The notes beneath the pieces were generated by a model. The model did no database searches and was not told where the DNA came from. It was given only the letters and a program-made list of their open reading frames with translations. From NCBI GenBank assembly GCA_030053945.1, contig JASGCW010000005.1:1-64000 (forward strand): 64,000 nucleotides of DNA. The letters run 5' to 3'. Of this stretch, positions 1 through 64,000 are shown piece after piece (positions within the stretch are counted from its first letter, which is position 1; each line of letters starts with the position of its first letter). Made by a program: the position numbers and the translations under genes. This stretch comes from Limnohabitans sp. GTDB taxonomy: Bacteria > Bacteroidota > Bacteroidia > Flavobacteriales > Flavobacteriaceae.

Positions 1-92
1 CAAATTGGAAAATTTGGGACAATTTCAATTCCAACAGTAATAATTTCATAGAAAATGTAAAAAAATTCTCTAATCTTTAATATTGCGTCATA

Positions 93-800
93 CTAGAGTT
101 TTATATCTAATTTTTTAGATTCCACTTTTCCTCCTTGTACATATTCAAAAAACCAAACTCCGTTTTTAGAAAGCACTACACCATTAGCTCCTTTATAATT
201 TGCAAGAAACAAATCGGATTTTGAAGTTTTAAAGAGCATCAATTCAGTACCTGAAACTTTATCTATTACCTTTATAAAAGACTCATTTTTAACAACAGTT
301 GTGGGTTTAACCGCTACATCTACTTTATCATTAGCATTTAATCTGGCTTCCACCTCTTCATCATCATAATCTTTACCTGAAAACTTATAAAATGCTTTTG
401 CATCAAAACTCTTTAAAGCATATAAAGTAGCGGCATTATAAGCAGTTGGCAAATCTTTCTCACGACTTTCTCCAAAATCTGTTACAAATAACACATTATT
501 TTTACAATCTTTAAATTCAAATTTGATTCTAGTAGAAAAAACAGTATTATCAGTAACTGCGTTTACAAAAATCTTATTACAATTATAATCATTAAAACCC
601 TCTGGAGCTTCATTATCAAGATACACTTCGAACCCTTTTTGTTTTAAAAAAGTTTTCACCATCAAATTCACACGATATTGATTTGGTTCTTTCTGAAATG
701 CAAATTTTGCTGGTACAATTGCTTTATTATAGTCATTTATAGTTTGAGAAAGTCCTATAAAAGAAAGAAAGAAAAATGATAATATAAGTACTCTTTTCAT
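93..800 (-). CDS. secreted hypothetical protein (Bacteroidota)
   Basis: ORF with N-terminal signal peptide MKRVLILSFFFLSFIGLSQ. Confidence 0.7.
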   Translation of the reverse strand: MKRVLILSFFFLSFIGLSQTINDYNKAIVPAKFAFQKEPNQYRVNLMVKTFLKQKGFEVYLDNEAPEGFNDYNCNKIFVNAVTDNTVFSTRIKFEFKDCKNNVLFVTDFGESREKDLPTAYNAATLYALKSFDAKAFYKFSGKDYDDEEVEARLNANDKVDVAVKPTTVVKNESFIKVIDKVSGTELMLFKTSKSDLFLANYKGANGVVLSKNGVWFFEYVQGGKVESKKLDIKL

Positions 801-801
801 T

Positions 802-1491
802 TCAAAATATTTTTTTTAGTTCTACTAAATTACTAATTTGTTTAATACCTTCCCCCATTTTTTTTTCGTTAGCATTAAAAAATATCGCGTCAATTCCAAA
901 ATCATAAGCTCCTTTTACATCCGCCTCTAAATCATCACCTATCATTATACTTTCAAATTTATCTGCTTTAGCAACTTTAAGTGCGTGCTCAAAAATAATT
1001 GGGTTTGGTTTCTTTGCTCCTGCCATTTCAGAATTTGTAATAGAATCAAAAAAATGATTTATACCAGAATTTGATAGTTTTTTAAACTGAACTTGCGCAA
1101 AACCATTTGTTATAATATGCAACTTGTATTTTTGATGGAGATATTGTAACGTTTCAACACAACCTTCAAATAAATAATTACTATTGGGTAAATGCTCTAT
1201 ATAAGCTTCAGATATTCTATCAATTTCATAGTCTTCAACAAACATTCCTAACTTCTCAAAAGTATCTTTTAATCGTCTGTACCTTAATTCTACATAACCA
1301 ATCAAATCTTTTTGATATAATGACCAATAGATCTGATTTAGTGGCACATAAATATCCATAAACTTTTTCACATCAAAGTCAACAAAATGGTTTGGAAAAA
1401 TTTGTTCAAAAGTCTTTTCTGAATTTCTATCAAAATCCCAAAGTGTATGATCTAAATCAAAAAAAATGTGTTTTTTATTTATGTATTCCAT
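802..1491 (-). CDS. yjjG: YjjG-family HAD hydrolase (noncanonical pyrimidine nucleotidase)
   Basis: HAD motifs FFDLDHTLWDFD, TNG, GDDLEADVKGA. Confidence 0.85.
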   Translation of the reverse strand: MEYINKKHIFFDLDHTLWDFDRNSEKTFEQIFPNHFVDFDVKKFMDIYVPLNQIYWSLYQKDLIGYVELRYRRLKDTFEKLGMFVEDYEIDRISEAYIEHLPNSNYLFEGCVETLQYLHQKYKLHIITNGFAQVQFKKLSNSGINHFFDSITNSEMAGAKKPNPIIFEHALKVAKADKFESIMIGDDLEADVKGAYDFGIDAIFFNANEKKMGEGIKQISNLVELKKIF

Positions 1492-1576
1492 ATTAAATTT
1501 TTCATTACTATTTATCTATTAATTTCATTTGTAGATAATTATATGTTTTTTATTTGTCATATGGTACGCCTTATCT

Positions 1577-1773
1577 TCATTGGTGTTTGTTTGCAACAAA
1601 CCTGTTGTTAGTGGCGATTTCATATGTGTAAAATTTTATTTGTCATAGGTCATCCCGAAGCTTCGGGAGTATCGCTTTTATTCATCAGTGTTTACTTCAC
1701 TAAGCATTTATTTTCATTGGTGTTCAGTGAATATATTTGCATACGCAAACTACTAGTTTATAGCGATTTCATA
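1577..1773. repeat. two degenerate copies of a dispersed hairpin repeat (TTCATTGGTGTT...GCGATTTCATA), including a TTCACTAA...TTCAGTGAA module at about 1694-1732
   Basis: internal repetition at 1577-1625 and 1714-1773; the TTCAC...TTCAGTGAA module also occurs near 32442-32480 and 42371-42406. Confidence 0.6.
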
Positions 1774-1824
1774 ATTTGATATTCACTAAAAAATGTTGTA
1801 AATAGCTAAATAATTCAAAATCAT

Positions 1825-2307
1825 CTAATTCGTTTTCAAAATAACTACTTTCTCCATTTGATACATCCAATCATCAGGATCTTTTTCATTTATTTTAAAA
1901 ACACCTGTAATAGTAACATATTGATCTACACGAAGTTTTAATTTTTTATCTTTAAATTTCAAACCTACCACTGTTTCTGGACCTTCTTTACCACAAAAAA
2001 AACAAGAGGAGAACACAGTTTTACTAAGTGCAAAATCTTCATTATTAATAGGTATAAGAAATCCAGAAATAACAACTTTTTTATTATGCAGCAATTTTAC
2101 TTCGGGGCTAGCGACTGGGTAGTTTGCCGTTCCATAATCCTTATGCTTCATTTTCACAAACTTTACTAGTCCAAGTTTTTTCCAAGTTATTGTATCATTC
2201 AGGATAGTTTTTTCATTATGACCTATTTTTTTTAGAAACAAATCTTTACTATTAAAACTCACCAATGAAAAACTAATCAAAATCATAAAAATCAATCTCT
2301 TACCCAT
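1825..2307 (-). CDS. DUF3299-like periplasmic protein of an ABC transporter operon (ZrgD-like)
   Basis: signal peptide; VISGFLIPI...CFFCG...VTGVFK pattern; stop/start overlap with adjacent permease gene. Confidence 0.55.
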   Translation of the reverse strand: MGKRLIFMILISFSLVSFNSKDLFLKKIGHNEKTILNDTITWKKLGLVKFVKMKHKDYGTANYPVASPEVKLLHNKKVVISGFLIPINNEDFALSKTVFSSCFFCGKEGPETVVGLKFKDKKLKLRVDQYVTITGVFKINEKDPDDWMYQMEKVVILKTN

Positions 2308-3577
2308 TTGCTAATGTTTTTGAAATATTTATTCTAAAAGCTTTTATTGCAGGTAGTATTGCAGATACTATTCCTAATAGAAGTACCATAAGAAACAACA
2401 ATAATTCTTTTTCCAAAATAACATCTAAAGAATTAAATCTAATTTTAAATTCTTCTTCTGAAGCACCTGAAAGTACTTTCAATGCAAATCTACCTATTAT
2501 TGTACCTAAAAAATAACCAACAATACATAAAAACATACTTTCTAAAAGCACTAAGCTAAACATTTGAAATCTTGTTGCACCTTGTAATCGCAAAAGAGCA
2601 AACTCATACTTTCTTTCTTTTAACCTATTATATAGTGCTATAAAAATACTTATTCCTGATATTAACATAATCCCATAGGCTAAATATACTAATGTTGAAA
2701 GACCAATTCCAAACATTGTAAACAACCTATTAATCTCAATTGCAGGAGAAACAACCTGCATCTTAGTATTCTGACCTATCATTCTTGGCCAAGTCATTAT
2801 TGCCATTTTATTTCTAAATTTAAGCAGTACCGAAGTTATTTCTTTATTTGATTGACCGGAATGATTGTGATTACATTCATCGCTATGAATATGTGCTTCA
2901 TCGTTAGTATGAATTTCTTCTTCGTGATGCCCCTCCTCAGAACTATTCTCTTCTTCGTGCGTATGTTCATCATGGATAGCCCAAACACTTTCAATATTTG
3001 ACAAAATTAAATTATCAATTACTTTACCTGTTGGCGATGCAATTCCTACTACTTTATATTCAAACTCCTCATGTACTTCACCTTCTTTTGCATCACCATG
3101 TGTACCTTGAAAATGATCTCCTAACCTCAAATTTAATTTTTCAGCTATTGTAGAACCGATTACTACTTCCATTGTTTTTTGAAAAACTCTTCCTTTTGCT
3201 ACTTTAGCACCAAATTTAATTAAGTAATCTGGTGTTGTGCCAACAATTTTATACCCCAAATAATTATCACCAAATGCTAAAGGAATTGCTTTTTCTATAA
3301 AAGGATGCTTCATCCAAACTTTAGCCGAATCGTAATTAATATTACCCGTAGGCGTATCTACCTGATAAACAGAAGACAAAACTAACTGCAACGGACTTCC
3401 CTGTGCTCCCAAGACCAAGTCTATATCATTAGCATTATCCGAAAATTGTTCTTCAAATTGTTGTTGCAAAAGAATTAACAATGTTATTATAGCAACACTC
3501 GAAGCTAGTAGTATAATACTTAAAATGGTATTAAGTGGCTTAAACCAAATATTTTTCCAAGCTATTTTTACAATCAT
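2300..3577 (-). CDS. FtsX/MacB-type ABC transporter permease with His/Glu/Asp-rich loop
   Basis: four predicted TM segments; loop HDEHTHEEENSSEEGHHEEEIHTNDEAHIHSDECNHNHSG; overlaps ATPase gene. Confidence 0.85.
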   Translation of the reverse strand: MIVKIAWKNIWFKPLNTILSIILLASSVAIITLLILLQQQFEEQFSDNANDIDLVLGAQGSPLQLVLSSVYQVDTPTGNINYDSAKVWMKHPFIEKAIPLAFGDNYLGYKIVGTTPDYLIKFGAKVAKGRVFQKTMEVVIGSTIAEKLNLRLGDHFQGTHGDAKEGEVHEEFEYKVVGIASPTGKVIDNLILSNIESVWAIHDEHTHEEENSSEEGHHEEEIHTNDEAHIHSDECNHNHSGQSNKEITSVLLKFRNKMAIMTWPRMIGQNTKMQVVSPAIEINRLFTMFGIGLSTLVYLAYGIMLISGISIFIALYNRLKERKYEFALLRLQGATRFQMFSLVLLESMFLCIVGYFLGTIIGRFALKVLSGASEEEFKIRFNSLDVILEKELLLFLMVLLLGIVSAILPAIKAFRINISKTLANG

Positions 3578-4203
3578 AATAAAGTAACTTGATTAGAGAA
3601 TCTGTCTTTTAGTCGTGTATCATGGGTTACAATAATCAGCGCTGAATTGTATTCTTTTGCAAGATTTTCAAGCAAATCAGCAACTATCATTGCATTTTCA
3701 TCATCTAGACTCGAGGTGGGCTCATCGGCTAGAATTACTTTCGGATTATTAACAATAGCTCGTGCAATTGAAACACGTTGTTGTTGACCAATACTCAATT
3801 GTGAAGGCAATTTTCGCATTTGATTTTCCAAACCTAAATGGGTTAAAATTTTTTTGGCATCATTCACTTTGTTTTGACCAGAAGAAAGCCATATTGACAA
3901 AACTACATTCTCTAAAACAGAAAGTGATTCTACAAAGTGATTTTGCTGAAGAATTACGCCAATATTTTGTCGGCGAAATCGATCTATTTCCTTTTGAGTC
4001 ATCAAACTAATGAATTGATTGTCTATAACAACACTCCCCTTTTCAACCTCAAGTAAACCTCCTAATAAATGTAAAAAAGTCGTTTTACCAACCCCAGACT
4101 TACCACTTATAAGAAGTACTTCTGATTTTTTACACATTACATCAGGAAAACTAAAATGATTTGAATGATCGTATGTAAACTTCAAATTATTTGTTTCTAT
4201 CAT
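3574..4203 (-). CDS. ABC transporter ATP-binding protein (LolD/MacB type)
   Basis: Walker A GKSGVGKTT, signature LSIGQQQRVSIARA, Walker B VILADEPTSSLD. Confidence 0.92.
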   Translation of the reverse strand: MIETNNLKFTYDHSNHFSFPDVMCKKSEVLLISGKSGVGKTTFLHLLGGLLEVEKGSVVIDNQFISLMTQKEIDRFRRQNIGVILQQNHFVESLSVLENVVLSIWLSSGQNKVNDAKKILTHLGLENQMRKLPSQLSIGQQQRVSIARAIVNNPKVILADEPTSSLDDENAMIVADLLENLAKEYNSALIIVTHDTRLKDRFSNQVTLL

Positions 4204-4326
4204 AGTCTAAATAAACTCAATTATAAACAATAAAGCAATTTAAGCATTAAATTCTAACTATAAACCTATAAAAAAATAAATGGAATTTTTAAAATGTTTT
4301 GAATTTAAGAAAATTCAAAGTAGTTT

Positions 4327-4785
4327 TCATTTAAAAATTCGTTTATCAAAAGGAAAATCTTCTTGTGCTATTATTTTTATTTTATCAAAATCAGAATGAT
4401 AAGGGTTTATTAGAAAATTAAAATCTCCTTTTACAACTGCAGAAGGTACTTTGAGGACACAAAATTCATTATTACGCAAAAAATCATCTCCCAAAACTTG
4501 TGTTGAAAAACTATGAGGAAAAACATTCCAATCTATTTGGAGTTTTTTTATATCAAGTATTTGCATAGATACATCTTCGGGTATAAAAACCGTCATCATA
4601 ACATAATCGTTAGGCAATGCAGCTAATGACAAATGAACAGCGACTTCTGCCATTGCTAAAGCACGGCTATTTGCTGCATAAATAACTTCATATCCTTTAG
4701 AATTCCACCGACCGCCACAAATAGCAGCACCTTTACCAGAAAGCGCAATGGGATATTTCTTTCTACCTAACCTAAAAACTTCCAT
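4327..4785 (-). CDS. RES-domain toxin
   Basis: RES pattern: GGRWNSKG, Y.A.S.ALA.AEV; paired with upstream Xre-like antitoxin gene. Confidence 0.88.
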   Translation of the reverse strand: MEVFRLGRKKYPIALSGKGAAICGGRWNSKGYEVIYAANSRALAMAEVAVHLSLAALPNDYVMMTVFIPEDVSMQILDIKKLQIDWNVFPHSFSTQVLGDDFLRNNEFCVLKVPSAVVKGDFNFLINPYHSDFDKIKIIAQEDFPFDKRIFK

Positions 4786-5288
4786 TAAGCAAAAATTCCG
4801 AAATCTATTTTATGAAGTTCATTTACTACCATTTCTTTACCATATGAATCTTTAAGTAACTCAATAGGCTTTAAATTACCTAAGGCAAAAGACGGGCTAT
4901 TTAACCAAGCATAAAATGCTGATTGACTATCAAAAACTTCTTCTCCAAGATTAGTCACTTCAGCCAGTTCGAAAATTTTTTCAGATTGAATAGGTTTGAA
5001 AACAAAATCATCTTTTGTTTTACTTCTTTGCAATGACTTTGTTGATATGCCTAAAAAAGAGGCCCAATCTTCATCATTGAAAGGGCTAACCTCCTTAATT
5101 AACGAAAACAATTCAAATGAAACACCTTCACGAATTGCATATACGAGCAACATCTTATTTTTTAAAAAATCACTATACTTGATATTTTTATTAATCAGCT
5201 TATATCCTCGTTCTTTTTCTACTTTTAAAGCATATACACGAACTGCTTTATCCAACTGTTCTTTATCGTTAATTTTAATCGCTTCCAT
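4785..5288 (-). CDS. Xre/MbcA/ParS-type antitoxin of RES-Xre system
   Basis: C-terminal Xre/ParS toxin-binding pattern (LGEEVFDSQSAFYAWLNSPSFALGNLKPIELLKDSYGKEMVVNEL); abuts RES gene. Confidence 0.85.
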   Translation of the reverse strand: MEAIKINDKEQLDKAVRVYALKVEKERGYKLINKNIKYSDFLKNKMLLVYAIREGVSFELFSLIKEVSPFNDEDWASFLGISTKSLQRSKTKDDFVFKPIQSEKIFELAEVTNLGEEVFDSQSAFYAWLNSPSFALGNLKPIELLKDSYGKEMVVNELHKIDFGIFA

Positions 5289-5293
5289 ATCAC

Positions 5294-5327
5294 AGACATT
5301 TGTCTAACAAATATAAGACTTTTGTCT
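5294..5327. promoter_or_regulatory. candidate TA autoregulatory operator: two 12-bp palindromes flanking a -7 box
   Basis: AGACATTTGTCT (5294-5305) and AGACTTTTGTCT (5316-5327), 22 bp apart; minus-strand TATATTTG lies between them. Confidence 0.6.
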
Positions 5328-5343
5328 TTAACTGAAACTTAAT

Positions 5344-6027
5344 TTACAACAAACTTTCATCAGCGAAGCTAAAATAATTACTTTCTGTAATGATTACGTG
5401 ATCAAGGATATTGATTTCTAAAATTTCGCCAGCTTTAATAAAATTTTGAGTAATTCTTTTATCTGCCTCACTAGGTTGCAATTTACCTGAAGGATGATTA
5501 TGCACTAAGATTAATGCTGTGGCAAAGTTTTCTAGAGCCATTTTAAATATTAGTCGGGTGTCTGCTACAGTTCCCGTTATACCACCTTTGCTAATTTGAC
5601 CTTTACATATCACTTTGTTCGAATTATTAAGACATAAAACCCAAAATTCTTCATAAGGCAACTCCCCTATTAATGGCTGCATAATATGAAAAACAGCTTT
5701 GCTAGAATCTATTTTTTCTGGTTCAAAGACTTCTTCATTTTTGCGACGTCTTCCTAATTCAAGTGCTGCTGCAATACTTAAAGCTTTTGCCTCTCCAATT
5801 CCTTTAAACTGAATAAGCTGATTTATAGAAAGTTTTCCTAATTGGTTTAAATTATTATCTGTGGAAGCTAAAATACGTTGGCAAAGTTGTACGGCACTTT
5901 CATTACGAGAACCTGAACCTATAAGAATGGCAAGGAGTTCAGAATCTGACAAGGCTATTTTGCCTTTTAGAAGAAATTTTTCGCGTGGACGGTCATCTTC
6001 CGCCCACTGATTAATTGGCATATACAT
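5344..6027 (-). CDS. radC: RadC family DNA repair protein
   Basis: JAB/MPN motif ALILVHNHPSGKLQPSEAD; RPREKFLLKG N-terminus. Confidence 0.95.
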   Translation of the reverse strand: MYMPINQWAEDDRPREKFLLKGKIALSDSELLAILIGSGSRNESAVQLCQRILASTDNNLNQLGKLSINQLIQFKGIGEAKALSIAAALELGRRRKNEEVFEPEKIDSSKAVFHIMQPLIGELPYEEFWVLCLNNSNKVICKGQISKGGITGTVADTRLIFKMALENFATALILVHNHPSGKLQPSEADKRITQNFIKAGEILEINILDHVIITESNYFSFADESLL

Positions 6028-6097
6028 AATCTAATGGCTTATAAATATTTAGCAAAATAAAGCATTTTTCATTAGACTTTTAAATATGTTAATTATT

Positions 6098-6116
6098 TTT
6101 ATTTATTCTAAATAAA
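6098..6116. promoter_or_regulatory. 19-bp palindrome, candidate iron-regulator box 1
   Basis: TTTATTTA-TTC-TAAATAAA, perfect 8+8 dyad, just upstream of TTTG (-33) of the receptor gene. Confidence 0.6.
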
Positions 6117-6147
6117 TTTGTTTTTCCAAAAGACGATTGTATTTTTG
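6117..6147 (+). promoter_or_regulatory. Bacteroidota-type promoter of siderophore receptor gene
   Basis: TTTG (6117-6120) - 19 bp - TATTTTTG (6140-6147), fits TTTG/TAnnTTTG. Confidence 0.6.
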
Positions 6148-6159
6148 TTTGATGTTATT

Positions 6160-6178
6160 TTTAATTAATCTAAATAAA
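6160..6178. promoter_or_regulatory. 19-bp near-palindrome, candidate iron-regulator box 2
   Basis: TTTAATTA-ATC-TAAATAAA, one arm mismatch; directly before ATG at 6180. Confidence 0.55.
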
Positions 6179-6179
6179 A

Positions 6180-8303
6180 ATGAAAAGAAATTATCTAATT
6201 TACTTATTACTTTTAACTTGTTTTTGGTCTAGTGCTCAAAATAGACCTAAAAAATCAACAGACTCTATAAAGTCTCTAAATGAAGTTTCTGTTTATGGTA
6301 CACCAAATAAATTTGCTTCTACAAAAGTTTCTACTAGTTTACGCTTGAAAACCGAAATAGCTAAACTTCCTCAAAACATACAAATAGTCACTAATGAACT
6401 CTTAAAAAGCCAAAATATAACTAATATGATGGATAATGTGACACGTAATATTAGTGGTGCACAGATGAATGAGCATTTTGGTAATTATGCTAACATTTAC
6501 ATGAGAGGTTTCAAATTACCTGCATTTAGAAACGGTATGAACATTGATATAGGCTATGGTCCATTAGCAACAGATTTATCTATGGTAGAATCCATAGAAT
6601 TTGTAAAGGGCCCTGCTGGATTTATGACAGCAGCAGGCGCTCCAAGCGGAATTTATAATGTAGTAACCAAGAAACCTACAAAAAAGAATAGTTCAGAAGT
6701 AGCTTTTACTGCTGGGAGTTTTGATTTTTATAGAGGGACTTTGGATTCAGGTGGAGCGCTAACAGATGATGGCAAATTTCAATATCGCGTGAATGCTATG
6801 TATCAAACTTCTGAAACCAATCGTGAATTTGAAAAAAATTCTCGTTATAGTTTTGTTCCTTCTTTCAAATATGAGTTTTCTGACAAGACCTCATTTACAA
6901 CTGAATTTACATACCAAAAAGCGAAACAAATGCTAAGTGCTCCGTATGTGTTTGCACCATTGGAAAACGGCCTTGGAAGTTTACCACGTGACATTTCTCA
7001 TATCGATAAGGATTACCCCTCTTCAGATATTGAAGAAGTAAATCTTTTTGCTGATTTTAATCACAACTTTAATTCAAAATGGTCATTGAGTGCTCAATAT
7101 ATGATAATGCAATATAAACAATTGGGTTATACAACTTGGATATATGGAATAAATCCTCAAGGCTTTACACAAAGATATCTTCATAATTTTGACACTAAAG
7201 CAACTAATGAAATCACTCAATTATACATAAACGGAGAAACCACCTTTTTAGGAATGACTCACAAATTTATCAGTGGAATAGACTATAAAAAACTAACAAG
7301 TAAATACGATTGGTCAAATGCTTTACCTTATGACCAAATCCCTTTTAATGTTTTCAACCCTATCTACGGAAATGCTGTATATCCAGTTTTAGATAGAAGT
7401 ATGGGAGTTAAAAATACTGGAAGTGGAACTGAATACGTTTCTATTTATACACAAGACGAAATTTGGATGCTAAAGGACAAACTACGAATTACAATTGCAG
7501 GACGTTATTTTAATGGAAAAGTAAATGATGATTATAAAAACGAAAGTCTTATCAAAAAAATAACACCTCGATTGGGTCTAAACTATACCATAGTTCCTAA
7601 TTTTACAATATATGGCTTATATGATAATTCAATTTCACCTAATTATGGATTGAGTAAAAATGGGAATTTGTTTGACCCAGAAATTTCTAAAAATTTAGAA
7701 GCTGGACTTAAAAAATCTTTCTTTAATGATAAATTAAAAACAACTCTTTCTGCCTACAAAATTCAAAAGAGAAATGTATTAGTAACAGACCCTCAGGATA
7801 TAAACTTCAAAATTCAAGTTGGAGAAATACAATCTGAAGGTATTGAATTTGATATGCAAGGCCAACTTTCTCCCGAATTGAATATCATTTTAAATTATGC
7901 TCTTACAGAAGCTAAAACGACAGACGACACTAATCCTATGAATATAGGTAGAAAGGTTGAAGGTTTTTCTAAACACACTACAAATGGTTGGTTGAACTAC
8001 AATTTTAATCATCAATCTATCTTTAAGGGGTTTGGAGTTAGAATTGGCTATCAATATTTAGTAGATCGTTCTACTTCAAATTGGGGAACTGATAATCAAA
8101 GTATTTTACCTGACTACTTCAGACTAGACGGTGGTATTAATTGGAGGTACAAAGGTTTAAATATTGCTTTAAATGGAAACAATTTACTCGACAAATACTT
8201 ATTCTCTGGGGGTGCACTTCCTGATTATGGTGCTGGCGCTATAGCGTATTGGCAAAGTGAACCTGGGAGAAACTGGAGAGCAACTTTAAGTTATAAATTT
8301 TAA
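6180..8303 (+). CDS. TonB-dependent siderophore receptor
   Basis: signal peptide, plug (LPQNIQIVTNELLKSQNITNMMDNVTRNISG), VEFVKGPAG, C-terminal ...RNWRATLSYKF. Confidence 0.92.
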   Translation: MKRNYLIYLLLLTCFWSSAQNRPKKSTDSIKSLNEVSVYGTPNKFASTKVSTSLRLKTEIAKLPQNIQIVTNELLKSQNITNMMDNVTRNISGAQMNEHFGNYANIYMRGFKLPAFRNGMNIDIGYGPLATDLSMVESIEFVKGPAGFMTAAGAPSGIYNVVTKKPTKKNSSEVAFTAGSFDFYRGTLDSGGALTDDGKFQYRVNAMYQTSETNREFEKNSRYSFVPSFKYEFSDKTSFTTEFTYQKAKQMLSAPYVFAPLENGLGSLPRDISHIDKDYPSSDIEEVNLFADFNHNFNSKWSLSAQYMIMQYKQLGYTTWIYGINPQGFTQRYLHNFDTKATNEITQLYINGETTFLGMTHKFISGIDYKKLTSKYDWSNALPYDQIPFNVFNPIYGNAVYPVLDRSMGVKNTGSGTEYVSIYTQDEIWMLKDKLRITIAGRYFNGKVNDDYKNESLIKKITPRLGLNYTIVPNFTIYGLYDNSISPNYGLSKNGNLFDPEISKNLEAGLKKSFFNDKLKTTLSAYKIQKRNVLVTDPQDINFKIQVGEIQSEGIEFDMQGQLSPELNIILNYALTEAKTTDDTNPMNIGRKVEGFSKHTTNGWLNYNFNHQSIFKGFGVRIGYQYLVDRSTSNWGTDNQSILPDYFRLDGGINWRYKGLNIALNGNNLLDKYLFSGGALPDYGAGAIAYWQSEPGRNWRATLSYKF

Positions 8304-8310
8304 AAAAATA

Positions 8311-8344
8311 GAGTTGTGAAATGAGTTTTAACATTTCACAACTC
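8311..8344 (+). terminator. hairpin after receptor gene
   Basis: GAGTTGTGAAATG...CATTTCACAACTC, 13-bp stem. Confidence 0.6.
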
Positions 8345-8358
8345 TTCTTTATATAATT

Positions 8359-9483
8359 ATGAAAAAAGGTAATCTGAAAAATAAAATTCGAAAATTTCAT
8401 CTTTGGCTCGGACTTGGTTCTGGCATCATAGTGTTTATTGTTGCACTAACTGGTGCTCTATATGCCTTTAAAGTCGAAATTGAATCGGCTTTAGAAGAAA
8501 AATATGTTATCTCTACTGAAGGTAAAAAAAAGCTTCCGCCTAGTAAACTAAAAGAATTAGCTGAAAACAAATTACCCAAAAAAAAAGTACACGCTATTCA
8601 ATATCACGAAGTCAATAAACCTTCAACAGTCATTTTTTATAATGCTGATCCTAGTTATCATTATACAGTTTCTTTAAATCCTTACAATGGAAAAATCTTA
8701 GAAATAAAAGATGAAAACCAAGGCTTTTTCCATTTCATCTATCAAGGTCATATGTATTTATGGCTACCACCAGTAATTGGACAAACAATAGTTGCTTCTG
8801 GAACATTACTCTTTTTATTTTTAATCATTTCTGGCATAATTCTTTGGTTTCCTAAAAAAAAGAAGGAGATACGAAAAAAAATATGCTTTCAATGGAAAGA
8901 GACTAGCAAATGGAAAAGAAAAAATTTTGATTTACATAGTATTCTAGGTTTTTATGTTTCTATAGTAGCATTAGTATTCATAATTACAGGGTTAGTTTGG
9001 GGATTTCCTTGGTTTGGATATTTATACTATAAGACAATTGGGGGTGATAAATCTGTTATCTATCAAGATCCTATTTCTATAAAAACAAAAGTATTATCTA
9101 AAAATCAAGATTCTCCTTCTATTGATAAAGCATACTATATTATGAAATCCCAAAATCCTACAGCAATGTCTATAGAAATACATCCACCAGAAACAGACAG
9201 TACTTCCATTGCTTGCAATGCCAATTCTGAGAAAGAAACGTTTTGGAAAACTGATTATCGCTATTTTGACCAATATAATTTAGAAGAAAAACAAGTAGAT
9301 AATATTTGGGGACGATTTACTACAGCAGATAATTCAGATAAACTTTTACGTATGAATTATGACATTCATACAGGAGCAATTGCAGGTCTTGCTGGTAAAA
9401 CATTTGCTTTTTTAATCAGTCTAATCATCGCATCTCTTCCTGTCACAGGATTCTTGATCTGGTGGGGACGCAAAAACAAATAA
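8359..9483 (+). CDS. PepSY-associated TM helix protein (iron-siderophore utilisation/reductase-like)
   Basis: KIRKFHLWLGLGSGIIVFIVALTGALYAF; four TM segments; C-terminal TGFLIWWGRK. Confidence 0.85.
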   Translation: MKKGNLKNKIRKFHLWLGLGSGIIVFIVALTGALYAFKVEIESALEEKYVISTEGKKKLPPSKLKELAENKLPKKKVHAIQYHEVNKPSTVIFYNADPSYHYTVSLNPYNGKILEIKDENQGFFHFIYQGHMYLWLPPVIGQTIVASGTLLFLFLIISGIILWFPKKKKEIRKKICFQWKETSKWKRKNFDLHSILGFYVSIVALVFIITGLVWGFPWFGYLYYKTIGGDKSVIYQDPISIKTKVLSKNQDSPSIDKAYYIMKSQNPTAMSIEIHPPETDSTSIACNANSEKETFWKTDYRYFDQYNLEEKQVDNIWGRFTTADNSDKLLRMNYDIHTGAIAGLAGKTFAFLISLIIASLPVTGFLIWWGRKNK

Positions 9484-9485
9484 CT

Positions 9486-9833
9486 ATGTGTTGCAATTTT
9501 TCAATCATTAATCAAACTAAAAACGGTATGCTTATTTATTTGAGAGGATGCCAAAAATACCAACTAACTTTTAACAATTTAAACTTTAGTCTATCTAAGG
9601 AAGAGTTAGATGCTTTTTACAGATATATTAGAAGAGTTAATCCAACCTATTGGGAAATGGAATATGAAAACTCGGTCTATGAAAAGAAAATTCCAATTCC
9701 AACACTTCAAGAAAATTTTATTATTATGATAAATAGGGTTGAATTATTTGAACTCCAAGTTTTAACTAAATCAGATAAAAACGAAATTTTTAAATTATTA
9801 GAAAATCAAATTTTATCTATTAACTGGAATTGA
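9486..9833 (+). CDS. small conserved hypothetical (DUF6686-like); start reassigned to the internal ATG at 9486
   Basis: MCCNFSII... start avoids the overlap with the upstream gene; in frame with ORF 9462-9833. Confidence 0.5.
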   Translation: MCCNFSIINQTKNGMLIYLRGCQKYQLTFNNLNFSLSKEELDAFYRYIRRVNPTYWEMEYENSVYEKKIPIPTLQENFIIMINRVELFELQVLTKSDKNEIFKLLENQILSINWN

Positions 9834-9868
9834 AAATTTATTTAATAAATCTATAATTTATTTAATGC

Positions 9869-10459
9869 TTGAAAACAACAGCCATTTTAGATGCTCCAAC
9901 ATTATTTAGAAAAGCATTTAGCTCCTATATAAACAAACTTTTAATTAAATCTAAAAATCACGAACTAGATAGTGTTTATCAATTAGAAAACATATTGGAA
10001 AAATCTACTATAGATTACTTGTTTTTTGATCCAATAAATTTTAATGAAGCTATTTTCGAGAAAATTATACAGTATAAAGATGAATACCGTATTAAGAAAA
10101 TTATAATATTATCGCTACAGCATACTTTACTTCAAGACTATTACAAAAATATAGATGGTTTTTTAACCAAAGATTGTTCTGAATCGCAAGTTTCGGAACT
10201 ATTTTATTGCCTCGACAAAGAAGAAAAATTTTTTCCAATAAAAAAAAATACCAAAGTAGAAAACAAACACAATTTAACAACTCAAGAACAAAAAATTTTA
10301 AAAATGCTAATGAAAGGTAATAGTAATGAAACTATAGCTGATACACTATGTATTAGTATTCATACATTTAGAACCCATCGGAAAAATGTAATGAAGAAAT
10401 TAGGCGTTCATACTACGACTGACTTGGTTATTTACACTTTAAATAATCAAATCATTTGA
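9869..10459 (+). CDS. LuxR/FixJ-type transcriptional regulator with degenerate receiver (TTG start)
   Basis: C-terminal HTH LTTQEQKILKMLMKGNSNETIADTLCISIHTFRTHRKNVMKKLGVHTTTDL; N-terminus lacks a clear phospho-acceptor motif. Confidence 0.75.
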   Translation: MKTTAILDAPTLFRKAFSSYINKLLIKSKNHELDSVYQLENILEKSTIDYLFFDPINFNEAIFEKIIQYKDEYRIKKIIILSLQHTLLQDYYKNIDGFLTKDCSESQVSELFYCLDKEEKFFPIKKNTKVENKHNLTTQEQKILKMLMKGNSNETIADTLCISIHTFRTHRKNVMKKLGVHTTTDLVIYTLNNQII

Positions 10460-10481
10460 ATAAATAAATAATTAATTCGAC

Positions 10482-10516
10482 AAGCCTCCAAGAAAATTTC
10501 TTGGAGGCTTTTTTTT
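10482..10516 (+). terminator. rho-independent terminator
   Basis: AAGCCTCCAAGAAA...TTTCTTGGAGGCTTTTTTTT. Confidence 0.85.
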
Positions 10517-10551
10517 ATAAATAAATCATCAAAAATAAAGTGTAATAATAC

Positions 10552-10613
10552 TACCCTATTTAAGGTATATCAATAAAAAAAAGGAGTACAAAATACCCTA
10601 TAAAGAAGGTATT
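10552..10613. promoter_or_regulatory. two TACCCTAT...GGTA dyads 42 bp apart upstream of siderophore operon
   Basis: TACCCTATTTAAGGTAT at 10552 and TACCCTATAAAGAAGGTATT at 10594. Confidence 0.45.
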
Positions 10614-10652
10614 GTTAAATGAAAATCGTTGAAGTTTCTTTGCAAAGTAATT

Positions 10653-10671
10653 TTTATTTAATCTAAATAAA
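10653..10671. promoter_or_regulatory. 19-bp perfect palindrome, candidate iron-regulator box 3
   Basis: TTTATTTA-ATC-TAAATAAA ending 2 bp before ATG at 10674. Confidence 0.6.
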
Positions 10672-10673
10672 GT

Positions 10674-12206
10674 ATGAGTGAATTAATTTCAAATGTATCT
10701 TCTACGTTTAAAAAAAAGAAGTATAGCAAACCAACCCAACACATATTTGCAGACACAAAAGAAAGCTTGCTCTTGTATAAAAAGAGTATGAAAAAGGCTA
10801 TCAAACAAATCATTAAGAATAATGAAAATAGAGATACTCCTTTTACTGGTCAAAGTATCACCTATCTTAAAAATGTCATTGCAGAAATCGATTTGTATGA
10901 AAATGAAAATGGACAAAATCTAGAAACTGTCCTAGAAGAAATTCAAAAAATCTATTTAGACGACTGTATTTTATTTCATCATCCTAAGTATGTTGCGCAT
11001 TTAAATTGCCCTATACTTACACCAACTCTCGTTGCAGAAGCTTTTATTTCGGCTTTAAACTCTTCGATGGATACTTGGGATCAAAGTACTGGAGCCACTT
11101 TCATTGAATTAAAACTAATTGATTGGACACTTGACTTGCTTAAATATCCACAAAATGGAGATGGTATTTTTACAAGTGGTGGAACTCAATCGAATTTAAT
11201 GGGATTACTTATTGCAAGAGACCATTACATAAAAACACGATACAATATAAACGCTGTAATGGAAGGGTTACCTGCTGAGGCAAGAAAATTTAAAATCCTT
11301 TGTTCTGAAATTAGTCATTTTAGCTTAAAAAAGAATTTGAGTTTATTAGGACTTGGACAAAATGCAGTAGTTCAAGTTCCTGTTGATGAAAATTTTAAAA
11401 TGAGCACCAATGAACTCAAAAAACAAATTGAACAATTGAAGGCTCAAGGGGACATTCCTATTGCAATTGTTGCTACAGCTGGAACAACCGATTTTGGCTC
11501 TATCGACCCTATAGATGAGATAGCTGCTGTGGCAAAAGAACATAATCTTTGGTTACACGTAGATGCTGCATATGGTGGCGGCTTGCTCATTAGTCAAGCT
11601 CACAAACACAAATTAAAAGGTATTGAACTTTCAGATTCTGTTACCATAGATTATCACAAAACATTTTATCAACCTGTAAGCTCCAGTGGTTTCTTTATGC
11701 GTGATAAATCACATATAGAATATATTAAATACCACGCTGATTATTTGAATTCTAAAGAACAAGAAGAGGAAGGAATTCCTAATATGGTAAAAAAATCAAT
11801 TCAAACCACTAGACGTTTTGATGCGTTAAAATTATGGTTCACACTCCGTTGTATAGGAATAAAAGGATTGAGTACCTATCTTGAAACAGCAATTGATAAT
11901 GCAAACTACACCAGCAGCATATTTAACAGCAGGAATGACTTTGAAATCATCCATCAACCTGAAATAAGTGCCGTTGTTTTTAGATACACTCCATATGAAA
12001 ATAATGGTACGTCTTACTGTAACCTCAACTCGTATATCAGAAAAGCCATTTTTAATGAAGGTAAAGCCATTATTACCAGTACAAAAGTAAATCAAGAAGT
12101 GTATTTAAAATTCACACTACTCAATCCTCTAACCACAACAAAGGACATTGATGAAGTAATAGAGTTAATTATTCATCACGGCTCTCAATATTCAATTAAA
12201 AATTAA
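10674..12206 (+). CDS. PLP-dependent decarboxylase (DesA/DABA/lysine decarboxylase-like) for siderophore biosynthesis
   Basis: group II decarboxylase motifs: TSGGTQSNLMGLLIARD, HVDAAYGG, DSVTIDYHKTFYQP (PLP Lys). Confidence 0.88.
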   Translation: MSELISNVSSTFKKKKYSKPTQHIFADTKESLLLYKKSMKKAIKQIIKNNENRDTPFTGQSITYLKNVIAEIDLYENENGQNLETVLEEIQKIYLDDCILFHHPKYVAHLNCPILTPTLVAEAFISALNSSMDTWDQSTGATFIELKLIDWTLDLLKYPQNGDGIFTSGGTQSNLMGLLIARDHYIKTRYNINAVMEGLPAEARKFKILCSEISHFSLKKNLSLLGLGQNAVVQVPVDENFKMSTNELKKQIEQLKAQGDIPIAIVATAGTTDFGSIDPIDEIAAVAKEHNLWLHVDAAYGGGLLISQAHKHKLKGIELSDSVTIDYHKTFYQPVSSSGFFMRDKSHIEYIKYHADYLNSKEQEEEGIPNMVKKSIQTTRRFDALKLWFTLRCIGIKGLSTYLETAIDNANYTSSIFNSRNDFEIIHQPEISAVVFRYTPYENNGTSYCNLNSYIRKAIFNEGKAIITSTKVNQEVYLKFTLLNPLTTTKDIDEVIELIIHHGSQYSIKN

Positions 12207-12212
12207 GAAATT

Positions 12213-13541
12213 ATGCAAAATAAAGTATATGATTTTATAGCAGTAGGTGTTGGTCCCTTCAATTTAGGATTAGCGTGTTTAACTGCTCCAATTAATGAAT
12301 TAAACGGCTTATTTTTTGATAAAAACGAAAGCTTTGATTGGCATCCAGGAATGTTGTTACAAGATACTACTTTACAAATCCCCTTTATGGCCGATTTAGT
12401 AACCCTAGCTGACCCGACAAGTCCGTTTAGTTTTTTAAACTATATCAAAGAAAAAGGCAAAATCTATTCCTTCTACATTCGTGAGAATTTCTTATTGCTT
12501 CGTAACGAATACAATCAATATTGTCAGTGGGCTATAAGTAAACTTCCTAATGTGTTTTTTGGAAAAGAGGTTACAAAGATTGTTTATGACAACACTGAAC
12601 AACTATATTATGTAACAGTAAAGGATATTACTACTCAAGAGCATACCATATATCCTTGCAAAAAGCTAGTTTTAGGAACAGGTACTTCTCCTTTTATTCC
12701 TAAATCTTGTAATCATCTTAAGGAAAAAGCGATTCATTCTTCGCAATACTTACAACACAAAAAAGAACTCCAATCTAAAAAATCGATTACCGTTTTAGGA
12801 AGTGGGCAAAGTGCTGCCGAAGTATTTAATGATTTGCTTCAAGAAATTGACACGTACGATTACCAACTTAACTGGATTACTCGTTCACCTCGATTTTTCC
12901 CGATGGATTATAGTAAATTAACTTTGGAAATGACCTCTCCGGAATATGTAGATTATTTTTATAATCTATCTGAAGAAAAAAGGGACAACCTCCTCCAAAA
13001 TCAAAAAGAGCTATACAAAGGCATCAACAAGGATTTAATCGAAACTATTTTTGATACTATCTATTACAAAAAAGTCATTCATCCTATTGATGTTAATTTA
13101 AGAACCAATTCGGCTTGTATAAACTCTAAATATAATGAGAACACGCAAGAATTTGAGTTAGAATTACATCACGTTGAACAAGACAAAAACTTTGAACATT
13201 CTACAGAAGCTTTAGTTCTTGCTACGGGTTACTCAAGTACAATTCCAAATTTTATCTCTGAAATAAAGGACAGAATAAAATGGGACAATAAAGGCCGTTA
13301 TGCAACCAACCGAAATTACACTATCGACATTGATGGCTCTGATATTTTTGTGCAAAATGCCGAATTACACACTCACGGTTTTGTGACCCCCGATTTAGGA
13401 ATGGCTTGCTACCGAAATTCTTACATCATTAAAGAAATAACAGGTAAAGAAGTTTATCCTATAGAACAACAAATTGCTTTTCAACAATTTGGAATTCCTA
13501 AAAAACAAAATTCACCCGAAGAGAAAACAATAAAATTATAA
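12213..13541 (+). CDS. lysine/ornithine (diamine) N-monooxygenase
   Basis: FAD motif GVGPFNLGLA, NADPH motif VLGSGQSAAEVF, C-terminal ATGY. Confidence 0.9.
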   Translation: MQNKVYDFIAVGVGPFNLGLACLTAPINELNGLFFDKNESFDWHPGMLLQDTTLQIPFMADLVTLADPTSPFSFLNYIKEKGKIYSFYIRENFLLLRNEYNQYCQWAISKLPNVFFGKEVTKIVYDNTEQLYYVTVKDITTQEHTIYPCKKLVLGTGTSPFIPKSCNHLKEKAIHSSQYLQHKKELQSKKSITVLGSGQSAAEVFNDLLQEIDTYDYQLNWITRSPRFFPMDYSKLTLEMTSPEYVDYFYNLSEEKRDNLLQNQKELYKGINKDLIETIFDTIYYKKVIHPIDVNLRTNSACINSKYNENTQEFELELHHVEQDKNFEHSTEALVLATGYSSTIPNFISEIKDRIKWDNKGRYATNRNYTIDIDGSDIFVQNAELHTHGFVTPDLGMACYRNSYIIKEITGKEVYPIEQQIAFQQFGIPKKQNSPEEKTIKL

Positions 13542-14638
13542 TGTCATTAACTAAAAGAATTCTTGCTATTGATTTTGCAAGAGCAATAAGTGTATTTTTT
13601 CTAATAATAGTCCATACAATGCTCATTTATGGAACAATAGAAACCCAAACTCAAACTGTTTTTGGAAACATTGTACTTTGGCTAGGTCGTGGTGCAGCAA
13701 TGTATTTAATTGCTATGGGGATTTCCTTTACATTTTCCCGCAGACAAAGTTTTTATTCAGTAATCAAAAGAGGTTTTTATATTTTATTTATTGGATATTC
13801 TTTAAACTTTTTAAAATTCATTGTTCCTGAGTTTGTTTTTGGTGGTTTACCAAATCGTTTTTTAGAGGCATATCACTTAAAAACACAAACTCTAGAGACA
13901 TCATTTTTCTTTTTAGGATTAGGTGATATATTACAATTAGCAGGTTTCACCTTATTCCTTATTGCTTTTATTAACCTAATCTCGGAAAACAAGTGGTTAC
14001 ATTTTAGTATTGGAATTATCATCATTTTATTAGCTAAGGAACTTAACGGATTTCGAATTGACATTCCTATCATAAATTACATATGTGATTTATTTTTCAG
14101 CAGTCAATACAATGTATATTTCCCTGTATTTCCTTGGAGTGCTTTTATACTAATTGGGGTATTTCTAGGCAAACTTTTAAAGGAAAAGAATAATAAAGAC
14201 ACTCTTTTTTTTAAAAGTATATTACTACAAAGCCTCGGATTAATAGTCTTAGGTTTACTTTTAGTTATCACAAATTACAATTATCATTTTGGAGATTACT
14301 ACCATTTAGGACCTGGTGGAAGTATCGTTTTATTAGGTATTATGATGTTTGCTTTTTGGATTTCTAATCAACTCCTTTTACTATTAAAACCTAGTCCCAA
14401 AGCTATTGCTCTAGTTACTTATTTGAGTAAAAACATTACCAGTATTTATTGTATTCAATGGGTATTAATTAACTGGGGAATGTATGTTTTTGGGTTTTGG
14501 GAACTTGGACAAATAAGCGTATTGCTCTTAATTCCATTATACACAGTACTAACATTGTTAATTAATTACAGTTTTCGGAGTTTACAAAAAATTAAAACAG
14601 AATCTTTTCAATCAAAGAAACAACCTATATCAATGTAA
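13541..14638 (+). CDS. multi-pass membrane protein (DUF1624/heparan-alpha-glucosaminide N-acetyltransferase-like) inside siderophore operon
   Basis: RILAIDFARAISVFFLIIVHTMLIYG, about 9 hydrophobic segments; start overlaps upstream stop. Confidence 0.65.
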   Translation: MSLTKRILAIDFARAISVFFLIIVHTMLIYGTIETQTQTVFGNIVLWLGRGAAMYLIAMGISFTFSRRQSFYSVIKRGFYILFIGYSLNFLKFIVPEFVFGGLPNRFLEAYHLKTQTLETSFFFLGLGDILQLAGFTLFLIAFINLISENKWLHFSIGIIIILLAKELNGFRIDIPIINYICDLFFSSQYNVYFPVFPWSAFILIGVFLGKLLKEKNNKDTLFFKSILLQSLGLIVLGLLLVITNYNYHFGDYYHLGPGGSIVLLGIMMFAFWISNQLLLLLKPSPKAIALVTYLSKNITSIYCIQWVLINWGMYVFGFWELGQISVLLLIPLYTVLTLLINYSFRSLQKIKTESFQSKKQPISM

Positions 14639-14642
14639 AAAA

Positions 14643-17063
14643 ATGAATTCAGATATAACACAAACCGTGGAAAGAGCAATTGCTTTTTCGACACTTACAA
14701 AAGAATTTGGAACTATCGATTTAGTTCCAATTAATACAGAATCAGATAGCGAAATCATTCACAATTGGGTCAATCAAGATTATGCTCAATACTGGGGAAT
14801 GATAGGCAAATCTGTAGAAGAAGTCAAAACAGAATACGACAAAATCACACAACAAGCCGAAGTTTATCTTGGAAGAGTGGAAGGCAAAATATCCTTTCTT
14901 TTAGAAAAATACAATCCGTTCAATGACCCAATTTCCAACTATTATAAGGTACAAAAACACGATTGTGGTATCCACGTGATTGTTGCACCAACATCTAAAC
15001 CAGTTCACAATTACACTTCTAATATTTTCACTACTATTATGAAGTTTATTTTTTCAGACTTAACCATTCAAAGGGTATTAGTGGAACCTGATGTACGAAA
15101 TGAAAAAATGTTTACTATATGCCATAAAATGGGGTTTGTAGATGAACAAGAAGTGCAATTACCCCATAAAAAAGCACGCTTATCCTTTTGTACTCGTAAC
15201 CAATTTATCAAAAAAATGAATTCAGAAAACAACATCAATCTAAATATACCCAAACTATTTGAACAAATAATCGCTCCCGAACTTGCTTCTTCACACGCCA
15301 ATGAAGATACTTGGAAAAAAGCGAATCGATTATTGATTAAAAAAGCCATTAGTGAATTTTCACACGAAGGAATCTTTACCCCCACTTTAATAAAAAATTC
15401 TTTGGAAGGTGAAATTTACCAAATTGTAGCCGATAATAGCGAAACCAATTACCAATTTGTAGCACGAAAATTAGCTCTTAATCATTGGCTTATTGACGAA
15501 AACACCATCGTCAAAAACCAAAATTCAGAAGAAAAATTAGACACCGTTTTATTCTTCAACGAATTCAAAAAAACTATTGGTATTAAAGAAGATTTATTTC
15601 CGTCTTATATCGAAGAAATCATCAGTACGCTACACGGAAGTATGTACAAATTGCATTCGGACAGCTTAGAATCGTATGAATTGGCTCACGCTGATTTTCA
15701 AACCATAGAAAAATCAATGACTGAAGGGCATCCTGGTTTTGTGGCTAACAATGGGAGAATTGGTTTTGATAGCATCGATTATAGTGTTTACACACCAGAA
15801 ACTGGCAATACTTTTCCTATCGTATGGTTAGCTGGTAAAAAAGACAGAACCGTATATGCTGGTACAGAAGAATTAGATTATGAAACTTTAATCCATCAAG
15901 AATTAGGTTCTGAAACCATTCTAAAGTTTAACGATGTGATTAAAAGTAAAGAAAAAAATCCATCCGATTATTATTTTATGCCAACACACCCTTGGCAATG
16001 GACGAATAAATTAGCTAATATTTTTTCGCCTGAAATTGCGCAAGGTAATCTTATTTGCTTAGGTAATGGCCCTGATTTATACCAAGCGCAACAATCTATT
16101 AGAACACTTTTTAACACAAGTCATCCAGAAAAATTATATACTAAAACTTCGCTATCTATCCTAAATATGGGGTTTATGCGTGGTTTACCTGTTTATTATC
16201 TTGGCACTGCTCCAGAAATGGCAAAATGGTTGGAGAATTTATTAGGAAATGATATCTATTTAAACAAAGTCCGTTTTAGTATGCTTGGCGAAGTCGCTTC
16301 CATAAGTTACATTAACCCTTATTTTGAAAATTATGGCAAACACAATCCATACAACAAAATGATTGCATCATTATGGAGAGAAAGCCCCGTAAAATATCTT
16401 GAAAAAGGTGAAAAACTACTTTCAATGGCAGCTTTATTGCATATTGATAAAAATGGAAATGCTTTAGTCCCTGAATTAATAAAGGCGTCTAATTCAAGTA
16501 CAGATGAATGGCTAAAAGCCTACTTTACAGTTTACTTAACACCCCTTTTACATTGTTTTTATCAATATGATTTAGTGTTTATGCCACACGGTGAAAATTT
16601 GATTTTAGGATTACAAAATTATGTTCCTGTACGTTCCTTTATGAAAGATATTACCGAAGAAGCTGTAATCCTAAATCCTGATGTTCAACTACCAAAAAAT
16701 ATAGACCGTATATATGCTGAAGTTCCTGAAGATGTAAAATTACTTTCCATTTTTATTGATGTTTTTGATGGATTCTTCCGATTCTTGTCTGGAATATTAG
16801 TAGCTCAACTGCAATATGACGAAAACCGTTTTTGGGAATTGGTAGCCGAAAGTATTTATGACTACCAGCAATCACAACCTCATCTTGAAGCTAAATTTGA
16901 ACAATACGACTTATTTGCTAACGATTTTGAGTTATCCTGCTTAAACAGATTACAACTCAATAACAATAAAACGATGATTGACCTTGATGACCCCGTAGCA
17001 TTATTGCAATTTCAAGGAAGGCTAACAAACCCAATTGCAAAGTTCAAAAAAGTAATGGCTTAA
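14643..17063 (+). CDS. fused GNAT acyltransferase (IucB/AlcB-like) - IucA/IucC NIS synthetase
   Basis: N-terminal IIHNWVNQDYAQYWGM...VEPDVRNEKM; C-terminal NIS motifs EGHPGFVANNGRIGF, HPWQW, SIRT, MPHGENL. Confidence 0.9.
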   Translation: MNSDITQTVERAIAFSTLTKEFGTIDLVPINTESDSEIIHNWVNQDYAQYWGMIGKSVEEVKTEYDKITQQAEVYLGRVEGKISFLLEKYNPFNDPISNYYKVQKHDCGIHVIVAPTSKPVHNYTSNIFTTIMKFIFSDLTIQRVLVEPDVRNEKMFTICHKMGFVDEQEVQLPHKKARLSFCTRNQFIKKMNSENNINLNIPKLFEQIIAPELASSHANEDTWKKANRLLIKKAISEFSHEGIFTPTLIKNSLEGEIYQIVADNSETNYQFVARKLALNHWLIDENTIVKNQNSEEKLDTVLFFNEFKKTIGIKEDLFPSYIEEIISTLHGSMYKLHSDSLESYELAHADFQTIEKSMTEGHPGFVANNGRIGFDSIDYSVYTPETGNTFPIVWLAGKKDRTVYAGTEELDYETLIHQELGSETILKFNDVIKSKEKNPSDYYFMPTHPWQWTNKLANIFSPEIAQGNLICLGNGPDLYQAQQSIRTLFNTSHPEKLYTKTSLSILNMGFMRGLPVYYLGTAPEMAKWLENLLGNDIYLNKVRFSMLGEVASISYINPYFENYGKHNPYNKMIASLWRESPVKYLEKGEKLLSMAALLHIDKNGNALVPELIKASNSSTDEWLKAYFTVYLTPLLHCFYQYDLVFMPHGENLILGLQNYVPVRSFMKDITEEAVILNPDVQLPKNIDRIYAEVPEDVKLLSIFIDVFDGFFRFLSGILVAQLQYDENRFWELVAESIYDYQQSQPHLEAKFEQYDLFANDFELSCLNRLQLNNNKTMIDLDDPVALLQFQGRLTNPIAKFKKVMA

Positions 17064-17075
17064 ACGGATTTCGGT

Positions 17076-17669
17076 ATGCATATAAAAACACACACACCTC
17101 CTGAAACAAAATCCCAACCGCTCTTTTTAAAAGAAGTGGCTTCGGTAGGAATATTTGAACTAAGACCTTTTCAAATAGAAAACGATTTATCCATCATTTA
17201 CCAATGGATTCAGCAAGACTATGCAGTGTATTGGGGAATGGTAGGCTTGACTTTTGAAGAAGTCAAAAATACTTATAAAAAGCTTATTACGAATTCTAAT
17301 ATTTATACTGGGTACTATAACAGTCAAATGTCCTTTTTATTAGAATGTTACAATCCTAATGAAGATGTAATAAAAGAACATTATGAAGTAAAAAAAGGCG
17401 ATAGAGGAATGCATATACTTGTGGCTCCTCCAACACAAAAAATTACTGGTTTCACTTGGAATATTTTTCAATTCATATTAGATTTTATTTTTGAAGACAA
17501 ACAAGTAGAAAGAATTGTGGTCGAACCTGATGCTAATAATCATAAAATTCACGCCTTGAATAACAAAGCAGGTTTTGAAATGCAAAGATTAATTCAACTA
17601 CCACATAAAACGGCTCGCTTAGAATTTTGCACACGAGAACAATATAAAAATGCTCTTTTAAAAATATAA
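17076..17669 (+). CDS. stand-alone GNAT acyltransferase (IucB/DesC-like)
   Basis: paralogous to N-terminus of the preceding fusion: QWIQQDYAVYWGM, VEPDANNHKIHALNNKAGFE. Confidence 0.88.
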   Translation: MHIKTHTPPETKSQPLFLKEVASVGIFELRPFQIENDLSIIYQWIQQDYAVYWGMVGLTFEEVKNTYKKLITNSNIYTGYYNSQMSFLLECYNPNEDVIKEHYEVKKGDRGMHILVAPPTQKITGFTWNIFQFILDFIFEDKQVERIVVEPDANNHKIHALNNKAGFEMQRLIQLPHKTARLEFCTREQYKNALLKI

Positions 17670-17675
17670 TTCTAA

Positions 17676-19487
17676 ATGGAAATTAATACATTAAAATCAA
17701 ACAACATCTCAAAATCTACAGCACATTTGCAACCCGCAATATGGAAAAAAGCTAATAGTATTCTTTTGAAAAAAGCTATTGCTGAATTTGCACACGAAAC
17801 TATTATAAATCCCATTTTCATAAAAGCTTCAGATGAATATCAATTATCTACACCTAACGGTAATTTCGCCTATGGATTTAAAGCACATAAAAGAGCATTA
17901 AACCATTGGCAAATTGACAAAAACAGTATTTATAAAAAGAATGTTGAAGGCAATAAAGTAAGCCTTTGTTTAATAAATTTTATTCTCGAATTTAAAGCAG
18001 TTCTAGAAATCCCAACCGATTTATTACCTACCTATCTAGAAGAAATAAATACTACTTTATACACAACGGCTTATAAAATTGCCAATGAAAAACACACGTC
18101 ATCTGATTTAGCTCTTCAAGACTACCAAACCATAGAACACGCTATGAACGAAGGACATCCGTGTTTTTTAGCGAATAGTGGCAAAAATGGCTTTAGTAGT
18201 ACCGATTTTCTTCAATATGCACCTGAAGTGAATGCCCCTGTAAAACTTTTATGGGTTGCTGGACATAAATCAAGAGCCCATTTTTCTTGTGTAGATTACA
18301 TAAATTATGAAACATTTATTCAAAATGAATTGGATATCGATACAATAATTAATTTCCAAAGTACAATCGTTGAATTAGAAGTAAATCCAGAAGATTATTA
18401 TTGGTTCCCTGTACATCCTTGGCAATGGTTTAATAAACTCACTGTCATTTTTACCAATGACATTGCACAAAAACAATTAATTCCCTTAGGCTATGGCGCT
18501 GATATATATTCGGCACAACAATCTATTCGTACTTTTTTTAATCTAAGTCATACCCAAAAACATTTTGCAAAAACAGCTCTTTCTGTAATCAATATGGGAT
18601 TTATGCGTGGTCTTTCTCCTTACTATATGGAAAGTACTCCTATAATTACCACTTGGCTTGAAAACCTTGTTCAAAACGATATTTTTTTACAATCAAAAGG
18701 TTTCACAGTTTTAGGAGAGGTAGCTACTTTAGGGTATAGAAATCTACTATTCGAAGATTTAGGAAGAACTATTCCGCACAATAAAATGTTGGCTACATTA
18801 TGGCGTGAAAGTCCTTATACTAAAATGCAAGCAGGCGAAAACTGTTTTACAATGGCTGCTTTATTACATTTAGACTATGAAGGCGAACCTTTTATCAAAC
18901 ACCTTATCAAAACCTCAGGTATCAACGCTAAAAAATGGATTGACCAATACCTGCAAGCTTATTTAATTCCATTAATTCATTGTTTTTATGCACACGAAAT
19001 TGTTTTTATGCCACACGGCGAAAACTTAATTCTTGTGGTTAAAAACAATATTGTCGAACGTGTTCTGATTAAAGATATTACCGAAGAAATTATGCTCTTT
19101 AATCCAACAGCTCCACTCCCAGAAAAAGCAGAACGCATCCGAATGCATATGCCAGAAGAATTAAAGGTGTTAAGTATTCAAAATGATGTGTTTCAGCATT
19201 TCTTCCGTTTCTTATCGGCTATTCTAGAACAATATACTATTTTAAGCGAAGACAGTTTTTGGGAAAGCGTTGGTACTTGTATAGCTCAATACCAAAAAGA
19301 GCATCCACAATACAAAGAATTATTCTTAAAATACGATTTGTTTAGTCCTAGTTTTGCTTCTTGTTGTTTAAATCGTTTACAACTCAAAAACAACAAACAA
19401 ATGCTTAATCTAGCCGACCCACTTGCAAGTTTACAATTTGTAGGACAACTCACAAACCCTATTCATCAATACAAACCAATATGGTAA
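17676..19487 (+). CDS. IucA/IucC family NIS siderophore synthetase (DesD-like)
   Basis: EGHPCFLANSGKNGF, HPWQW, SIRTFFN, MPHGENL, LKNNKQML. Confidence 0.9.
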   Translation: MEINTLKSNNISKSTAHLQPAIWKKANSILLKKAIAEFAHETIINPIFIKASDEYQLSTPNGNFAYGFKAHKRALNHWQIDKNSIYKKNVEGNKVSLCLINFILEFKAVLEIPTDLLPTYLEEINTTLYTTAYKIANEKHTSSDLALQDYQTIEHAMNEGHPCFLANSGKNGFSSTDFLQYAPEVNAPVKLLWVAGHKSRAHFSCVDYINYETFIQNELDIDTIINFQSTIVELEVNPEDYYWFPVHPWQWFNKLTVIFTNDIAQKQLIPLGYGADIYSAQQSIRTFFNLSHTQKHFAKTALSVINMGFMRGLSPYYMESTPIITTWLENLVQNDIFLQSKGFTVLGEVATLGYRNLLFEDLGRTIPHNKMLATLWRESPYTKMQAGENCFTMAALLHLDYEGEPFIKHLIKTSGINAKKWIDQYLQAYLIPLIHCFYAHEIVFMPHGENLILVVKNNIVERVLIKDITEEIMLFNPTAPLPEKAERIRMHMPEELKVLSIQNDVFQHFFRFLSAILEQYTILSEDSFWESVGTCIAQYQKEHPQYKELFLKYDLFSPSFASCCLNRLQLKNNKQMLNLADPLASLQFVGQLTNPIHQYKPIW

Positions 19488-20884
19488 AATCAATCAAAGA
19501 GAAATTAAAATTTCTCAAACACCAAGAAATAATCGATTTTAATACTATCGGACTCAAAGAAGGCATTTGGATTTTAGCCATTCCTATGATTCTAGAACTA
19601 GTCTTAGAATCAGTTTTCTCCTTGGTCGATTTATACTTTGTGGGTCATTTACCTAACAGTCACTTAGCCATACAAATTATTGGCTTCACAGAATCTATCA
19701 ATACTATAATTTATTCCATTGCAGTAGGATTTAGTGTAGGAGTTTCTGCTTTGGTTTCAATTTCTATAGGTGAAAAAAAACTAAAAAAAACAGGCAAAAT
19801 TGTTATTCAAGCCTTAGCAATTGCTTGTATCATTTCGTTATTTATTAGCTTTATAGGATATTTTTTTGCCGAGAAAATTTTTACTACTTTAAGTGTTTCA
19901 CCTCAAGCTATTGCTTACGGAATTAGCTATCCAAAAATTATTTTTAGTAATAGTATTTTCATCTTACTCTTATTCTTAATCAATGGTATTTTCAGAGGCA
20001 TAGGCAATCCACTTCTAGCAATGAAGAGTCTTTGGATAGCAAATGGCTTTAATCTTATTTTATGCCCCATTCTTATAAACGGCTGGTTATTTATTCCAGC
20101 TATGGGAATCGAAGGTGCAGGATGGGCAACTGTTATAGGTCGTGCTGTAGGAGTTGGTTACCAACTTTATAGTCTATATAGAATAAGAAAATCCCTTGGA
20201 TTTGATAGAAACCGATTCCAACTGCACTTTCCTATCATTAAATCCATCACACAAATTGCTTTTCCAGGAGTTTTACAATACGTTTTAGCGTCTATGAGTT
20301 GGATTTATTTATCCCAATTAATCGCAAAAGGAGGAGGCGAATATGGTTCAGCAGGATTTCAAATAGCCGTCCGTGTGATGCTATTTTTCATACTTCCTAT
20401 TTGGGGATTAAGCAATGCTGTTGCAACGCTTACAGGTCAATATCTAGGAGCTCAACATTTAAAAAGAATAAAAATACTCACTAAAATTGTACTCAAATAC
20501 ACCATTCTTTTATGTTTGGGAATCACAATAATAAATTTCATTTTTGCAGAAAACATTAGTTTGTTTTTTACTAACAACGCTCAAACTATAGTTCAAGCTA
20601 AAGAAGCAATGAAAATAATAAGTTTAGGCTATGTTGCGTATGGCATTTCTATGATTGCAAACAATTTATTCAATGGAGCTAGTAATACAAAAATCCCGAC
20701 ATTAATTAACTTTTTAGGTTTTTGGGTTTTCCAAATTCCAATAGCTTATTATGTAATGGAACTACAAAATTGGTCATACGAAACGGTAATTTGGCTAGTC
20801 CCCATTACCGAAACTCTACTCTGTGGACTGTATCTTTTGTTTAGAAAACAATTGGTGTTGAAAGGAAATCCATTAGGTATATAA
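19481..20884 (+). CDS. MATE family efflux transporter (probable siderophore exporter)
   Basis: IWILAIPMILELVLESVFSLVDLYFVGHL; 12-TM pattern; overlaps upstream gene. Confidence 0.88.
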   Translation: MVKSIKEKLKFLKHQEIIDFNTIGLKEGIWILAIPMILELVLESVFSLVDLYFVGHLPNSHLAIQIIGFTESINTIIYSIAVGFSVGVSALVSISIGEKKLKKTGKIVIQALAIACIISLFISFIGYFFAEKIFTTLSVSPQAIAYGISYPKIIFSNSIFILLLFLINGIFRGIGNPLLAMKSLWIANGFNLILCPILINGWLFIPAMGIEGAGWATVIGRAVGVGYQLYSLYRIRKSLGFDRNRFQLHFPIIKSITQIAFPGVLQYVLASMSWIYLSQLIAKGGGEYGSAGFQIAVRVMLFFILPIWGLSNAVATLTGQYLGAQHLKRIKILTKIVLKYTILLCLGITIINFIFAENISLFFTNNAQTIVQAKEAMKIISLGYVAYGISMIANNLFNGASNTKIPTLINFLGFWVFQIPIAYYVMELQNWSYETVIWLVPITETLLCGLYLLFRKQLVLKGNPLGI

Positions 20885-20900
20885 ATATTATTACATTATT

Positions 20901-21000
20901 CCTCGCAATGACGAGACGCTGAGAAATGTTGCATATCTATTGCAAAAAGATTAATTCAACACAATCCTTCAACGCAACGTCATTGCGAACGAAGCAATCT
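20901..21000. repeat. MITE-like inverted-repeat element copy A (left end truncated)
   Basis: CCTCGCAATGACG...CGTCATTGCGAACGAAGCAATCT. Confidence 0.7.
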
Positions 21001-21083
21001 AAAAAAATTAACTTCATAATAAGAAAATCTTTCACGAACTATCCAAAAAATCATTACTCTTTTAATAAGGTGTCGCTTTCATA

Positions 21084-21205
21084 AGATTGCTTCGTGCCTC
21101 GCAATGACGATATGCTGAGAAATACTTTATGTCTATTGCAAAAAGATTAACTCAACGCAATCTTTCAACGCAACGTCATTGCGAGGAGGCACGACGAAGC
21201 AATCT
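21084..21205. repeat. MITE-like inverted-repeat element copy B, abutting the GIY-YIG stop codon
   Basis: AGATTGCTTCGTGCCTCGCAATGACG...CGTCATTGCGAGGAGGCACGACGAAGCAATCT; core similar to copy A. Confidence 0.75.
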
Positions 21206-21512
21206 AAAACACATTCATAATACCAAGTATCTCTTCATACAAATCCTTCCATTCAGGATTTATGCTAAGAATCAAATCAATCTTATTTTGCCGTGAACGT
21301 GCTTTTATTTGTTTTTCTCTGCCAATGGCATCGCCTATCATTTGAAAAGATTCGTAATAAACCAACTTATTGAGATTGTACCGAGCTGAAAAGGAATTTG
21401 GATAACGTTTCTCTTTATGTTCTAAAATACGTTGGGGTAAATTTGAGGTAACCCCAACGTACAAAGTTGTATTGTTTTTGTTTGTAATAATGTAAATAAA
21501 GCCAGGCTTCAT
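21204..21512 (-). CDS. GIY-YIG nuclease family protein (UPF0213/COG2827-type)
   Basis: FIYIITNKNNTTLYVGVTSNLPQRILEHKEK...LVYYESF...REKQIKAR. Confidence 0.92.
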   Translation of the reverse strand: MKPGFIYIITNKNNTTLYVGVTSNLPQRILEHKEKRYPNSFSARYNLNKLVYYESFQMIGDAIGREKQIKARSRQNKIDLILSINPEWKDLYEEILGIMNVF

Positions 21513-21588
21513 CGTTTAATTTGTTTATTAGATTGCTTCAATCTACTTTAGCAAGGATGAGATTACTTCATCTTGCCTCAGCTGGTAG

Positions 21589-21614
21589 AGATTGCTTCGT
21601 GCCTCGCAATGACG
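21589..21614. repeat. half copy of the MITE-like element upstream of the GIY-YIG gene
   Basis: AGATTGCTTCGTGCCTCGCAATGACG, same 26 bp as left end of copy B. Confidence 0.7.
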
Positions 21615-21626
21615 TAACGTAATAAA

Positions 21627-22982
21627 CTACCCTATCAACCCCTTCACTTCCTCAAAATCCAAACCACCATAATTACCAGAACTCATTAATAATAAAGCCG
21701 AGTTGTCTAGGTTTTGACTGAAAAGATAATTTTTAAAATCGGATGGATTAGTGTAAATCACTAAATCATCACGCTTGAAGGATTGTGCGATTTGGTCGTA
21801 AGTTACTTCTTCTAGTTTTTTAATTTTTACGGCATCCGGTGAATAAAATACTACGGCAACATCAGCAGCATCGAGTGCGCCTTCATATTGTTTTAAGAAT
21901 TCGGCATTTAAACTACTGTAGGTATGTAATTCTAAACAAGCGACTAATTTTCTATCAGGATATTGTGCTTTTACCGCTTTTGTAGTAGCCGAAACCTTAC
22001 TTGGTGAATGCGCAAAATCTTTGTATGCTACTTTGTTTGTGCTTTCGGCTATTTTTTCTAAACGTTTTGAGGCCCCTTTAAAAGTGGCAATGGCTTCATA
22101 GAATTCGGCTTCATCCACGCCCATACATTGACACACCCATTTGGCTCCTGCTAAATTATTCAGGTTATGTGCACCAAAAACTTCAATTGGCATTGGCCCT
22201 TCAGGTGTTTCTAATAAAGTCACTCCATTTTCTACCGCATATTCAGGAGTGAAATACGGAATTTTACGAATAGGATTTTCGGCTTTTTCCGAAACACGTT
22301 TTACTTCTGGATCATTTTCGTTATAAATTAAAATCCCACCATTGGTAATCTTCTGGATGAAAATTTCAAATTGCTCCACATAGTTTTCATACGTTGGGAA
22401 CACATTAATATGATCCCACGCAATTCCAGAAATCAATGCAATATTTGGATTATATAAATGGAATTTTGGTCGAAGATCGATTGGAGAAGTTAAATATTCA
22501 TCGCCTTCTAAAACAATAAATTCATTTTCTTCTGTCAAATGCACCATCGTATCAAAACCTTCTAACAAAGCACCAACCATATAATCTACTTTAACATTAT
22601 GGTAATTCATCACGTGTAAAATCATTGACGTAATAGTCGTTTTGCCGTGGCTTCCTCCTATAACTACTCTAGTTTTATTTTTCGATTGCTCGTAAAGAAA
22701 TTCGGGATACGAATAAATTTTCAATCCTAATTCTTGCGCTTTTAGCAATTCTGGATTATCCGCCTTGGCGTGCATACCTAAAATAATCGCTTCTATATCT
22801 GTTGTAATTCTTTCAGGAAACCAACCTAATGCTGCTGGTAATAATCCCTTTGCTTCTAACCTTGATTTTGAAGGCTCAAAAATTGCGTCATCGCTACCTG
22901 TTACTTTATATCCTTTATTGTGTAATGCTAATGCTAAATTGTGCATTGCTGCTCCGCCTATGGCTATGAAATGTGTTCTCAT
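21627..22982 (-). CDS. mpl: UDP-N-acetylmuramate:L-alanyl-gamma-D-glutamyl-meso-diaminopimelate ligase
   Basis: Mur ligase motifs: FIAIGGAAMHNLA, GSHGKTT, HNLNNLAGA, YKDFAHSPSKV. Confidence 0.93.
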   Translation of the reverse strand: MRTHFIAIGGAAMHNLALALHNKGYKVTGSDDAIFEPSKSRLEAKGLLPAALGWFPERITTDIEAIILGMHAKADNPELLKAQELGLKIYSYPEFLYEQSKNKTRVVIGGSHGKTTITSMILHVMNYHNVKVDYMVGALLEGFDTMVHLTEENEFIVLEGDEYLTSPIDLRPKFHLYNPNIALISGIAWDHINVFPTYENYVEQFEIFIQKITNGGILIYNENDPEVKRVSEKAENPIRKIPYFTPEYAVENGVTLLETPEGPMPIEVFGAHNLNNLAGAKWVCQCMGVDEAEFYEAIATFKGASKRLEKIAESTNKVAYKDFAHSPSKVSATTKAVKAQYPDRKLVACLELHTYSSLNAEFLKQYEGALDAADVAVVFYSPDAVKIKKLEEVTYDQIAQSFKRDDLVIYTNPSDFKNYLFSQNLDNSALLLMSSGNYGGLDFEEVKGLIG

Positions 22983-23250
22983 TATTAAGTTTAAAAATTT
23001 AGGAGTTTAAAGACAGCTTTAAACTACTTCAACCATTTTAAATTATTTAAAAATCTATTTTAATCTTCTGCGCTTTTGTATTTTTAAGCTAGTTCAAATA
23101 TAAGTGATATTGTGTCTATAAAAAAAATGACTATGTCCTTTAAAAAAATAAAAATCATCCTTTTTCAAAAAATATAGCAATATTTCTTTCTACTTTGCAA
23201 AATGAGTTTAATTTTGCTTATATATTTAATCAAATAAACTACTTTATTTT

Positions 23251-24129
23251 ATGGAAGACAACAAAAAAAAGCTGGGAATAGCAGCTATAGTACTATTAGC
23301 AGCAACGACAATTGGAACTATTTTTTACGCTGTTAATTTAAAGAAAGAAAAAGACGAAAATGAAAGAGTGCTAATAGCAGACAAAGAATCTGTATTAAAA
23401 GAATTAACAAATTCAAGAGATTCATTAAACTTAGCACTTTCTACAAATACAAATTTATCTGCGGAATTAACCACAGAACGTGACAAAGTTGTTGCTTTAA
23501 TGTCGGAACTTGAAGCTTCAAAAGCCTCTTATCAATCATTACTTAAATATAAAGAACAAACTTTCAAACTGAAAGCAACCATAAATAAACTTATGAGTCA
23601 AATTTCATTTTTAAAAGATGAAAATTCTAAGTTAACCACAGAAGTATCTACAAAAACAGAACAATTAAGCAAATCTGAAAGACAAAAAGATTCTATTAAC
23701 TCTCAAAAAGAGGTATTAAACCAACACGTAAAAAAAGCGGCAAAAATCAACATTGTCAACTTAAACGTTAAAACACTACGTTGGAAAAGCGAAAAAATGA
23801 ACTTAGAATCTGACAAAGCGGTTCGTGTAGATATGCTTAAGGTAACTTTTGTGATTCCTGCAAATCATCTAGCAGCAAGCGGTGACAAAAAATTCTTTAT
23901 TCAAATAATTGATCCAACTAATAATGTAATAGGTCTTAAAGAAACTGAATCTTTCACCAATGGAAGCAATTTAGTTTACAGTGAAACTGTTACTGTTGAC
24001 TATCAAAACCAAAATACTACAGCAGATAAAAACATTCCTGTAAAACTACTAGAAAAAGGTACTTTTTTTGTAAATGTTTTTGATCAATATGGCGATTTAA
24101 TGGGTAAAACCACATTTACGTTGAGATAA
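23251..24129 (+). CDS. membrane-anchored coiled-coil protein, hypothetical
   Basis: N-terminal TM followed by long coiled coil and C-terminal beta-rich region. Confidence 0.75.
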   Translation: MEDNKKKLGIAAIVLLAATTIGTIFYAVNLKKEKDENERVLIADKESVLKELTNSRDSLNLALSTNTNLSAELTTERDKVVALMSELEASKASYQSLLKYKEQTFKLKATINKLMSQISFLKDENSKLTTEVSTKTEQLSKSERQKDSINSQKEVLNQHVKKAAKINIVNLNVKTLRWKSEKMNLESDKAVRVDMLKVTFVIPANHLAASGDKKFFIQIIDPTNNVIGLKETESFTNGSNLVYSETVTVDYQNQNTTADKNIPVKLLEKGTFFVNVFDQYGDLMGKTTFTLR

Positions 24130-24167
24130 AAAGCAAAGAAATAAATATCTGCTTTACAGTTTTTTAA

Positions 24168-24212
24168 AAAATCTAAATTACCATATAACAGAGTGTAATT
24201 TAGATTTTTTTG
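24168..24212 (+). terminator. hairpin terminator
   Basis: AAATCTAAATTAC...GTAATTTAGATTTTTTT. Confidence 0.7.
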
Positions 24213-24279
24213 TTTTTTAGAAAAATCCATCCAACCTTTTTGCCTTTTTCTCCCTCTATATTAGAAAACCAACTTATCT

Positions 24280-27200
24280 ATGAAGTATTTTAAAATTTTA
24301 TTGCTTTTACTCCTTTGTGCTACCACCTACTCTCAAGACTACAAAACACTCTGGAGTACTGCCATACAAAATGAATTGGACGGTAAAACAGAAACCGCTT
24401 ACAAAAATGCACAAGAAATTTATGGTTTTGCCAAGAAGGAAAACAACGAAGAACAAATCATCAAATGTTTTTTCTACATTTCAAAATTCCGACAAGTTTT
24501 TGAAGAAAAAGCACCTGAAAATATTATTTCTAATTTACGAGAAGAAATCAAAACGGCTAAACCAACTTCAAAAGCGATTTTAAATTATATCTATGGTACT
24601 ATTTTAGAAGATTACTACAATTATAATTCATATAAAATAAACGCCATAACCGCTGTTAAATACAATCCTTCAGCGGATGTTTATACTTGGTCTAAAGAAA
24701 ATTTTAAAAATGAAATTGCCAAGTCTTTCCAAGAGGTGTTTACAAACATTAAAAAATTAAATCAAATCCCCATTGATAATTTTAAAGAAATTCTGGAAAT
24801 TCCAAGTTTTGTAGATGGGAAAAATTATTCGCTTTATGAGTTATTATTCCAAGAAATTTCTAAACAATATATCAAACTCATCAATAACAGAGAATTGAAT
24901 GAGAAATTCTTCACAAAAAACGAAGAACTTAAAAAATTCTATGCTTCTACAAACGATTTTTTAAGTATTAAAAACAACACTTACCCAATAGAATTCATTT
25001 CATTTATTACTACACTTCAGCAAAAAGAACGATTAGTTTTAGAAACCAAACCCACTCAAATAGATAAAACTAGATACCAACGATTGCTTTTAATCAATCA
25101 GTTATTTCATAATACTTTCTTATTTGAAAACGCTGTAAAAGAGATACACAACACGACCTCTGACAAGAATTTATACTATGAGATTAGCTTACAAAAAACA
25201 AAAGATTTAATAGAAATAAGTACCAAAGAAGATAATTCCAATTCAAAAATTGAAGCTTTACAGATATTAGAAAAAATCATCAAAGAAAAACCTAATGAAT
25301 ATGTGGTTACCGAAGCACAACTTCAAAAGGAAACCATATTAGACAAATTTCTTCAAATCTCCCTCGAAAAAATAAATTATGAAGGTGAAAACACTAGAGC
25401 CTTTGTGGATTTTAAAAACATAGATAATTTAAAGATAAACTATTATCAAGTAGCTGTAAAAGATTTTGACAAATTCAATAATTATGACCCTCAAAGAAAC
25501 GAACTGATTTCAAAATATTTAGAAACCAAAAAACCTTTTTTAGAAACCATAAAATCCCTTCCGAATCCTAAAAATCATCATCAATACTCCACCGAAATTT
25601 TGATGGATAAACTTCCATTAGGTCATTATATCGTAGCTATTGAAGATACCGATAAAAATTCAAACACTACACTTGGTTCAAATTATGCACTCTATCATAT
25701 TACTAATATTAGCTATGTAAAAGACCAAAACAAAACCGAAGAGTTATTTTATGTAATGCATAGAAAAACGGGAAAACCTCTGAACGATGCTATTCTCTTA
25801 ACTGACTTGAAAAAAACAACTGCCAATATTAATGGAAAAATAATTTATACAAAACCAAATACTAAGGAAAAAAACCTTTCAACTATTTCCTATCTTATCC
25901 ATCAAAAAGACACTTTAAGTTTATATTTCGCCCCTAACATAAAAGATACTGCTAAAGATGAAGAAGAAGAGTTTGAAGCTCAGGCCAACATATATCTTGA
26001 CCGAGCTATTTATCGCCCTGGACAAAAAGTTTATTTTAAAGGACTAATTATTCAAAATAAAAACAAAATTAAAAGCGTAGTCCCATTTGTAACTGCACAT
26101 ATTACCATTGAAGACGCTTCTTATAAAATCATCAAGGAATTTGATTTACAAACCAATGAATTTGGCACTTTCTCAGGTGAATTTGATTTACCTAAAAATT
26201 GTTTGACTGGCGAATTCTCCATTGAAATTGAGGAACCAGACAATGAATTATTTAGCAAAGACACAAAATATTACAACAAAAAAGAAGATGAACATTCGTT
26301 TTGGGATAATGTCAATTTAAGAAATGACTATTTCCATTTTAAAGTAGAAGAATACAAACGTCCAACTTTTGAAATCACCGTTGACAAAATCAAAGAAATC
26401 TATAGTATTGGAGATATTTTGAATATAAAAGGCTATGCTAAAAATTTAGCAGGCAATAATCTTACTAATGTGCAAGTTAAATACAGCATTAGTAGAGATT
26501 TCACAACTTCAGATTACAAATACCATAATGATCACTATTTCATTCAAAAAGAAACCACGACTGGTAATGATGGTTTTTTTGCTATACCTCTTACCACCAC
26601 TGTTGAAAACTTCAAAAATGAAGACATAAAAGAAATAACTTACACCATTGAGATTGAAGTCACTGATACTAACGGAGAAACTAGAACTTTTACTAAAACC
26701 GTAGCAGTAAAAAAAGAAACGCTACAATTGAGTGCTACCACAATAGCTCCTTATTTTGTTGAGAACAAAAACACATTAACTATCAACATTTCTAATTTAG
26801 ACCACTCTCCTATTCCTTATCAAGGAAAAATTGAGTTTTATAAAAAGAAAAGTAAAAATTATCTAAAAAGAAGAACTTTTGAAGAACCCGAACTTCAAAA
26901 TATAAAAGAAGAAGAATTTAAAAAATTATTTCCTTACGAGCCTTACAGCGAAAAAAGAAGTGAAAATCCAACATTGGTAAAAACCATAACATTTGACACA
27001 AAAACCAGCAATAAAATTACCTTACCCGAATTAGAAAAAGGCAGTTATACCGCTAAGGTTTCGATAACCGACACCAAAGAAAACCCTATTTCACAAGAGA
27101 GATACTTTACAGTGCTATCTAAAGAAAATCCGTTAGCTACAGACAAGCTATTTGCCTATAGAAGAATAAAAAATGACGATCCAAATTATATCCATTTTGA

Positions 27201-30200
27201 ATTAAGCACCAATCTTTCAGAGTTGTATGTAACTACTCGTTTTTATTACGGAAAAGAAATAAATAGCGAACAAGTTACTTTACTCACTAACGGAAAAAGT
27301 ATTGTTAGCTTTAAAAAGATAAGAGAAACGAAATATGACTATGCATTCTTTTTCTCTACACAATGGGAAAATTCAACTAGTTCTGAAAACATCACGATAC
27401 GAAAAGAAGAGGTAAGACAAGACCTAAATTTTGAAGTTGTTTCTTTTAGAAACAAAATTGAGCCTGGGAGCAAAGAAAACTGGTCTTTCAAAATTACAAA
27501 TCACAAACAAGAAGCCGAAGTCTTAGCCTCTATGTATGACAGCTCCTTAGATCAATTTACAACGAAAAATTGGCAAAGACCTGAATTTTATGATTATTCA
27601 AGAGTTCCTTTCCCACAAATAGGCAATTACAACACCCAAGAGATTAACTTTAATTCAAGAGCAAAAAAAATATATTATAATCGACTAACTTTCGCTCCAA
27701 AATTGCAATGGTTTGGTTTTGATTACAATAATCCAAAAAACCAGTACAGACAAAAACAATATGAAGAAAACCTTGCTCGCCCTCAAATTATTAGAAATGG
27801 CAGCAAATTAATAACAGGTATAGTAACAGATGGTAATACACCTATACCTGGAGCGAATGTGGCTGTAAAAGGTACAACCATAGGTACTTCAACTGGTTTT
27901 GATGGAAAATATAGCATTTATGCTTTTGAAGGCGAGCAATTATTTTTTTCATTTATGGGAATGAATGATGTGGTTAAAACCGTTGGTAGTTCTGGTATAA
28001 TTAATACGGTTTTGCAAGACTCATCGAAAAAACTAGGCGAAGTGGTGGTAACGGCTTTGGGAATAAAAAGAGAAAAAGGCACTTTTAATCCTAATATTTT
28101 AGTGGTCACTTCAAATGATAAAGATTTGAGCTATTTCTATAAGTATAGAAAACAATTATTTTACAAATGGAATGAAGAAGATGAAGAAGGCTCTGTAAAA
28201 TTTAAAAAATCGTCGACTCTTTCCTACTCTGTAGCAACTATAGAACAAAAAGTTATTCTAAGAGGAAATACTTCTATAACAGGTAATAACAAAGCACTTT
28301 TGATAGTTGATGGTGAAATAAAAGAAAATCTAAATCTATCTCAAATCTCAGAAGATGATATTACCTCAATTGTTGTTATAAAAGATAAAGACGCTACTGC
28401 TTTATATGGTGTAAAAGGAGCCAATGGTGTCATTATGATTACCACCAAAAACGCTATAAAAGAATTAAGCCAAGTTAAAACACGAACTAACTTTAACGAA
28501 ACCGCTTTCTTTTATCCTCATTTAACAACAGATAGTTCTGGTAAAATTGCATTCAATTTTACAACACCTGAATCGTTAACCAAATGGAAACTACGTTTGT
28601 TCGGACATACTAAAAATGCGGATTTTGGCACTTTTGAAACCGAAATTATCTCGCAAAAAGATTTAATGGTTATGCCTAATATGCCTAGATTTTTACGAGA
28701 AACCGACACTATTACTCTAGCTGCTAAAGTGGTGAATCTAACTCAGGAAGTAAAATCAGGAAATGTAGTTTTACAACTTTTTGATGCAGTGACTGGCAAT
28801 ACTATCGATGCCATTTGCTTAAATACCAATAATCTAAAGTCGTTTACTTGCAAAGCCAAAGAAAGCACTACTATCGAATGGAGAATAACTATCCCCGAAG
28901 GAATTCAAGGGTTTCAATACAAAGTAATTGCAAAATCGGGTGCTTTTAGTGATGGTGAGGAAAACATTTTACCTGTACTCAGTAACAAAATTTTAATTAC
29001 CGAAGCCCTACCGCTTTGGGTACGTGAGCATACTAAAAAGGATTTTGTTTTTGAAAATCTAAAAAACAATACTTCAAAGACACTAAAAAATCAGTCTTTT
29101 ACTTTCGAATATACTTCTAATCCAACTTGGCTAGCCATACAGTCGTTACCGTATGTTATGGAATTTGAACACGAATGTGCAGAACAAACTTTTGCTCGTT
29201 TTTACGCTAATGCTTTGGCGTCAAAAATTATAAATAGCCAACCTAAAGTGGCTGCCGTATTCGAAAAATGGCGTAATAATCCTGAGAAAAAATCCAAGTT
29301 GGAAATGAACGAGGAATTAAAATCGATTCTCTTACGTGAAACTCCTTGGTTACTGGAAGCTGATGAAACCGAGAAAAACAAACGTATTGCTGCGTTATTT
29401 GATCTTCAAAAATTACAAACTGCTACCGAAACTGCTTTGGATAAACTTAAAAGTAAACAATTGCCCTCTGGTGGTTTTCCTTGGTTTGATGGTGGACGTG
29501 AAAATTATAATGTCACCCAACACGTGTTGAGTGGTTTAGGTCATTTGCAAAAAATGATTGAGGGAAATAATTTTACTCCTATAATCAACAAAGGAATTCC
29601 TTTTATTGACCAACAATTTATGTTAAATACACAAAACCAACGTAAATATAAATCTACTATAACTACTACAGAATTACAGTATTTATACTGCCGTAGTTTT
29701 TATGCAAAATCTCATCCTATTGCCAACGATAGTTTGAAAAAAGCGGTTGATTTTCAAATCCAACAAGTAAAAACCAATTGGTTACAACTGAGTTTACCAC
29801 AAAAAGCAATGGCAGCATTAGGCTTAAATCGTTTAGGTGATAATGCTTTTGCACAAAAAATAATCACCCACTTAAAAGAAACTGCGGTTAAAAATGCTGA
29901 GGAAGGAATGTACTGGATCGCAAACAAAAACGGATACAGTTGGTTTGACGCTGCCATTGAAAACCAAGCGTTACTCATTGAAGCCTTTGCAGAAATTGAT
30001 AATGACCCTACATTAGTCAACCAAATGAAAGTCTGGTTAATTAACCAAAAACAAAGAGAAAGTTGGGGTACTACAAAAGCTACCACCGAAGCCATTTATG
30101 CCTTACTTTTCCACGGAATTAATTTTGCGGATCAAAAAGTAGAAACTAATTTCACCATAGGCAATCCGCAATTAGTAAAAGAAAAATTAACCGCTGTCAA

Positions 30201-30789
30201 AACCGAATCGGAAGCAGGTTATTTCAAAATACAATGGAAACCCGAAGAAGTAAGTAAAGAATTAGCTACTATTACGATTGAAAACAAATCGGATGTTCCA
30301 AGTTTTGGAGGAGTATATTGGCAATATTTCGAGAATTTAGAAGCGATTACCACTTCTACAAATAAAGATTTAAAGATTACCAAAGAAGTCTATAAAAAAG
30401 TAAAAGACAGCAATGGTACGATATTAATTCCGTTGCAAAAAGAAGCCATCCGCATTGGTGACATCATCACCACCCGATTAATTATAAAAGCCGATACAAA
30501 CTTGGAATTTGTTCACCTAAAAGATTTAAGAGCCTCGTGTTTTGAACCTATCGACGTACTATCTGAATACGAATTCAAAAATGATATTTCATACTACAGA
30601 AGCACTAAAGATGCCGCAACTCATTTTTTCTTTGATACGATCAAACAAGGTAGTTATATTTTAGAATATGACGTTCGTGTTAACAATACTGGTGTTTTCA
30701 ATAATGGTATCGCAACACTACAAAGTATGTACGCTCCTGAATTTAGTGTGCATAGTAGTTCGCAGAGAATAAGTGTAACCAATAAGTAA
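24280..30789 (+). CDS. alpha-2-macroglobulin family protein with internal carboxypeptidase-regulatory/TonB-plug module
   Basis: MG2-like IYLDRAIYRPGQKVYFKGL; A2M domain YPHLTTDSSGKIAFNFTTPESLTKWKLRLFGHTK; thioester-like HECAEQTF; SusC-like plug at about 27805-28455. Confidence 0.9.
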   Translation: MKYFKILLLLLLCATTYSQDYKTLWSTAIQNELDGKTETAYKNAQEIYGFAKKENNEEQIIKCFFYISKFRQVFEEKAPENIISNLREEIKTAKPTSKAILNYIYGTILEDYYNYNSYKINAITAVKYNPSADVYTWSKENFKNEIAKSFQEVFTNIKKLNQIPIDNFKEILEIPSFVDGKNYSLYELLFQEISKQYIKLINNRELNEKFFTKNEELKKFYASTNDFLSIKNNTYPIEFISFITTLQQKERLVLETKPTQIDKTRYQRLLLINQLFHNTFLFENAVKEIHNTTSDKNLYYEISLQKTKDLIEISTKEDNSNSKIEALQILEKIIKEKPNEYVVTEAQLQKETILDKFLQISLEKINYEGENTRAFVDFKNIDNLKINYYQVAVKDFDKFNNYDPQRNELISKYLETKKPFLETIKSLPNPKNHHQYSTEILMDKLPLGHYIVAIEDTDKNSNTTLGSNYALYHITNISYVKDQNKTEELFYVMHRKTGKPLNDAILLTDLKKTTANINGKIIYTKPNTKEKNLSTISYLIHQKDTLSLYFAPNIKDTAKDEEEEFEAQANIYLDRAIYRPGQKVYFKGLIIQNKNKIKSVVPFVTAHITIEDASYKIIKEFDLQTNEFGTFSGEFDLPKNCLTGEFSIEIEEPDNELFSKDTKYYNKKEDEHSFWDNVNLRNDYFHFKVEEYKRPTFEITVDKIKEIYSIGDILNIKGYAKNLAGNNLTNVQVKYSISRDFTTSDYKYHNDHYFIQKETTTGNDGFFAIPLTTTVENFKNEDIKEITYTIEIEVTDTNGETRTFTKTVAVKKETLQLSATTIAPYFVENKNTLTINISNLDHSPIPYQGKIEFYKKKSKNYLKRRTFEEPELQNIKEEEFKKLFPYEPYSEKRSENPTLVKTITFDTKTSNKITLPELEKGSYTAKVSITDTKENPISQERYFTVLSKENPLATDKLFAYRRIKNDDPNYIHFELSTNLSELYVTTRFYYGKEINSEQVTLLTNGKSIVSFKKIRETKYDYAFFFSTQWENSTSSENITIRKEEVRQDLNFEVVSFRNKIEPGSKENWSFKITNHKQEAEVLASMYDSSLDQFTTKNWQRPEFYDYSRVPFPQIGNYNTQEINFNSRAKKIYYNRLTFAPKLQWFGFDYNNPKNQYRQKQYEENLARPQIIRNGSKLITGIVTDGNTPIPGANVAVKGTTIGTSTGFDGKYSIYAFEGEQLFFSFMGMNDVVKTVGSSGIINTVLQDSSKKLGEVVVTALGIKREKGTFNPNILVVTSNDKDLSYFYKYRKQLFYKWNEEDEEGSVKFKKSSTLSYSVATIEQKVILRGNTSITGNNKALLIVDGEIKENLNLSQISEDDITSIVVIKDKDATALYGVKGANGVIMITTKNAIKELSQVKTRTNFNETAFFYPHLTTDSSGKIAFNFTTPESLTKWKLRLFGHTKNADFGTFETEIISQKDLMVMPNMPRFLRETDTITLAAKVVNLTQEVKSGNVVLQLFDAVTGNTIDAICLNTNNLKSFTCKAKESTTIEWRITIPEGIQGFQYKVIAKSGAFSDGEENILPVLSNKILITEALPLWVREHTKKDFVFENLKNNTSKTLKNQSFTFEYTSNPTWLAIQSLPYVMEFEHECAEQTFARFYANALASKIINSQPKVAAVFEKWRNNPEKKSKLEMNEELKSILLRETPWLLEADETEKNKRIAALFDLQKLQTATETALDKLKSKQLPSGGFPWFDGGRENYNVTQHVLSGLGHLQKMIEGNNFTPIINKGIPFIDQQFMLNTQNQRKYKSTITTTELQYLYCRSFYAKSHPIANDSLKKAVDFQIQQVKTNWLQLSLPQKAMAALGLNRLGDNAFAQKIITHLKETAVKNAEEGMYWIANKNGYSWFDAAIENQALLIEAFAEIDNDPTLVNQMKVWLINQKQRESWGTTKATTEAIYALLFHGINFADQKVETNFTIGNPQLVKEKLTAVKTESEAGYFKIQWKPEEVSKELATITIENKSDVPSFGGVYWQYFENLEAITTSTNKDLKITKEVYKKVKDSNGTILIPLQKEAIRIGDIITTRLIIKADTNLEFVHLKDLRASCFEPIDVLSEYEFKNDISYYRSTKDAATHFFFDTIKQGSYILEYDVRVNNTGVFNNGIATLQSMYAPEFSVHSSSQRISVTNK

Positions 30790-30799
30790 TTTAAAACTT

Positions 30800-30830
30800 A
30801 ACCTAACAGGTCTCAAAGACCTGTTAGGTT
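30800..30830. terminator. perfect 14-bp stem bidirectional hairpin
   Basis: AACCTAACAGGTCT-CAA-AGACCTGTTAGGTT. Confidence 0.8.
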
Positions 30831-30844
30831 TAAATAAGACAACT

Positions 30845-31213
30845 ATGAAGTTTTTAATCGCATTTATATTTTTCTCTCTAAGCTTGATCCAGATAAAAAC
30901 CAATCAAGACACTCATTTGAATGGTCGATACAAAATCATCTTCAAAAATCAATGCTTTACTACATACAACTGCATCAATTTCAAAGATAAGAATTGCGAA
31001 TTCCTCATTGACCGTTTCCCTTTGTATTTTTCAACCATCAATTATGGACAAACCACATTGACTATCAAATCACCGCAACCGAATATAATATTTCAATTCA
31101 AAACATCAGAAATTTCAAAAGACACTATTCCTTTTACGATTCACAATACTAATTCAGAATATATGAATTACCTCCACATCTCAATTGGTAGTGGAAAATT
31201 AATCAAGCTGTAA
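30845..31213 (+). CDS. secreted hypothetical protein
   Basis: signal-peptide-like N-terminus, ORF 122 aa. Confidence 0.5.
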   Translation: MKFLIAFIFFSLSLIQIKTNQDTHLNGRYKIIFKNQCFTTYNCINFKDKNCEFLIDRFPLYFSTINYGQTTLTIKSPQPNIIFQFKTSEISKDTIPFTIHNTNSEYMNYLHISIGSGKLIKL

Positions 31214-31308
31214 TACCTGTTTAGATACTTTTTCTTTTGCAAGATTTACAAAACCGTACGATTTTTTAGCATTGAGTATGTTTTGCAATATTTTATACCG
31301 CGATAGGC

Positions 31309-31390
31309 TTAAAAAAGAGGCGTTAAATGCCTCTTGAAATCTTCATAACCTTAATTCGATATTCCCATAGTTGACGGAGCGTAATCGGTT
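31309..31390. repeat. dispersed ~80-bp repeat, copy 1
   Basis: TTAAAAAAGAGGCGTTAAATGCCTCTTGAAATCTTCATAACCTTAATTCGATATTCCCATAG; near-identical to 32358-32439. Confidence 0.8.
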
Positions 31391-31455
31391 CCGTTCAACA
31401 GAGGTTTCATTGTTCGTGCTTCGCACGCAACGAAACCTTAGCTATTAGCTGCTGC
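31391..31455 (-). repeat. attC-like structured site S1
   Basis: on minus strand AGCTAATAGCTAAGGTTTCG...CGTGC-GAA-GCACG...GTTGAAC; starts 9 bp after stop of CDS 31460-32260. Confidence 0.5.
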
Positions 31456-31459
31456 CTTT

Positions 31460-32260
31460 TTATTTAATTTGGTTTGAAATGCTTTTAATTGCGTTACTCG
31501 CTTTCAGTCTTTTTTGTGCTTTTTCCAGTTCAATTACTTTTTCATCTAAAATCATTTCTATTCCAGTTTTTACTGGTAAAAAGTGACTTAAACATTCTTG
31601 TTCTTCAAGTTCGTGTATTCCTTTACTCAATATACCATACAATTGTTTATGTTCAACTAAAAAATCAGGTAAATGATTAATTAGTATTTCAATTTTTTCA
31701 TTCATTCGGCTTTTTTGATAAGTTTCCTCATTCCATCCATTATCTTTACTTGCATTAATATGAGCTTCTTCAATTAAATTTTCAAATATTCTTCTCAAAT
31801 AAACAAATGAGCCAATTCCAACACCATTAGCAGCCAGTCCAATTGCTTTGGTGAACTCTTTCAATATTTCTTTTGGTATTACTTTAGAATATTCTTTTAT
31901 TTGACCGATATGTAAGTCAGCAATTGATGGATATTGTCCAATTTTCTCTAAAAAATAATTTCCTTTCTCTGTTTTTTGTATTGTATGGAAATAATATTCA
32001 AAAACAAGATTGGAACGTAAACAAGTTAATTTTGCGATTGTAGTTTTGTCAAAGTAAGTCGGCGTTACATTATATGCCTCGTAGTTAGAATAAATTACAA
32101 CTTTAAAAGTTGTTTGCTCTTTTAAATAAGGATTATAAGCATCTATTCGACCATTGAAAGAAACAAGTTCTTCAAAGTTTTTTAGTTCATTATTGGTGAT
32201 TTCAATAGTAGAATACAAAGGAAGTTCAAAGAAAAAATTATATGGGTCAAGGTAATTCAT
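31460..32260 (-). CDS. hypothetical protein (cassette-like orphan)
   Basis: 266-aa ORF flanked by structured repeats. Confidence 0.65.
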   Translation of the reverse strand: MNYLDPYNFFFELPLYSTIEITNNELKNFEELVSFNGRIDAYNPYLKEQTTFKVVIYSNYEAYNVTPTYFDKTTIAKLTCLRSNLVFEYYFHTIQKTEKGNYFLEKIGQYPSIADLHIGQIKEYSKVIPKEILKEFTKAIGLAANGVGIGSFVYLRRIFENLIEEAHINASKDNGWNEETYQKSRMNEKIEILINHLPDFLVEHKQLYGILSKGIHELEEQECLSHFLPVKTGIEMILDEKVIELEKAQKRLKASNAIKSISNQIK

Positions 32261-32357
32261 ATTTTATAAATTTTACGATTTTGTTTAAGGTTGCAGCTAA
32301 CGGCAGTCTGTGAAAAAACTTCACAAACTGCATCAAATATAGCTAAAATAGTTTGTT

Positions 32358-32439
32358 TTAAAAAAGAGGCGTTAAATGCCTCTTGAAATCTTCATAACCT
32401 TAATTCGATATTCCCATAGTGAACGGAGCGTAATCGGTT
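32358..32439. repeat. dispersed ~80-bp repeat, copy 2
   Basis: see copy 1. Confidence 0.8.
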
Positions 32440-32486
32440 TACTTCACCTAACATTAATTTTTATAGGAGTTCAGTGAATTTATTTC

Positions 32487-32544
32487 GTTCAACAGAGGTT
32501 TCATTGTTGGCTCTTCGAGCCCAACGATACCTTAGCTGTTGGCG
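32487..32544 (-). repeat. attC-like structured site S2
   Basis: minus strand CGCCAACAGCTAAGGTATCGTTGGGCTC-GAA-GAGCCAACAATGAAACCTCTGTTGAAC. Confidence 0.5.
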
Positions 32545-32562
32545 GTAGTTTTTTTTGAAATG

Positions 32563-33087
32563 TTATTTTCCGTTGACAATTATATCTTTATCTATAATTT
32601 CAAAATTTAAATTTTCTAACTCATTAAATAGTTCATTTATATTCAAAACTAAACCCAATTCATTTTTTACTGACTTTTGAATTTCACGGAATTTATTATT
32701 GTAATCTTCATCCGAAATTTTTTTTATTTCTTCAAATTTATCAAGATACGATTCTTTAAATGTTGAAAAATTTTCATTTCTTAATACTTTATATCCAAAA
32801 TATGCCACATTTAAATTCATAATATTTTTTCCTAAAATCATATAAACAGGAAAAACATTTATTCCTTTAACGTCTAATAATATATTCTCTTGGTCAAATC
32901 CTAATCTGTTTAAGTGAACAGGTAATATAGATAACTCACGCAAAAAATATATTTTGTTATTCAGTTGAGTTTCCTTTTTGTCGTGTAAAGATTGAACAGT
33001 GAAATGAGATTCTGTTTGTTTAATCAACTTAACTTGGAAATAATTATATTCTTTTCCTTTAATTTCATAATAATTATTTTCTTTCAT
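32563..33087 (-). CDS. hypothetical protein (start reassigned to the internal MKENNYYEIKG)
   Basis: ORF 32563-33132; internal Met gives a more natural intergenic spacing. Confidence 0.55.
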   Translation of the reverse strand: MKENNYYEIKGKEYNYFQVKLIKQTESHFTVQSLHDKKETQLNNKIYFLRELSILPVHLNRLGFDQENILLDVKGINVFPVYMILGKNIMNLNVAYFGYKVLRNENFSTFKESYLDKFEEIKKISDEDYNNKFREIQKSVKNELGLVLNINELFNELENLNFEIIDKDIIVNGK

Positions 33088-33156
33088 TTTTATCTTTTTT
33101 AAATTAATTGCAATATTATACATTGATGACACTTAAGAATATTTATTGAAAAATAA

Positions 33157-33594
33157 TTAATTCTTATTTGGAAATGGATCTTCGTCAGCTTTTAAAAATG
33201 CTGATCCAATTCTTCGATATTTCATTTCTTTTCCTTTTACACAAACTGAATACATTCCATTTCCTTTCTGTTCAGAAATTTTTAGAAATTTAATATCACT
33301 AACTTCACATTCATTTTCCACTGCGATGTGTTTTCTTAAATCTTCAATTGTTGCATCAACACGTTTTAGCCAAGATTGAATGTTTTTATCTGGTTTAGGT
33401 TCAACATAATCACTCGCTAAATTACATTTGTCTGTAGATTTGTCTAATTCTGCTTTTCCTTTAACGTCAATATATTCCCAAGTATTATTTTCTCTCAATA
33501 ATACACGTTTTCCATCTTCCGTCGTTGCTATTTTACTTTGGGAAAAAGTGAAAAAGGATAAAAATAAAAAGCTAATAATTAATAATTTATTCAT
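33157..33594 (-). CDS. secreted hypothetical protein (DUF3157-like)
   Basis: signal peptide; ATTEDGKRVLLRENNTWEYID. Confidence 0.65.
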   Translation of the reverse strand: MNKLLIISFLFLSFFTFSQSKIATTEDGKRVLLRENNTWEYIDVKGKAELDKSTDKCNLASDYVEPKPDKNIQSWLKRVDATIEDLRKHIAVENECEVSDIKFLKISEQKGNGMYSVCVKGKEMKYRRIGSAFLKADEDPFPNKN

Positions 33595-33648
33595 AAGATT
33601 AAATTTTGATGTTTGTTATTTATAGTTTCGTTCCTTTAAAATTTCTGC

Positions 33649-33777
33649 GAACGTCCCGCCAGCTTGCAGAAGTGGCGAACTTTGTGACTGTAACTTTCTA
33701 CTAAGAAAAAAATAATCGCGAAAAACAAATATGAATTTAGGAATTTTCTCGCCATTTCTGCAAGCTGCTGTTAGCCG
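33649..33777 (-). repeat. attC-like structured site S4
   Basis: GAACGTCCCGC-CAGCTTGCAGAAGTGGCGA ... TCGCCATTTCTGCAAGCTG-CTGTTAGCCG; 19-bp stem (18 Watson-Crick plus one G-T). Confidence 0.6.
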
Positions 33778-33783
33778 TTCGGT

Positions 33784-34026
33784 TTATTCTTCTTTTGCGT
33801 TACTTAATAAATATGCTCCTGCTATTGCCATTAAACCAAAATACACTGGAGTTGCTGACATATAACCACCATTTTCCCCATAACTTCCGCTCCATTCTGA
33901 ACTCAAATTGTACATTCTAATAATATTACCACTGTCTTTAACAAGTAAGTTTATTGTAAATAATAATACTGATAATACAGGTGGAAAAAGTAAAATGTAA
34001 CCGATTGTTTTTTGTATATTTTTCAT
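33784..34026 (-). CDS. small two-TM membrane protein, hypothetical
   Basis: 80-aa ORF with two hydrophobic segments. Confidence 0.55.
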   Translation of the reverse strand: MKNIQKTIGYILLFPPVLSVLLFTINLLVKDSGNIIRMYNLSSEWSGSYGENGGYMSATPVYFGLMAIAGAYLLSNAKEE

Positions 34027-34301
34027 AATTTATAATTTTTAGTTAGATATTTTGTTACTTTCAATTAACTGCATTTGTTCTTGAAACTCTTTGTAAACTT
34101 GTGGGTAAACCTATTTCAGGACAAGACAGTTACTGCGAAGCTAAAAAAACAAATACTATTATCCTTACGGGAAACCGTAAAAATTGTAAACTAAAAAAGT
34201 TAGACAATAAAGAAGTTTCAACTATTTATTTAGTAACCAGTTCACGTTATAAAGAAATGTCAACTGTTTTCTTTTAATGATTAAAAAAATCACAAGGTTA
34301 C

Positions 34302-34490
34302 CATAATTCTTTTTGGGGTTGGTATAATTCCTTTTCAGATTGCGATATTTCTTTTTTGGGATGTCATAATTCTTTTTGGGGTTAGCATAATTCCTTTTCG
34401 GATTGCGATATTTCTTTTTTGGGATGCCATAATTCTTTTTGGAGTTGGTATAATTCCTTTTCGGGCTGCTATATTTCTTTTTTGGGAGAC
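34302..34490. repeat. tandem array 1: nine 21-bp units (three 63-bp higher-order units)
   Basis: CATAATTCTTTTTGGGGTTGG / TATAATTCCTTTTCAGATTGC / GATATTTCTTTTTTGGGATGT repeated three times. Confidence 0.9.
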
Positions 34491-34517
34491 TGGACAGAAT
34501 TTTGTGTAAACTCCACA

Positions 34518-34706
34518 AATGCTTAATGTTTTATTTTAAATGCTTTGAGCTATTATTTAAATGTTCTGAGCTATTAACTCAATGCTTTGAGCCTTTATTT
34601 TAATGCTCTGAGTCATTAGCTCAATGCTTTGAGTCTTTCTTTTAATGCTCTGAGTCATTAGCTCAATGCTTTGAGTCTTTCTTTTAATGTTATGAACTAT
34701 TGTTAT
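34518..34706. repeat. tandem array 2: nine 21-bp units (first and last degenerate)
   Basis: AATGCTTTGAGTCTTTCTTTT / AATGCTCTGAGTCATTAGCTC alternating units. Confidence 0.9.
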
Positions 34707-35181
34707 TAAAGTAGGAAGCTAAATGACTGAATCTTTAAACCAAAATTTAACAATTAATACGAAAAAACCGTACTCAATGATTTTTATTTTTTTCTAGTTT
34801 TAGCCCCTAAAAAGGTGTTTTTTTTAAAATCAGATTATATAAAACTATTGAAACAAACTTCAATTTATTATTATAATATAATTGAACAAATTCATAAAAA
34901 ACACTTTATTTTTTAAACAAAACACCTCCACAAATATTTTAGATTATTATAATACTAGAAAGCGTTATACATCAATGCAAATAATGGTAATGCGAGGTGA
35001 TATTAAAGACTATATACAAATTCTTTGTGAACTTTGTAAAAAATAACTTAAACTGTTTGTCTTCAGATTTGTTTTCCTATTTTTTTAATTGACTGTAGTT
35101 CTTATTTTTGTGTCACAAAATTTTATCATTAATATTTGTAGTACATTTAATGCGTCCCTGATTCAAAATTAGCTTCTGCCA

Positions 35182-36429
35182 ATGATCTTAAAAAAAATAG
35201 CCGTATTTCTAATCGCATTAATTAGTTCAATAACGGTAGCACAAGAAAGTAATTCAACAACTAAAAAAAACTTTAACTTTATTGGAGTGGGTTATACTAT
35301 GGGTCAAACTATGTCACCCCTAAGTATTTTTCCAGAAACAAAAAACCAACAAGGTTTTGACCTTACGCTGGGCACTACTACCTTTGAAAACGACACTTGG
35401 GCTAAACTACTAAATTATCCCAAAACAGGTATATTGCTTTCCTACGCTGATTTCGGGAATCAGGAAAAAGTGGGCTATGGCATTTCAATAATGCCTTTCT
35501 TAGATTTTGGCGTTCTAAATAAGGTTACGAATAGAATCCGCTTTCAAGTGGGTCTGGGAGCTTCCTACAACAACCTCATCTACGACAAAGAGACTAATTC
35601 AGGGAATCACGCCGTATCGACACACTTTACTTGGGCTTTTCGTTCGTTTTTGTACTATGATTTGGTACATCGCAAAGACTTCAATGTTAAAATTGGCGGT
35701 GGGCTTACCCACTTTTCCAATGGTCATACCAGTTGGCCTAATCTGGGGTTGAATTCGTATTTAGCAACGATCAAAACCGAATTTAATTTTGCAAAAAATA
35801 GTAGGGCTCTTTTAGAAGATACTGCTGATGCAGGTCTGTCAGAGGCACAAACTTACTATACTACTCGGCTAGGTTTTGGAAAAAAAACATTGTTTAGAAA
35901 TTACAATTCCCTTAAAAATGTTTACACCGCTTCTTTTGGAATGGGTCGGATAAAGAACAAATCGTTCAAATACGGACTAAGTTTCTATTATCGATTTTAT
36001 GAAGATTATTATGACTATATCAAGGAGGAAGGCGGCATTATTACTACTCATTTTCCAAAATTGACCAACAATCCTTTTCAAAACGCAACAGCTTTAGGGT
36101 TATTTGGCAATTGTGAAATTTTAATGAATCATTTTAGTGTAGAAGCAGAAGTTGGTATTAATCTTTATAAGCCGAGTTACGAATTAGATTGGCATGTAAA
36201 CAATGGAGGTTATACCGAATCAGACATTGCTGCTGAGTTTGGTACCCAAGCAAAAATTAAAAAATACCTTTCTTCCCGTTTGGGTTTACGTTATTATGCG
36301 ATTACTGCTAAAAAAGCACCCCAACACAATGTGTTTATGGCTGTAAACATTAATTCAAACGTTCTACAAGCTGATTTTACGGAACTTAGTTTTGGCTATG
36401 TGTATTGTCCAAAATCGAAAAAAAAGTAG
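35182..36429 (+). CDS. acyloxyacyl hydrolase / lipid A deacylase (PagL-like) outer membrane protein
   Basis: signal peptide; GGGLTHFSNGHTSWPNLGLNSY PagL-type His/Ser motif. Confidence 0.7.
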   Translation: MILKKIAVFLIALISSITVAQESNSTTKKNFNFIGVGYTMGQTMSPLSIFPETKNQQGFDLTLGTTTFENDTWAKLLNYPKTGILLSYADFGNQEKVGYGISIMPFLDFGVLNKVTNRIRFQVGLGASYNNLIYDKETNSGNHAVSTHFTWAFRSFLYYDLVHRKDFNVKIGGGLTHFSNGHTSWPNLGLNSYLATIKTEFNFAKNSRALLEDTADAGLSEAQTYYTTRLGFGKKTLFRNYNSLKNVYTASFGMGRIKNKSFKYGLSFYYRFYEDYYDYIKEEGGIITTHFPKLTNNPFQNATALGLFGNCEILMNHFSVEAEVGINLYKPSYELDWHVNNGGYTESDIAAEFGTQAKIKKYLSSRLGLRYYAITAKKAPQHNVFMAVNINSNVLQADFTELSFGYVYCPKSKKK

Positions 36430-36445
36430 GTTTTTAAAAAAAATT

Positions 36446-36470
36446 GCCACTCCCGATAGATATCGGGAGC
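36446..36470. terminator. palindromic hairpin
   Basis: CTCCCGATAGATATCGGGAG. Confidence 0.5.
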
Positions 36471-36657
36471 ACAGATAAAAACAATCTCAGTTACAATAAG
36501 TCTTAGTCTTTAAATTATAGTTTAGACTTTGGGGAGCTTGGCAGCTCGGCAAGATTACTATTAATCCAATTTCAATTAGTCATAAAAAATTTAGCCCATT
36601 CATTAATTTTACATCTAAGCTAATTTTACATTTATCCTTGAAATAGCCTTATTCCAA

Positions 36658-37089
36658 TTACATTTTCAACCACCACTTCAACGTTGTTAACTTATCCTTT
36701 TCTATCTCGGTTAAATTTTGCTTTTCGAATTCGGCTATTTTAATTTTTACATATTCCATTCCGTAATTTTCTTTTATCCAAAAAGGAAATTCCTCCACAC
36801 TTTTATTCCAATTTCCAATTGTTGATTTTAAAATAGGGAGTAAATCTAAATCTGTTTTTGGTTTAAACTTATCCAATATTTTTCCTGCATATTCTTGGTC
36901 AAGACATTCTGTATTGGGTCTTTCTGTATTTTGAAATATTTTAATTATTCCACCGATTATAACTTCTTCTTCAACTTTATCTAATCTATAAATCAATTGC
37001 TGGATCCTCTGACTTCCAATTTTATCTATTAATTCAATAGATGAATAAAATTCGTTTTGGAAATCATCTGGTGTTGTTGGTATTTTCAT
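36658..37089 (-). CDS. hypothetical protein
   Basis: 143-aa ORF with good start. Confidence 0.6.
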   Translation of the reverse strand: MKIPTTPDDFQNEFYSSIELIDKIGSQRIQQLIYRLDKVEEEVIIGGIIKIFQNTERPNTECLDQEYAGKILDKFKPKTDLDLLPILKSTIGNWNKSVEEFPFWIKENYGMEYVKIKIAEFEKQNLTEIEKDKLTTLKWWLKM

Positions 37090-37175
37090 TTTTTTTAAGT
37101 TGATAAAACTTCACACACAATATTCAAACACACCTACAATAGTTGCTCAAAAAAAATTATTAACTCATACAACCT

Positions 37176-38120
37176 TTAGCTGTATATGTCACTTTTCTTT
37201 TTCAATTCGGTATACGTCTTTATATAAATTGGTGTTTCTATGTTATATTTTTCTCCTTGTAGAATTACATAGTTTGTTAAAGATTCTAATTCGGTATAAT
37301 TATTTTTATTTTTAAAATCAGTATGCATTGAAGAAGTAGTCTCAAATGGTAATGATTTCAGTTTTTTTATGGTTTGCTCTACTATATCTTCTGAAATTAA
37401 AATGTTTTTTGCGTTTGCAATTTGTTTTACCTCATTAATAAGTTCGGTAACAGTTTCGATGTGTTTTTCTGAAACTATTTCACCTATACTTTTGTCAAAA
37501 TAGGCTGTTGCTGTTGCTGTTGGAGAAATAAAAATAAATTTTTCCCAAATTATTGAAGAAATATTTTTAGAAAGCGTTGCTTCAATAGTTGCATTTTTAA
37601 AAATAGTTTCATAATGTTTTAGCCTTTGACTATAAAAATTATCAAGACCAAAATATAGAGTTTGAATATTACCAATATTTTCGATTGTTCCTGCTTGTTT
37701 CAAACGAGAGACAATATAAACACAGCCGTCTAAAATTGTATTATTAGGAAGTATATTTTGAACTTTCTCTTTACTATCAACACCATTTAGAAGTGGCAGA
37801 ATAATTGTACTTTCATCAATACAAGGTTTTAATTGTTGAACTACATTTTCTATATCATAACTTTTTGTACAAATTATAATTAAGTCAGCATTTCCAATTT
37901 CAGTCGGGTTGTCGGTTGCTATTTTGGGTTTGCAAATAATTTCGTTCTTGCCTTTGATTACTTTTAACCCATTTTTTTTTATTTCTTGCAAGTTTTGCCC
38001 ACGAGCAAAAAAGCAAATTTCAACTTCTTCACTATTAAAATAGTGGTAAGCCAATAGTCCACCAAAGTAGCCTCCAACTCCTCCAATTCCTGCAATTACT
38101 ATTTTTGTTCTTGTATTCAT
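37176..38120 (-). CDS. ketopantoate reductase family (2-dehydropantoate 2-reductase-like)
   Basis: GIGGVGGYFGGLLA Rossmann motif; ICTKSYD; LLNGVDS; WEKFIFI. Confidence 0.88.
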   Translation of the reverse strand: MNTRTKIVIAGIGGVGGYFGGLLAYHYFNSEEVEICFFARGQNLQEIKKNGLKVIKGKNEIICKPKIATDNPTEIGNADLIIICTKSYDIENVVQQLKPCIDESTIILPLLNGVDSKEKVQNILPNNTILDGCVYIVSRLKQAGTIENIGNIQTLYFGLDNFYSQRLKHYETIFKNATIEATLSKNISSIIWEKFIFISPTATATAYFDKSIGEIVSEKHIETVTELINEVKQIANAKNILISEDIVEQTIKKLKSLPFETTSSMHTDFKNKNNYTELESLTNYVILQGEKYNIETPIYIKTYTELKKKSDIYS

Positions 38121-38553
38121 TTTCTTATGTTTCGATTGTCATAAAGTGCCACACAACTCATAAATAGACGAACCTAATTTTAGTATTTAACTTATAGCTT
38201 CTTTGTATAAAACAATACAAAAAAGCGAGTTTCACTTTTCTGTATTATTTTGTGGTATTGATAACTTCACAAATATATACAAAACTCAATGCAATTTCTC
38301 ATCCTGATTATATACCTCCTACAACTTTCAAAACGCTACTCTAAGATACCATCACACTTGGCATCATTTGTGCGACTGTGGATATAATCTTTAAAAATCA
38401 GTTTCAACCCAAGTAGTTGAAATAATAATTTAAAAAAAAAACAACTTTTTAATTATAAGTTCACTTATTCATGTATTTTGCACTTATAAATCCTATTTTT
38501 ATTGTGGATAAAATAACTTTAAAAATTAACAATAAACCTGAAATTAAACCTTC

Positions 38554-39291
38554 ATGGAAAACAACGACATAACCACAAATCCTATTATTCCTGCTGAAGT
38601 AACAAAAGCTGATCCAAGAATAAAAAAAGCTGAATTACTACCTCATCCCGATTCTCAATTAGATTCATTTCTTATGAAAATTCATCCTATAGATGATGCA
38701 AGTATTCCGTACAGAGACCTAACTAATCTTGAATCTAAAAAAAATAGCATCAAAAAATTAATCGCAAAACTGGATGTATCTCACAATACTAGATACCAAC
38801 GTACAATTGAAGACACTTATTGTAATGTATATTCGTTTGATTATTGTTACTTTTGCAAAGTCTATTTGCCAACAGTATGGTGGACGGATGAAGCGCTTCA
38901 AAAAGTTTTAAACGGAGAACAGGTTGAAGCTGTCTTTGGTGAAACAGTCGATAATATTTATTCCAGTGCCATTCACGATTGGTTTCTAACTTGGGGCGCA
39001 AGCTTTGGGTGGAAAAGAATGACTAGCCTAGATGAAATTCAACACAAAGTAAATACCGAAGGTGGTATAGGAATTATTTGTGCCAAAAGAAGACAAGTAG
39101 GTCTTTCTGGTCATATTGTACCTATTGTACCTGAAACAAAATTTAAAAAAGCCTATCGAGAAGATGGTGTGGTTAAGTACCCGCTACAATCGCAAGCCGG
39201 AAAATTAAATTACAACTATTTTGCTAAAGCAAGAAAAGACTGGTGGAATCACGAACGTTATTCTTCTCACGTTTTTTACTATCACGAATAA
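38554..39291 (+). CDS. NlpC/P60- or CHAP-like cysteine peptidase/amidase (predicted)
   Basis: CNVYSFDYCYFCKVYLPTVWW and GLSGHIVPIVPE suggest Cys-His dyad. Confidence 0.4.
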   Translation: MENNDITTNPIIPAEVTKADPRIKKAELLPHPDSQLDSFLMKIHPIDDASIPYRDLTNLESKKNSIKKLIAKLDVSHNTRYQRTIEDTYCNVYSFDYCYFCKVYLPTVWWTDEALQKVLNGEQVEAVFGETVDNIYSSAIHDWFLTWGASFGWKRMTSLDEIQHKVNTEGGIGIICAKRRQVGLSGHIVPIVPETKFKKAYREDGVVKYPLQSQAGKLNYNYFAKARKDWWNHERYSSHVFYYHE

Positions 39292-39542
39292 AAAAATAGT
39301 ACATTCTTTCGAGCGTTCCAAAAAAACTAGAAAGTAAAACTTAAAATTTAGGCAAAAGCAAACTACCTAGTAGAGTTCTAGAGGTAGTATGAAATAATAA
39401 TCCTAGATTCACATATTTTAAAAATCATTTTTAATCTGTGGATCTTAGTCAATATTGAAATTGACAAAAAAATCGAAGCCCAGCTTTGAAGAATTAAACC
39501 TAAAGAGATTATAATTAATAATAACAAAAGCATACATCATAC

Positions 39543-41081
39543 ATGAAAAAACACAAATCAACAAAATACTACTGGGGAATTGGACTAGAAAACGAAACCT
39601 ATATGCAGTTTGAAAAACCCCTAATAGTTTCTGGTGATTTTATTCAGGAAAAAATAGGTCGGGAACGATACAGTCTTGATTATACCACCTATTACAAACC
39701 TGGAAGTCTTGATTTTGTGTTAAAAACTGCTTTTGATGCTAGTAAAAATTATTTTGTAAGCCGAATGATGAATAGTCATTCGTTAGAAAAACTAGATACA
39801 CTGTTTAACCATAGAACCTTACCTAAACCTAAAGCTACGACCACTCCTGATTCTGGCTCTGTAAGCAGTGATACGATAGAAAACCCTGATTTTCTTGGCA
39901 AAACTATTTTAGACTTGTTTTTAGAAAAACAGCCTTTTAATGTTAGAAGTATGGTTACTACCAAAACAAATCCTATGGGATCTATTTGTTTTGATGGTGA
40001 TTCTATCGAATTTGTAACCAAATATTTTGAAAACAGAACGGTTGAAGAATCATGCAACGAATTGAGAGCTACAAAGCAATTATTTATTGACAAAATAAAT
40101 GAATCTGAAATTTTAGGTGAAAAACTACATTTCCCTAAATACAACAGTGGTTTTAATATGTTTATGTCAAACCAAAAAAATATTGTTTTGTTCAATAATG
40201 GTACTTTCCATTTCCATATAACCCTACCTACCTACACCGAAAATAGCCGAATTGTAGATTACGACACTTTCGACCAAGTGCATAGTAATGCGATGTATTT
40301 ACTACAGTGGTTTCAGCCATTGTATATTGCTACTTTAGGAAGTCCCGATATTATGGGAGTTATAAGTCAAAAGTACAATTTAGGGAAGAACTACGCTTTA
40401 GGCTCGATGCGAAATGCGATGTCTCGTTATATAGGCGTGGGAACCTTCAATAAAACTATGGATAAAGGAAAAATCCTTACCTATAAAGTAGAAGATTTTA
40501 GAAAGTTATTAAAATTTAACAAGGAAGACAATATCTGGTGGCGTGACCAAATTGAAAATGATATGGAGTACATACTGCTATCTGAAGTTGGCTTAGATTT
40601 CAATAAGGAGAAAATGTATCAAAGCGGATTTGAATTACGATGTTTTGATGAGTTTCCAACAGCATATTTGAACGACGTCTTACACGCAATCATTTTAATT
40701 TGTGAACATTCATTACATTTACCAGATGTGGGTTGGAGTCACGACAGTATTGTTTGGAATAACTTAATTTTCAAATCTTTAAAACACGGTTATACGACTG
40801 AAATTACCCCCGAAGAAAAACTCGAAATTTTAACACTTTTACAATTGATTGACGGTTCTGCAACCGACATAAACTTGGCTGCCCCTGAATTTGAAGAGAT
40901 AACCAAATTAGATGCCTTTTTCTTTAAAATTCTAGAAATTCTACATCATAAATACAAGGATGAGAATACGTGTTTAAATGCTATGTTTAGCCAAAAACCT
41001 ACTGAATCACCTAAATGGGATAATTTTAATAAGTACCAAATTGAACAGCATTTGAAGCAAATTGAGGCCTTGAAGGATTAA
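39543..41081 (+). CDS. putative glutamine-synthetase/GCS-fold carboxylate-amine ligase (amidoligase-like)
   Basis: YWGIGLENETY, GSLDFVLKTAF, NIVLFNNGTFHFHITLPT, ALGSMRNAMSRYIGVGTF. Confidence 0.4.
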   Translation: MKKHKSTKYYWGIGLENETYMQFEKPLIVSGDFIQEKIGRERYSLDYTTYYKPGSLDFVLKTAFDASKNYFVSRMMNSHSLEKLDTLFNHRTLPKPKATTTPDSGSVSSDTIENPDFLGKTILDLFLEKQPFNVRSMVTTKTNPMGSICFDGDSIEFVTKYFENRTVEESCNELRATKQLFIDKINESEILGEKLHFPKYNSGFNMFMSNQKNIVLFNNGTFHFHITLPTYTENSRIVDYDTFDQVHSNAMYLLQWFQPLYIATLGSPDIMGVISQKYNLGKNYALGSMRNAMSRYIGVGTFNKTMDKGKILTYKVEDFRKLLKFNKEDNIWWRDQIENDMEYILLSEVGLDFNKEKMYQSGFELRCFDEFPTAYLNDVLHAIILICEHSLHLPDVGWSHDSIVWNNLIFKSLKHGYTTEITPEEKLEILTLLQLIDGSATDINLAAPEFEEITKLDAFFFKILEILHHKYKDENTCLNAMFSQKPTESPKWDNFNKYQIEQHLKQIEALKD

Positions 41082-41197
41082 AACCGAAGTTGAAATATTA
41101 TGTTTAACCACAAAGTTCACGAAGCATTACACGAAGTTCACAAAGAGGTTTGTGTTATTTACTTCGGGAAGAAGATTGAAAAATAAATTTTACACAT

Positions 41198-41848
41198 ATG
41201 ACATTAAAGCAAATCATATCGTTTATAATTATCTTTTTCTTACATCTTGGTTATTCTCAAAATTCAAATACTGAATTAATAAAGTATATTCAAAATGCTG
41301 ATAAAATCCTTTTAGTCAGTCACGAAAGTTTTAATTTTAATGAATACGAAGATCAAGATGAAAATAATCGAAAAAAACTAAATGAATTGAAAGAATTAAA
41401 AAAACTAAATGAAAACAATGACACTGAAAATTTAAAAAAAAGCAGAAAAATCTATTTGGAGTTGGAGGAAATGATAGAAGCCAAAAATTCACTCAATAGA
41501 AATTTATTAGATAATGGTGTACCAAATAAAAGAATAATACGAGAAGAAACATTCTTAAATGAAATTACAAAAAAAGAGCTACTAGAAATTATATCAAAAC
41601 AAAAAAGGGACACTTTTGAAGGCGCGTTTTGTTTTAATCCTCATCATACTATTTTTATTTTTTCTCAAGAAAAATGGTCATATATAGACATTTGTTTTGG
41701 TTGTAACAATTATTCTTTTAGCAATGATCTAAACATTGATAAAAAAGAGTTTTTAGCAACTCTGGAAGATTGGAAAACGTTAGAAAATTTTTTCAGAAAA
41801 TTGAATTTAAACTATTTACTTCCAAAACAAAGACAACAAACAAACTAA
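41198..41848 (+). CDS. secreted hypothetical protein
   Basis: signal peptide; 216-aa ORF. Confidence 0.6.
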   Translation: MTLKQIISFIIIFFLHLGYSQNSNTELIKYIQNADKILLVSHESFNFNEYEDQDENNRKKLNELKELKKLNENNDTENLKKSRKIYLELEEMIEAKNSLNRNLLDNGVPNKRIIREETFLNEITKKELLEIISKQKRDTFEGAFCFNPHHTIFIFSQEKWSYIDICFGCNNYSFSNDLNIDKKEFLATLEDWKTLENFFRKLNLNYLLPKQRQQTN

Positions 41849-42353
41849 ACCACTTTGGATTGAAAGTCCACGCTTACTAAATATCAAATTTCACTACAAA
41901 TTACTAGATTCTAACGATTACAAATCATTAAAACTCTATGTGTATTTGTGTATCTATCAAATAATTCGGAGCTTTTAAAAAACTAAAAATCCTTTTGCAA
42001 TATGAGATAAGAATCAGTTTATAATCTTAGCGAAAGAAAAAATTTAAAAAGGCTTGAAAAACCTTGCATACCTTTAAAAAAAATAAAACATTAAGGAATT
42101 AAGATAATTAAGTTTACATAATAGCTAATCACACTTTGATTCTTAATTTTTCTTAATCTTAATGGTAAAAAAAAGAATGCAGTATAAATTAATTGTGACT
42201 CTATCTTTACATGTCTTTAAGTTGGTTTCTTGAGTTTATCAGCAAGCCCTAAATAGAAGTATCAAACACCTTTTGCATATCCCCAAATTTTCACTTAAAC
42301 ATTCCCATAGTGACGAAGCAGAAACGGTAAGCTTGCTCTGAGTTTATCAAAGG

Positions 42354-42460
42354 GTTCAACACTGGTTTATTTCACTAAATTTTAATTTTTAAGGTGTTCA
42401 GTGAATTCATTTCATTGTTGGCTATTCGATGCCCGACGAAACCTTAGCTGTTAGGTGAAG
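42354..42460 (-). repeat. attC-like structured site S3
   Basis: minus strand ACCTAACAGCTAAGGTTTCGTCGGGC...GTTGAAC; outer GTTAGGTGAAG complementary to CTTCACCTAAC of S2 region; 7 bp after stop of CDS 42464-44146. Confidence 0.55.
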
Positions 42461-42463
42461 ATT

Positions 42464-44146
42464 TTATTCTTTTAATACATTTTTGAATTTTTCTATCAAC
42501 GCTTCAGTTGACATCTTAAAAGGAATTTTCCGTGTGGAAATTGCACTAATTCGCTCTGTTAAATTTCTGTTAGCTCTATACATAGCAACTTGTGCGTTAT
42601 TTGTGTCAACTTTTTTAATAGTTTGCATACGATATAAATGGTCGTTAATTATTTCTTTAAAATGTTTGTCTTTTTGTTTAAGGTATGGTATCCAAACAAT
42701 TAAAGTGTCTATATCAATGACAGTTAAGCCTTTTATATTTGTTGGATTGTATTTTTCTCCAAGTTGGTTTTTCACTATTTCACGATACCAATTGTTTAAC
42801 CTATAATTTACACCTGGTGACTGGAAAATCCTGTCTTGGATGATTAATATGGGATAAATTTCAAGACCATTTTTAAAATTTACATATTCATCGAATCGAA
42901 ATTTCTTATCTTGGATTTCTTGTATCGAATTTACCAATTGTCCTATTCCCACAACTTTTTTTCCGTCTTTTACAAACTTTGATCGTAAAACTGCATTGAT
43001 TTCTTCAATGTTTGCAGAAGACTTTATAGCTTTTGCTATAAGAACGTCCTTGTTCTCAAATAATAGAACTGTGTTATTATGACGAACATAATAGTCGGGT
43101 TCTCCATCTAATTCATTTTCTCGTTCAGGTTTTTTTATATAATATTTTTTATCAAAAATATCATCAAGAAGGTTTTTCATTAAGAAATCTTCTGAAAAGT
43201 GCTTATTAAAGAAACCGAAAAAATTACCATACTTTTTTTTTATTGGTTCAATGGTTTCGTAAATCTCTTTAAGTTTAAATTTAGTGCTTCTGTAAAATTT
43301 GTCAATGGCAAAGAAATAATTAACTACTGAAAATAAATCTTTATCTAAAAAATAAATTGGATTATCTTTTAAATGGGTGAAATCTTCATCGATTTGAATG
43401 TTTTCAGAGGTTATGGATTTTAAAAAATCTGATGAAGTTGTATCAGTTATTTTAAAAACATAGCTTTTTGCCATTTTAGAACTTAGTAGTTGCCCAAATA
43501 AATACTTCATTTGATATAGAAAGTCTTCTTCATTATCAGTATTGAAACTGTTTAAAAACTGCTTTTTTAATTCTTCAAATTCAGCATTGCTGTTTAGGAA
43601 TTTAAATAATTCTTCTACTTTATAAATCGTAGAATAGACTAGTTTTAGAAATTCCCAGTCATCGTTATCAAAAAGTGCTAAATCTGATTCTGGAAACTTA
43701 AAAACTAAGCTTAAATCAACTAATTTCTCAAAATTGTCAGCTTCCAAATTGTCTAACTTTTGAACACCATTGAGCTGACTATTTATTGCTAAGAAAGCTT
43801 TAAATAAGTTTAATTCATCATCATCAATTGAAGTTAATTTATTGTTTAAAATAGCTTTATTAGACAAGATAAGTTCTGCTAATTTTAAGCTTGCATATTT
43901 TGATATAACTTCTGGTTTATTAGATATATTATTTTTCTTTGAATATGCAACTACTCGATTGTATATCTGTTCGTGTAAGTCAGGATTTGAAAAGAAATTA
44001 TCAAAATTTGTTTCTGGATTAGTATTACAAAAACCTATAGTTTTTAGAAGTGTCTCTTTTGATACTTTACTTAAATAAAATAGTACATCTTGTTGATCTT
44101 CTTCTGGAAAAACATTGTTGAATTCCAATCGTTGTATAACTTTCAT
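42464..44146 (-). CDS. hypothetical protein with PD-(D/E)XK-like nuclease motif (cassette-like)
   Basis: DGEPDYYVRHNNTVLLFENKD resembles PD...ExK; 560 aa. Confidence 0.6.
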   Translation of the reverse strand: MKVIQRLEFNNVFPEEDQQDVLFYLSKVSKETLLKTIGFCNTNPETNFDNFFSNPDLHEQIYNRVVAYSKKNNISNKPEVISKYASLKLAELILSNKAILNNKLTSIDDDELNLFKAFLAINSQLNGVQKLDNLEADNFEKLVDLSLVFKFPESDLALFDNDDWEFLKLVYSTIYKVEELFKFLNSNAEFEELKKQFLNSFNTDNEEDFLYQMKYLFGQLLSSKMAKSYVFKITDTTSSDFLKSITSENIQIDEDFTHLKDNPIYFLDKDLFSVVNYFFAIDKFYRSTKFKLKEIYETIEPIKKKYGNFFGFFNKHFSEDFLMKNLLDDIFDKKYYIKKPERENELDGEPDYYVRHNNTVLLFENKDVLIAKAIKSSANIEEINAVLRSKFVKDGKKVVGIGQLVNSIQEIQDKKFRFDEYVNFKNGLEIYPILIIQDRIFQSPGVNYRLNNWYREIVKNQLGEKYNPTNIKGLTVIDIDTLIVWIPYLKQKDKHFKEIINDHLYRMQTIKKVDTNNAQVAMYRANRNLTERISAISTRKIPFKMSTEALIEKFKNVLKE

Positions 44147-44175
44147 CTTTTTTGCGTAATGTGTGGGAAACTTTC

Positions 44176-44260
44176 GCCTAACGTCCCGCTCGGCTTGACG
44201 AAGTTTTCAAAGAGCGCTTTGATCGAATTTGAAAATTTTGTCAAGGTGACTCATATGCGA
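44176..44260 (-). repeat. degenerate attC-like element upstream of CDS 42464-44146
   Basis: minus GTTAGGC; CTTGACGAAGTTTTCAAA...TTTGAAAATTTTGTCAAG hairpin; AACGTCCCGC shared with S4. Confidence 0.4.
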
Positions 44261-44803
44261 AGTCCCAGAGGGTGACGATTGTCAGTCGGCGTAGCCTAGC
44301 TGGATGATGTGGCGCAATCCAATGTTTTTAATACAAAGCCAAAAACAGCTCTATATAGAGAAGTTATTTGCTTTTAGTTTGTTTCTGCTAAACTAAAAAA
44401 ATAAATAATACTATCCTTACGGAAAACAGTAAAAATTGTAGTTTAGTGATAAGTTATTAGTCTCAGGCTGTGTAATAGTTTTTGTATAGATAGTGTGGAT
44501 AACTTCCTTGAAGTACGGAGCAGCCGTGTAAATAGTGATCAGTGTTCAGTATTAAGTGTTCAGGTTGTTAAGTCTCAGGCTATGGCAATAGCTTAATTGC
44601 ATACTAATTACTGATGATGAATCGTAAAAATGTCAACTATTTACTTTGTAACTAGTTCACTTTATAAAGTGAACATCAACTATTTTCTTTATAAAACCAC
44701 AGCAGATTGTAAAAATCATTTTACATTTATTAGATTGCTTCTTTAGGAATCACGCAATGATGGTGTACTAAGAAATAAATCTGTGTTCTCACGATAGGAA
44801 GCT

Positions 44804-45886
44804 TCACTCAAAATACTGCTTCCAATATGGTTCTTGATAAAAGCGCAATTCGGCAGTGTAATATTGCATTCTTAGATCAAGGTTTTTTTGTGCAATCTGA
44901 TTTATTTGTTTGCAGTAGTTTTCTAACGCAAAAGAATCGGGAGAAACCATTGCTTCTGCACCTCGAATTCCACCATATAGCGCAAAGAAAATACCTTGTG
45001 ACGAAATAGGATCAAAACCTAATGCGGCATCGCCTATAGCCACCCAATTATCGCCTGCGAATTGTTGAGCAACACTAAAGGAAGCATCCTTTGTCTGTAA
45101 TTCGGTAAGTAAGTGAGACTTTTTCACCTCTGTTTCTAGTATTTGTGCTTGATTAAAATCATTAATAAAGGCTTCGGGATCTCTCTGGTATTGCGCAATG
45201 GTTTTTGGTAACCCGTGAAAAACAATTACTCGTTCGTTGTCAGGCAACAAAGAACAATACCACCATCCTTGTGACGTACTTTTTAACAAAGAAATTTCTT
45301 TAGCTTCTTCTGGTATTTTAAACCAACCAAAAACAGCCATTTGAGTTTGAAATTTATTATGCTCTATACCTAATTTTCGGAGTACAGAAGCGCTTCTTCC
45401 ACTAGCATCGATTATTCCGTCTAGTTGCGCAATAATTTCCGTTTCAAGATTCTCTTTAGTTATTTCTAACTTATAAAAAGCATCTTGTTTTTCTATTTTA
45501 TCAAATTTTGCCTTATGAAAATATGAGCCAAGTTCGATTGCTTTTTGCCTGAGTTTGTCATCAAATTCTGAGCGTACAATTTGCCAACCGCCTCCTTCTG
45601 GATTGTTAAAACTATCTTTGTAAAACCACTCGTCACTTCCCCAAGCCGCAGCAACGGCTGGATTAACACGAAAATTATCAGCAGTTAAAACTTCTTCTAA
45701 AGTAGCAAACCCTAACGTATAAAGTAAACGAAAAGTTGCTCCAGGTATGGATTCTCCTATAGTATGTGTACTTTTATTGTTTCGTTCTATCAAATGTACT
45801 TCGTGTCCTAATTGTCTTAATCGTATTGCAGCAGCAGAGCCGGCTGTACCGGCTCCTACTATTGCAATTTTCTTGTGTATTATCAT
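44804..45886 (-). CDS. LodB-like FAD-dependent oxidoreductase (tryptophan-halogenase-like fold)
   Basis: AIVGAGTAGSAAAIRLRQLGHEVHLIER; GDAALGFDPISSQGI; adjacent to LodA-like gene. Confidence 0.8.
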   Translation of the reverse strand: MIIHKKIAIVGAGTAGSAAAIRLRQLGHEVHLIERNNKSTHTIGESIPGATFRLLYTLGFATLEEVLTADNFRVNPAVAAAWGSDEWFYKDSFNNPEGGGWQIVRSEFDDKLRQKAIELGSYFHKAKFDKIEKQDAFYKLEITKENLETEIIAQLDGIIDASGRSASVLRKLGIEHNKFQTQMAVFGWFKIPEEAKEISLLKSTSQGWWYCSLLPDNERVIVFHGLPKTIAQYQRDPEAFINDFNQAQILETEVKKSHLLTELQTKDASFSVAQQFAGDNWVAIGDAALGFDPISSQGIFFALYGGIRGAEAMVSPDSFALENYCKQINQIAQKNLDLRMQYYTAELRFYQEPYWKQYFE

Positions 45887-48800
45887 TAATTACCTCGGCG
45901 TTTAATAGTGGTAAATTCATTACGTTGTTCTTCGCTAAACCAACCTGCTTCTGCCAATAATCTGTCGTAAGCGCCCAATGTTTTAAAGTCTTTTTGGAAA
46001 AGTTGTTGGGCTTGTTTAAGCTCGGCTTCTTTCACTTGGGTTAGATTTTCTACATAAAGCAATTCTGGCAACCACGTCATATCGGCTGGTCTAGGTTTTG
46101 CTTCAAGAATACCCATTTCTCCAAAATGTTGTATCATATACATCATTTGTTCTGGTGCTGGATTTTGAGCTGGTAATTGACGTAACCAAGACGGACGATT
46201 ATGGAATGCCGCAATTCTTATTGGCAATGATTTTTTTACATCACAAAGGATTTCATAATCGGCTTCCGTTAGAATTTGGTTAGGCACACGAGCAGGCCAG
46301 AATGTTGGTAAATAAGGATCATATTCCATATCATAACCTGATCGACAGTACGCCGTATCTCCCTGCCACGGAATAGCCATCCAACGAGACAAATCACCAG
46401 GCCCTTGTGCAAACAAAGGCCCGTTCATAGCCGCTACCGTATTACAATCTAAACTTGAACCATATGTAGGATCAGCAGCTCCAGCTTCTCTTTCACGAAT
46501 ACGATAAGGCGCACGATACATAGATGCGTGACGCATAGGCCAAGTTAGTTCGCAACCCGGATGGAAAGCATCTGCTAAACAGAAATGCATAGCTGATTGG
46601 TCTAACATATCTGGTTGTTCTTGCAGTGGCACCTCATCAAAAGTAGTATATTTTGCAGCAGGTGAATAGTCATTTAGAAAATCACCTTCTACCCATTTGG
46701 TTAATATAAAATCATACAATTGAGGCAATTTCAGATACGTACTTGCAGATGGTGGTACACTAGGATCTGGATTTGTATAACCAAAAGCATCACCATAAAT
46801 CCAAGGCCAAGCACCTTCTTCTACCGTTAGGCTATTTGTAGATCTGAAACTATTGTAAATTGTTCTACGGAGTTCTCCATATGGATCTGGATACAATGAA
46901 AATTCAGGTGCCATTGAAAGTTTTTTCATTAACTCTGGATCTGCAAAATTCATAGGAGCTCCAGCACCAAACATACTTAAAAAGCCTTTGTTTACCCATT
47001 GTAATTCGTTAAGGCGTGACAGAATAGGTGCAATATGTTTTTGAAAAGAAATCACTTTTGGCAAATTCAACATCCCTGCATAAGTATAAACATCACGCAA
47101 AAGATCGTTAAGTGTTCGCCATCCTGTTAAATCTGGTGCATAGTTAGGCGGTGCTGCCACTACCCAAGCTGGGTCTGCATCATAATCTATACCTCCTATG
47201 GTTACTTTAGCGTGAACAGGACCGTCACTAATATCATCATACCAACCCGCAGCATTATTAAAACTGTTTGGATTAGCTGGATTATACACTGGTTTTCCTG
47301 ATGGACTTGCAGAAACTCCAAAACCTGGTAATACCAACAAACGTCCCATCTCGTCTGTTTGTAATTCACCCAAAGTTACAGCTGTGCCTTGAAAATTCCC
47401 CGCTAGTGTATAACTACTATCATTCATTTTTATTCCAGATATGGAAACCTCTCCAGAGTCGATAACTAATGCTTGCCTATCACCTCCTGTAACATCTGGA
47501 TTACGCAAAGGTACTGTAAGGCTTACCGTAGCAGGAATATCTAACGCAGCATTAAACTCATACCAAGCCGCTTTTTTATTTGCAACATGCACTGTCCATT
47601 CTATAGATGTATTATCGGATTGTTGAATTTCACTTACTATATTTCCGTATTTATCGTAACCATAGACTCTAAAACGGGCAGCTTGACGTTTTATAGCGCC
47701 TGATTTATCACGAGTGGAACCAAAAGCGGTAGGCTGTGGATTAGTTACTTCTGGACCTATATAAAAATCATTTTGACTGTTTCCTACTCTGGCAATTCCT
47801 ATTCCTGGATGAATGCGAACGTGTGTAATTCGTTCTATTTCTTCTTTAGTAAGTTCTTTAGGTTGTGGAACTGGTTTATGATGCGGAAACGGACATACTG
47901 GATTTTTAATCTCTGGTTTTCCGGGTGCGGTAGGTTCTTCTACAGGTTGCTGATTTTCTTTTCTTCGATAATCAGCGCTAGTTTGATACACACTCATTCT
48001 AGCTTCGGCAATAGAACCAACGGGTGAATTTTCTTCTGGCACTCTTCCTATATTAAATGCTAACCAATCGCCATAAATTTCTTGGTCACCTGCATCTATC
48101 TTTTGCTTTGGAAGTTGGATGGTAGCTACTTTAACAGGTTTTGCTATTTTTTCATCCCATATTACAGTAGCTTTATCAAGTGGAAAATGTTCATCAATAT
48201 AGGTTTGTCCAAATTCTTTGGCACTAGGTCGTTTTTGAATGTAAATATCCAAAGTCGCATTACCTAATTCCATACGCTTTTTTAAATCTACTGCTAAGAA
48301 ATTAGGATCTTCTATATTAGGTTCACCTGGAAAGGTAGAAGTACCTGGTTGAAGAATATATTTACAATATTCATTTTTACCCAATTTAAAAGGCACAACA
48401 CTCCACAAACTCGTTTCAAATACAGAACGAATAGGTTTAGCCATTTTATTGAGCAAGTTGTTTGTATTAGGAGCATTTTGTGCAACCCACTCATCGCCCC
48501 AACCTTCTAAACTTGCTTTGGTAAAACCACACATTTCGGCAGCATTATCCACAAAGAAAAAAGGTACATTTTGCAGTAATAAATCGGCGGTATTTGCACC
48601 ATTGTCAGACACTACTTTTTTCCCTGGGATATCAAAAATTTTGATTCCTATCCCAATGGTGCTTTCCCAATCAGGTCTTCCGTCTGAAAGATCTGAAGAA
48701 TAACGTACATACACAGGATGTTTACCACTATTTGCAAACATTCCTTTTTTGTACTCTTCAGGAAGATTGTCTTCAATTGTCAAAGTTCCTTTCATAATGC

Positions 48801-48963
48801 CGTGTGTACGAAGAAAAACAGGTCTTCTAACTGGACACTGTCCAGCTGCCACCCTACCCTTTTGAACCATATCGACAAACATATGTCGAAGACCTTCAAT
48901 AGGGTCATTGCAACTACAAGTAAGATTGTAGTCTTCTTTTTTAGAATTCGTTAAACTTTTCAT
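45886..48963 (-). CDS. catalase-like heme domain fused to LodA/GoxA-type CTQ-dependent oxidase
   Basis: N-terminal LRTHGIMKGTLTIEDNLP, NVPFFFVDNA, EARMSVYQTSADYR; C-terminal HPGIGIARVGNSQNDFYIGPE, WQGDTAYC, FWPARVPNQILTEADYEI. Confidence 0.8.
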   Translation of the reverse strand: MKSLTNSKKEDYNLTCSCNDPIEGLRHMFVDMVQKGRVAAGQCPVRRPVFLRTHGIMKGTLTIEDNLPEEYKKGMFANSGKHPVYVRYSSDLSDGRPDWESTIGIGIKIFDIPGKKVVSDNGANTADLLLQNVPFFFVDNAAEMCGFTKASLEGWGDEWVAQNAPNTNNLLNKMAKPIRSVFETSLWSVVPFKLGKNEYCKYILQPGTSTFPGEPNIEDPNFLAVDLKKRMELGNATLDIYIQKRPSAKEFGQTYIDEHFPLDKATVIWDEKIAKPVKVATIQLPKQKIDAGDQEIYGDWLAFNIGRVPEENSPVGSIAEARMSVYQTSADYRRKENQQPVEEPTAPGKPEIKNPVCPFPHHKPVPQPKELTKEEIERITHVRIHPGIGIARVGNSQNDFYIGPEVTNPQPTAFGSTRDKSGAIKRQAARFRVYGYDKYGNIVSEIQQSDNTSIEWTVHVANKKAAWYEFNAALDIPATVSLTVPLRNPDVTGGDRQALVIDSGEVSISGIKMNDSSYTLAGNFQGTAVTLGELQTDEMGRLLVLPGFGVSASPSGKPVYNPANPNSFNNAAGWYDDISDGPVHAKVTIGGIDYDADPAWVVAAPPNYAPDLTGWRTLNDLLRDVYTYAGMLNLPKVISFQKHIAPILSRLNELQWVNKGFLSMFGAGAPMNFADPELMKKLSMAPEFSLYPDPYGELRRTIYNSFRSTNSLTVEEGAWPWIYGDAFGYTNPDPSVPPSASTYLKLPQLYDFILTKWVEGDFLNDYSPAAKYTTFDEVPLQEQPDMLDQSAMHFCLADAFHPGCELTWPMRHASMYRAPYRIREREAGAADPTYGSSLDCNTVAAMNGPLFAQGPGDLSRWMAIPWQGDTAYCRSGYDMEYDPYLPTFWPARVPNQILTEADYEILCDVKKSLPIRIAAFHNRPSWLRQLPAQNPAPEQMMYMIQHFGEMGILEAKPRPADMTWLPELLYVENLTQVKEAELKQAQQLFQKDFKTLGAYDRLLAEAGWFSEEQRNEFTTIKRRGN

Positions 48964-49100
48964 TGTTTTTTGTTTGTTTGTTTTAAATAAAAGGTTTGTT
49001 TAGACCTCTTGCTAATATAATAAATTTAACCCAAATACCACATTAGATTTGTTTCATAACGAAGTCTAATGTAGAATTTGGGTTTAAAGTAAATGTTTGA

Positions 49101-50531
49101 CTAATTATGTCCTCTTAAATGTCTAGTACGGAATTTATGAGTCTTGCTAAAATTGTTTTCAGCAGCATTTTTACTATCTTTCTTAACTGAAGCTTTATAA
49201 TTACTCATCGATTTGAATGCCATTACCATATCGTAATCCATAGCTACTTGTCCTGGGTCAAATGGTACATCACCATATAAATCTCTGAACCAACGTTTCC
49301 AATCAGAACTACCTGGAGTATATACCTGCAAGGTATCACCAGTTGGGAAAGGACCAGGCAATAAGAACGATTTAAAATCATCTTGCGCAGGGCTATGGCA
49401 ACTCATACACGAAGACAATGCTAGGTTTTTATAGACTTGTTTGGTATTTATATCCACAGCTACTTGTGCAACAGCACCATCATTCGGGCCACTCAAACGA
49501 CCACCCCAGCCTAAGGTTTCTTTACTATAATATGGAGCCAACTTATTAATCACGGTTTCATATAATTTTGGATATGGTGGCGTAAGAGGGCTATTTACAT
49601 CTGGATCATCTCCCCACATCGCTCCTAGTGGCACCATCTTATCCCACCAAGTTCCAGGAGCATCTTTGTCGTAAACAAAAGTTGAAAATACCCAGCCTGT
49701 TTTAGGTGCTGTTTTAGAATCTTTTACGATTACATCCATTTGAAAAAAGCTAACATCTCTCATTTGATACCCTTTTCTTGGGTTTTCTCCTGTAGCAATA
49801 GTATCATAAATTTGAAGCTTTTGGGCTCCTTTCATCACAGACCAATAGTTCTTATCCTCTTGATTAACGCTTTCACCTGTTTTTGCATTAATATTCGAGA
49901 AAGCTAACTTTACAATAATACTACCTTCTTTAAATTGTGCCGCATTGTCAATCAAATTAGGTTTTTCACCTGTTTTCCCCCAAATTTGCCCAACAGTATA
50001 AGCAGCGACTGAATCATATAATACCACTGCATAACCTGCTTCATTTACTTTTAGTGTTTTGAACATATTCGCAGGATTGCTATTTCCTAGGTAAGCTCCT
50101 AAAATAGCTTCTCTGTCTTGCCCCATCCAAGGTTCGTGAAACCATCCATATTTTGCCGCATTCCATTGTTTATTATTTTCAAAGAAAGGTTTAACATTAG
50201 ACGCAACGGTTTTCTTTAAGGCTTCCATATATTGAAAAACATTTTTTTCAGAAATAGGTTGCCCTTTTAATGCTTGTTGCCAACTTGGGTTTACAGGCGA
50301 AGTTACATTCGTAGGATAATCATGACTTAGTACAAACAAAGGCGCATCATACTGTTGCTTACTAGGTACTGAATCTCTGTGATTTTGAAAAGCACCTGAA
50401 TCGTTATCATTTACACTATTTAGCGCAATTTCTTGGTTTGTACTTTTATCTCCTTCTTTCTTACAGCTAAATACTGTCAAAGAAAAACAGGCTACCAATG
50501 CTGCTGTTTTAAATTTGTAATTAAGTCTCAT
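49101..50531 (-). CDS. c-type cytochrome lipoprotein
   Basis: lipobox FSLTVFSCKK; heme motif CMSCH. Confidence 0.75.
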   Translation of the reverse strand: MRLNYKFKTAALVACFSLTVFSCKKEGDKSTNQEIALNSVNDNDSGAFQNHRDSVPSKQQYDAPLFVLSHDYPTNVTSPVNPSWQQALKGQPISEKNVFQYMEALKKTVASNVKPFFENNKQWNAAKYGWFHEPWMGQDREAILGAYLGNSNPANMFKTLKVNEAGYAVVLYDSVAAYTVGQIWGKTGEKPNLIDNAAQFKEGSIIVKLAFSNINAKTGESVNQEDKNYWSVMKGAQKLQIYDTIATGENPRKGYQMRDVSFFQMDVIVKDSKTAPKTGWVFSTFVYDKDAPGTWWDKMVPLGAMWGDDPDVNSPLTPPYPKLYETVINKLAPYYSKETLGWGGRLSGPNDGAVAQVAVDINTKQVYKNLALSSCMSCHSPAQDDFKSFLLPGPFPTGDTLQVYTPGSSDWKRWFRDLYGDVPFDPGQVAMDYDMVMAFKSMSNYKASVKKDSKNAAENNFSKTHKFRTRHLRGHN

Positions 50532-50657
50532 AGTTTTTTGTTTTGTATCCTACTCGTATGGCTTTTCGATTTCGCCCCGTTTATTTGAGTGATGTCTGGT
50601 CTTCACTAAAAATTTAGATAGTATTTCTATTTTACCCTAAAATTACTTTTATAACAT

Positions 50658-50722
50658 AAAGAGCTTTATATTTTTATCATAAAGCGGCTTTTTTTAGCAA
50701 CAAAGTGGCTTATTTTTAGCAC
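50658..50722. promoter_or_regulatory. three tandem ~21-23-bp repeats upstream of cytochrome/LodA/LodB operon
   Basis: minus strand TGCTAAAAATAAGCCACTTTGT / TGCTAAAAAAAGCCGCTTTAT / GATAAAAATATAAAGCTCTTTAT. Confidence 0.5.
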
Positions 50723-50964
50723 GAAAAATATATTGGCTCATTTTGATATCCCCCCGCGATTTAGCTAAGAATTTAGATTGTTGTAACTATTCAGCCTACA
50801 AACAATCATTCTTTTTGCCATACGAATAAAGTAATAGCTAAGTAGTTACAAAAAAGAAACCATTAAAGTACTAAGTGAATTAAGCTCATGTAATACTTAA
50901 CACATTACCCCCTTAACTCACTGAATACCTAAATGGTTAAAAAAATATCTTAGTTATTTAACTG

Positions 50965-52494
50965 TTAGCAGTCTATTAAAGAGATTGCAACTGATAATTT
51001 CATTAGTTTCAAATTAGATACTGCTTTGACAAGCAATTGTAAATCGGGATCATCGCCACTTGAAATTACTATTCCTCTTACAGATTGTCCGTTTTTACAT
51101 AATTGATTTTGTGTCCATCCCATAAAACGTAAAATTTTACCTATGCACTCATTGTTATCATCTCGTTTAAATTCTATAACAACAAAATCGCCATTTTTAT
51201 CAACAGCTAATACATCTATAACTCCCACAGAGTTTGTATCGTATTGTCCTAATTGTGCATCTTGTTTTTGCGGATCAAAGTAAGTTAAATTAGGTAGAAA
51301 TTTATCTTTATTTCTATTTAGCAAAAATCTATTGATTTCGAGTTCTTCCATATTTATTTGATTTTGAATCGGTTCTTCAACACTAGTAAATTCTTTTACT
51401 CTTTCGTATTTATCAAGATACGTTGGAGCTAAATCTGAGACCTTATTATTATCACTTGATTTTGTAGCTTCAGAGTCTATTTCTGCGTCACTTTCATCCT
51501 CACTTTCATCTTCAAAAACAGGTTCTTCGTGTGTCTTTTCTTGAGTTTGAAAATCATTTGAGCTACTCTCCTCTTTTACAAAATCTTTCTCTAAATGGAA
51601 TGGCTCTATTATTTCTGAATCTTTTAAAAGTGTTGTGGTAAACAGCTTCTTATCATCTTGTCTATCATCTGCATCTTGTAAAAAACTTGAAGCTTTATTA
51701 ATCTCTTGAGGTACCTCTTGCTCTTCTTGTGAATTATTAAAATAGCTTTCTACAGAATTTACTTCGGTTTCTTTTTCAACCTCATCAAAAGCTACATAGG
51801 TAGGATGTTGCTGATTCAAAATTTCTAAATCTGTTCTATTGGTATCATTAAGTAATTTCAAAAAGCTATACCCATCTAACTTTGATGCAGCTAATTCTTC
51901 CAACTGCTTTTTAACCTTTAACAATTTGAAGTTATTTTCTACATAATTTGCAAGTCCAGTTTTTTCAGAAAATTCTTGATCCTTTAAAATTTTCTTTAAG
52001 AATAATTCTTGTTGGTTAAAAACTGGAAGAAACACATCTGGAAAAAATATACTTAAAAGTTTAGGAATGACTGTTTTGTCTGTAGCCATACCATCTATAT
52101 CCTTTGTAAGAAGCACAACTGTTTCTAAATCGGTTGAGATATCACCATCAGCATTATACGCCTTTGTCTTATCTAACCAGATAATTTTTTGAAATAATGC
52201 TTTTATTTTTGAAAATTCATATTCTTCTCCAAATTTATTGAATAAACCACCTGTTATATCCCCTAGAATTTTTGTAGTGTTTTCAAGATCATACTCAAAA
52301 CAGCCTTCTGAATTACCATATTTTTTAAAATAATCTTCTACTGTTAGACCAATTATTTTACCCAGACTATACGTTTGAATAAAATTTTCTCTAACTTTTT
52401 CAATTTCTTTTTTATCTACATCAGATAAAATAGAGTCATTTATTCTATTTAATAATTGCTCTATCTGTTCGTCAAAAATGGTAATTACACTCAT
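50965..52494 (-). CDS. protein with C-terminal NucS-like PD-(D/E)XK endonuclease domain
   Basis: GVIDVLAVDKNGDFVVIEFKRD; acidic low-complexity linker. Confidence 0.7.
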   Translation of the reverse strand: MSVITIFDEQIEQLLNRINDSILSDVDKKEIEKVRENFIQTYSLGKIIGLTVEDYFKKYGNSEGCFEYDLENTTKILGDITGGLFNKFGEEYEFSKIKALFQKIIWLDKTKAYNADGDISTDLETVVLLTKDIDGMATDKTVIPKLLSIFFPDVFLPVFNQQELFLKKILKDQEFSEKTGLANYVENNFKLLKVKKQLEELAASKLDGYSFLKLLNDTNRTDLEILNQQHPTYVAFDEVEKETEVNSVESYFNNSQEEQEVPQEINKASSFLQDADDRQDDKKLFTTTLLKDSEIIEPFHLEKDFVKEESSSNDFQTQEKTHEEPVFEDESEDESDAEIDSEATKSSDNNKVSDLAPTYLDKYERVKEFTSVEEPIQNQINMEELEINRFLLNRNKDKFLPNLTYFDPQKQDAQLGQYDTNSVGVIDVLAVDKNGDFVVIEFKRDDNNECIGKILRFMGWTQNQLCKNGQSVRGIVISSGDDPDLQLLVKAVSNLKLMKLSVAISLIDC

Positions 52495-52812
52495 ATTTCT
52501 AGTTTGTTTCAGATTAGACTGAATTTAAAATTTGATAAAATTTATTTTTACAGAAACAATGTTTTTGTCAACATTCTAAATATAAAAAAAATATTTTAAT
52601 TAACTAGAACTATTTAAAAAAGAGCTTATTAGTATCACAAAAAAATAATTAAATGCGCTAAAATCAGAGTTATTATTCCGTTTATTTTATTGACTTGATA
52701 ATAATTTAAAAGAAATATTCCCAAAGCTTCGGGACAAAAAAATAAATTCAAAACCATAATTTGATGATTTGACAGCGAAGTTTAGTTCATACTTCTCTCT
52801 AAAACAAATTAT

Positions 52813-53496
52813 TTATTTATTAAACTTAGCTTTTAGCTCTTCGGCTTTAGCTTTATTCTTCAACTTATTCAAATACAAATCATAAAGTTTATCGAAAGTT
52901 GTTTTAGAATGCCCAATTTCATGTGCTTTTTTGTAGTTCGATTCAGCGTTTTCATATCGTTTAAAATACACATCAATGTATCCTTTTGCTAAGTATCCAT
53001 CAACCTTAGAGAGGGTCATTAATTCAGTAGCATATTTTTGCGCTTTTGTCTCGCTTCCTCCTACAATTCCTGGGAGTTCTATATAAAACATCACTAATGC
53101 CCAACGGGTATTTATATGTTTAGCATCTAGTTTTGCTGATGTTTCAAAAGCATCTTTTACATCATCTATCATCCCTAAAGCTTTAAACTTATTGACAGAC
53201 TTAGCTTTCATACCTAATGCGCCACCATATTTAAACCAATAATCGGCATTTTTTGGAAACATAGTTATGAGTTTATTCCCATATTTTATGGCATCATCCC
53301 AATTTTGAGTATGAAAAGCTACTTCACCCAACTTATCAATAGCATCAACATTTTTAGGATTTTCCTTATAGGCTAATTCAAAAAAAGGTTTGGCTTGAGC
53401 GTATTTATTTTGCTCTATTAGCTTTACTCCTTTATCAAAATTAGATTGGGAATAAGCAGCAGTAAGAAATAAAAAACTAAATAAAAAATTCTTCAT
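52813..53496 (-). CDS. TPR repeat secreted protein (start reassigned to MKNFLFSF)
   Basis: signal peptide and TPR pattern. Confidence 0.75.
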   Translation of the reverse strand: MKNFLFSFLFLTAAYSQSNFDKGVKLIEQNKYAQAKPFFELAYKENPKNVDAIDKLGEVAFHTQNWDDAIKYGNKLITMFPKNADYWFKYGGALGMKAKSVNKFKALGMIDDVKDAFETSAKLDAKHINTRWALVMFYIELPGIVGGSETKAQKYATELMTLSKVDGYLAKGYIDVYFKRYENAESNYKKAHEIGHSKTTFDKLYDLYLNKLKNKAKAEELKAKFNK

Positions 53497-53497
53497 A

Positions 53498-55735
53498 TTA
53501 CTTAACAAAATTGCTAAAATAACCACATTCATTGATTACATCTTGGTAATATTTTGTATGCGAATATTTATTTTTTAATGTTTTAAATCCGTTGAATGCA
53601 ATATAATCAATTTCATAAGGCTTGAAAGCAGGTGTTTGATAAAAAGCATTACGTTCAATTTTAGTTAATAAATAAACAGCTTTTGCTTTTTGTTCATCAT
53701 TTTTTGCAGCATTTAAAGCTTGTGTATAATATTTTTCAGCGAGTTTATCATTTTGCAACAATCCTTTATAAGTATCACTAATGTAATCTGAGCCATGTTC
53801 ATTTATTATTTTATTTTCATAAAACATTCTAGCATTGCCATAAAAAGTCATATTATAAAAAGCATTAGCTACTAAAATATTATCCATATAATTATCCCCT
53901 CCTTTTGCTATATTATTTTGCAACTCCTCTATCTTTTTCAAGAAAGCAATTTTAGAATATTTAGTTTTTTGAAAAGCGGCGTGTTCACAATCGTGACAAT
54001 CTTTTATGTTTCCATTAAAAGGATTTCCTAACAAGACAAACTCTTTGTTGTCTGATTTTTCCATCTGCACGATAGCTTCTTTTATATTATCAGTGTATGC
54101 TAATTTTATAGCTTTAAATTCATAAATATCATTAAGTGTAACGTCATACAATGATTGTGCTAAAATATCCCATTGTGTATTATGCTTTTCTTCAAAATAA
54201 GCTTGCATTTTTTCTAAACGCGTCTGATTTAAATAAAAATTAAAATCTCTTGAAAACAACTCTGCATAAACTTCATCGCCTTGTTTTTTATACAAAGACG
54301 AAATATATGTCTTGCTCCAGTTAGACAAGAAATTAGATCGCAAGTTTTTTGCAGAATTTCCTTCTTTAGACAATGAATAAATCCATTTTAAAGTTGGCAA
54401 TAACTTCTCTTGTGCAGCAGCATCCATTTTTTTGACAGCAGCAATTTCGTTATAGGCTTTAAAAAGTTTGAACTGTTGTTGTGCTAATTTAGTAGATGGA
54501 ATATTCTTTTCTGCCAAGTCAAAATATTTTGAAGCACTTACATTATTTCCTTTAATCACCTCCAAATATCCAGCTCCTATATTCCATAAATAAGGAGTTC
54601 TTGTATTGTTTGCTTTTGCAATTTGAATAACTAAACTGTACAACTTAGGATTAACCCCTACCTTTTTATCTTTTTTCTCTTTAGAATCAGCATCTTCCCA
54701 CGAAACAGAATTCAACTTATTCTCTTCTATATTTAAAGCTCTGGTAAGCAAATAATCCAAATGTTTATTTGTAGGCTCTAAAGCATACATTTTTTCAATC
54801 GCAGTGGTAGCGTCTGCATAATAACCATACAGTGACCATAATGCTCCCTTTTGAGCGTTAGATTTTGCTAATGCTAAAGCCTGATTAAAATCGGCATCAT
54901 TTTGTGGATGAAAACAATAGGTAGCTACAGTTCTTAAAGTAGGGCAATTATCAAAAACCAATGCATACATGAAATTAGAATTAGCATACATTTTCTTTTT
55001 GTATAACGCTCCTGCTACATACGAAAGCCCTCGATAGTAATTTTCATCTTTAGCAACAGCTGCTTGGGTTTTATTAAAAAAAGTAATCGCCTCACTTCTA
55101 TTCACAGAATAAAAATAGGACTTCATAGTAAGTATCCAATATTTTGATTTTAAAAAAGAATCTTTAGTCAACTGATATATTTTCTCAATACTTTGTGCTT
55201 GTTTGAGAGACATCGAATTCATTGGATCCATTCTATCTGTATCATAATTCCAAGATGCTTTATTATTTGTAAAAGTTTCTAAAGAACGAGCTAAATTGAT
55301 AAATGTAAAAAATTGCTTGTTTTTATTATTCGCAAAATTGACTTGTTTACTCCATTTACTCTTAGTATCTTTTGCAAGTATAGCCTTAGTTATTTGCTTT
55401 ACATCTGTTGCTGCCGAGTCAGAAAAGATATAAAATTTCAACTCTTTTTCGGGAATAGAATTATTTAAGTATTTCTTCCAATCAGCAATTATAGAAGATT
55501 CAAATCGGCGAGAATGTTTTTCATCGTGTGAACTGTACCAATCCTCTTCACTAGCATAAAACATATCAGTACTATAAAAAAGTTGTCTATATGACTCATC
55601 TTGCACATAAGCCTCTGGAGCAAAACTTGAATCTGAAAACCAACCCCAATCGCCATCTGCACATAATGAAAAGGTTGCTGCGACTAATGCAAAAAGGCTA
55701 AAAATTTGCAACGAGGTTTTTGAAAAAATTGTCAT
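53498..55735 (-). CDS. large secreted TPR-like hypothetical protein
   Basis: signal peptide; overlaps both neighbours. Confidence 0.7.
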   Translation of the reverse strand: MTIFSKTSLQIFSLFALVAATFSLCADGDWGWFSDSSFAPEAYVQDESYRQLFYSTDMFYASEEDWYSSHDEKHSRRFESSIIADWKKYLNNSIPEKELKFYIFSDSAATDVKQITKAILAKDTKSKWSKQVNFANNKNKQFFTFINLARSLETFTNNKASWNYDTDRMDPMNSMSLKQAQSIEKIYQLTKDSFLKSKYWILTMKSYFYSVNRSEAITFFNKTQAAVAKDENYYRGLSYVAGALYKKKMYANSNFMYALVFDNCPTLRTVATYCFHPQNDADFNQALALAKSNAQKGALWSLYGYYADATTAIEKMYALEPTNKHLDYLLTRALNIEENKLNSVSWEDADSKEKKDKKVGVNPKLYSLVIQIAKANNTRTPYLWNIGAGYLEVIKGNNVSASKYFDLAEKNIPSTKLAQQQFKLFKAYNEIAAVKKMDAAAQEKLLPTLKWIYSLSKEGNSAKNLRSNFLSNWSKTYISSLYKKQGDEVYAELFSRDFNFYLNQTRLEKMQAYFEEKHNTQWDILAQSLYDVTLNDIYEFKAIKLAYTDNIKEAIVQMEKSDNKEFVLLGNPFNGNIKDCHDCEHAAFQKTKYSKIAFLKKIEELQNNIAKGGDNYMDNILVANAFYNMTFYGNARMFYENKIINEHGSDYISDTYKGLLQNDKLAEKYYTQALNAAKNDEQKAKAVYLLTKIERNAFYQTPAFKPYEIDYIAFNGFKTLKNKYSHTKYYQDVINECGYFSNFVK

Positions 55736-56693
55736 TTGGAAAATCCTTTATATTGTTTGTGTTTAAATCGTAAAAAATTATTTCTTCTGGAGTATAATCT
55801 AATTTATCAGAAAGCAAATCTATCATTTCTTCTAAATCATCATTTTGTATTTGTTCCAATTTGAGTTCATCTCCTTGACTGAAATAAAATCCTTTGAACA
55901 AAATGTTTTTCTTTACATAAACCACATTATCCTCTAATTCAAAATTAGGATTATTTTCAAAATCTTCTACATTTAAATTCGAAATTAGATTCAAAATTTT
56001 GTTATTACTACTATGTACCCACCATGAAAAAATAGGCAATGCTATCTTTAGCTTTAAAGGATATTTTTTTAATGAATAAATATAATTCAAAGCAATTTTT
56101 TTATCATAAATCGAATTACTTTTCTCCTCTGAAGAAAGTTTACCCATATTATAAAACATCAACACACCATAATCTACTGGGGGCACTTTTGTTTGTTCAA
56201 AATATTTTATTTGATGCAATCGTATAGTGGTTGAAAGTTTTTTTACACAATCTTTTTTTACTAAACTTAAAAACTGCATATACTTTTCACGACTTTCTAA
56301 CGACCAATCACAATCTATTTGAATTTCTTTAGAATGAAAATTATTAGCCTTATCAATCTGATTGATTAGAAGCAAAACCTTCGCTGTCAAATCTTCTAAA
56401 TCTATTCGCTTAGAGAGAAAAACTTCATTTTTAATAAAAACAACAGGAATAATTTCTTGAGAAACTTTTTTAGCAACAAAATGAATAGGAGCAACTGGAA
56501 AAGGCTGATTATTTTGCAATGTCACATCAAAATAACGAACATAGATTTTATTTACTTCATTAGAAGTCAAAGCTTCGTTTTCTTCCTTTGACAAACTAAA
56601 TTTTGTTTTCCAATTGTAAAAAGACACCGCTGGATTTTTCTCTTCGGTACACGAAAAAAAGAAAATAGATAATAGCAACAATAATCTACGCAT
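55698..56693 (-). CDS. lipoprotein, hypothetical, possibly TIM-barrel-like
   Basis: lipobox LLSIFFFSC; 331-aa ORF; overlaps next gene. Confidence 0.65.
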   Translation of the reverse strand: MRRLLLLLSIFFFSCTEEKNPAVSFYNWKTKFSLSKEENEALTSNEVNKIYVRYFDVTLQNNQPFPVAPIHFVAKKVSQEIIPVVFIKNEVFLSKRIDLEDLTAKVLLLINQIDKANNFHSKEIQIDCDWSLESREKYMQFLSLVKKDCVKKLSTTIRLHQIKYFEQTKVPPVDYGVLMFYNMGKLSSEEKSNSIYDKKIALNYIYSLKKYPLKLKIALPIFSWWVHSSNNKILNLISNLNVEDFENNPNFELEDNVVYVKKNILFKGFYFSQGDELKLEQIQNDDLEEMIDLLSDKLDYTPEEIIFYDLNTNNIKDFPNDNFFKNLVANF

Positions 56694-56698
56694 ACCAT

Positions 56699-56980
56699 CT
56701 ATTTCTTTTCAGATTGATTATTAGTTTTTTCGTCCAGCTCAGGTGTGGCCGAAATATTAGATAGAAAACTAATTGTCCCTGAATTTTTATATTTTCTTGT
56801 TGCCCATACAACACCTATTATCAAACCTAAAACTGACAATAAAATCCATAGTATTAACCCAAAAGTGTTTGGTAAATTATAATACACTCCGAATCCTAAT
56901 GCTGTTCCAATGAACAATGGAGAGAGCATTATTTGAAACCACCCTACCAACTCAAAGATTCCACCAATAAATTTAAACAT
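56699..56980 (-). CDS. small membrane protein, hypothetical
   Basis: 93-aa ORF with two to three hydrophobic segments. Confidence 0.65.
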   Translation of the reverse strand: MFKFIGGIFELVGWFQIMLSPLFIGTALGFGVYYNLPNTFGLILWILLSVLGLIIGVVWATRKYKNSGTISFLSNISATPELDEKTNNQSEKK

Positions 56981-57023
56981 ATTTTATTTTTGTTTGATTA
57001 GTAAATATACCCAATTTAACAGA

Positions 57024-57053
57024 AAAACCGAACTCAAAATTGAGTTCGGTTTT
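57024..57053. terminator. hairpin terminator downstream of S46 peptidase
   Basis: AAAACCGAACTCA-AAAT-TGAGTTCGGTTTT. Confidence 0.8.
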
Positions 57054-57078
57054 ATAGTTCTGATACTTTATAAGTAAA

Positions 57079-59229
57079 TTATTTTACTAATGTCATTTCA
57101 TCTACAATGTGTTTAGCGTTTGAGAAATTCTCAATTACCCATAATACATAACGAATATCAACATTGATTGTTCTTTGCAATTTGTTATCAAAAATCACAT
57201 CACCAGCCATAGCTTCGATATTTCCGTCGAAAGCTAATCCTATTAACTCCCCTTTTCCATTTAATACAGGCGAACCAGAATTACCACCTGTAATATCATT
57301 GTCTGTCAAGAAATTTACGTGTAATGAGCCATCTTTGTCTGCAAAACGTCCAAATTCTTTATTGGCATTCATTTCTAACACTTTAGAAGGCAAATCAAAC
57401 TCTGCGTCTCCATTTTTATATTTTTTTACCTGTCCTGCTAAAGTTGTATAATTATTTACTGTTGCATCATTACGCTTATCAGCTGGTAACGCACGTACTT
57501 TACCATAAGTTAAACGTAAAGTTGAATTTGCATCTGGATATTTAATTGCGCCAATTTTAGATTCTCTCAAACCTTCAACCAATTTACGGAAAGCTGCACC
57601 AAAATCATTTTGCGCTTTAGCAATAACTTCAGATTTAGATCCAAAATGGGTAATTAAATCATTAGACAATACATATAATGCATCTGTAGTAAGAGCCTGC
57701 TCACTTGGGTTTGCTAAAAAGGCTTTGATTTTTTCCTTAGAAGTAAAAATACTTGAATTGAAAGCATCATTTACATAATTAGTAAAATCATTGTTATTTG
57801 CTTTTCCAATTTCAGCTACTTTAGGTGCAATAGCATATCCAACAGATTTGGTAGCATACAATTTTAATTGAGCCGCAAGAATATCTTTTTCAGCTGGAAT
57901 ATGAACTTCTTTAAAAAACTCATCTACCATTTCATTGATAGCAGGAAGCATTTGTCCACGCTTGATAGTTTCAGCTTTTAGATAATTTTCTAATTGCTTC
58001 CCTATAGTTCTTCCTACTGAACCAAAAGCTGAAGTTCTAAGTAATTGCTGCAAATAATTATCGTGACGTGCTTTTTCATTTGTCATTCCGTAGAATTTAT
58101 TGATAGTCGCTACAACATCACCATATTTAGCTTTATTTTCAGGTTTATTTGCCCAAGTATTAAATTTAGCTTCTTGAGCTGCTTTCGTTTTTGCAGTACC
58201 GAATTTAGTTAACGCATCTATCATACCTTGACGGTTCTTCCAATAGTTAGCAGTAGAAGCAAATTTAGAAGCATATACAAGATTCAAAGCATCACTTTGA
58301 TTCATATATTTTTTCATATTATCCATACCTGTTTTTGCTCCTTCTACCCAAGCAGGATAAGCAAATTTCACATTTTGCTCTATACCACCCGCTGGCATCC
58401 AACGATTCGTACGACCTGGATAACCTAAAATCATTGCAAAATCATTTTCTTTAACTCCTTTTAAATTTACAGGTAAATGATGTTTAGGCTGTAAAGGCAC
58501 ATTACTTTGTGAGTATTCAGCTGGATTACCATTTGCATCAGCATAAATACGGAACATAGAGAAATCTGCTGTGTGACGAGGCCACTCCCAGTTATCTGTA
58601 TCGCCACCAAATTTCCCTAAACTCTCTGGAGGTGTTCCTACTAAACGAACGTCTTTATAATCTTGGTAAACAAAATAGTAATATTCATTACCTTGAAAAA
58701 ATGGGCGAACAGAAACCACATATTTTCCGCCTTCATTGTTTTCTTTTTCAATTTTTGCAATTTCTTGGTTTATTGCTTTTTCACGTTCTACTTCAGTCAT
58801 TTTATCATTAACAACCGATAAAATTCTTTTTGAGCAATCGTCCATACGAACAAAGAAACGTACAAACAGACTAGAAGGTTTTAATTCTTCTCCTCTATTT
58901 GCTGCCCAATAACCATTTTTTAAATGATTTTTATCAGCAGTAGATAACTCTGCAATAGCATCATACCCGCAATGGTGGTTTGTAAGTACTAAACCATCCT
59001 TTGAAATAAGCTCTGCTGTACATCCGCCATTAAACTGAACGATAGCGTCTTTTAAACTATGATGATTTATGCTGTAAATTTCCTCTGCTGTTAGCTGAAG
59101 TCCCATTTTTTGCATATCACGATGGTTTAAACGTTCTATGAACATTAAAAACCACATCCCTTCATCTGCCTTAACACTTGTTGGCACAAGCATAATTGCA
59201 GCTATTAAGGATAAAACTAATTTTTTCAT
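57079..59229 (-). CDS. S46 family dipeptidyl-peptidase (DPP7-like)
   Basis: GGCTAELISKDGLVLTNHHCGYDAI; TGGNSGSPVLNGKGELIGLAFDGNIEAM (Gly at the S1 position). Confidence 0.93.
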   Translation of the reverse strand: MKKLVLSLIAAIMLVPTSVKADEGMWFLMFIERLNHRDMQKMGLQLTAEEIYSINHHSLKDAIVQFNGGCTAELISKDGLVLTNHHCGYDAIAELSTADKNHLKNGYWAANRGEELKPSSLFVRFFVRMDDCSKRILSVVNDKMTEVEREKAINQEIAKIEKENNEGGKYVVSVRPFFQGNEYYYFVYQDYKDVRLVGTPPESLGKFGGDTDNWEWPRHTADFSMFRIYADANGNPAEYSQSNVPLQPKHHLPVNLKGVKENDFAMILGYPGRTNRWMPAGGIEQNVKFAYPAWVEGAKTGMDNMKKYMNQSDALNLVYASKFASTANYWKNRQGMIDALTKFGTAKTKAAQEAKFNTWANKPENKAKYGDVVATINKFYGMTNEKARHDNYLQQLLRTSAFGSVGRTIGKQLENYLKAETIKRGQMLPAINEMVDEFFKEVHIPAEKDILAAQLKLYATKSVGYAIAPKVAEIGKANNNDFTNYVNDAFNSSIFTSKEKIKAFLANPSEQALTTDALYVLSNDLITHFGSKSEVIAKAQNDFGAAFRKLVEGLRESKIGAIKYPDANSTLRLTYGKVRALPADKRNDATVNNYTTLAGQVKKYKNGDAEFDLPSKVLEMNANKEFGRFADKDGSLHVNFLTDNDITGGNSGSPVLNGKGELIGLAFDGNIEAMAGDVIFDNKLQRTINVDIRYVLWVIENFSNAKHIVDEMTLVK

Positions 59230-59416
59230 AATTACATTGTTTTGTTAGTGGGGCGAAGATAATCTTTTTAAAAATTCGGATAAAATTTAACTATGCTTTT
59301 ACAATTTCTTTAAGATTAATTTAACATTTACATATCCTAAAAATCATACTCAAAAAATTAAGTTGGCGTAATATTTGTTAAATTTGGGAATATTAACATT
59401 TAAAAAACAAAAAACA

Positions 59417-59881
59417 ATGGGATTATTTTCATTTATCAAAGGGGCAGGTAAAAAACTATTTGGGGCAAAAGAAGAAGCCGCTCCAGCAGAAGAAAAAGCA
59501 CAACTAAAAGCAAGTGTATTATTAGGACACGTTCAAGCATTAGGATTGCCATTTAATTCATTAAAAGTATCAGTTAAAGACGATGGCGTTGTTGTTGTAT
59601 CTGGAGAAGTAGCACAGCAAGCGGATTCTGAAAAAATTGTATTGGCATTAGGAAACGTAGAAGGTGTAGAAACTGTTGACAACCAAATGACAGTTGCAGA
59701 ACCAGCTCCAGAAGCTCAATATCACACTGTAGTGGAAGGCGATTGGTTATCAAAAATCGCCGACAAATATTATGGTGACCCTATGAAATATGAAGTAATT
59801 TTTGAAGCTAACAAACCTATGTTAAAGGATCCAGACGAAATATACCCAGGTCAAGTTTTAAGAATACCTATTATTAATTAG
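59417..59881 (+). CDS. BON-LysM domain protein (Kbp/YgaU-like); start reassigned to the internal MGLFSFIKGAGKKLFG
   Basis: BON domain VSVKDDGVVVVSGEV; LysM YHTVVEGDWLSKIADKYYGD; N-terminus like E. coli Kbp. Confidence 0.88.
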   Translation: MGLFSFIKGAGKKLFGAKEEAAPAEEKAQLKASVLLGHVQALGLPFNSLKVSVKDDGVVVVSGEVAQQADSEKIVLALGNVEGVETVDNQMTVAEPAPEAQYHTVVEGDWLSKIADKYYGDPMKYEVIFEANKPMLKDPDEIYPGQVLRIPIIN

Positions 59882-59908
59882 AGTCTTCTCCTAAATTCGT
59901 TTTCTTTA

Positions 59909-59946
59909 CTACACCTGACAGGTTTTTCAAAACCTATCAGGTGTAG
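59909..59946. terminator. hairpin
   Basis: CTACACCTGACAGGTTTT...AAAACCTATCAGGTGTAG. Confidence 0.75.
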
Positions 59947-60107
59947 TGGTTTAAAATCTAAGAATTAGATTCTGCTGTGAACTCAATTACTCATAAAAAT
60001 TCAGTAGTTCAGAAGTTGAATTTTGAACGCTATAAATGGATTAAAACCTTTCAAAGATTACTAAAATTGAGGATTTATGAATTCAACACTACTACATTTT
60101 GAAATTT

Positions 60108-61679
60108 TTATTTGACTTTAGCATCTAAACAAACAAATTCCTCAAACCCCGAACTTTCGTTATTATTATCATCAAGAGAAGTAATAACAAAATATTTCGA
60201 CTTTAAATTGTCGTCATTGACAACAAACTCATTCGACACCACAATATCTATAATTTTAGTTCCGTCATTTTGATTTGTGGAGATTTCTTGAGGAGAATCA
60301 AAAGCATAAACAACATATTTTACAGGTAAATCACCATCTGTTGCTATTTCGGGAGTTTTCCACTTTAAAACTTCCCCATCAAACGTAACATTTAATGGTT
60401 TATTAGGCTGGATTGAGTCTAATTTAGAAATAGGTGGAGCAAAAGTTTTGTACTTATATACAGAATCTAAAAACACTTCGTTAATCTTCTTATGGTTTTT
60501 CTCTATAGAATTAAAATTATAAGCTATCTGTCCAAAAGTTACCTTCAAAGTATCAGAACGATTATACCTAACTTGTTTTATCAATTCTTTATTAGACCAA
60601 TTACTCTCATCAACCATCCTATAATAAACCTGACTCACATAAAGATGTTTATTCTTTTTTGAGATTTGTTCATCCCACCAAGAGGACACTTTCATATAAT
60701 CTTGACGACCACCTATTCGCCAATAGATTTGGGGTGCTAAATAATCTACTTTCTCTTGTTCAAGCCAAGCTATAGGATCACAAAACAAAGCTGAAAAGGA
60801 AGGGTTCCCGAAAGTTCCTTCAGGGGTTCCGCTTTTCCAAATCCCTATTGGACTTACTCCAAAAACAATATTCTTATTTAATTTTTTATTTACAACCTGA
60901 ATGGCATCATATACTTGAGCAATCATTTTATTCACATTGTCTCTTCGCCAATCTTCAATTGAAGCTATACTATCAGGATTATTCTGCTTGAATGTCATTT
61001 TATCTTGATTTAATTTCATACCCGCATCAGGATAGAAATAATCATCAAAATGAATTCCATCTACATCATATCGTGTAGAGATATCCTTAACAACCTCTGT
61101 TATGTAATCTCTGACTTCTTTTAATCCAGGATTTAAGATTTTTAAATTAAAAATATTTGAGGCAGAAAAAACCCATTCAGGTTTTCGTTTTATAATATGT
61201 GAATCAGCAATTGGGTAGGATTTAACATTTGCAGAAGCTCTATAAGGGTTAAGCCACGCGTGTAAATCTAAACCTCTGGTATGTGCTTCTTTTATAGCAA
61301 ATTCCAGTGGATCCCAAAAAGGATTAGGAGCTTTACCTTGACGTCCTGTCAACCTATAAGACCAAGGCTCTATTTGTGAATTATACAGCGCATCACACTC
61401 ACCTCTTACTTGCAAAAAAACGGTATTATAACCATTCTTTTTTAATTTTTCAAAAATTGAAATTAGTTCTGCCTTTTGAACCTCAGGAGTAGAATTAGGA
61501 TTTTTAGGCCAATTCAAATTATAAATAGAGGCAACAAAAACTCCTCTAAGTTCTCTCTTGGGGAACATTTTATTAAATTCCTTATAACTAGTTTCTTGAC
61601 CATAGAGAAATACACCTGTGAATAAATTACAGAATACCAAAAACAGGAAACGGTTATCAAAAATTTTCTTCATTAGCAT
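60108..61679 (-). CDS. glycoside hydrolase family 10-like (DUF187/YngK-type) protein
   Basis: ELRGVFVASIYNLNWP...TVFLQVRGECDALY; DGIHFDDYFYP. Confidence 0.88.
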   Translation of the reverse strand: MLMKKIFDNRFLFLVFCNLFTGVFLYGQETSYKEFNKMFPKRELRGVFVASIYNLNWPKNPNSTPEVQKAELISIFEKLKKNGYNTVFLQVRGECDALYNSQIEPWSYRLTGRQGKAPNPFWDPLEFAIKEAHTRGLDLHAWLNPYRASANVKSYPIADSHIIKRKPEWVFSASNIFNLKILNPGLKEVRDYITEVVKDISTRYDVDGIHFDDYFYPDAGMKLNQDKMTFKQNNPDSIASIEDWRRDNVNKMIAQVYDAIQVVNKKLNKNIVFGVSPIGIWKSGTPEGTFGNPSFSALFCDPIAWLEQEKVDYLAPQIYWRIGGRQDYMKVSSWWDEQISKKNKHLYVSQVYYRMVDESNWSNKELIKQVRYNRSDTLKVTFGQIAYNFNSIEKNHKKINEVFLDSVYKYKTFAPPISKLDSIQPNKPLNVTFDGEVLKWKTPEIATDGDLPVKYVVYAFDSPQEISTNQNDGTKIIDIVVSNEFVVNDDNLKSKYFVITSLDDNNNESSGFEEFVCLDAKVK

Positions 61680-62034
61680 AATTTGAATTATGATTAAAAC
61701 TAAAAAATTACTATCAAACTAACTTCTAACTTAAACTACTAGAAGCTTTAAAAAAATCAACACGTACAAATTGCGTATTAGAAAAATACACTAAACAGAA
61801 GTAACAAAATTACTACACATAAAAACAACTTTCACTATTGAATTATCTATTTCTTGATTTGACTATAACTTATAATATTGTAATAAATTGTTACGAATAA
61901 CTTAGAATCTAAACCACAATCTATTTTTCAGTTAATTTAACAAAACTAGATTTGTATAAAAAATTTCTGTCCATTTTTTTACTCTATTTTTTCATCTTTG
62001 ACCACGAAGTCGATAGCGGAATCTAGCAAATAAC

Positions 62035-62062
62035 AAAAGCCGTTTCAATTAAAACGGCTTTG
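62035..62062. terminator. hairpin terminator downstream of obgE
   Basis: AAAGCCGTTT-CAATT-AAAACGGCTTT. Confidence 0.8.
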
Positions 62063-62090
62063 TAATAAAATCAAGATAAATCTATACTAT

Positions 62091-63092
62091 TTATGCATTA
62101 AGCATTTGCCATAATTTGTCTTTCAATTCTGTTAATCCTTGCTGAGCTACAGAAGAAATAAACAAATAAGGCACTCCTTTTATTTCTTTATCTAATTGAG
62201 CTTTCATCTCTGCCTTCAATTCATCATCAAGCATATCACATTTCGAAATTACCAACAACCTGTCTTTGTCTAACATTTCAGGATTGTAACGACGAAGTTC
62301 ATCTAACAATATTTCATATTGTTCTTTAATGTCATCTGCATCTGCTGGAACTAAAAACAATAAAGTTGAATTACGTTCTATATGTCTTAAAAAATAATGC
62401 CCCAATCCTTTTCCCTCTGCCGCTCCTTCAATAATCCCAGGAATATCAGCAATTACAAACGATTGAAAATCTCTGTAAGCAACAATTCCTAAATTTGGCT
62501 TTAAAGTTGTAAAAGGATAATCAGCGATTTTAGGCTTGGCTGATGTTAACACAGACAGCAAGGTAGATTTACCCGCATTAGGAAAACCGACCAATCCTAC
62601 ATCTGCCAAAACCTTTAACTCAAGTATAACATCAATTTCTATTGGAGGCATACCAGGTTGTGCATAACGAGGAGTTTGGTTTGTCGCAGAACGGAAATGC
62701 CAGTTACCTAAACCGCCTTTTCCTCCTTCTACTAAAACCTTCTTTTCACCATCTTCAGTGATTTCAAACAAAACCTCATCAGTATCTTTATCTTTCACAA
62801 CAGTTCCTAATGGCACTTCGATATATTTATCTTCTCCATCGTGACCTGTAGAACGAGAACTACCACCATCACCTCCATGTCCTGCCTTTACATGTCGTAA
62901 AAACTTAAGATGAAACAACGTCCATAAATTTTTATTTCCTACAACGATAACGTGACCTCCACGACCACCATCTCCTCCATCTGGACCACCTTTTTCAATA
63001 AATTTTTCACGATGTAAGTGAGATGAACCTTTTCCCCCTTTACCCGATGAAGCATATATTTTTACGTAGTCTACAAAATTCCCTTCTGTCAT
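62091..63092 (-). CDS. obgE: GTPase ObgE/CgtA
   Basis: Gly-rich Obg fold [17 protein letters not shown]1 [10 protein letters not shown]3 DIPGIIEGA. Confidence 0.97.
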
Positions 63093-63163
63093 TTTATTCA
63101 GTATTCAGTAAACAGTACTCAGTGCACAGTAACTGAATACTGCTCACTGGGACTGCAAATTTA

Positions 63164-64000
63164 TTAATTTATCTCCTTAAGAGAACGTACTAAAACCTTA
63201 TCAATTTTAACACCGTCCATATCCATTACTTCTAATTCCATTTTATTCCAAATTAGCTTCTCTCCCACTTTAGGTATTGTATCTAATTCTGTCATTATCA
63301 AACCACTTACTGTAGTAACCTCATAATCATTAATTTGATCATCTAAATCAAAATATGTTAAGAAATCATGTAATGAATAATGTCCATCTACTAACCACGA
63401 GCCATCTTCACGTGCAATTAATTGAAACTCTTCCTCATAAAACTCAGCTGCATCGCCTACTAGAGCTTCAAGAATATCATTCAGTGTGATAATACCTTGC
63501 AATACTCCGTGTTCATCCGTTACAAAAGCATAATGCACTTTTGTTTTCTTAAAAATTTCAAGTGCTTTATAAGCCGAAGTATGTTCTATAAAATAAACTG
63601 GCTCTTTTGTGATTGTTTTCAAATCAAAATTGCCTCCTTTTTCAAAATTGGCAAATAAGTCTTTTAGGAAAACAACCCCAATAATATTATCTAAATTTTC
63701 TTCACAAACTGGATAAATGGAATGAAGTTCGTTTAAAACCTGTTGTTTTAATTCTTTCACATCATCTTCAAGAGAAAGATACACAACCGATTTACGATGT
63801 GTCATTAAAGAATTTACTTTTCTATCGCCAATATGAAACACACGTTCCACAATATCTTGTTCAATTTCTTGAACCTCACCACCTTCTGTACCTTCCTTGA
63901 TAATAGCCTTGATTTCTTCCTCTGTTACTTTACCATCGGCAGTAGGCTTTATATTCAAAGCTTTTAAAATAAAATCTGTCGAATGTGTTAACAACCAAAT
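63164..64000 (-). CDS. CBS-domain CNNM/CorC (GldE/HlyC-like) protein, 5' end outside the window
   Basis: HIGDRKVNSLMTHRKSV, CBS pair, C-terminal CorC_HlyC domain; reading frame runs off the window end. Confidence 0.85.
   Translation of the reverse strand: MWLLTHSTDFILKALNIKPTADGKVTEEEIKAIIKEGTEGGEVQEIEQDIVERVFHIGDRKVNSLMTHRKSVVYLSLEDDVKELKQQVLNELHSIYPVCEENLDNIIGVVFLKDLFANFEKGGNFDLKTITKEPVYFIEHTSAYKALEIFKKTKVHYAFVTDEHGVLQGIITLNDILEALVGDAAEFYEEEFQLIAREDGSWLVDGHYSLHDFLTYFDLDDQINDYEVTTVSGLIMTELDTIPKVGEKLIWNKMELEVMDMDGVKIDKVLVRSLKEIN

What the first reader, a model, noticed from the sequence alone, without database searches (positions are those of the whole stretch)
31391..44260. attC-like structured sites directly after stop codons of minus-strand orphan genes: possible integron-type cassettes without a visible integrase
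Four minus-strand ORFs (31460, 32563, 33784, 42464) are each followed 7-18 bp after the stop by a structured repeat. Read on the minus strand: S3 begins ACCTAAC (matches RYYYAAC), S2 CGCCAAC, S4 GGCTAAC, S1 AGCTAAT. S1, S2 and S3 end in GTTGAAC (matches GTTRRRY). S1-S3 share AnAGCTAAGGT and an apical stem that keeps pairing while its sequence changes (CGTGC/GCACG, GGCTC/GAGCC, GGCTA/GATGCC around TTC). S4 has a 19-bp stem with 70-nt loop, about 129 bp overall. Immediate post-stop placement, uniform gene orientation and structure-over-sequence conservation are hallmarks of integron gene cassettes. No integrase ORF is in the window and R'' boxes are imperfect, so an unrelated structured repeat family remains possible.
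Basis: partly seen in the sequence, partly recalled or inferred. Interest (0 to 1): 0.85.

Follow-up and report, generated by a model that had tools for sequence, protein, structure and literature searches.

The report
Integron cassettes run by patch-less integrase
The repeats mark mobile gene cassettes of a very large integron-like gene-collecting system, widespread in Flavobacterium and its relatives, whose recombinase lacks the protein insert (I2) thought indispensable for integrons, so it bears directly on how integrons evolved.

Summary
The window carries four gene cassettes of an integron-type system. S4 is a genuine attC: a covariance model built from other genomes hits only it (E 3.9e-11). 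S1-S3 hairpins are not attC cores; they are the terminal hairpins of IS91-family-derived inserts sitting inside attC sites. Each cassette's 5' start is the reverse complement of its own 3' end (GTT-N7-A-TTTT ... AAAA-C-N7-AAC), with a conserved A.C mismatch at position 11.

An integrase exists. Its C-terminal end lies on a contig edge of the same genome, followed by an attI-like junction, a cassette and an attC. In relatives it sits just upstream of, and co-directional with, arrays; one complete Flavobacterium genome has a 177-kb array with about 254 attCs, all on one strand. These integrases are IntI-like but lack the roughly 40-residue segment containing the I2 patch, so tools requiring that patch would not call these loci complete integrons.

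By the strict definition (IntI with I2) this is not an integron; it is organised, and most likely works, like one: a new variant of a known kind. Recombination is inferred, not shown. Whether the I2-less form is ancestral is open (AU p = 0.30).

The parts
33653..33769 (-). S4: canonical attC core (117 nt between R'' AAC and the next GTT); full model match 33645-33777
   Evidence: R2 hit 65.6 bits, E 3.9e-11, only hit in the window; fold z -3.8; spacer within the 116-121 nt peak
33770..34026 (-). 3' part of the S4 cassette: gene of 80 aa (33784-34026) and R'' CGGCTAAC ending at 33770; 5' start not identified
   Evidence: no start scored above chance (best 10/14)
32538..33652 (-). S2 cassette: starts GTTCGCAGAAATTTT right after S4 attC, carries genes 33157-33594 and 32563-33132, ends AAAACTACCGCCAAC
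   Evidence: start/end complementary 11/14 with A.C at position 11, best candidate within 6 kb; decayed
32302..32537 (-). S2 composite attC: R''-proximal AGCTAAGG hairpin (IS91-family element end, 32498-32537), terminator-like hairpin, TAnnTTTG promoter-like box (32334-32345), end hairpin GTTTGTGAA..TTCACAGAC, boundary GCC|GTT
   Evidence: promoter and terminator roles are inference
31444..32301 (-). S1 cassette: starts GTTAGCTGCAACCTT, gene 31460-32260 (266 aa, no Pfam), ends AAGGCAGCAGCTAAT
   Evidence: 12/14 complementary with A.C at position 11; a homologue of the gene in G124 sits in a cassette with 14/14 ends and canonical attC
31290..31443 (-). S1 composite attC remnant: AGCTAAGG hairpin (31404-31443) plus about 150 bp of IS91-family element end with terminator-like hairpin
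   Evidence: alignment A3 with the element ends of G165, G069, G137, G135
42450..44182 (-). S3 cassette: starts GTTAGGCGAAAGTTT, gene 42464-44146 (560 aa, no Pfam), ends AAATCTTCACCTAAC
   Evidence: 12/14 complementary with A.C at position 11; homologue in G011 is followed by a canonical attC
42270..42449 (-). S3 composite attC remnant: AGCTAAGG hairpin (42409-42449) and IS91-family-derived insert
   Evidence: R1 hit E 1.4e-13 (S3 is among the sequences of R1); alignment A3
44183..44250 (-). 3' part of a shortened attC preceding the S3 cassette (ends GAGCGGGAC|GTT)
   Evidence: not detected by R2, R'' degenerate

Best explanation
The window holds cassettes without a local integrase (CALIN-like) of an integron-type gene-capture system. 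In this genus and across Bacteroidota, a tyrosine recombinase related to IntI but lacking the I2 patch is encoded next to an attI-like junction about 40-250 bp downstream of its own stop codon, and gene cassettes accumulate there co-directionally. SHOWN by sequence: the cassette unit (GTT-N7-A-TTTT ... gene ... AAAA-C-N7-AAC), an attC of about 119 nt with a covarying imperfect stem between cassettes, the attI-like junction, arrays up to about 254 attC, and absence of I2. INFERRED: as in classical integrons, the circular cassette's attC folds as single-stranded DNA, its own two ends pairing as R''/R', and the integrase cuts at G|TT and joins it at attI. The conserved A.C mismatches at R-stem position 11 and L-stem position 15 may replace or supplement extrahelical bases in choosing the strand.
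For: Start/end complementarity of the same cassette: >=12/14 in 42/102 sites vs 39/2040 for swapped ends. Next to the integrase stop: >=13/14 in 37/85 loci vs 4/81 on the divergent side vs 1/85 in reversed sequence; position 11, not scored, is A.C in 36/38. Of 201 cassettes, ORFs are sense 174, antisense 14; stop-to-end median 17 nt. attC stem: 15/17 pairs with compensatory changes, covariation 0.569 vs 0.198 shuffled (0/500), slides <=0.174. Model without own-genome sequences: window S4 E 3.9e-11, 94 hits at E<=1 in own genome, 136/150 genomes of the genus, 145/300 of the phylum. Complete genome G097: integrase then a 177-kb array, about 254 attC on + and 0 on -, 213 cassettes of which 211 A.C, 1 in the opposite-strand control, none in the 20 kb upstream. 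Own genome C158: integrase C-terminus, GTTGTACGAAATTAA ... TTAACTTCGTACAAC, attC. Integrase: best sequence and fold match IntI4 2a3v; K-to-HxLR gap 61-68 aa in 103 homologues vs 104 in IntI1. A plasmid of Chryseobacterium carries the same arrangement.
Against: No recombination was observed; strain-level gain or loss of single cassettes was not available (one genome per species), and no cassette shared between two arrays was found among fetched loci. The window's own cassettes are decayed (11-12/14) and S4's start was not found. Many integrase homologues, including own C307, have no array beside them. 48 of 85 integrase loci did not reach 13/14 (some are cut by contig ends).
Confidence: 0.87

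Rival explanations
1. A classical I2-bearing IntI elsewhere in the genome (or lost recently) made these arrays; the patch-less recombinase is a bystander.
For: I2-bearing IntI is common in other classes of the same GTDB phylum (86/300 genomes over cut-off).
Against: None over cut-off in the own genome or in the sampled genomes of the genus, and one in the own class. The cassette boundary lies at the 3' end of the patch-less integrase (37/85 vs 1/85), whereas I2-bearing IntI of the phylum more often have it on the divergent 5' side (6/30 vs 2/30). The A.C mismatch is absent from the class 1 control cassette.
Confidence: 0.06
2. S1-S3 are only a dispersed IS91-family MITE/REP-like hairpin family; the post-stop location reflects neutral sites, and there is no cassette system.
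For: The hairpin is indeed the end of an IS91-family element with Zn_Tnp_IS91/Y2_Tnp transposase and a tyrosine recombinase.
Against: The cassette signature and attC model hold in arrays without any IS91 element and S4 has none; element flanks are R'' on one side and attC L''-L' on the other.
Confidence: 0.04
3. Arrays arise by homologous recombination or slippage between long attC repeats, not by site-specific recombination.
For: Composite sites in one genome are long and near identical.
Against: Does not explain cassette-specific complementary ends, the fixed attI-like junction behind an integrase, or conserved structure with diverged sequence across genera.
Confidence: 0.03

Closest known systems
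Integrons with IntI (class 1, Vibrio superintegrons), attI and attC
   Same: attI-like insertion point beside the integrase, oriented cassette arrays, attC with R''/L''/L'/R' layout ending ACGTT, cassette ends complementary to each other, mostly orphan genes, hundreds of cassettes in some chromosomes; closest solved structure is IntI4 2a3v
   Different: Integrase lacks the I2 patch and has an extra N-terminal domain of about 70 aa; attI-like junction lies 3' of the integrase and the array is co-directional; R boxes beyond GTT are variable (not RRRY) and carry a conserved A.C mismatch at position 11
XerA / XerC / XerD tyrosine recombinases
   Same: Same catalytic fold without I2; NCBIfam XerA_Arch model scores about as well as the integron model
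   Different: Xer act on dif and are not linked to cassette arrays; in the tree own XerC/XerD fall outside the group that holds IntI and the patch-less integrases
CALIN (clusters of attC lacking integron integrase)
   Same: Window arrangement: attC and cassettes with no integrase nearby
   Different: The genome does have a related integrase at another array
IS91 family and attC-targeting insertion sequences (IS1111-attC group, from memory)
   Same: An IS inserted repeatedly and precisely inside attC sites
   Different: Here it is an IS91-family element with an accessory tyrosine recombinase, inserted after the R'' AAC

Membership tests
Integron (strict definition) | Tyrosine recombinase IntI with the IntI-specific I2/patch domain | tested here: not met
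   TIGR02249 positions 178-240 unmatched and below cut-off (203 vs 265 bits); K-to-HxLR gap 61-68 vs 104 in IntI1
Integron (strict definition) | attC sites: R'' AAC and R' GTT, imperfect L''/L' stem, structure conserved over sequence | tested here: met
   constant spacer 116-121 nt
Integron (strict definition) | Cassettes with R''/R' complementarity, one gene, sense orientation, short 3' distance to attC | tested here: met
   class 1 control shows 12/12
Integron (strict definition) | attI beside the integrase where the first cassette starts | tested here: met
   but on the 3' side of the integrase gene
Integron (strict definition) | Recombination of folded single-stranded attC by the integrase | not testable with these tools
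   needs in vivo or in vitro assay
CALIN | At least two attC sites without integrase nearby | tested here: inconclusive
   One canonical attC (S4) by R2 plus composite S1-S3 in the window; contiguous with S2 and S1 cassettes
IS91 family (S1-S3 inserts) | HUH Y2 transposase with Zn-binding domain and defined element ends | tested here: met
   Autonomous copies in G165, G069, G137, G135 (Pfam run on the G165 copy); window copies keep only one end

The most novel reading that the evidence does not exclude
Integrons without I2 are the older form: folded-attC cassette recombination existed before the I2 patch was acquired on the branch to classical IntI, with A.C mismatches in the attC stem doing part of the work that extrahelical bases and I2 do today.
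Probability: 0.35. Interest if true: 0.95.

Novelty: new variant of a known kind. Interest (0 to 1): 0.88.

Why it matters
The I2 patch is described as necessary for cassette capture and its deletion kills IntI1; its origin was called a chicken-and-egg paradox, and the lack of an ancestral form was stated as a limit (PMC4792948, PMC7790495). A natural I2-less integrase standing at the head of an array of about 254 attC sites makes that question directly testable. Because IntegronFinder requires the IntI-specific domain (PMC9668308), such systems would not be called complete integrons, yet attC hits occur in 136/150 sampled genomes of this genus and 145/300 of the phylum, and one array is plasmid-borne. 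They hold a large store of uncharacterised genes (18 of 20 cassette proteins tested had no Pfam family) and help explain fragmented assemblies.

Tried and rejected
Rfam: no hit on S1-S4. GTTGAAC as cassette boundary: rejected, because the cassette R'' pairs with ACGTT or attI boundaries instead. The own-genome C307 integrase as head of an array: no attI-like junction or array on its 3' side. AGCTAAGG hairpin as the attC core: rejected for composite sites after finding the same hairpin as the precise end of IS91-family elements with changing flanks; a few solo hairpins (L033, L035, L100) remain ambiguous. Shared cassettes between fetched arrays: none. Single-sequence AlphaFold model: too poor, repeated with an alignment. 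Tree: IntI falls inside the patch-less group in the best tree, but a tree with patch-less rows as one clade is not rejected (p 0.30), so no claim on ancestry. Literature: no description of an I2-less integron or a Flavobacterium superintegron in the open-access library searched; subscription papers and preprints were not covered.

Full report
What is in the window. On the minus strand the region 34026-31290 reads: gene of 80 aa, S4 attC (33769-33653), S2 cassette (33652-32538, two genes), S2 composite site, S1 cassette (32301-31444, 266-aa gene), S1 composite site. S3 closes a separate cassette (44182-42450, 560-aa gene). The boundaries were found by asking, for each cassette 3' end, where within 6 kb upstream the best reverse complement lies; the answers (12/14, 11/14 and 12/14, all with A opposite C at the unscored position 11) fall exactly after GCC or GGGAC, the usual attC end.

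From repeat to array. In the own genome the same repeats form tandem arrays on contigs C286 and C309, where most gene units begin with a sequence complementary to their own end. Over 102 sites the complementarity is far beyond swapped ends (>=12/14: 42/102 vs 39/2040). Position-by-position analysis shows GTT plus seven variable paired bases, a fixed A.C mismatch at position 11, four more paired bases, then nothing. Genes are in sense orientation (174 vs 14) and stop a median of 17 nt before the end.

The integrase. Homologues of a 350-aa tyrosine recombinase lie just upstream of arrays. Within 30-300 bp after its stop codon, a cassette start with >=13/14 complementarity was found in 37 of 85 loci from Flavobacteriales, Cytophagales, Sphingobacteriales, Bacteroidales, and single Bacillota and Spirochaetota records, against 1 of 85 in reversed sequence and 4 of 81 on the divergent side. 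The unscored position 11 is A.C in 36 of 38 first cassettes. The junction often follows an inverted repeat and a TATA-rich stretch such as ATATATACTA or GCGTATAT (attI-like). In the own genome the 3' end of such an integrase is cut by the edge of contig C158, followed by a cassette with 14/15 matching ends and an attC. The protein is closest to IntI4 by sequence and predicted fold, but the 104-residue stretch between the catalytic lysine hairpin and HxLR in IntI1 is only 61-68 residues in all 103 homologues examined: the I2 patch is absent.

The attC. Fourteen sites from diverse genera, none from the own genome, share a 17-pair stem, 15 pairs of which show compensatory changes (covariation 0.569 vs 0.198 shuffled), with a second conserved A.C mismatch at stem position 15 (18 of 28 sites). 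A model of these sites hits S4 in the window (E 3.9e-11) and nothing else there, 94 places in the own genome, 136/150 genomes of the genus and 145/300 of the phylum (counts per genome are capped). In the complete genome G097 the integrase is followed by 177 kb with about 254 attC, all on the same strand, and 213 independently called cassettes, 211 of them A.C; the opposite strand gives one and the 20 kb upstream none. A Chryseobacterium plasmid carries a short version.

What S1-S3 are. In G165, G069, G137 and G135 the same hairpin is the exact end of a 2.4-kb IS91-family element (Zn_Tnp_IS91/Y2_Tnp transposase plus a tyrosine recombinase, Pfam-tested on the G165 copy) whose left flank is a cassette R'' and whose right flank is the attC L''-L' part. 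The window copies share about 150 bp of that end. So S1-S3 are attC sites enlarged by element remnants; a promoter-like TATATTTG near the far end of such sites may drive the next cassette, which is inference.

Membership and novelty. By the strict definition, IntI with its specific domain, the system fails a tested feature, so it is not filed as an integron. By organisation it behaves as one. I2 is described as necessary for cassette capture (PMC7790495), its origin as a chicken-and-egg paradox (PMC4792948), and IntegronFinder requires it (PMC9668308). [quoted passage not shown] I found no account of I2-less arrays, but only open-access papers were searched. In the best tree classical IntI is one clade inside the patch-less group, yet the alternative is not rejected, so ancestry stays open.

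Limits. No recombination was observed. E-values of home-made models are rough. Genomes of the genome search are unnamed. Integrase hits in the survey are biased toward the query's lineage. The role of the A.C mismatches, folding and G|TT cleavage are inferred by analogy.

Noticed in passing
L081, L082 (G165:C1:993-1016 kb): Six or so near-identical IS91-family elements with an accessory tyrosine recombinase sit one per attC in the same array, between R'' and L''; repeated precise targeting of attC by an IS91-type element was not found described in the papers searched.
   Followed up: partly
L230 13299-17081 (Chryseobacterium plasmid NZ_CP041688): An IS110-family transposase and a group II intron reverse transcriptase lie inside the plasmid-borne cassette array, echoing attC-targeting IS110 elements and group IIC introns of classical integrons.
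   Followed up: no
L032 1446-1652 and similar sites: Composite attC sites of the own genome also contain a remnant resembling (from memory) the N-terminus of an IS1182-like transposase (GISRNQSHLSSLEDKI..RFIDAFI).
   Followed up: no
L033 5470-5535, L035 10145-10200, L100 6043-6100: Solo palindromic hairpins AAY-AGCTAAGG..CCTTAGCT-RTT of about 55 bp, REP-like; in L100 one separates two genes where a normal attC would be.
   Followed up: partly
L031, L032 sites: Variable number (0-3) of about 48-bp hairpin units (TCACTGAACACC..AGTGAAGTAAA) inserted within composite attC sites.
   Followed up: no
L044 370-1437 (own genome C307): Full-length patch-less integrase among housekeeping genes with no array; fragments of 119-134 aa of related integrases on C14, C25 and C92.
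   Followed up: partly
L085 9609-11399 (G007:C24): At least six tandem copies of a roughly 358-bp unit containing GTTGAACTTTCAACACGCTCAGAGG near the cassette array; unexplained.
   Followed up: no
window 34290-34700: Noncoding degenerate tandem repeats (ttctttttggggttggtataattcc and aatgctctgagtcattagctc units) upstream of the S4 gene.
   Followed up: no
window 50543-50611: DUF805 RNA (RF03081) match, 74.6 bits, unrelated to the finding.
   Followed up: no
phylum sample: I2-bearing IntI over the curated cut-off in 86 of 300 genomes of the GTDB phylum, almost all outside the class of the window's genome: more than the published counts of complete integrons in Bacteroidetes suggest.
   Followed up: partly
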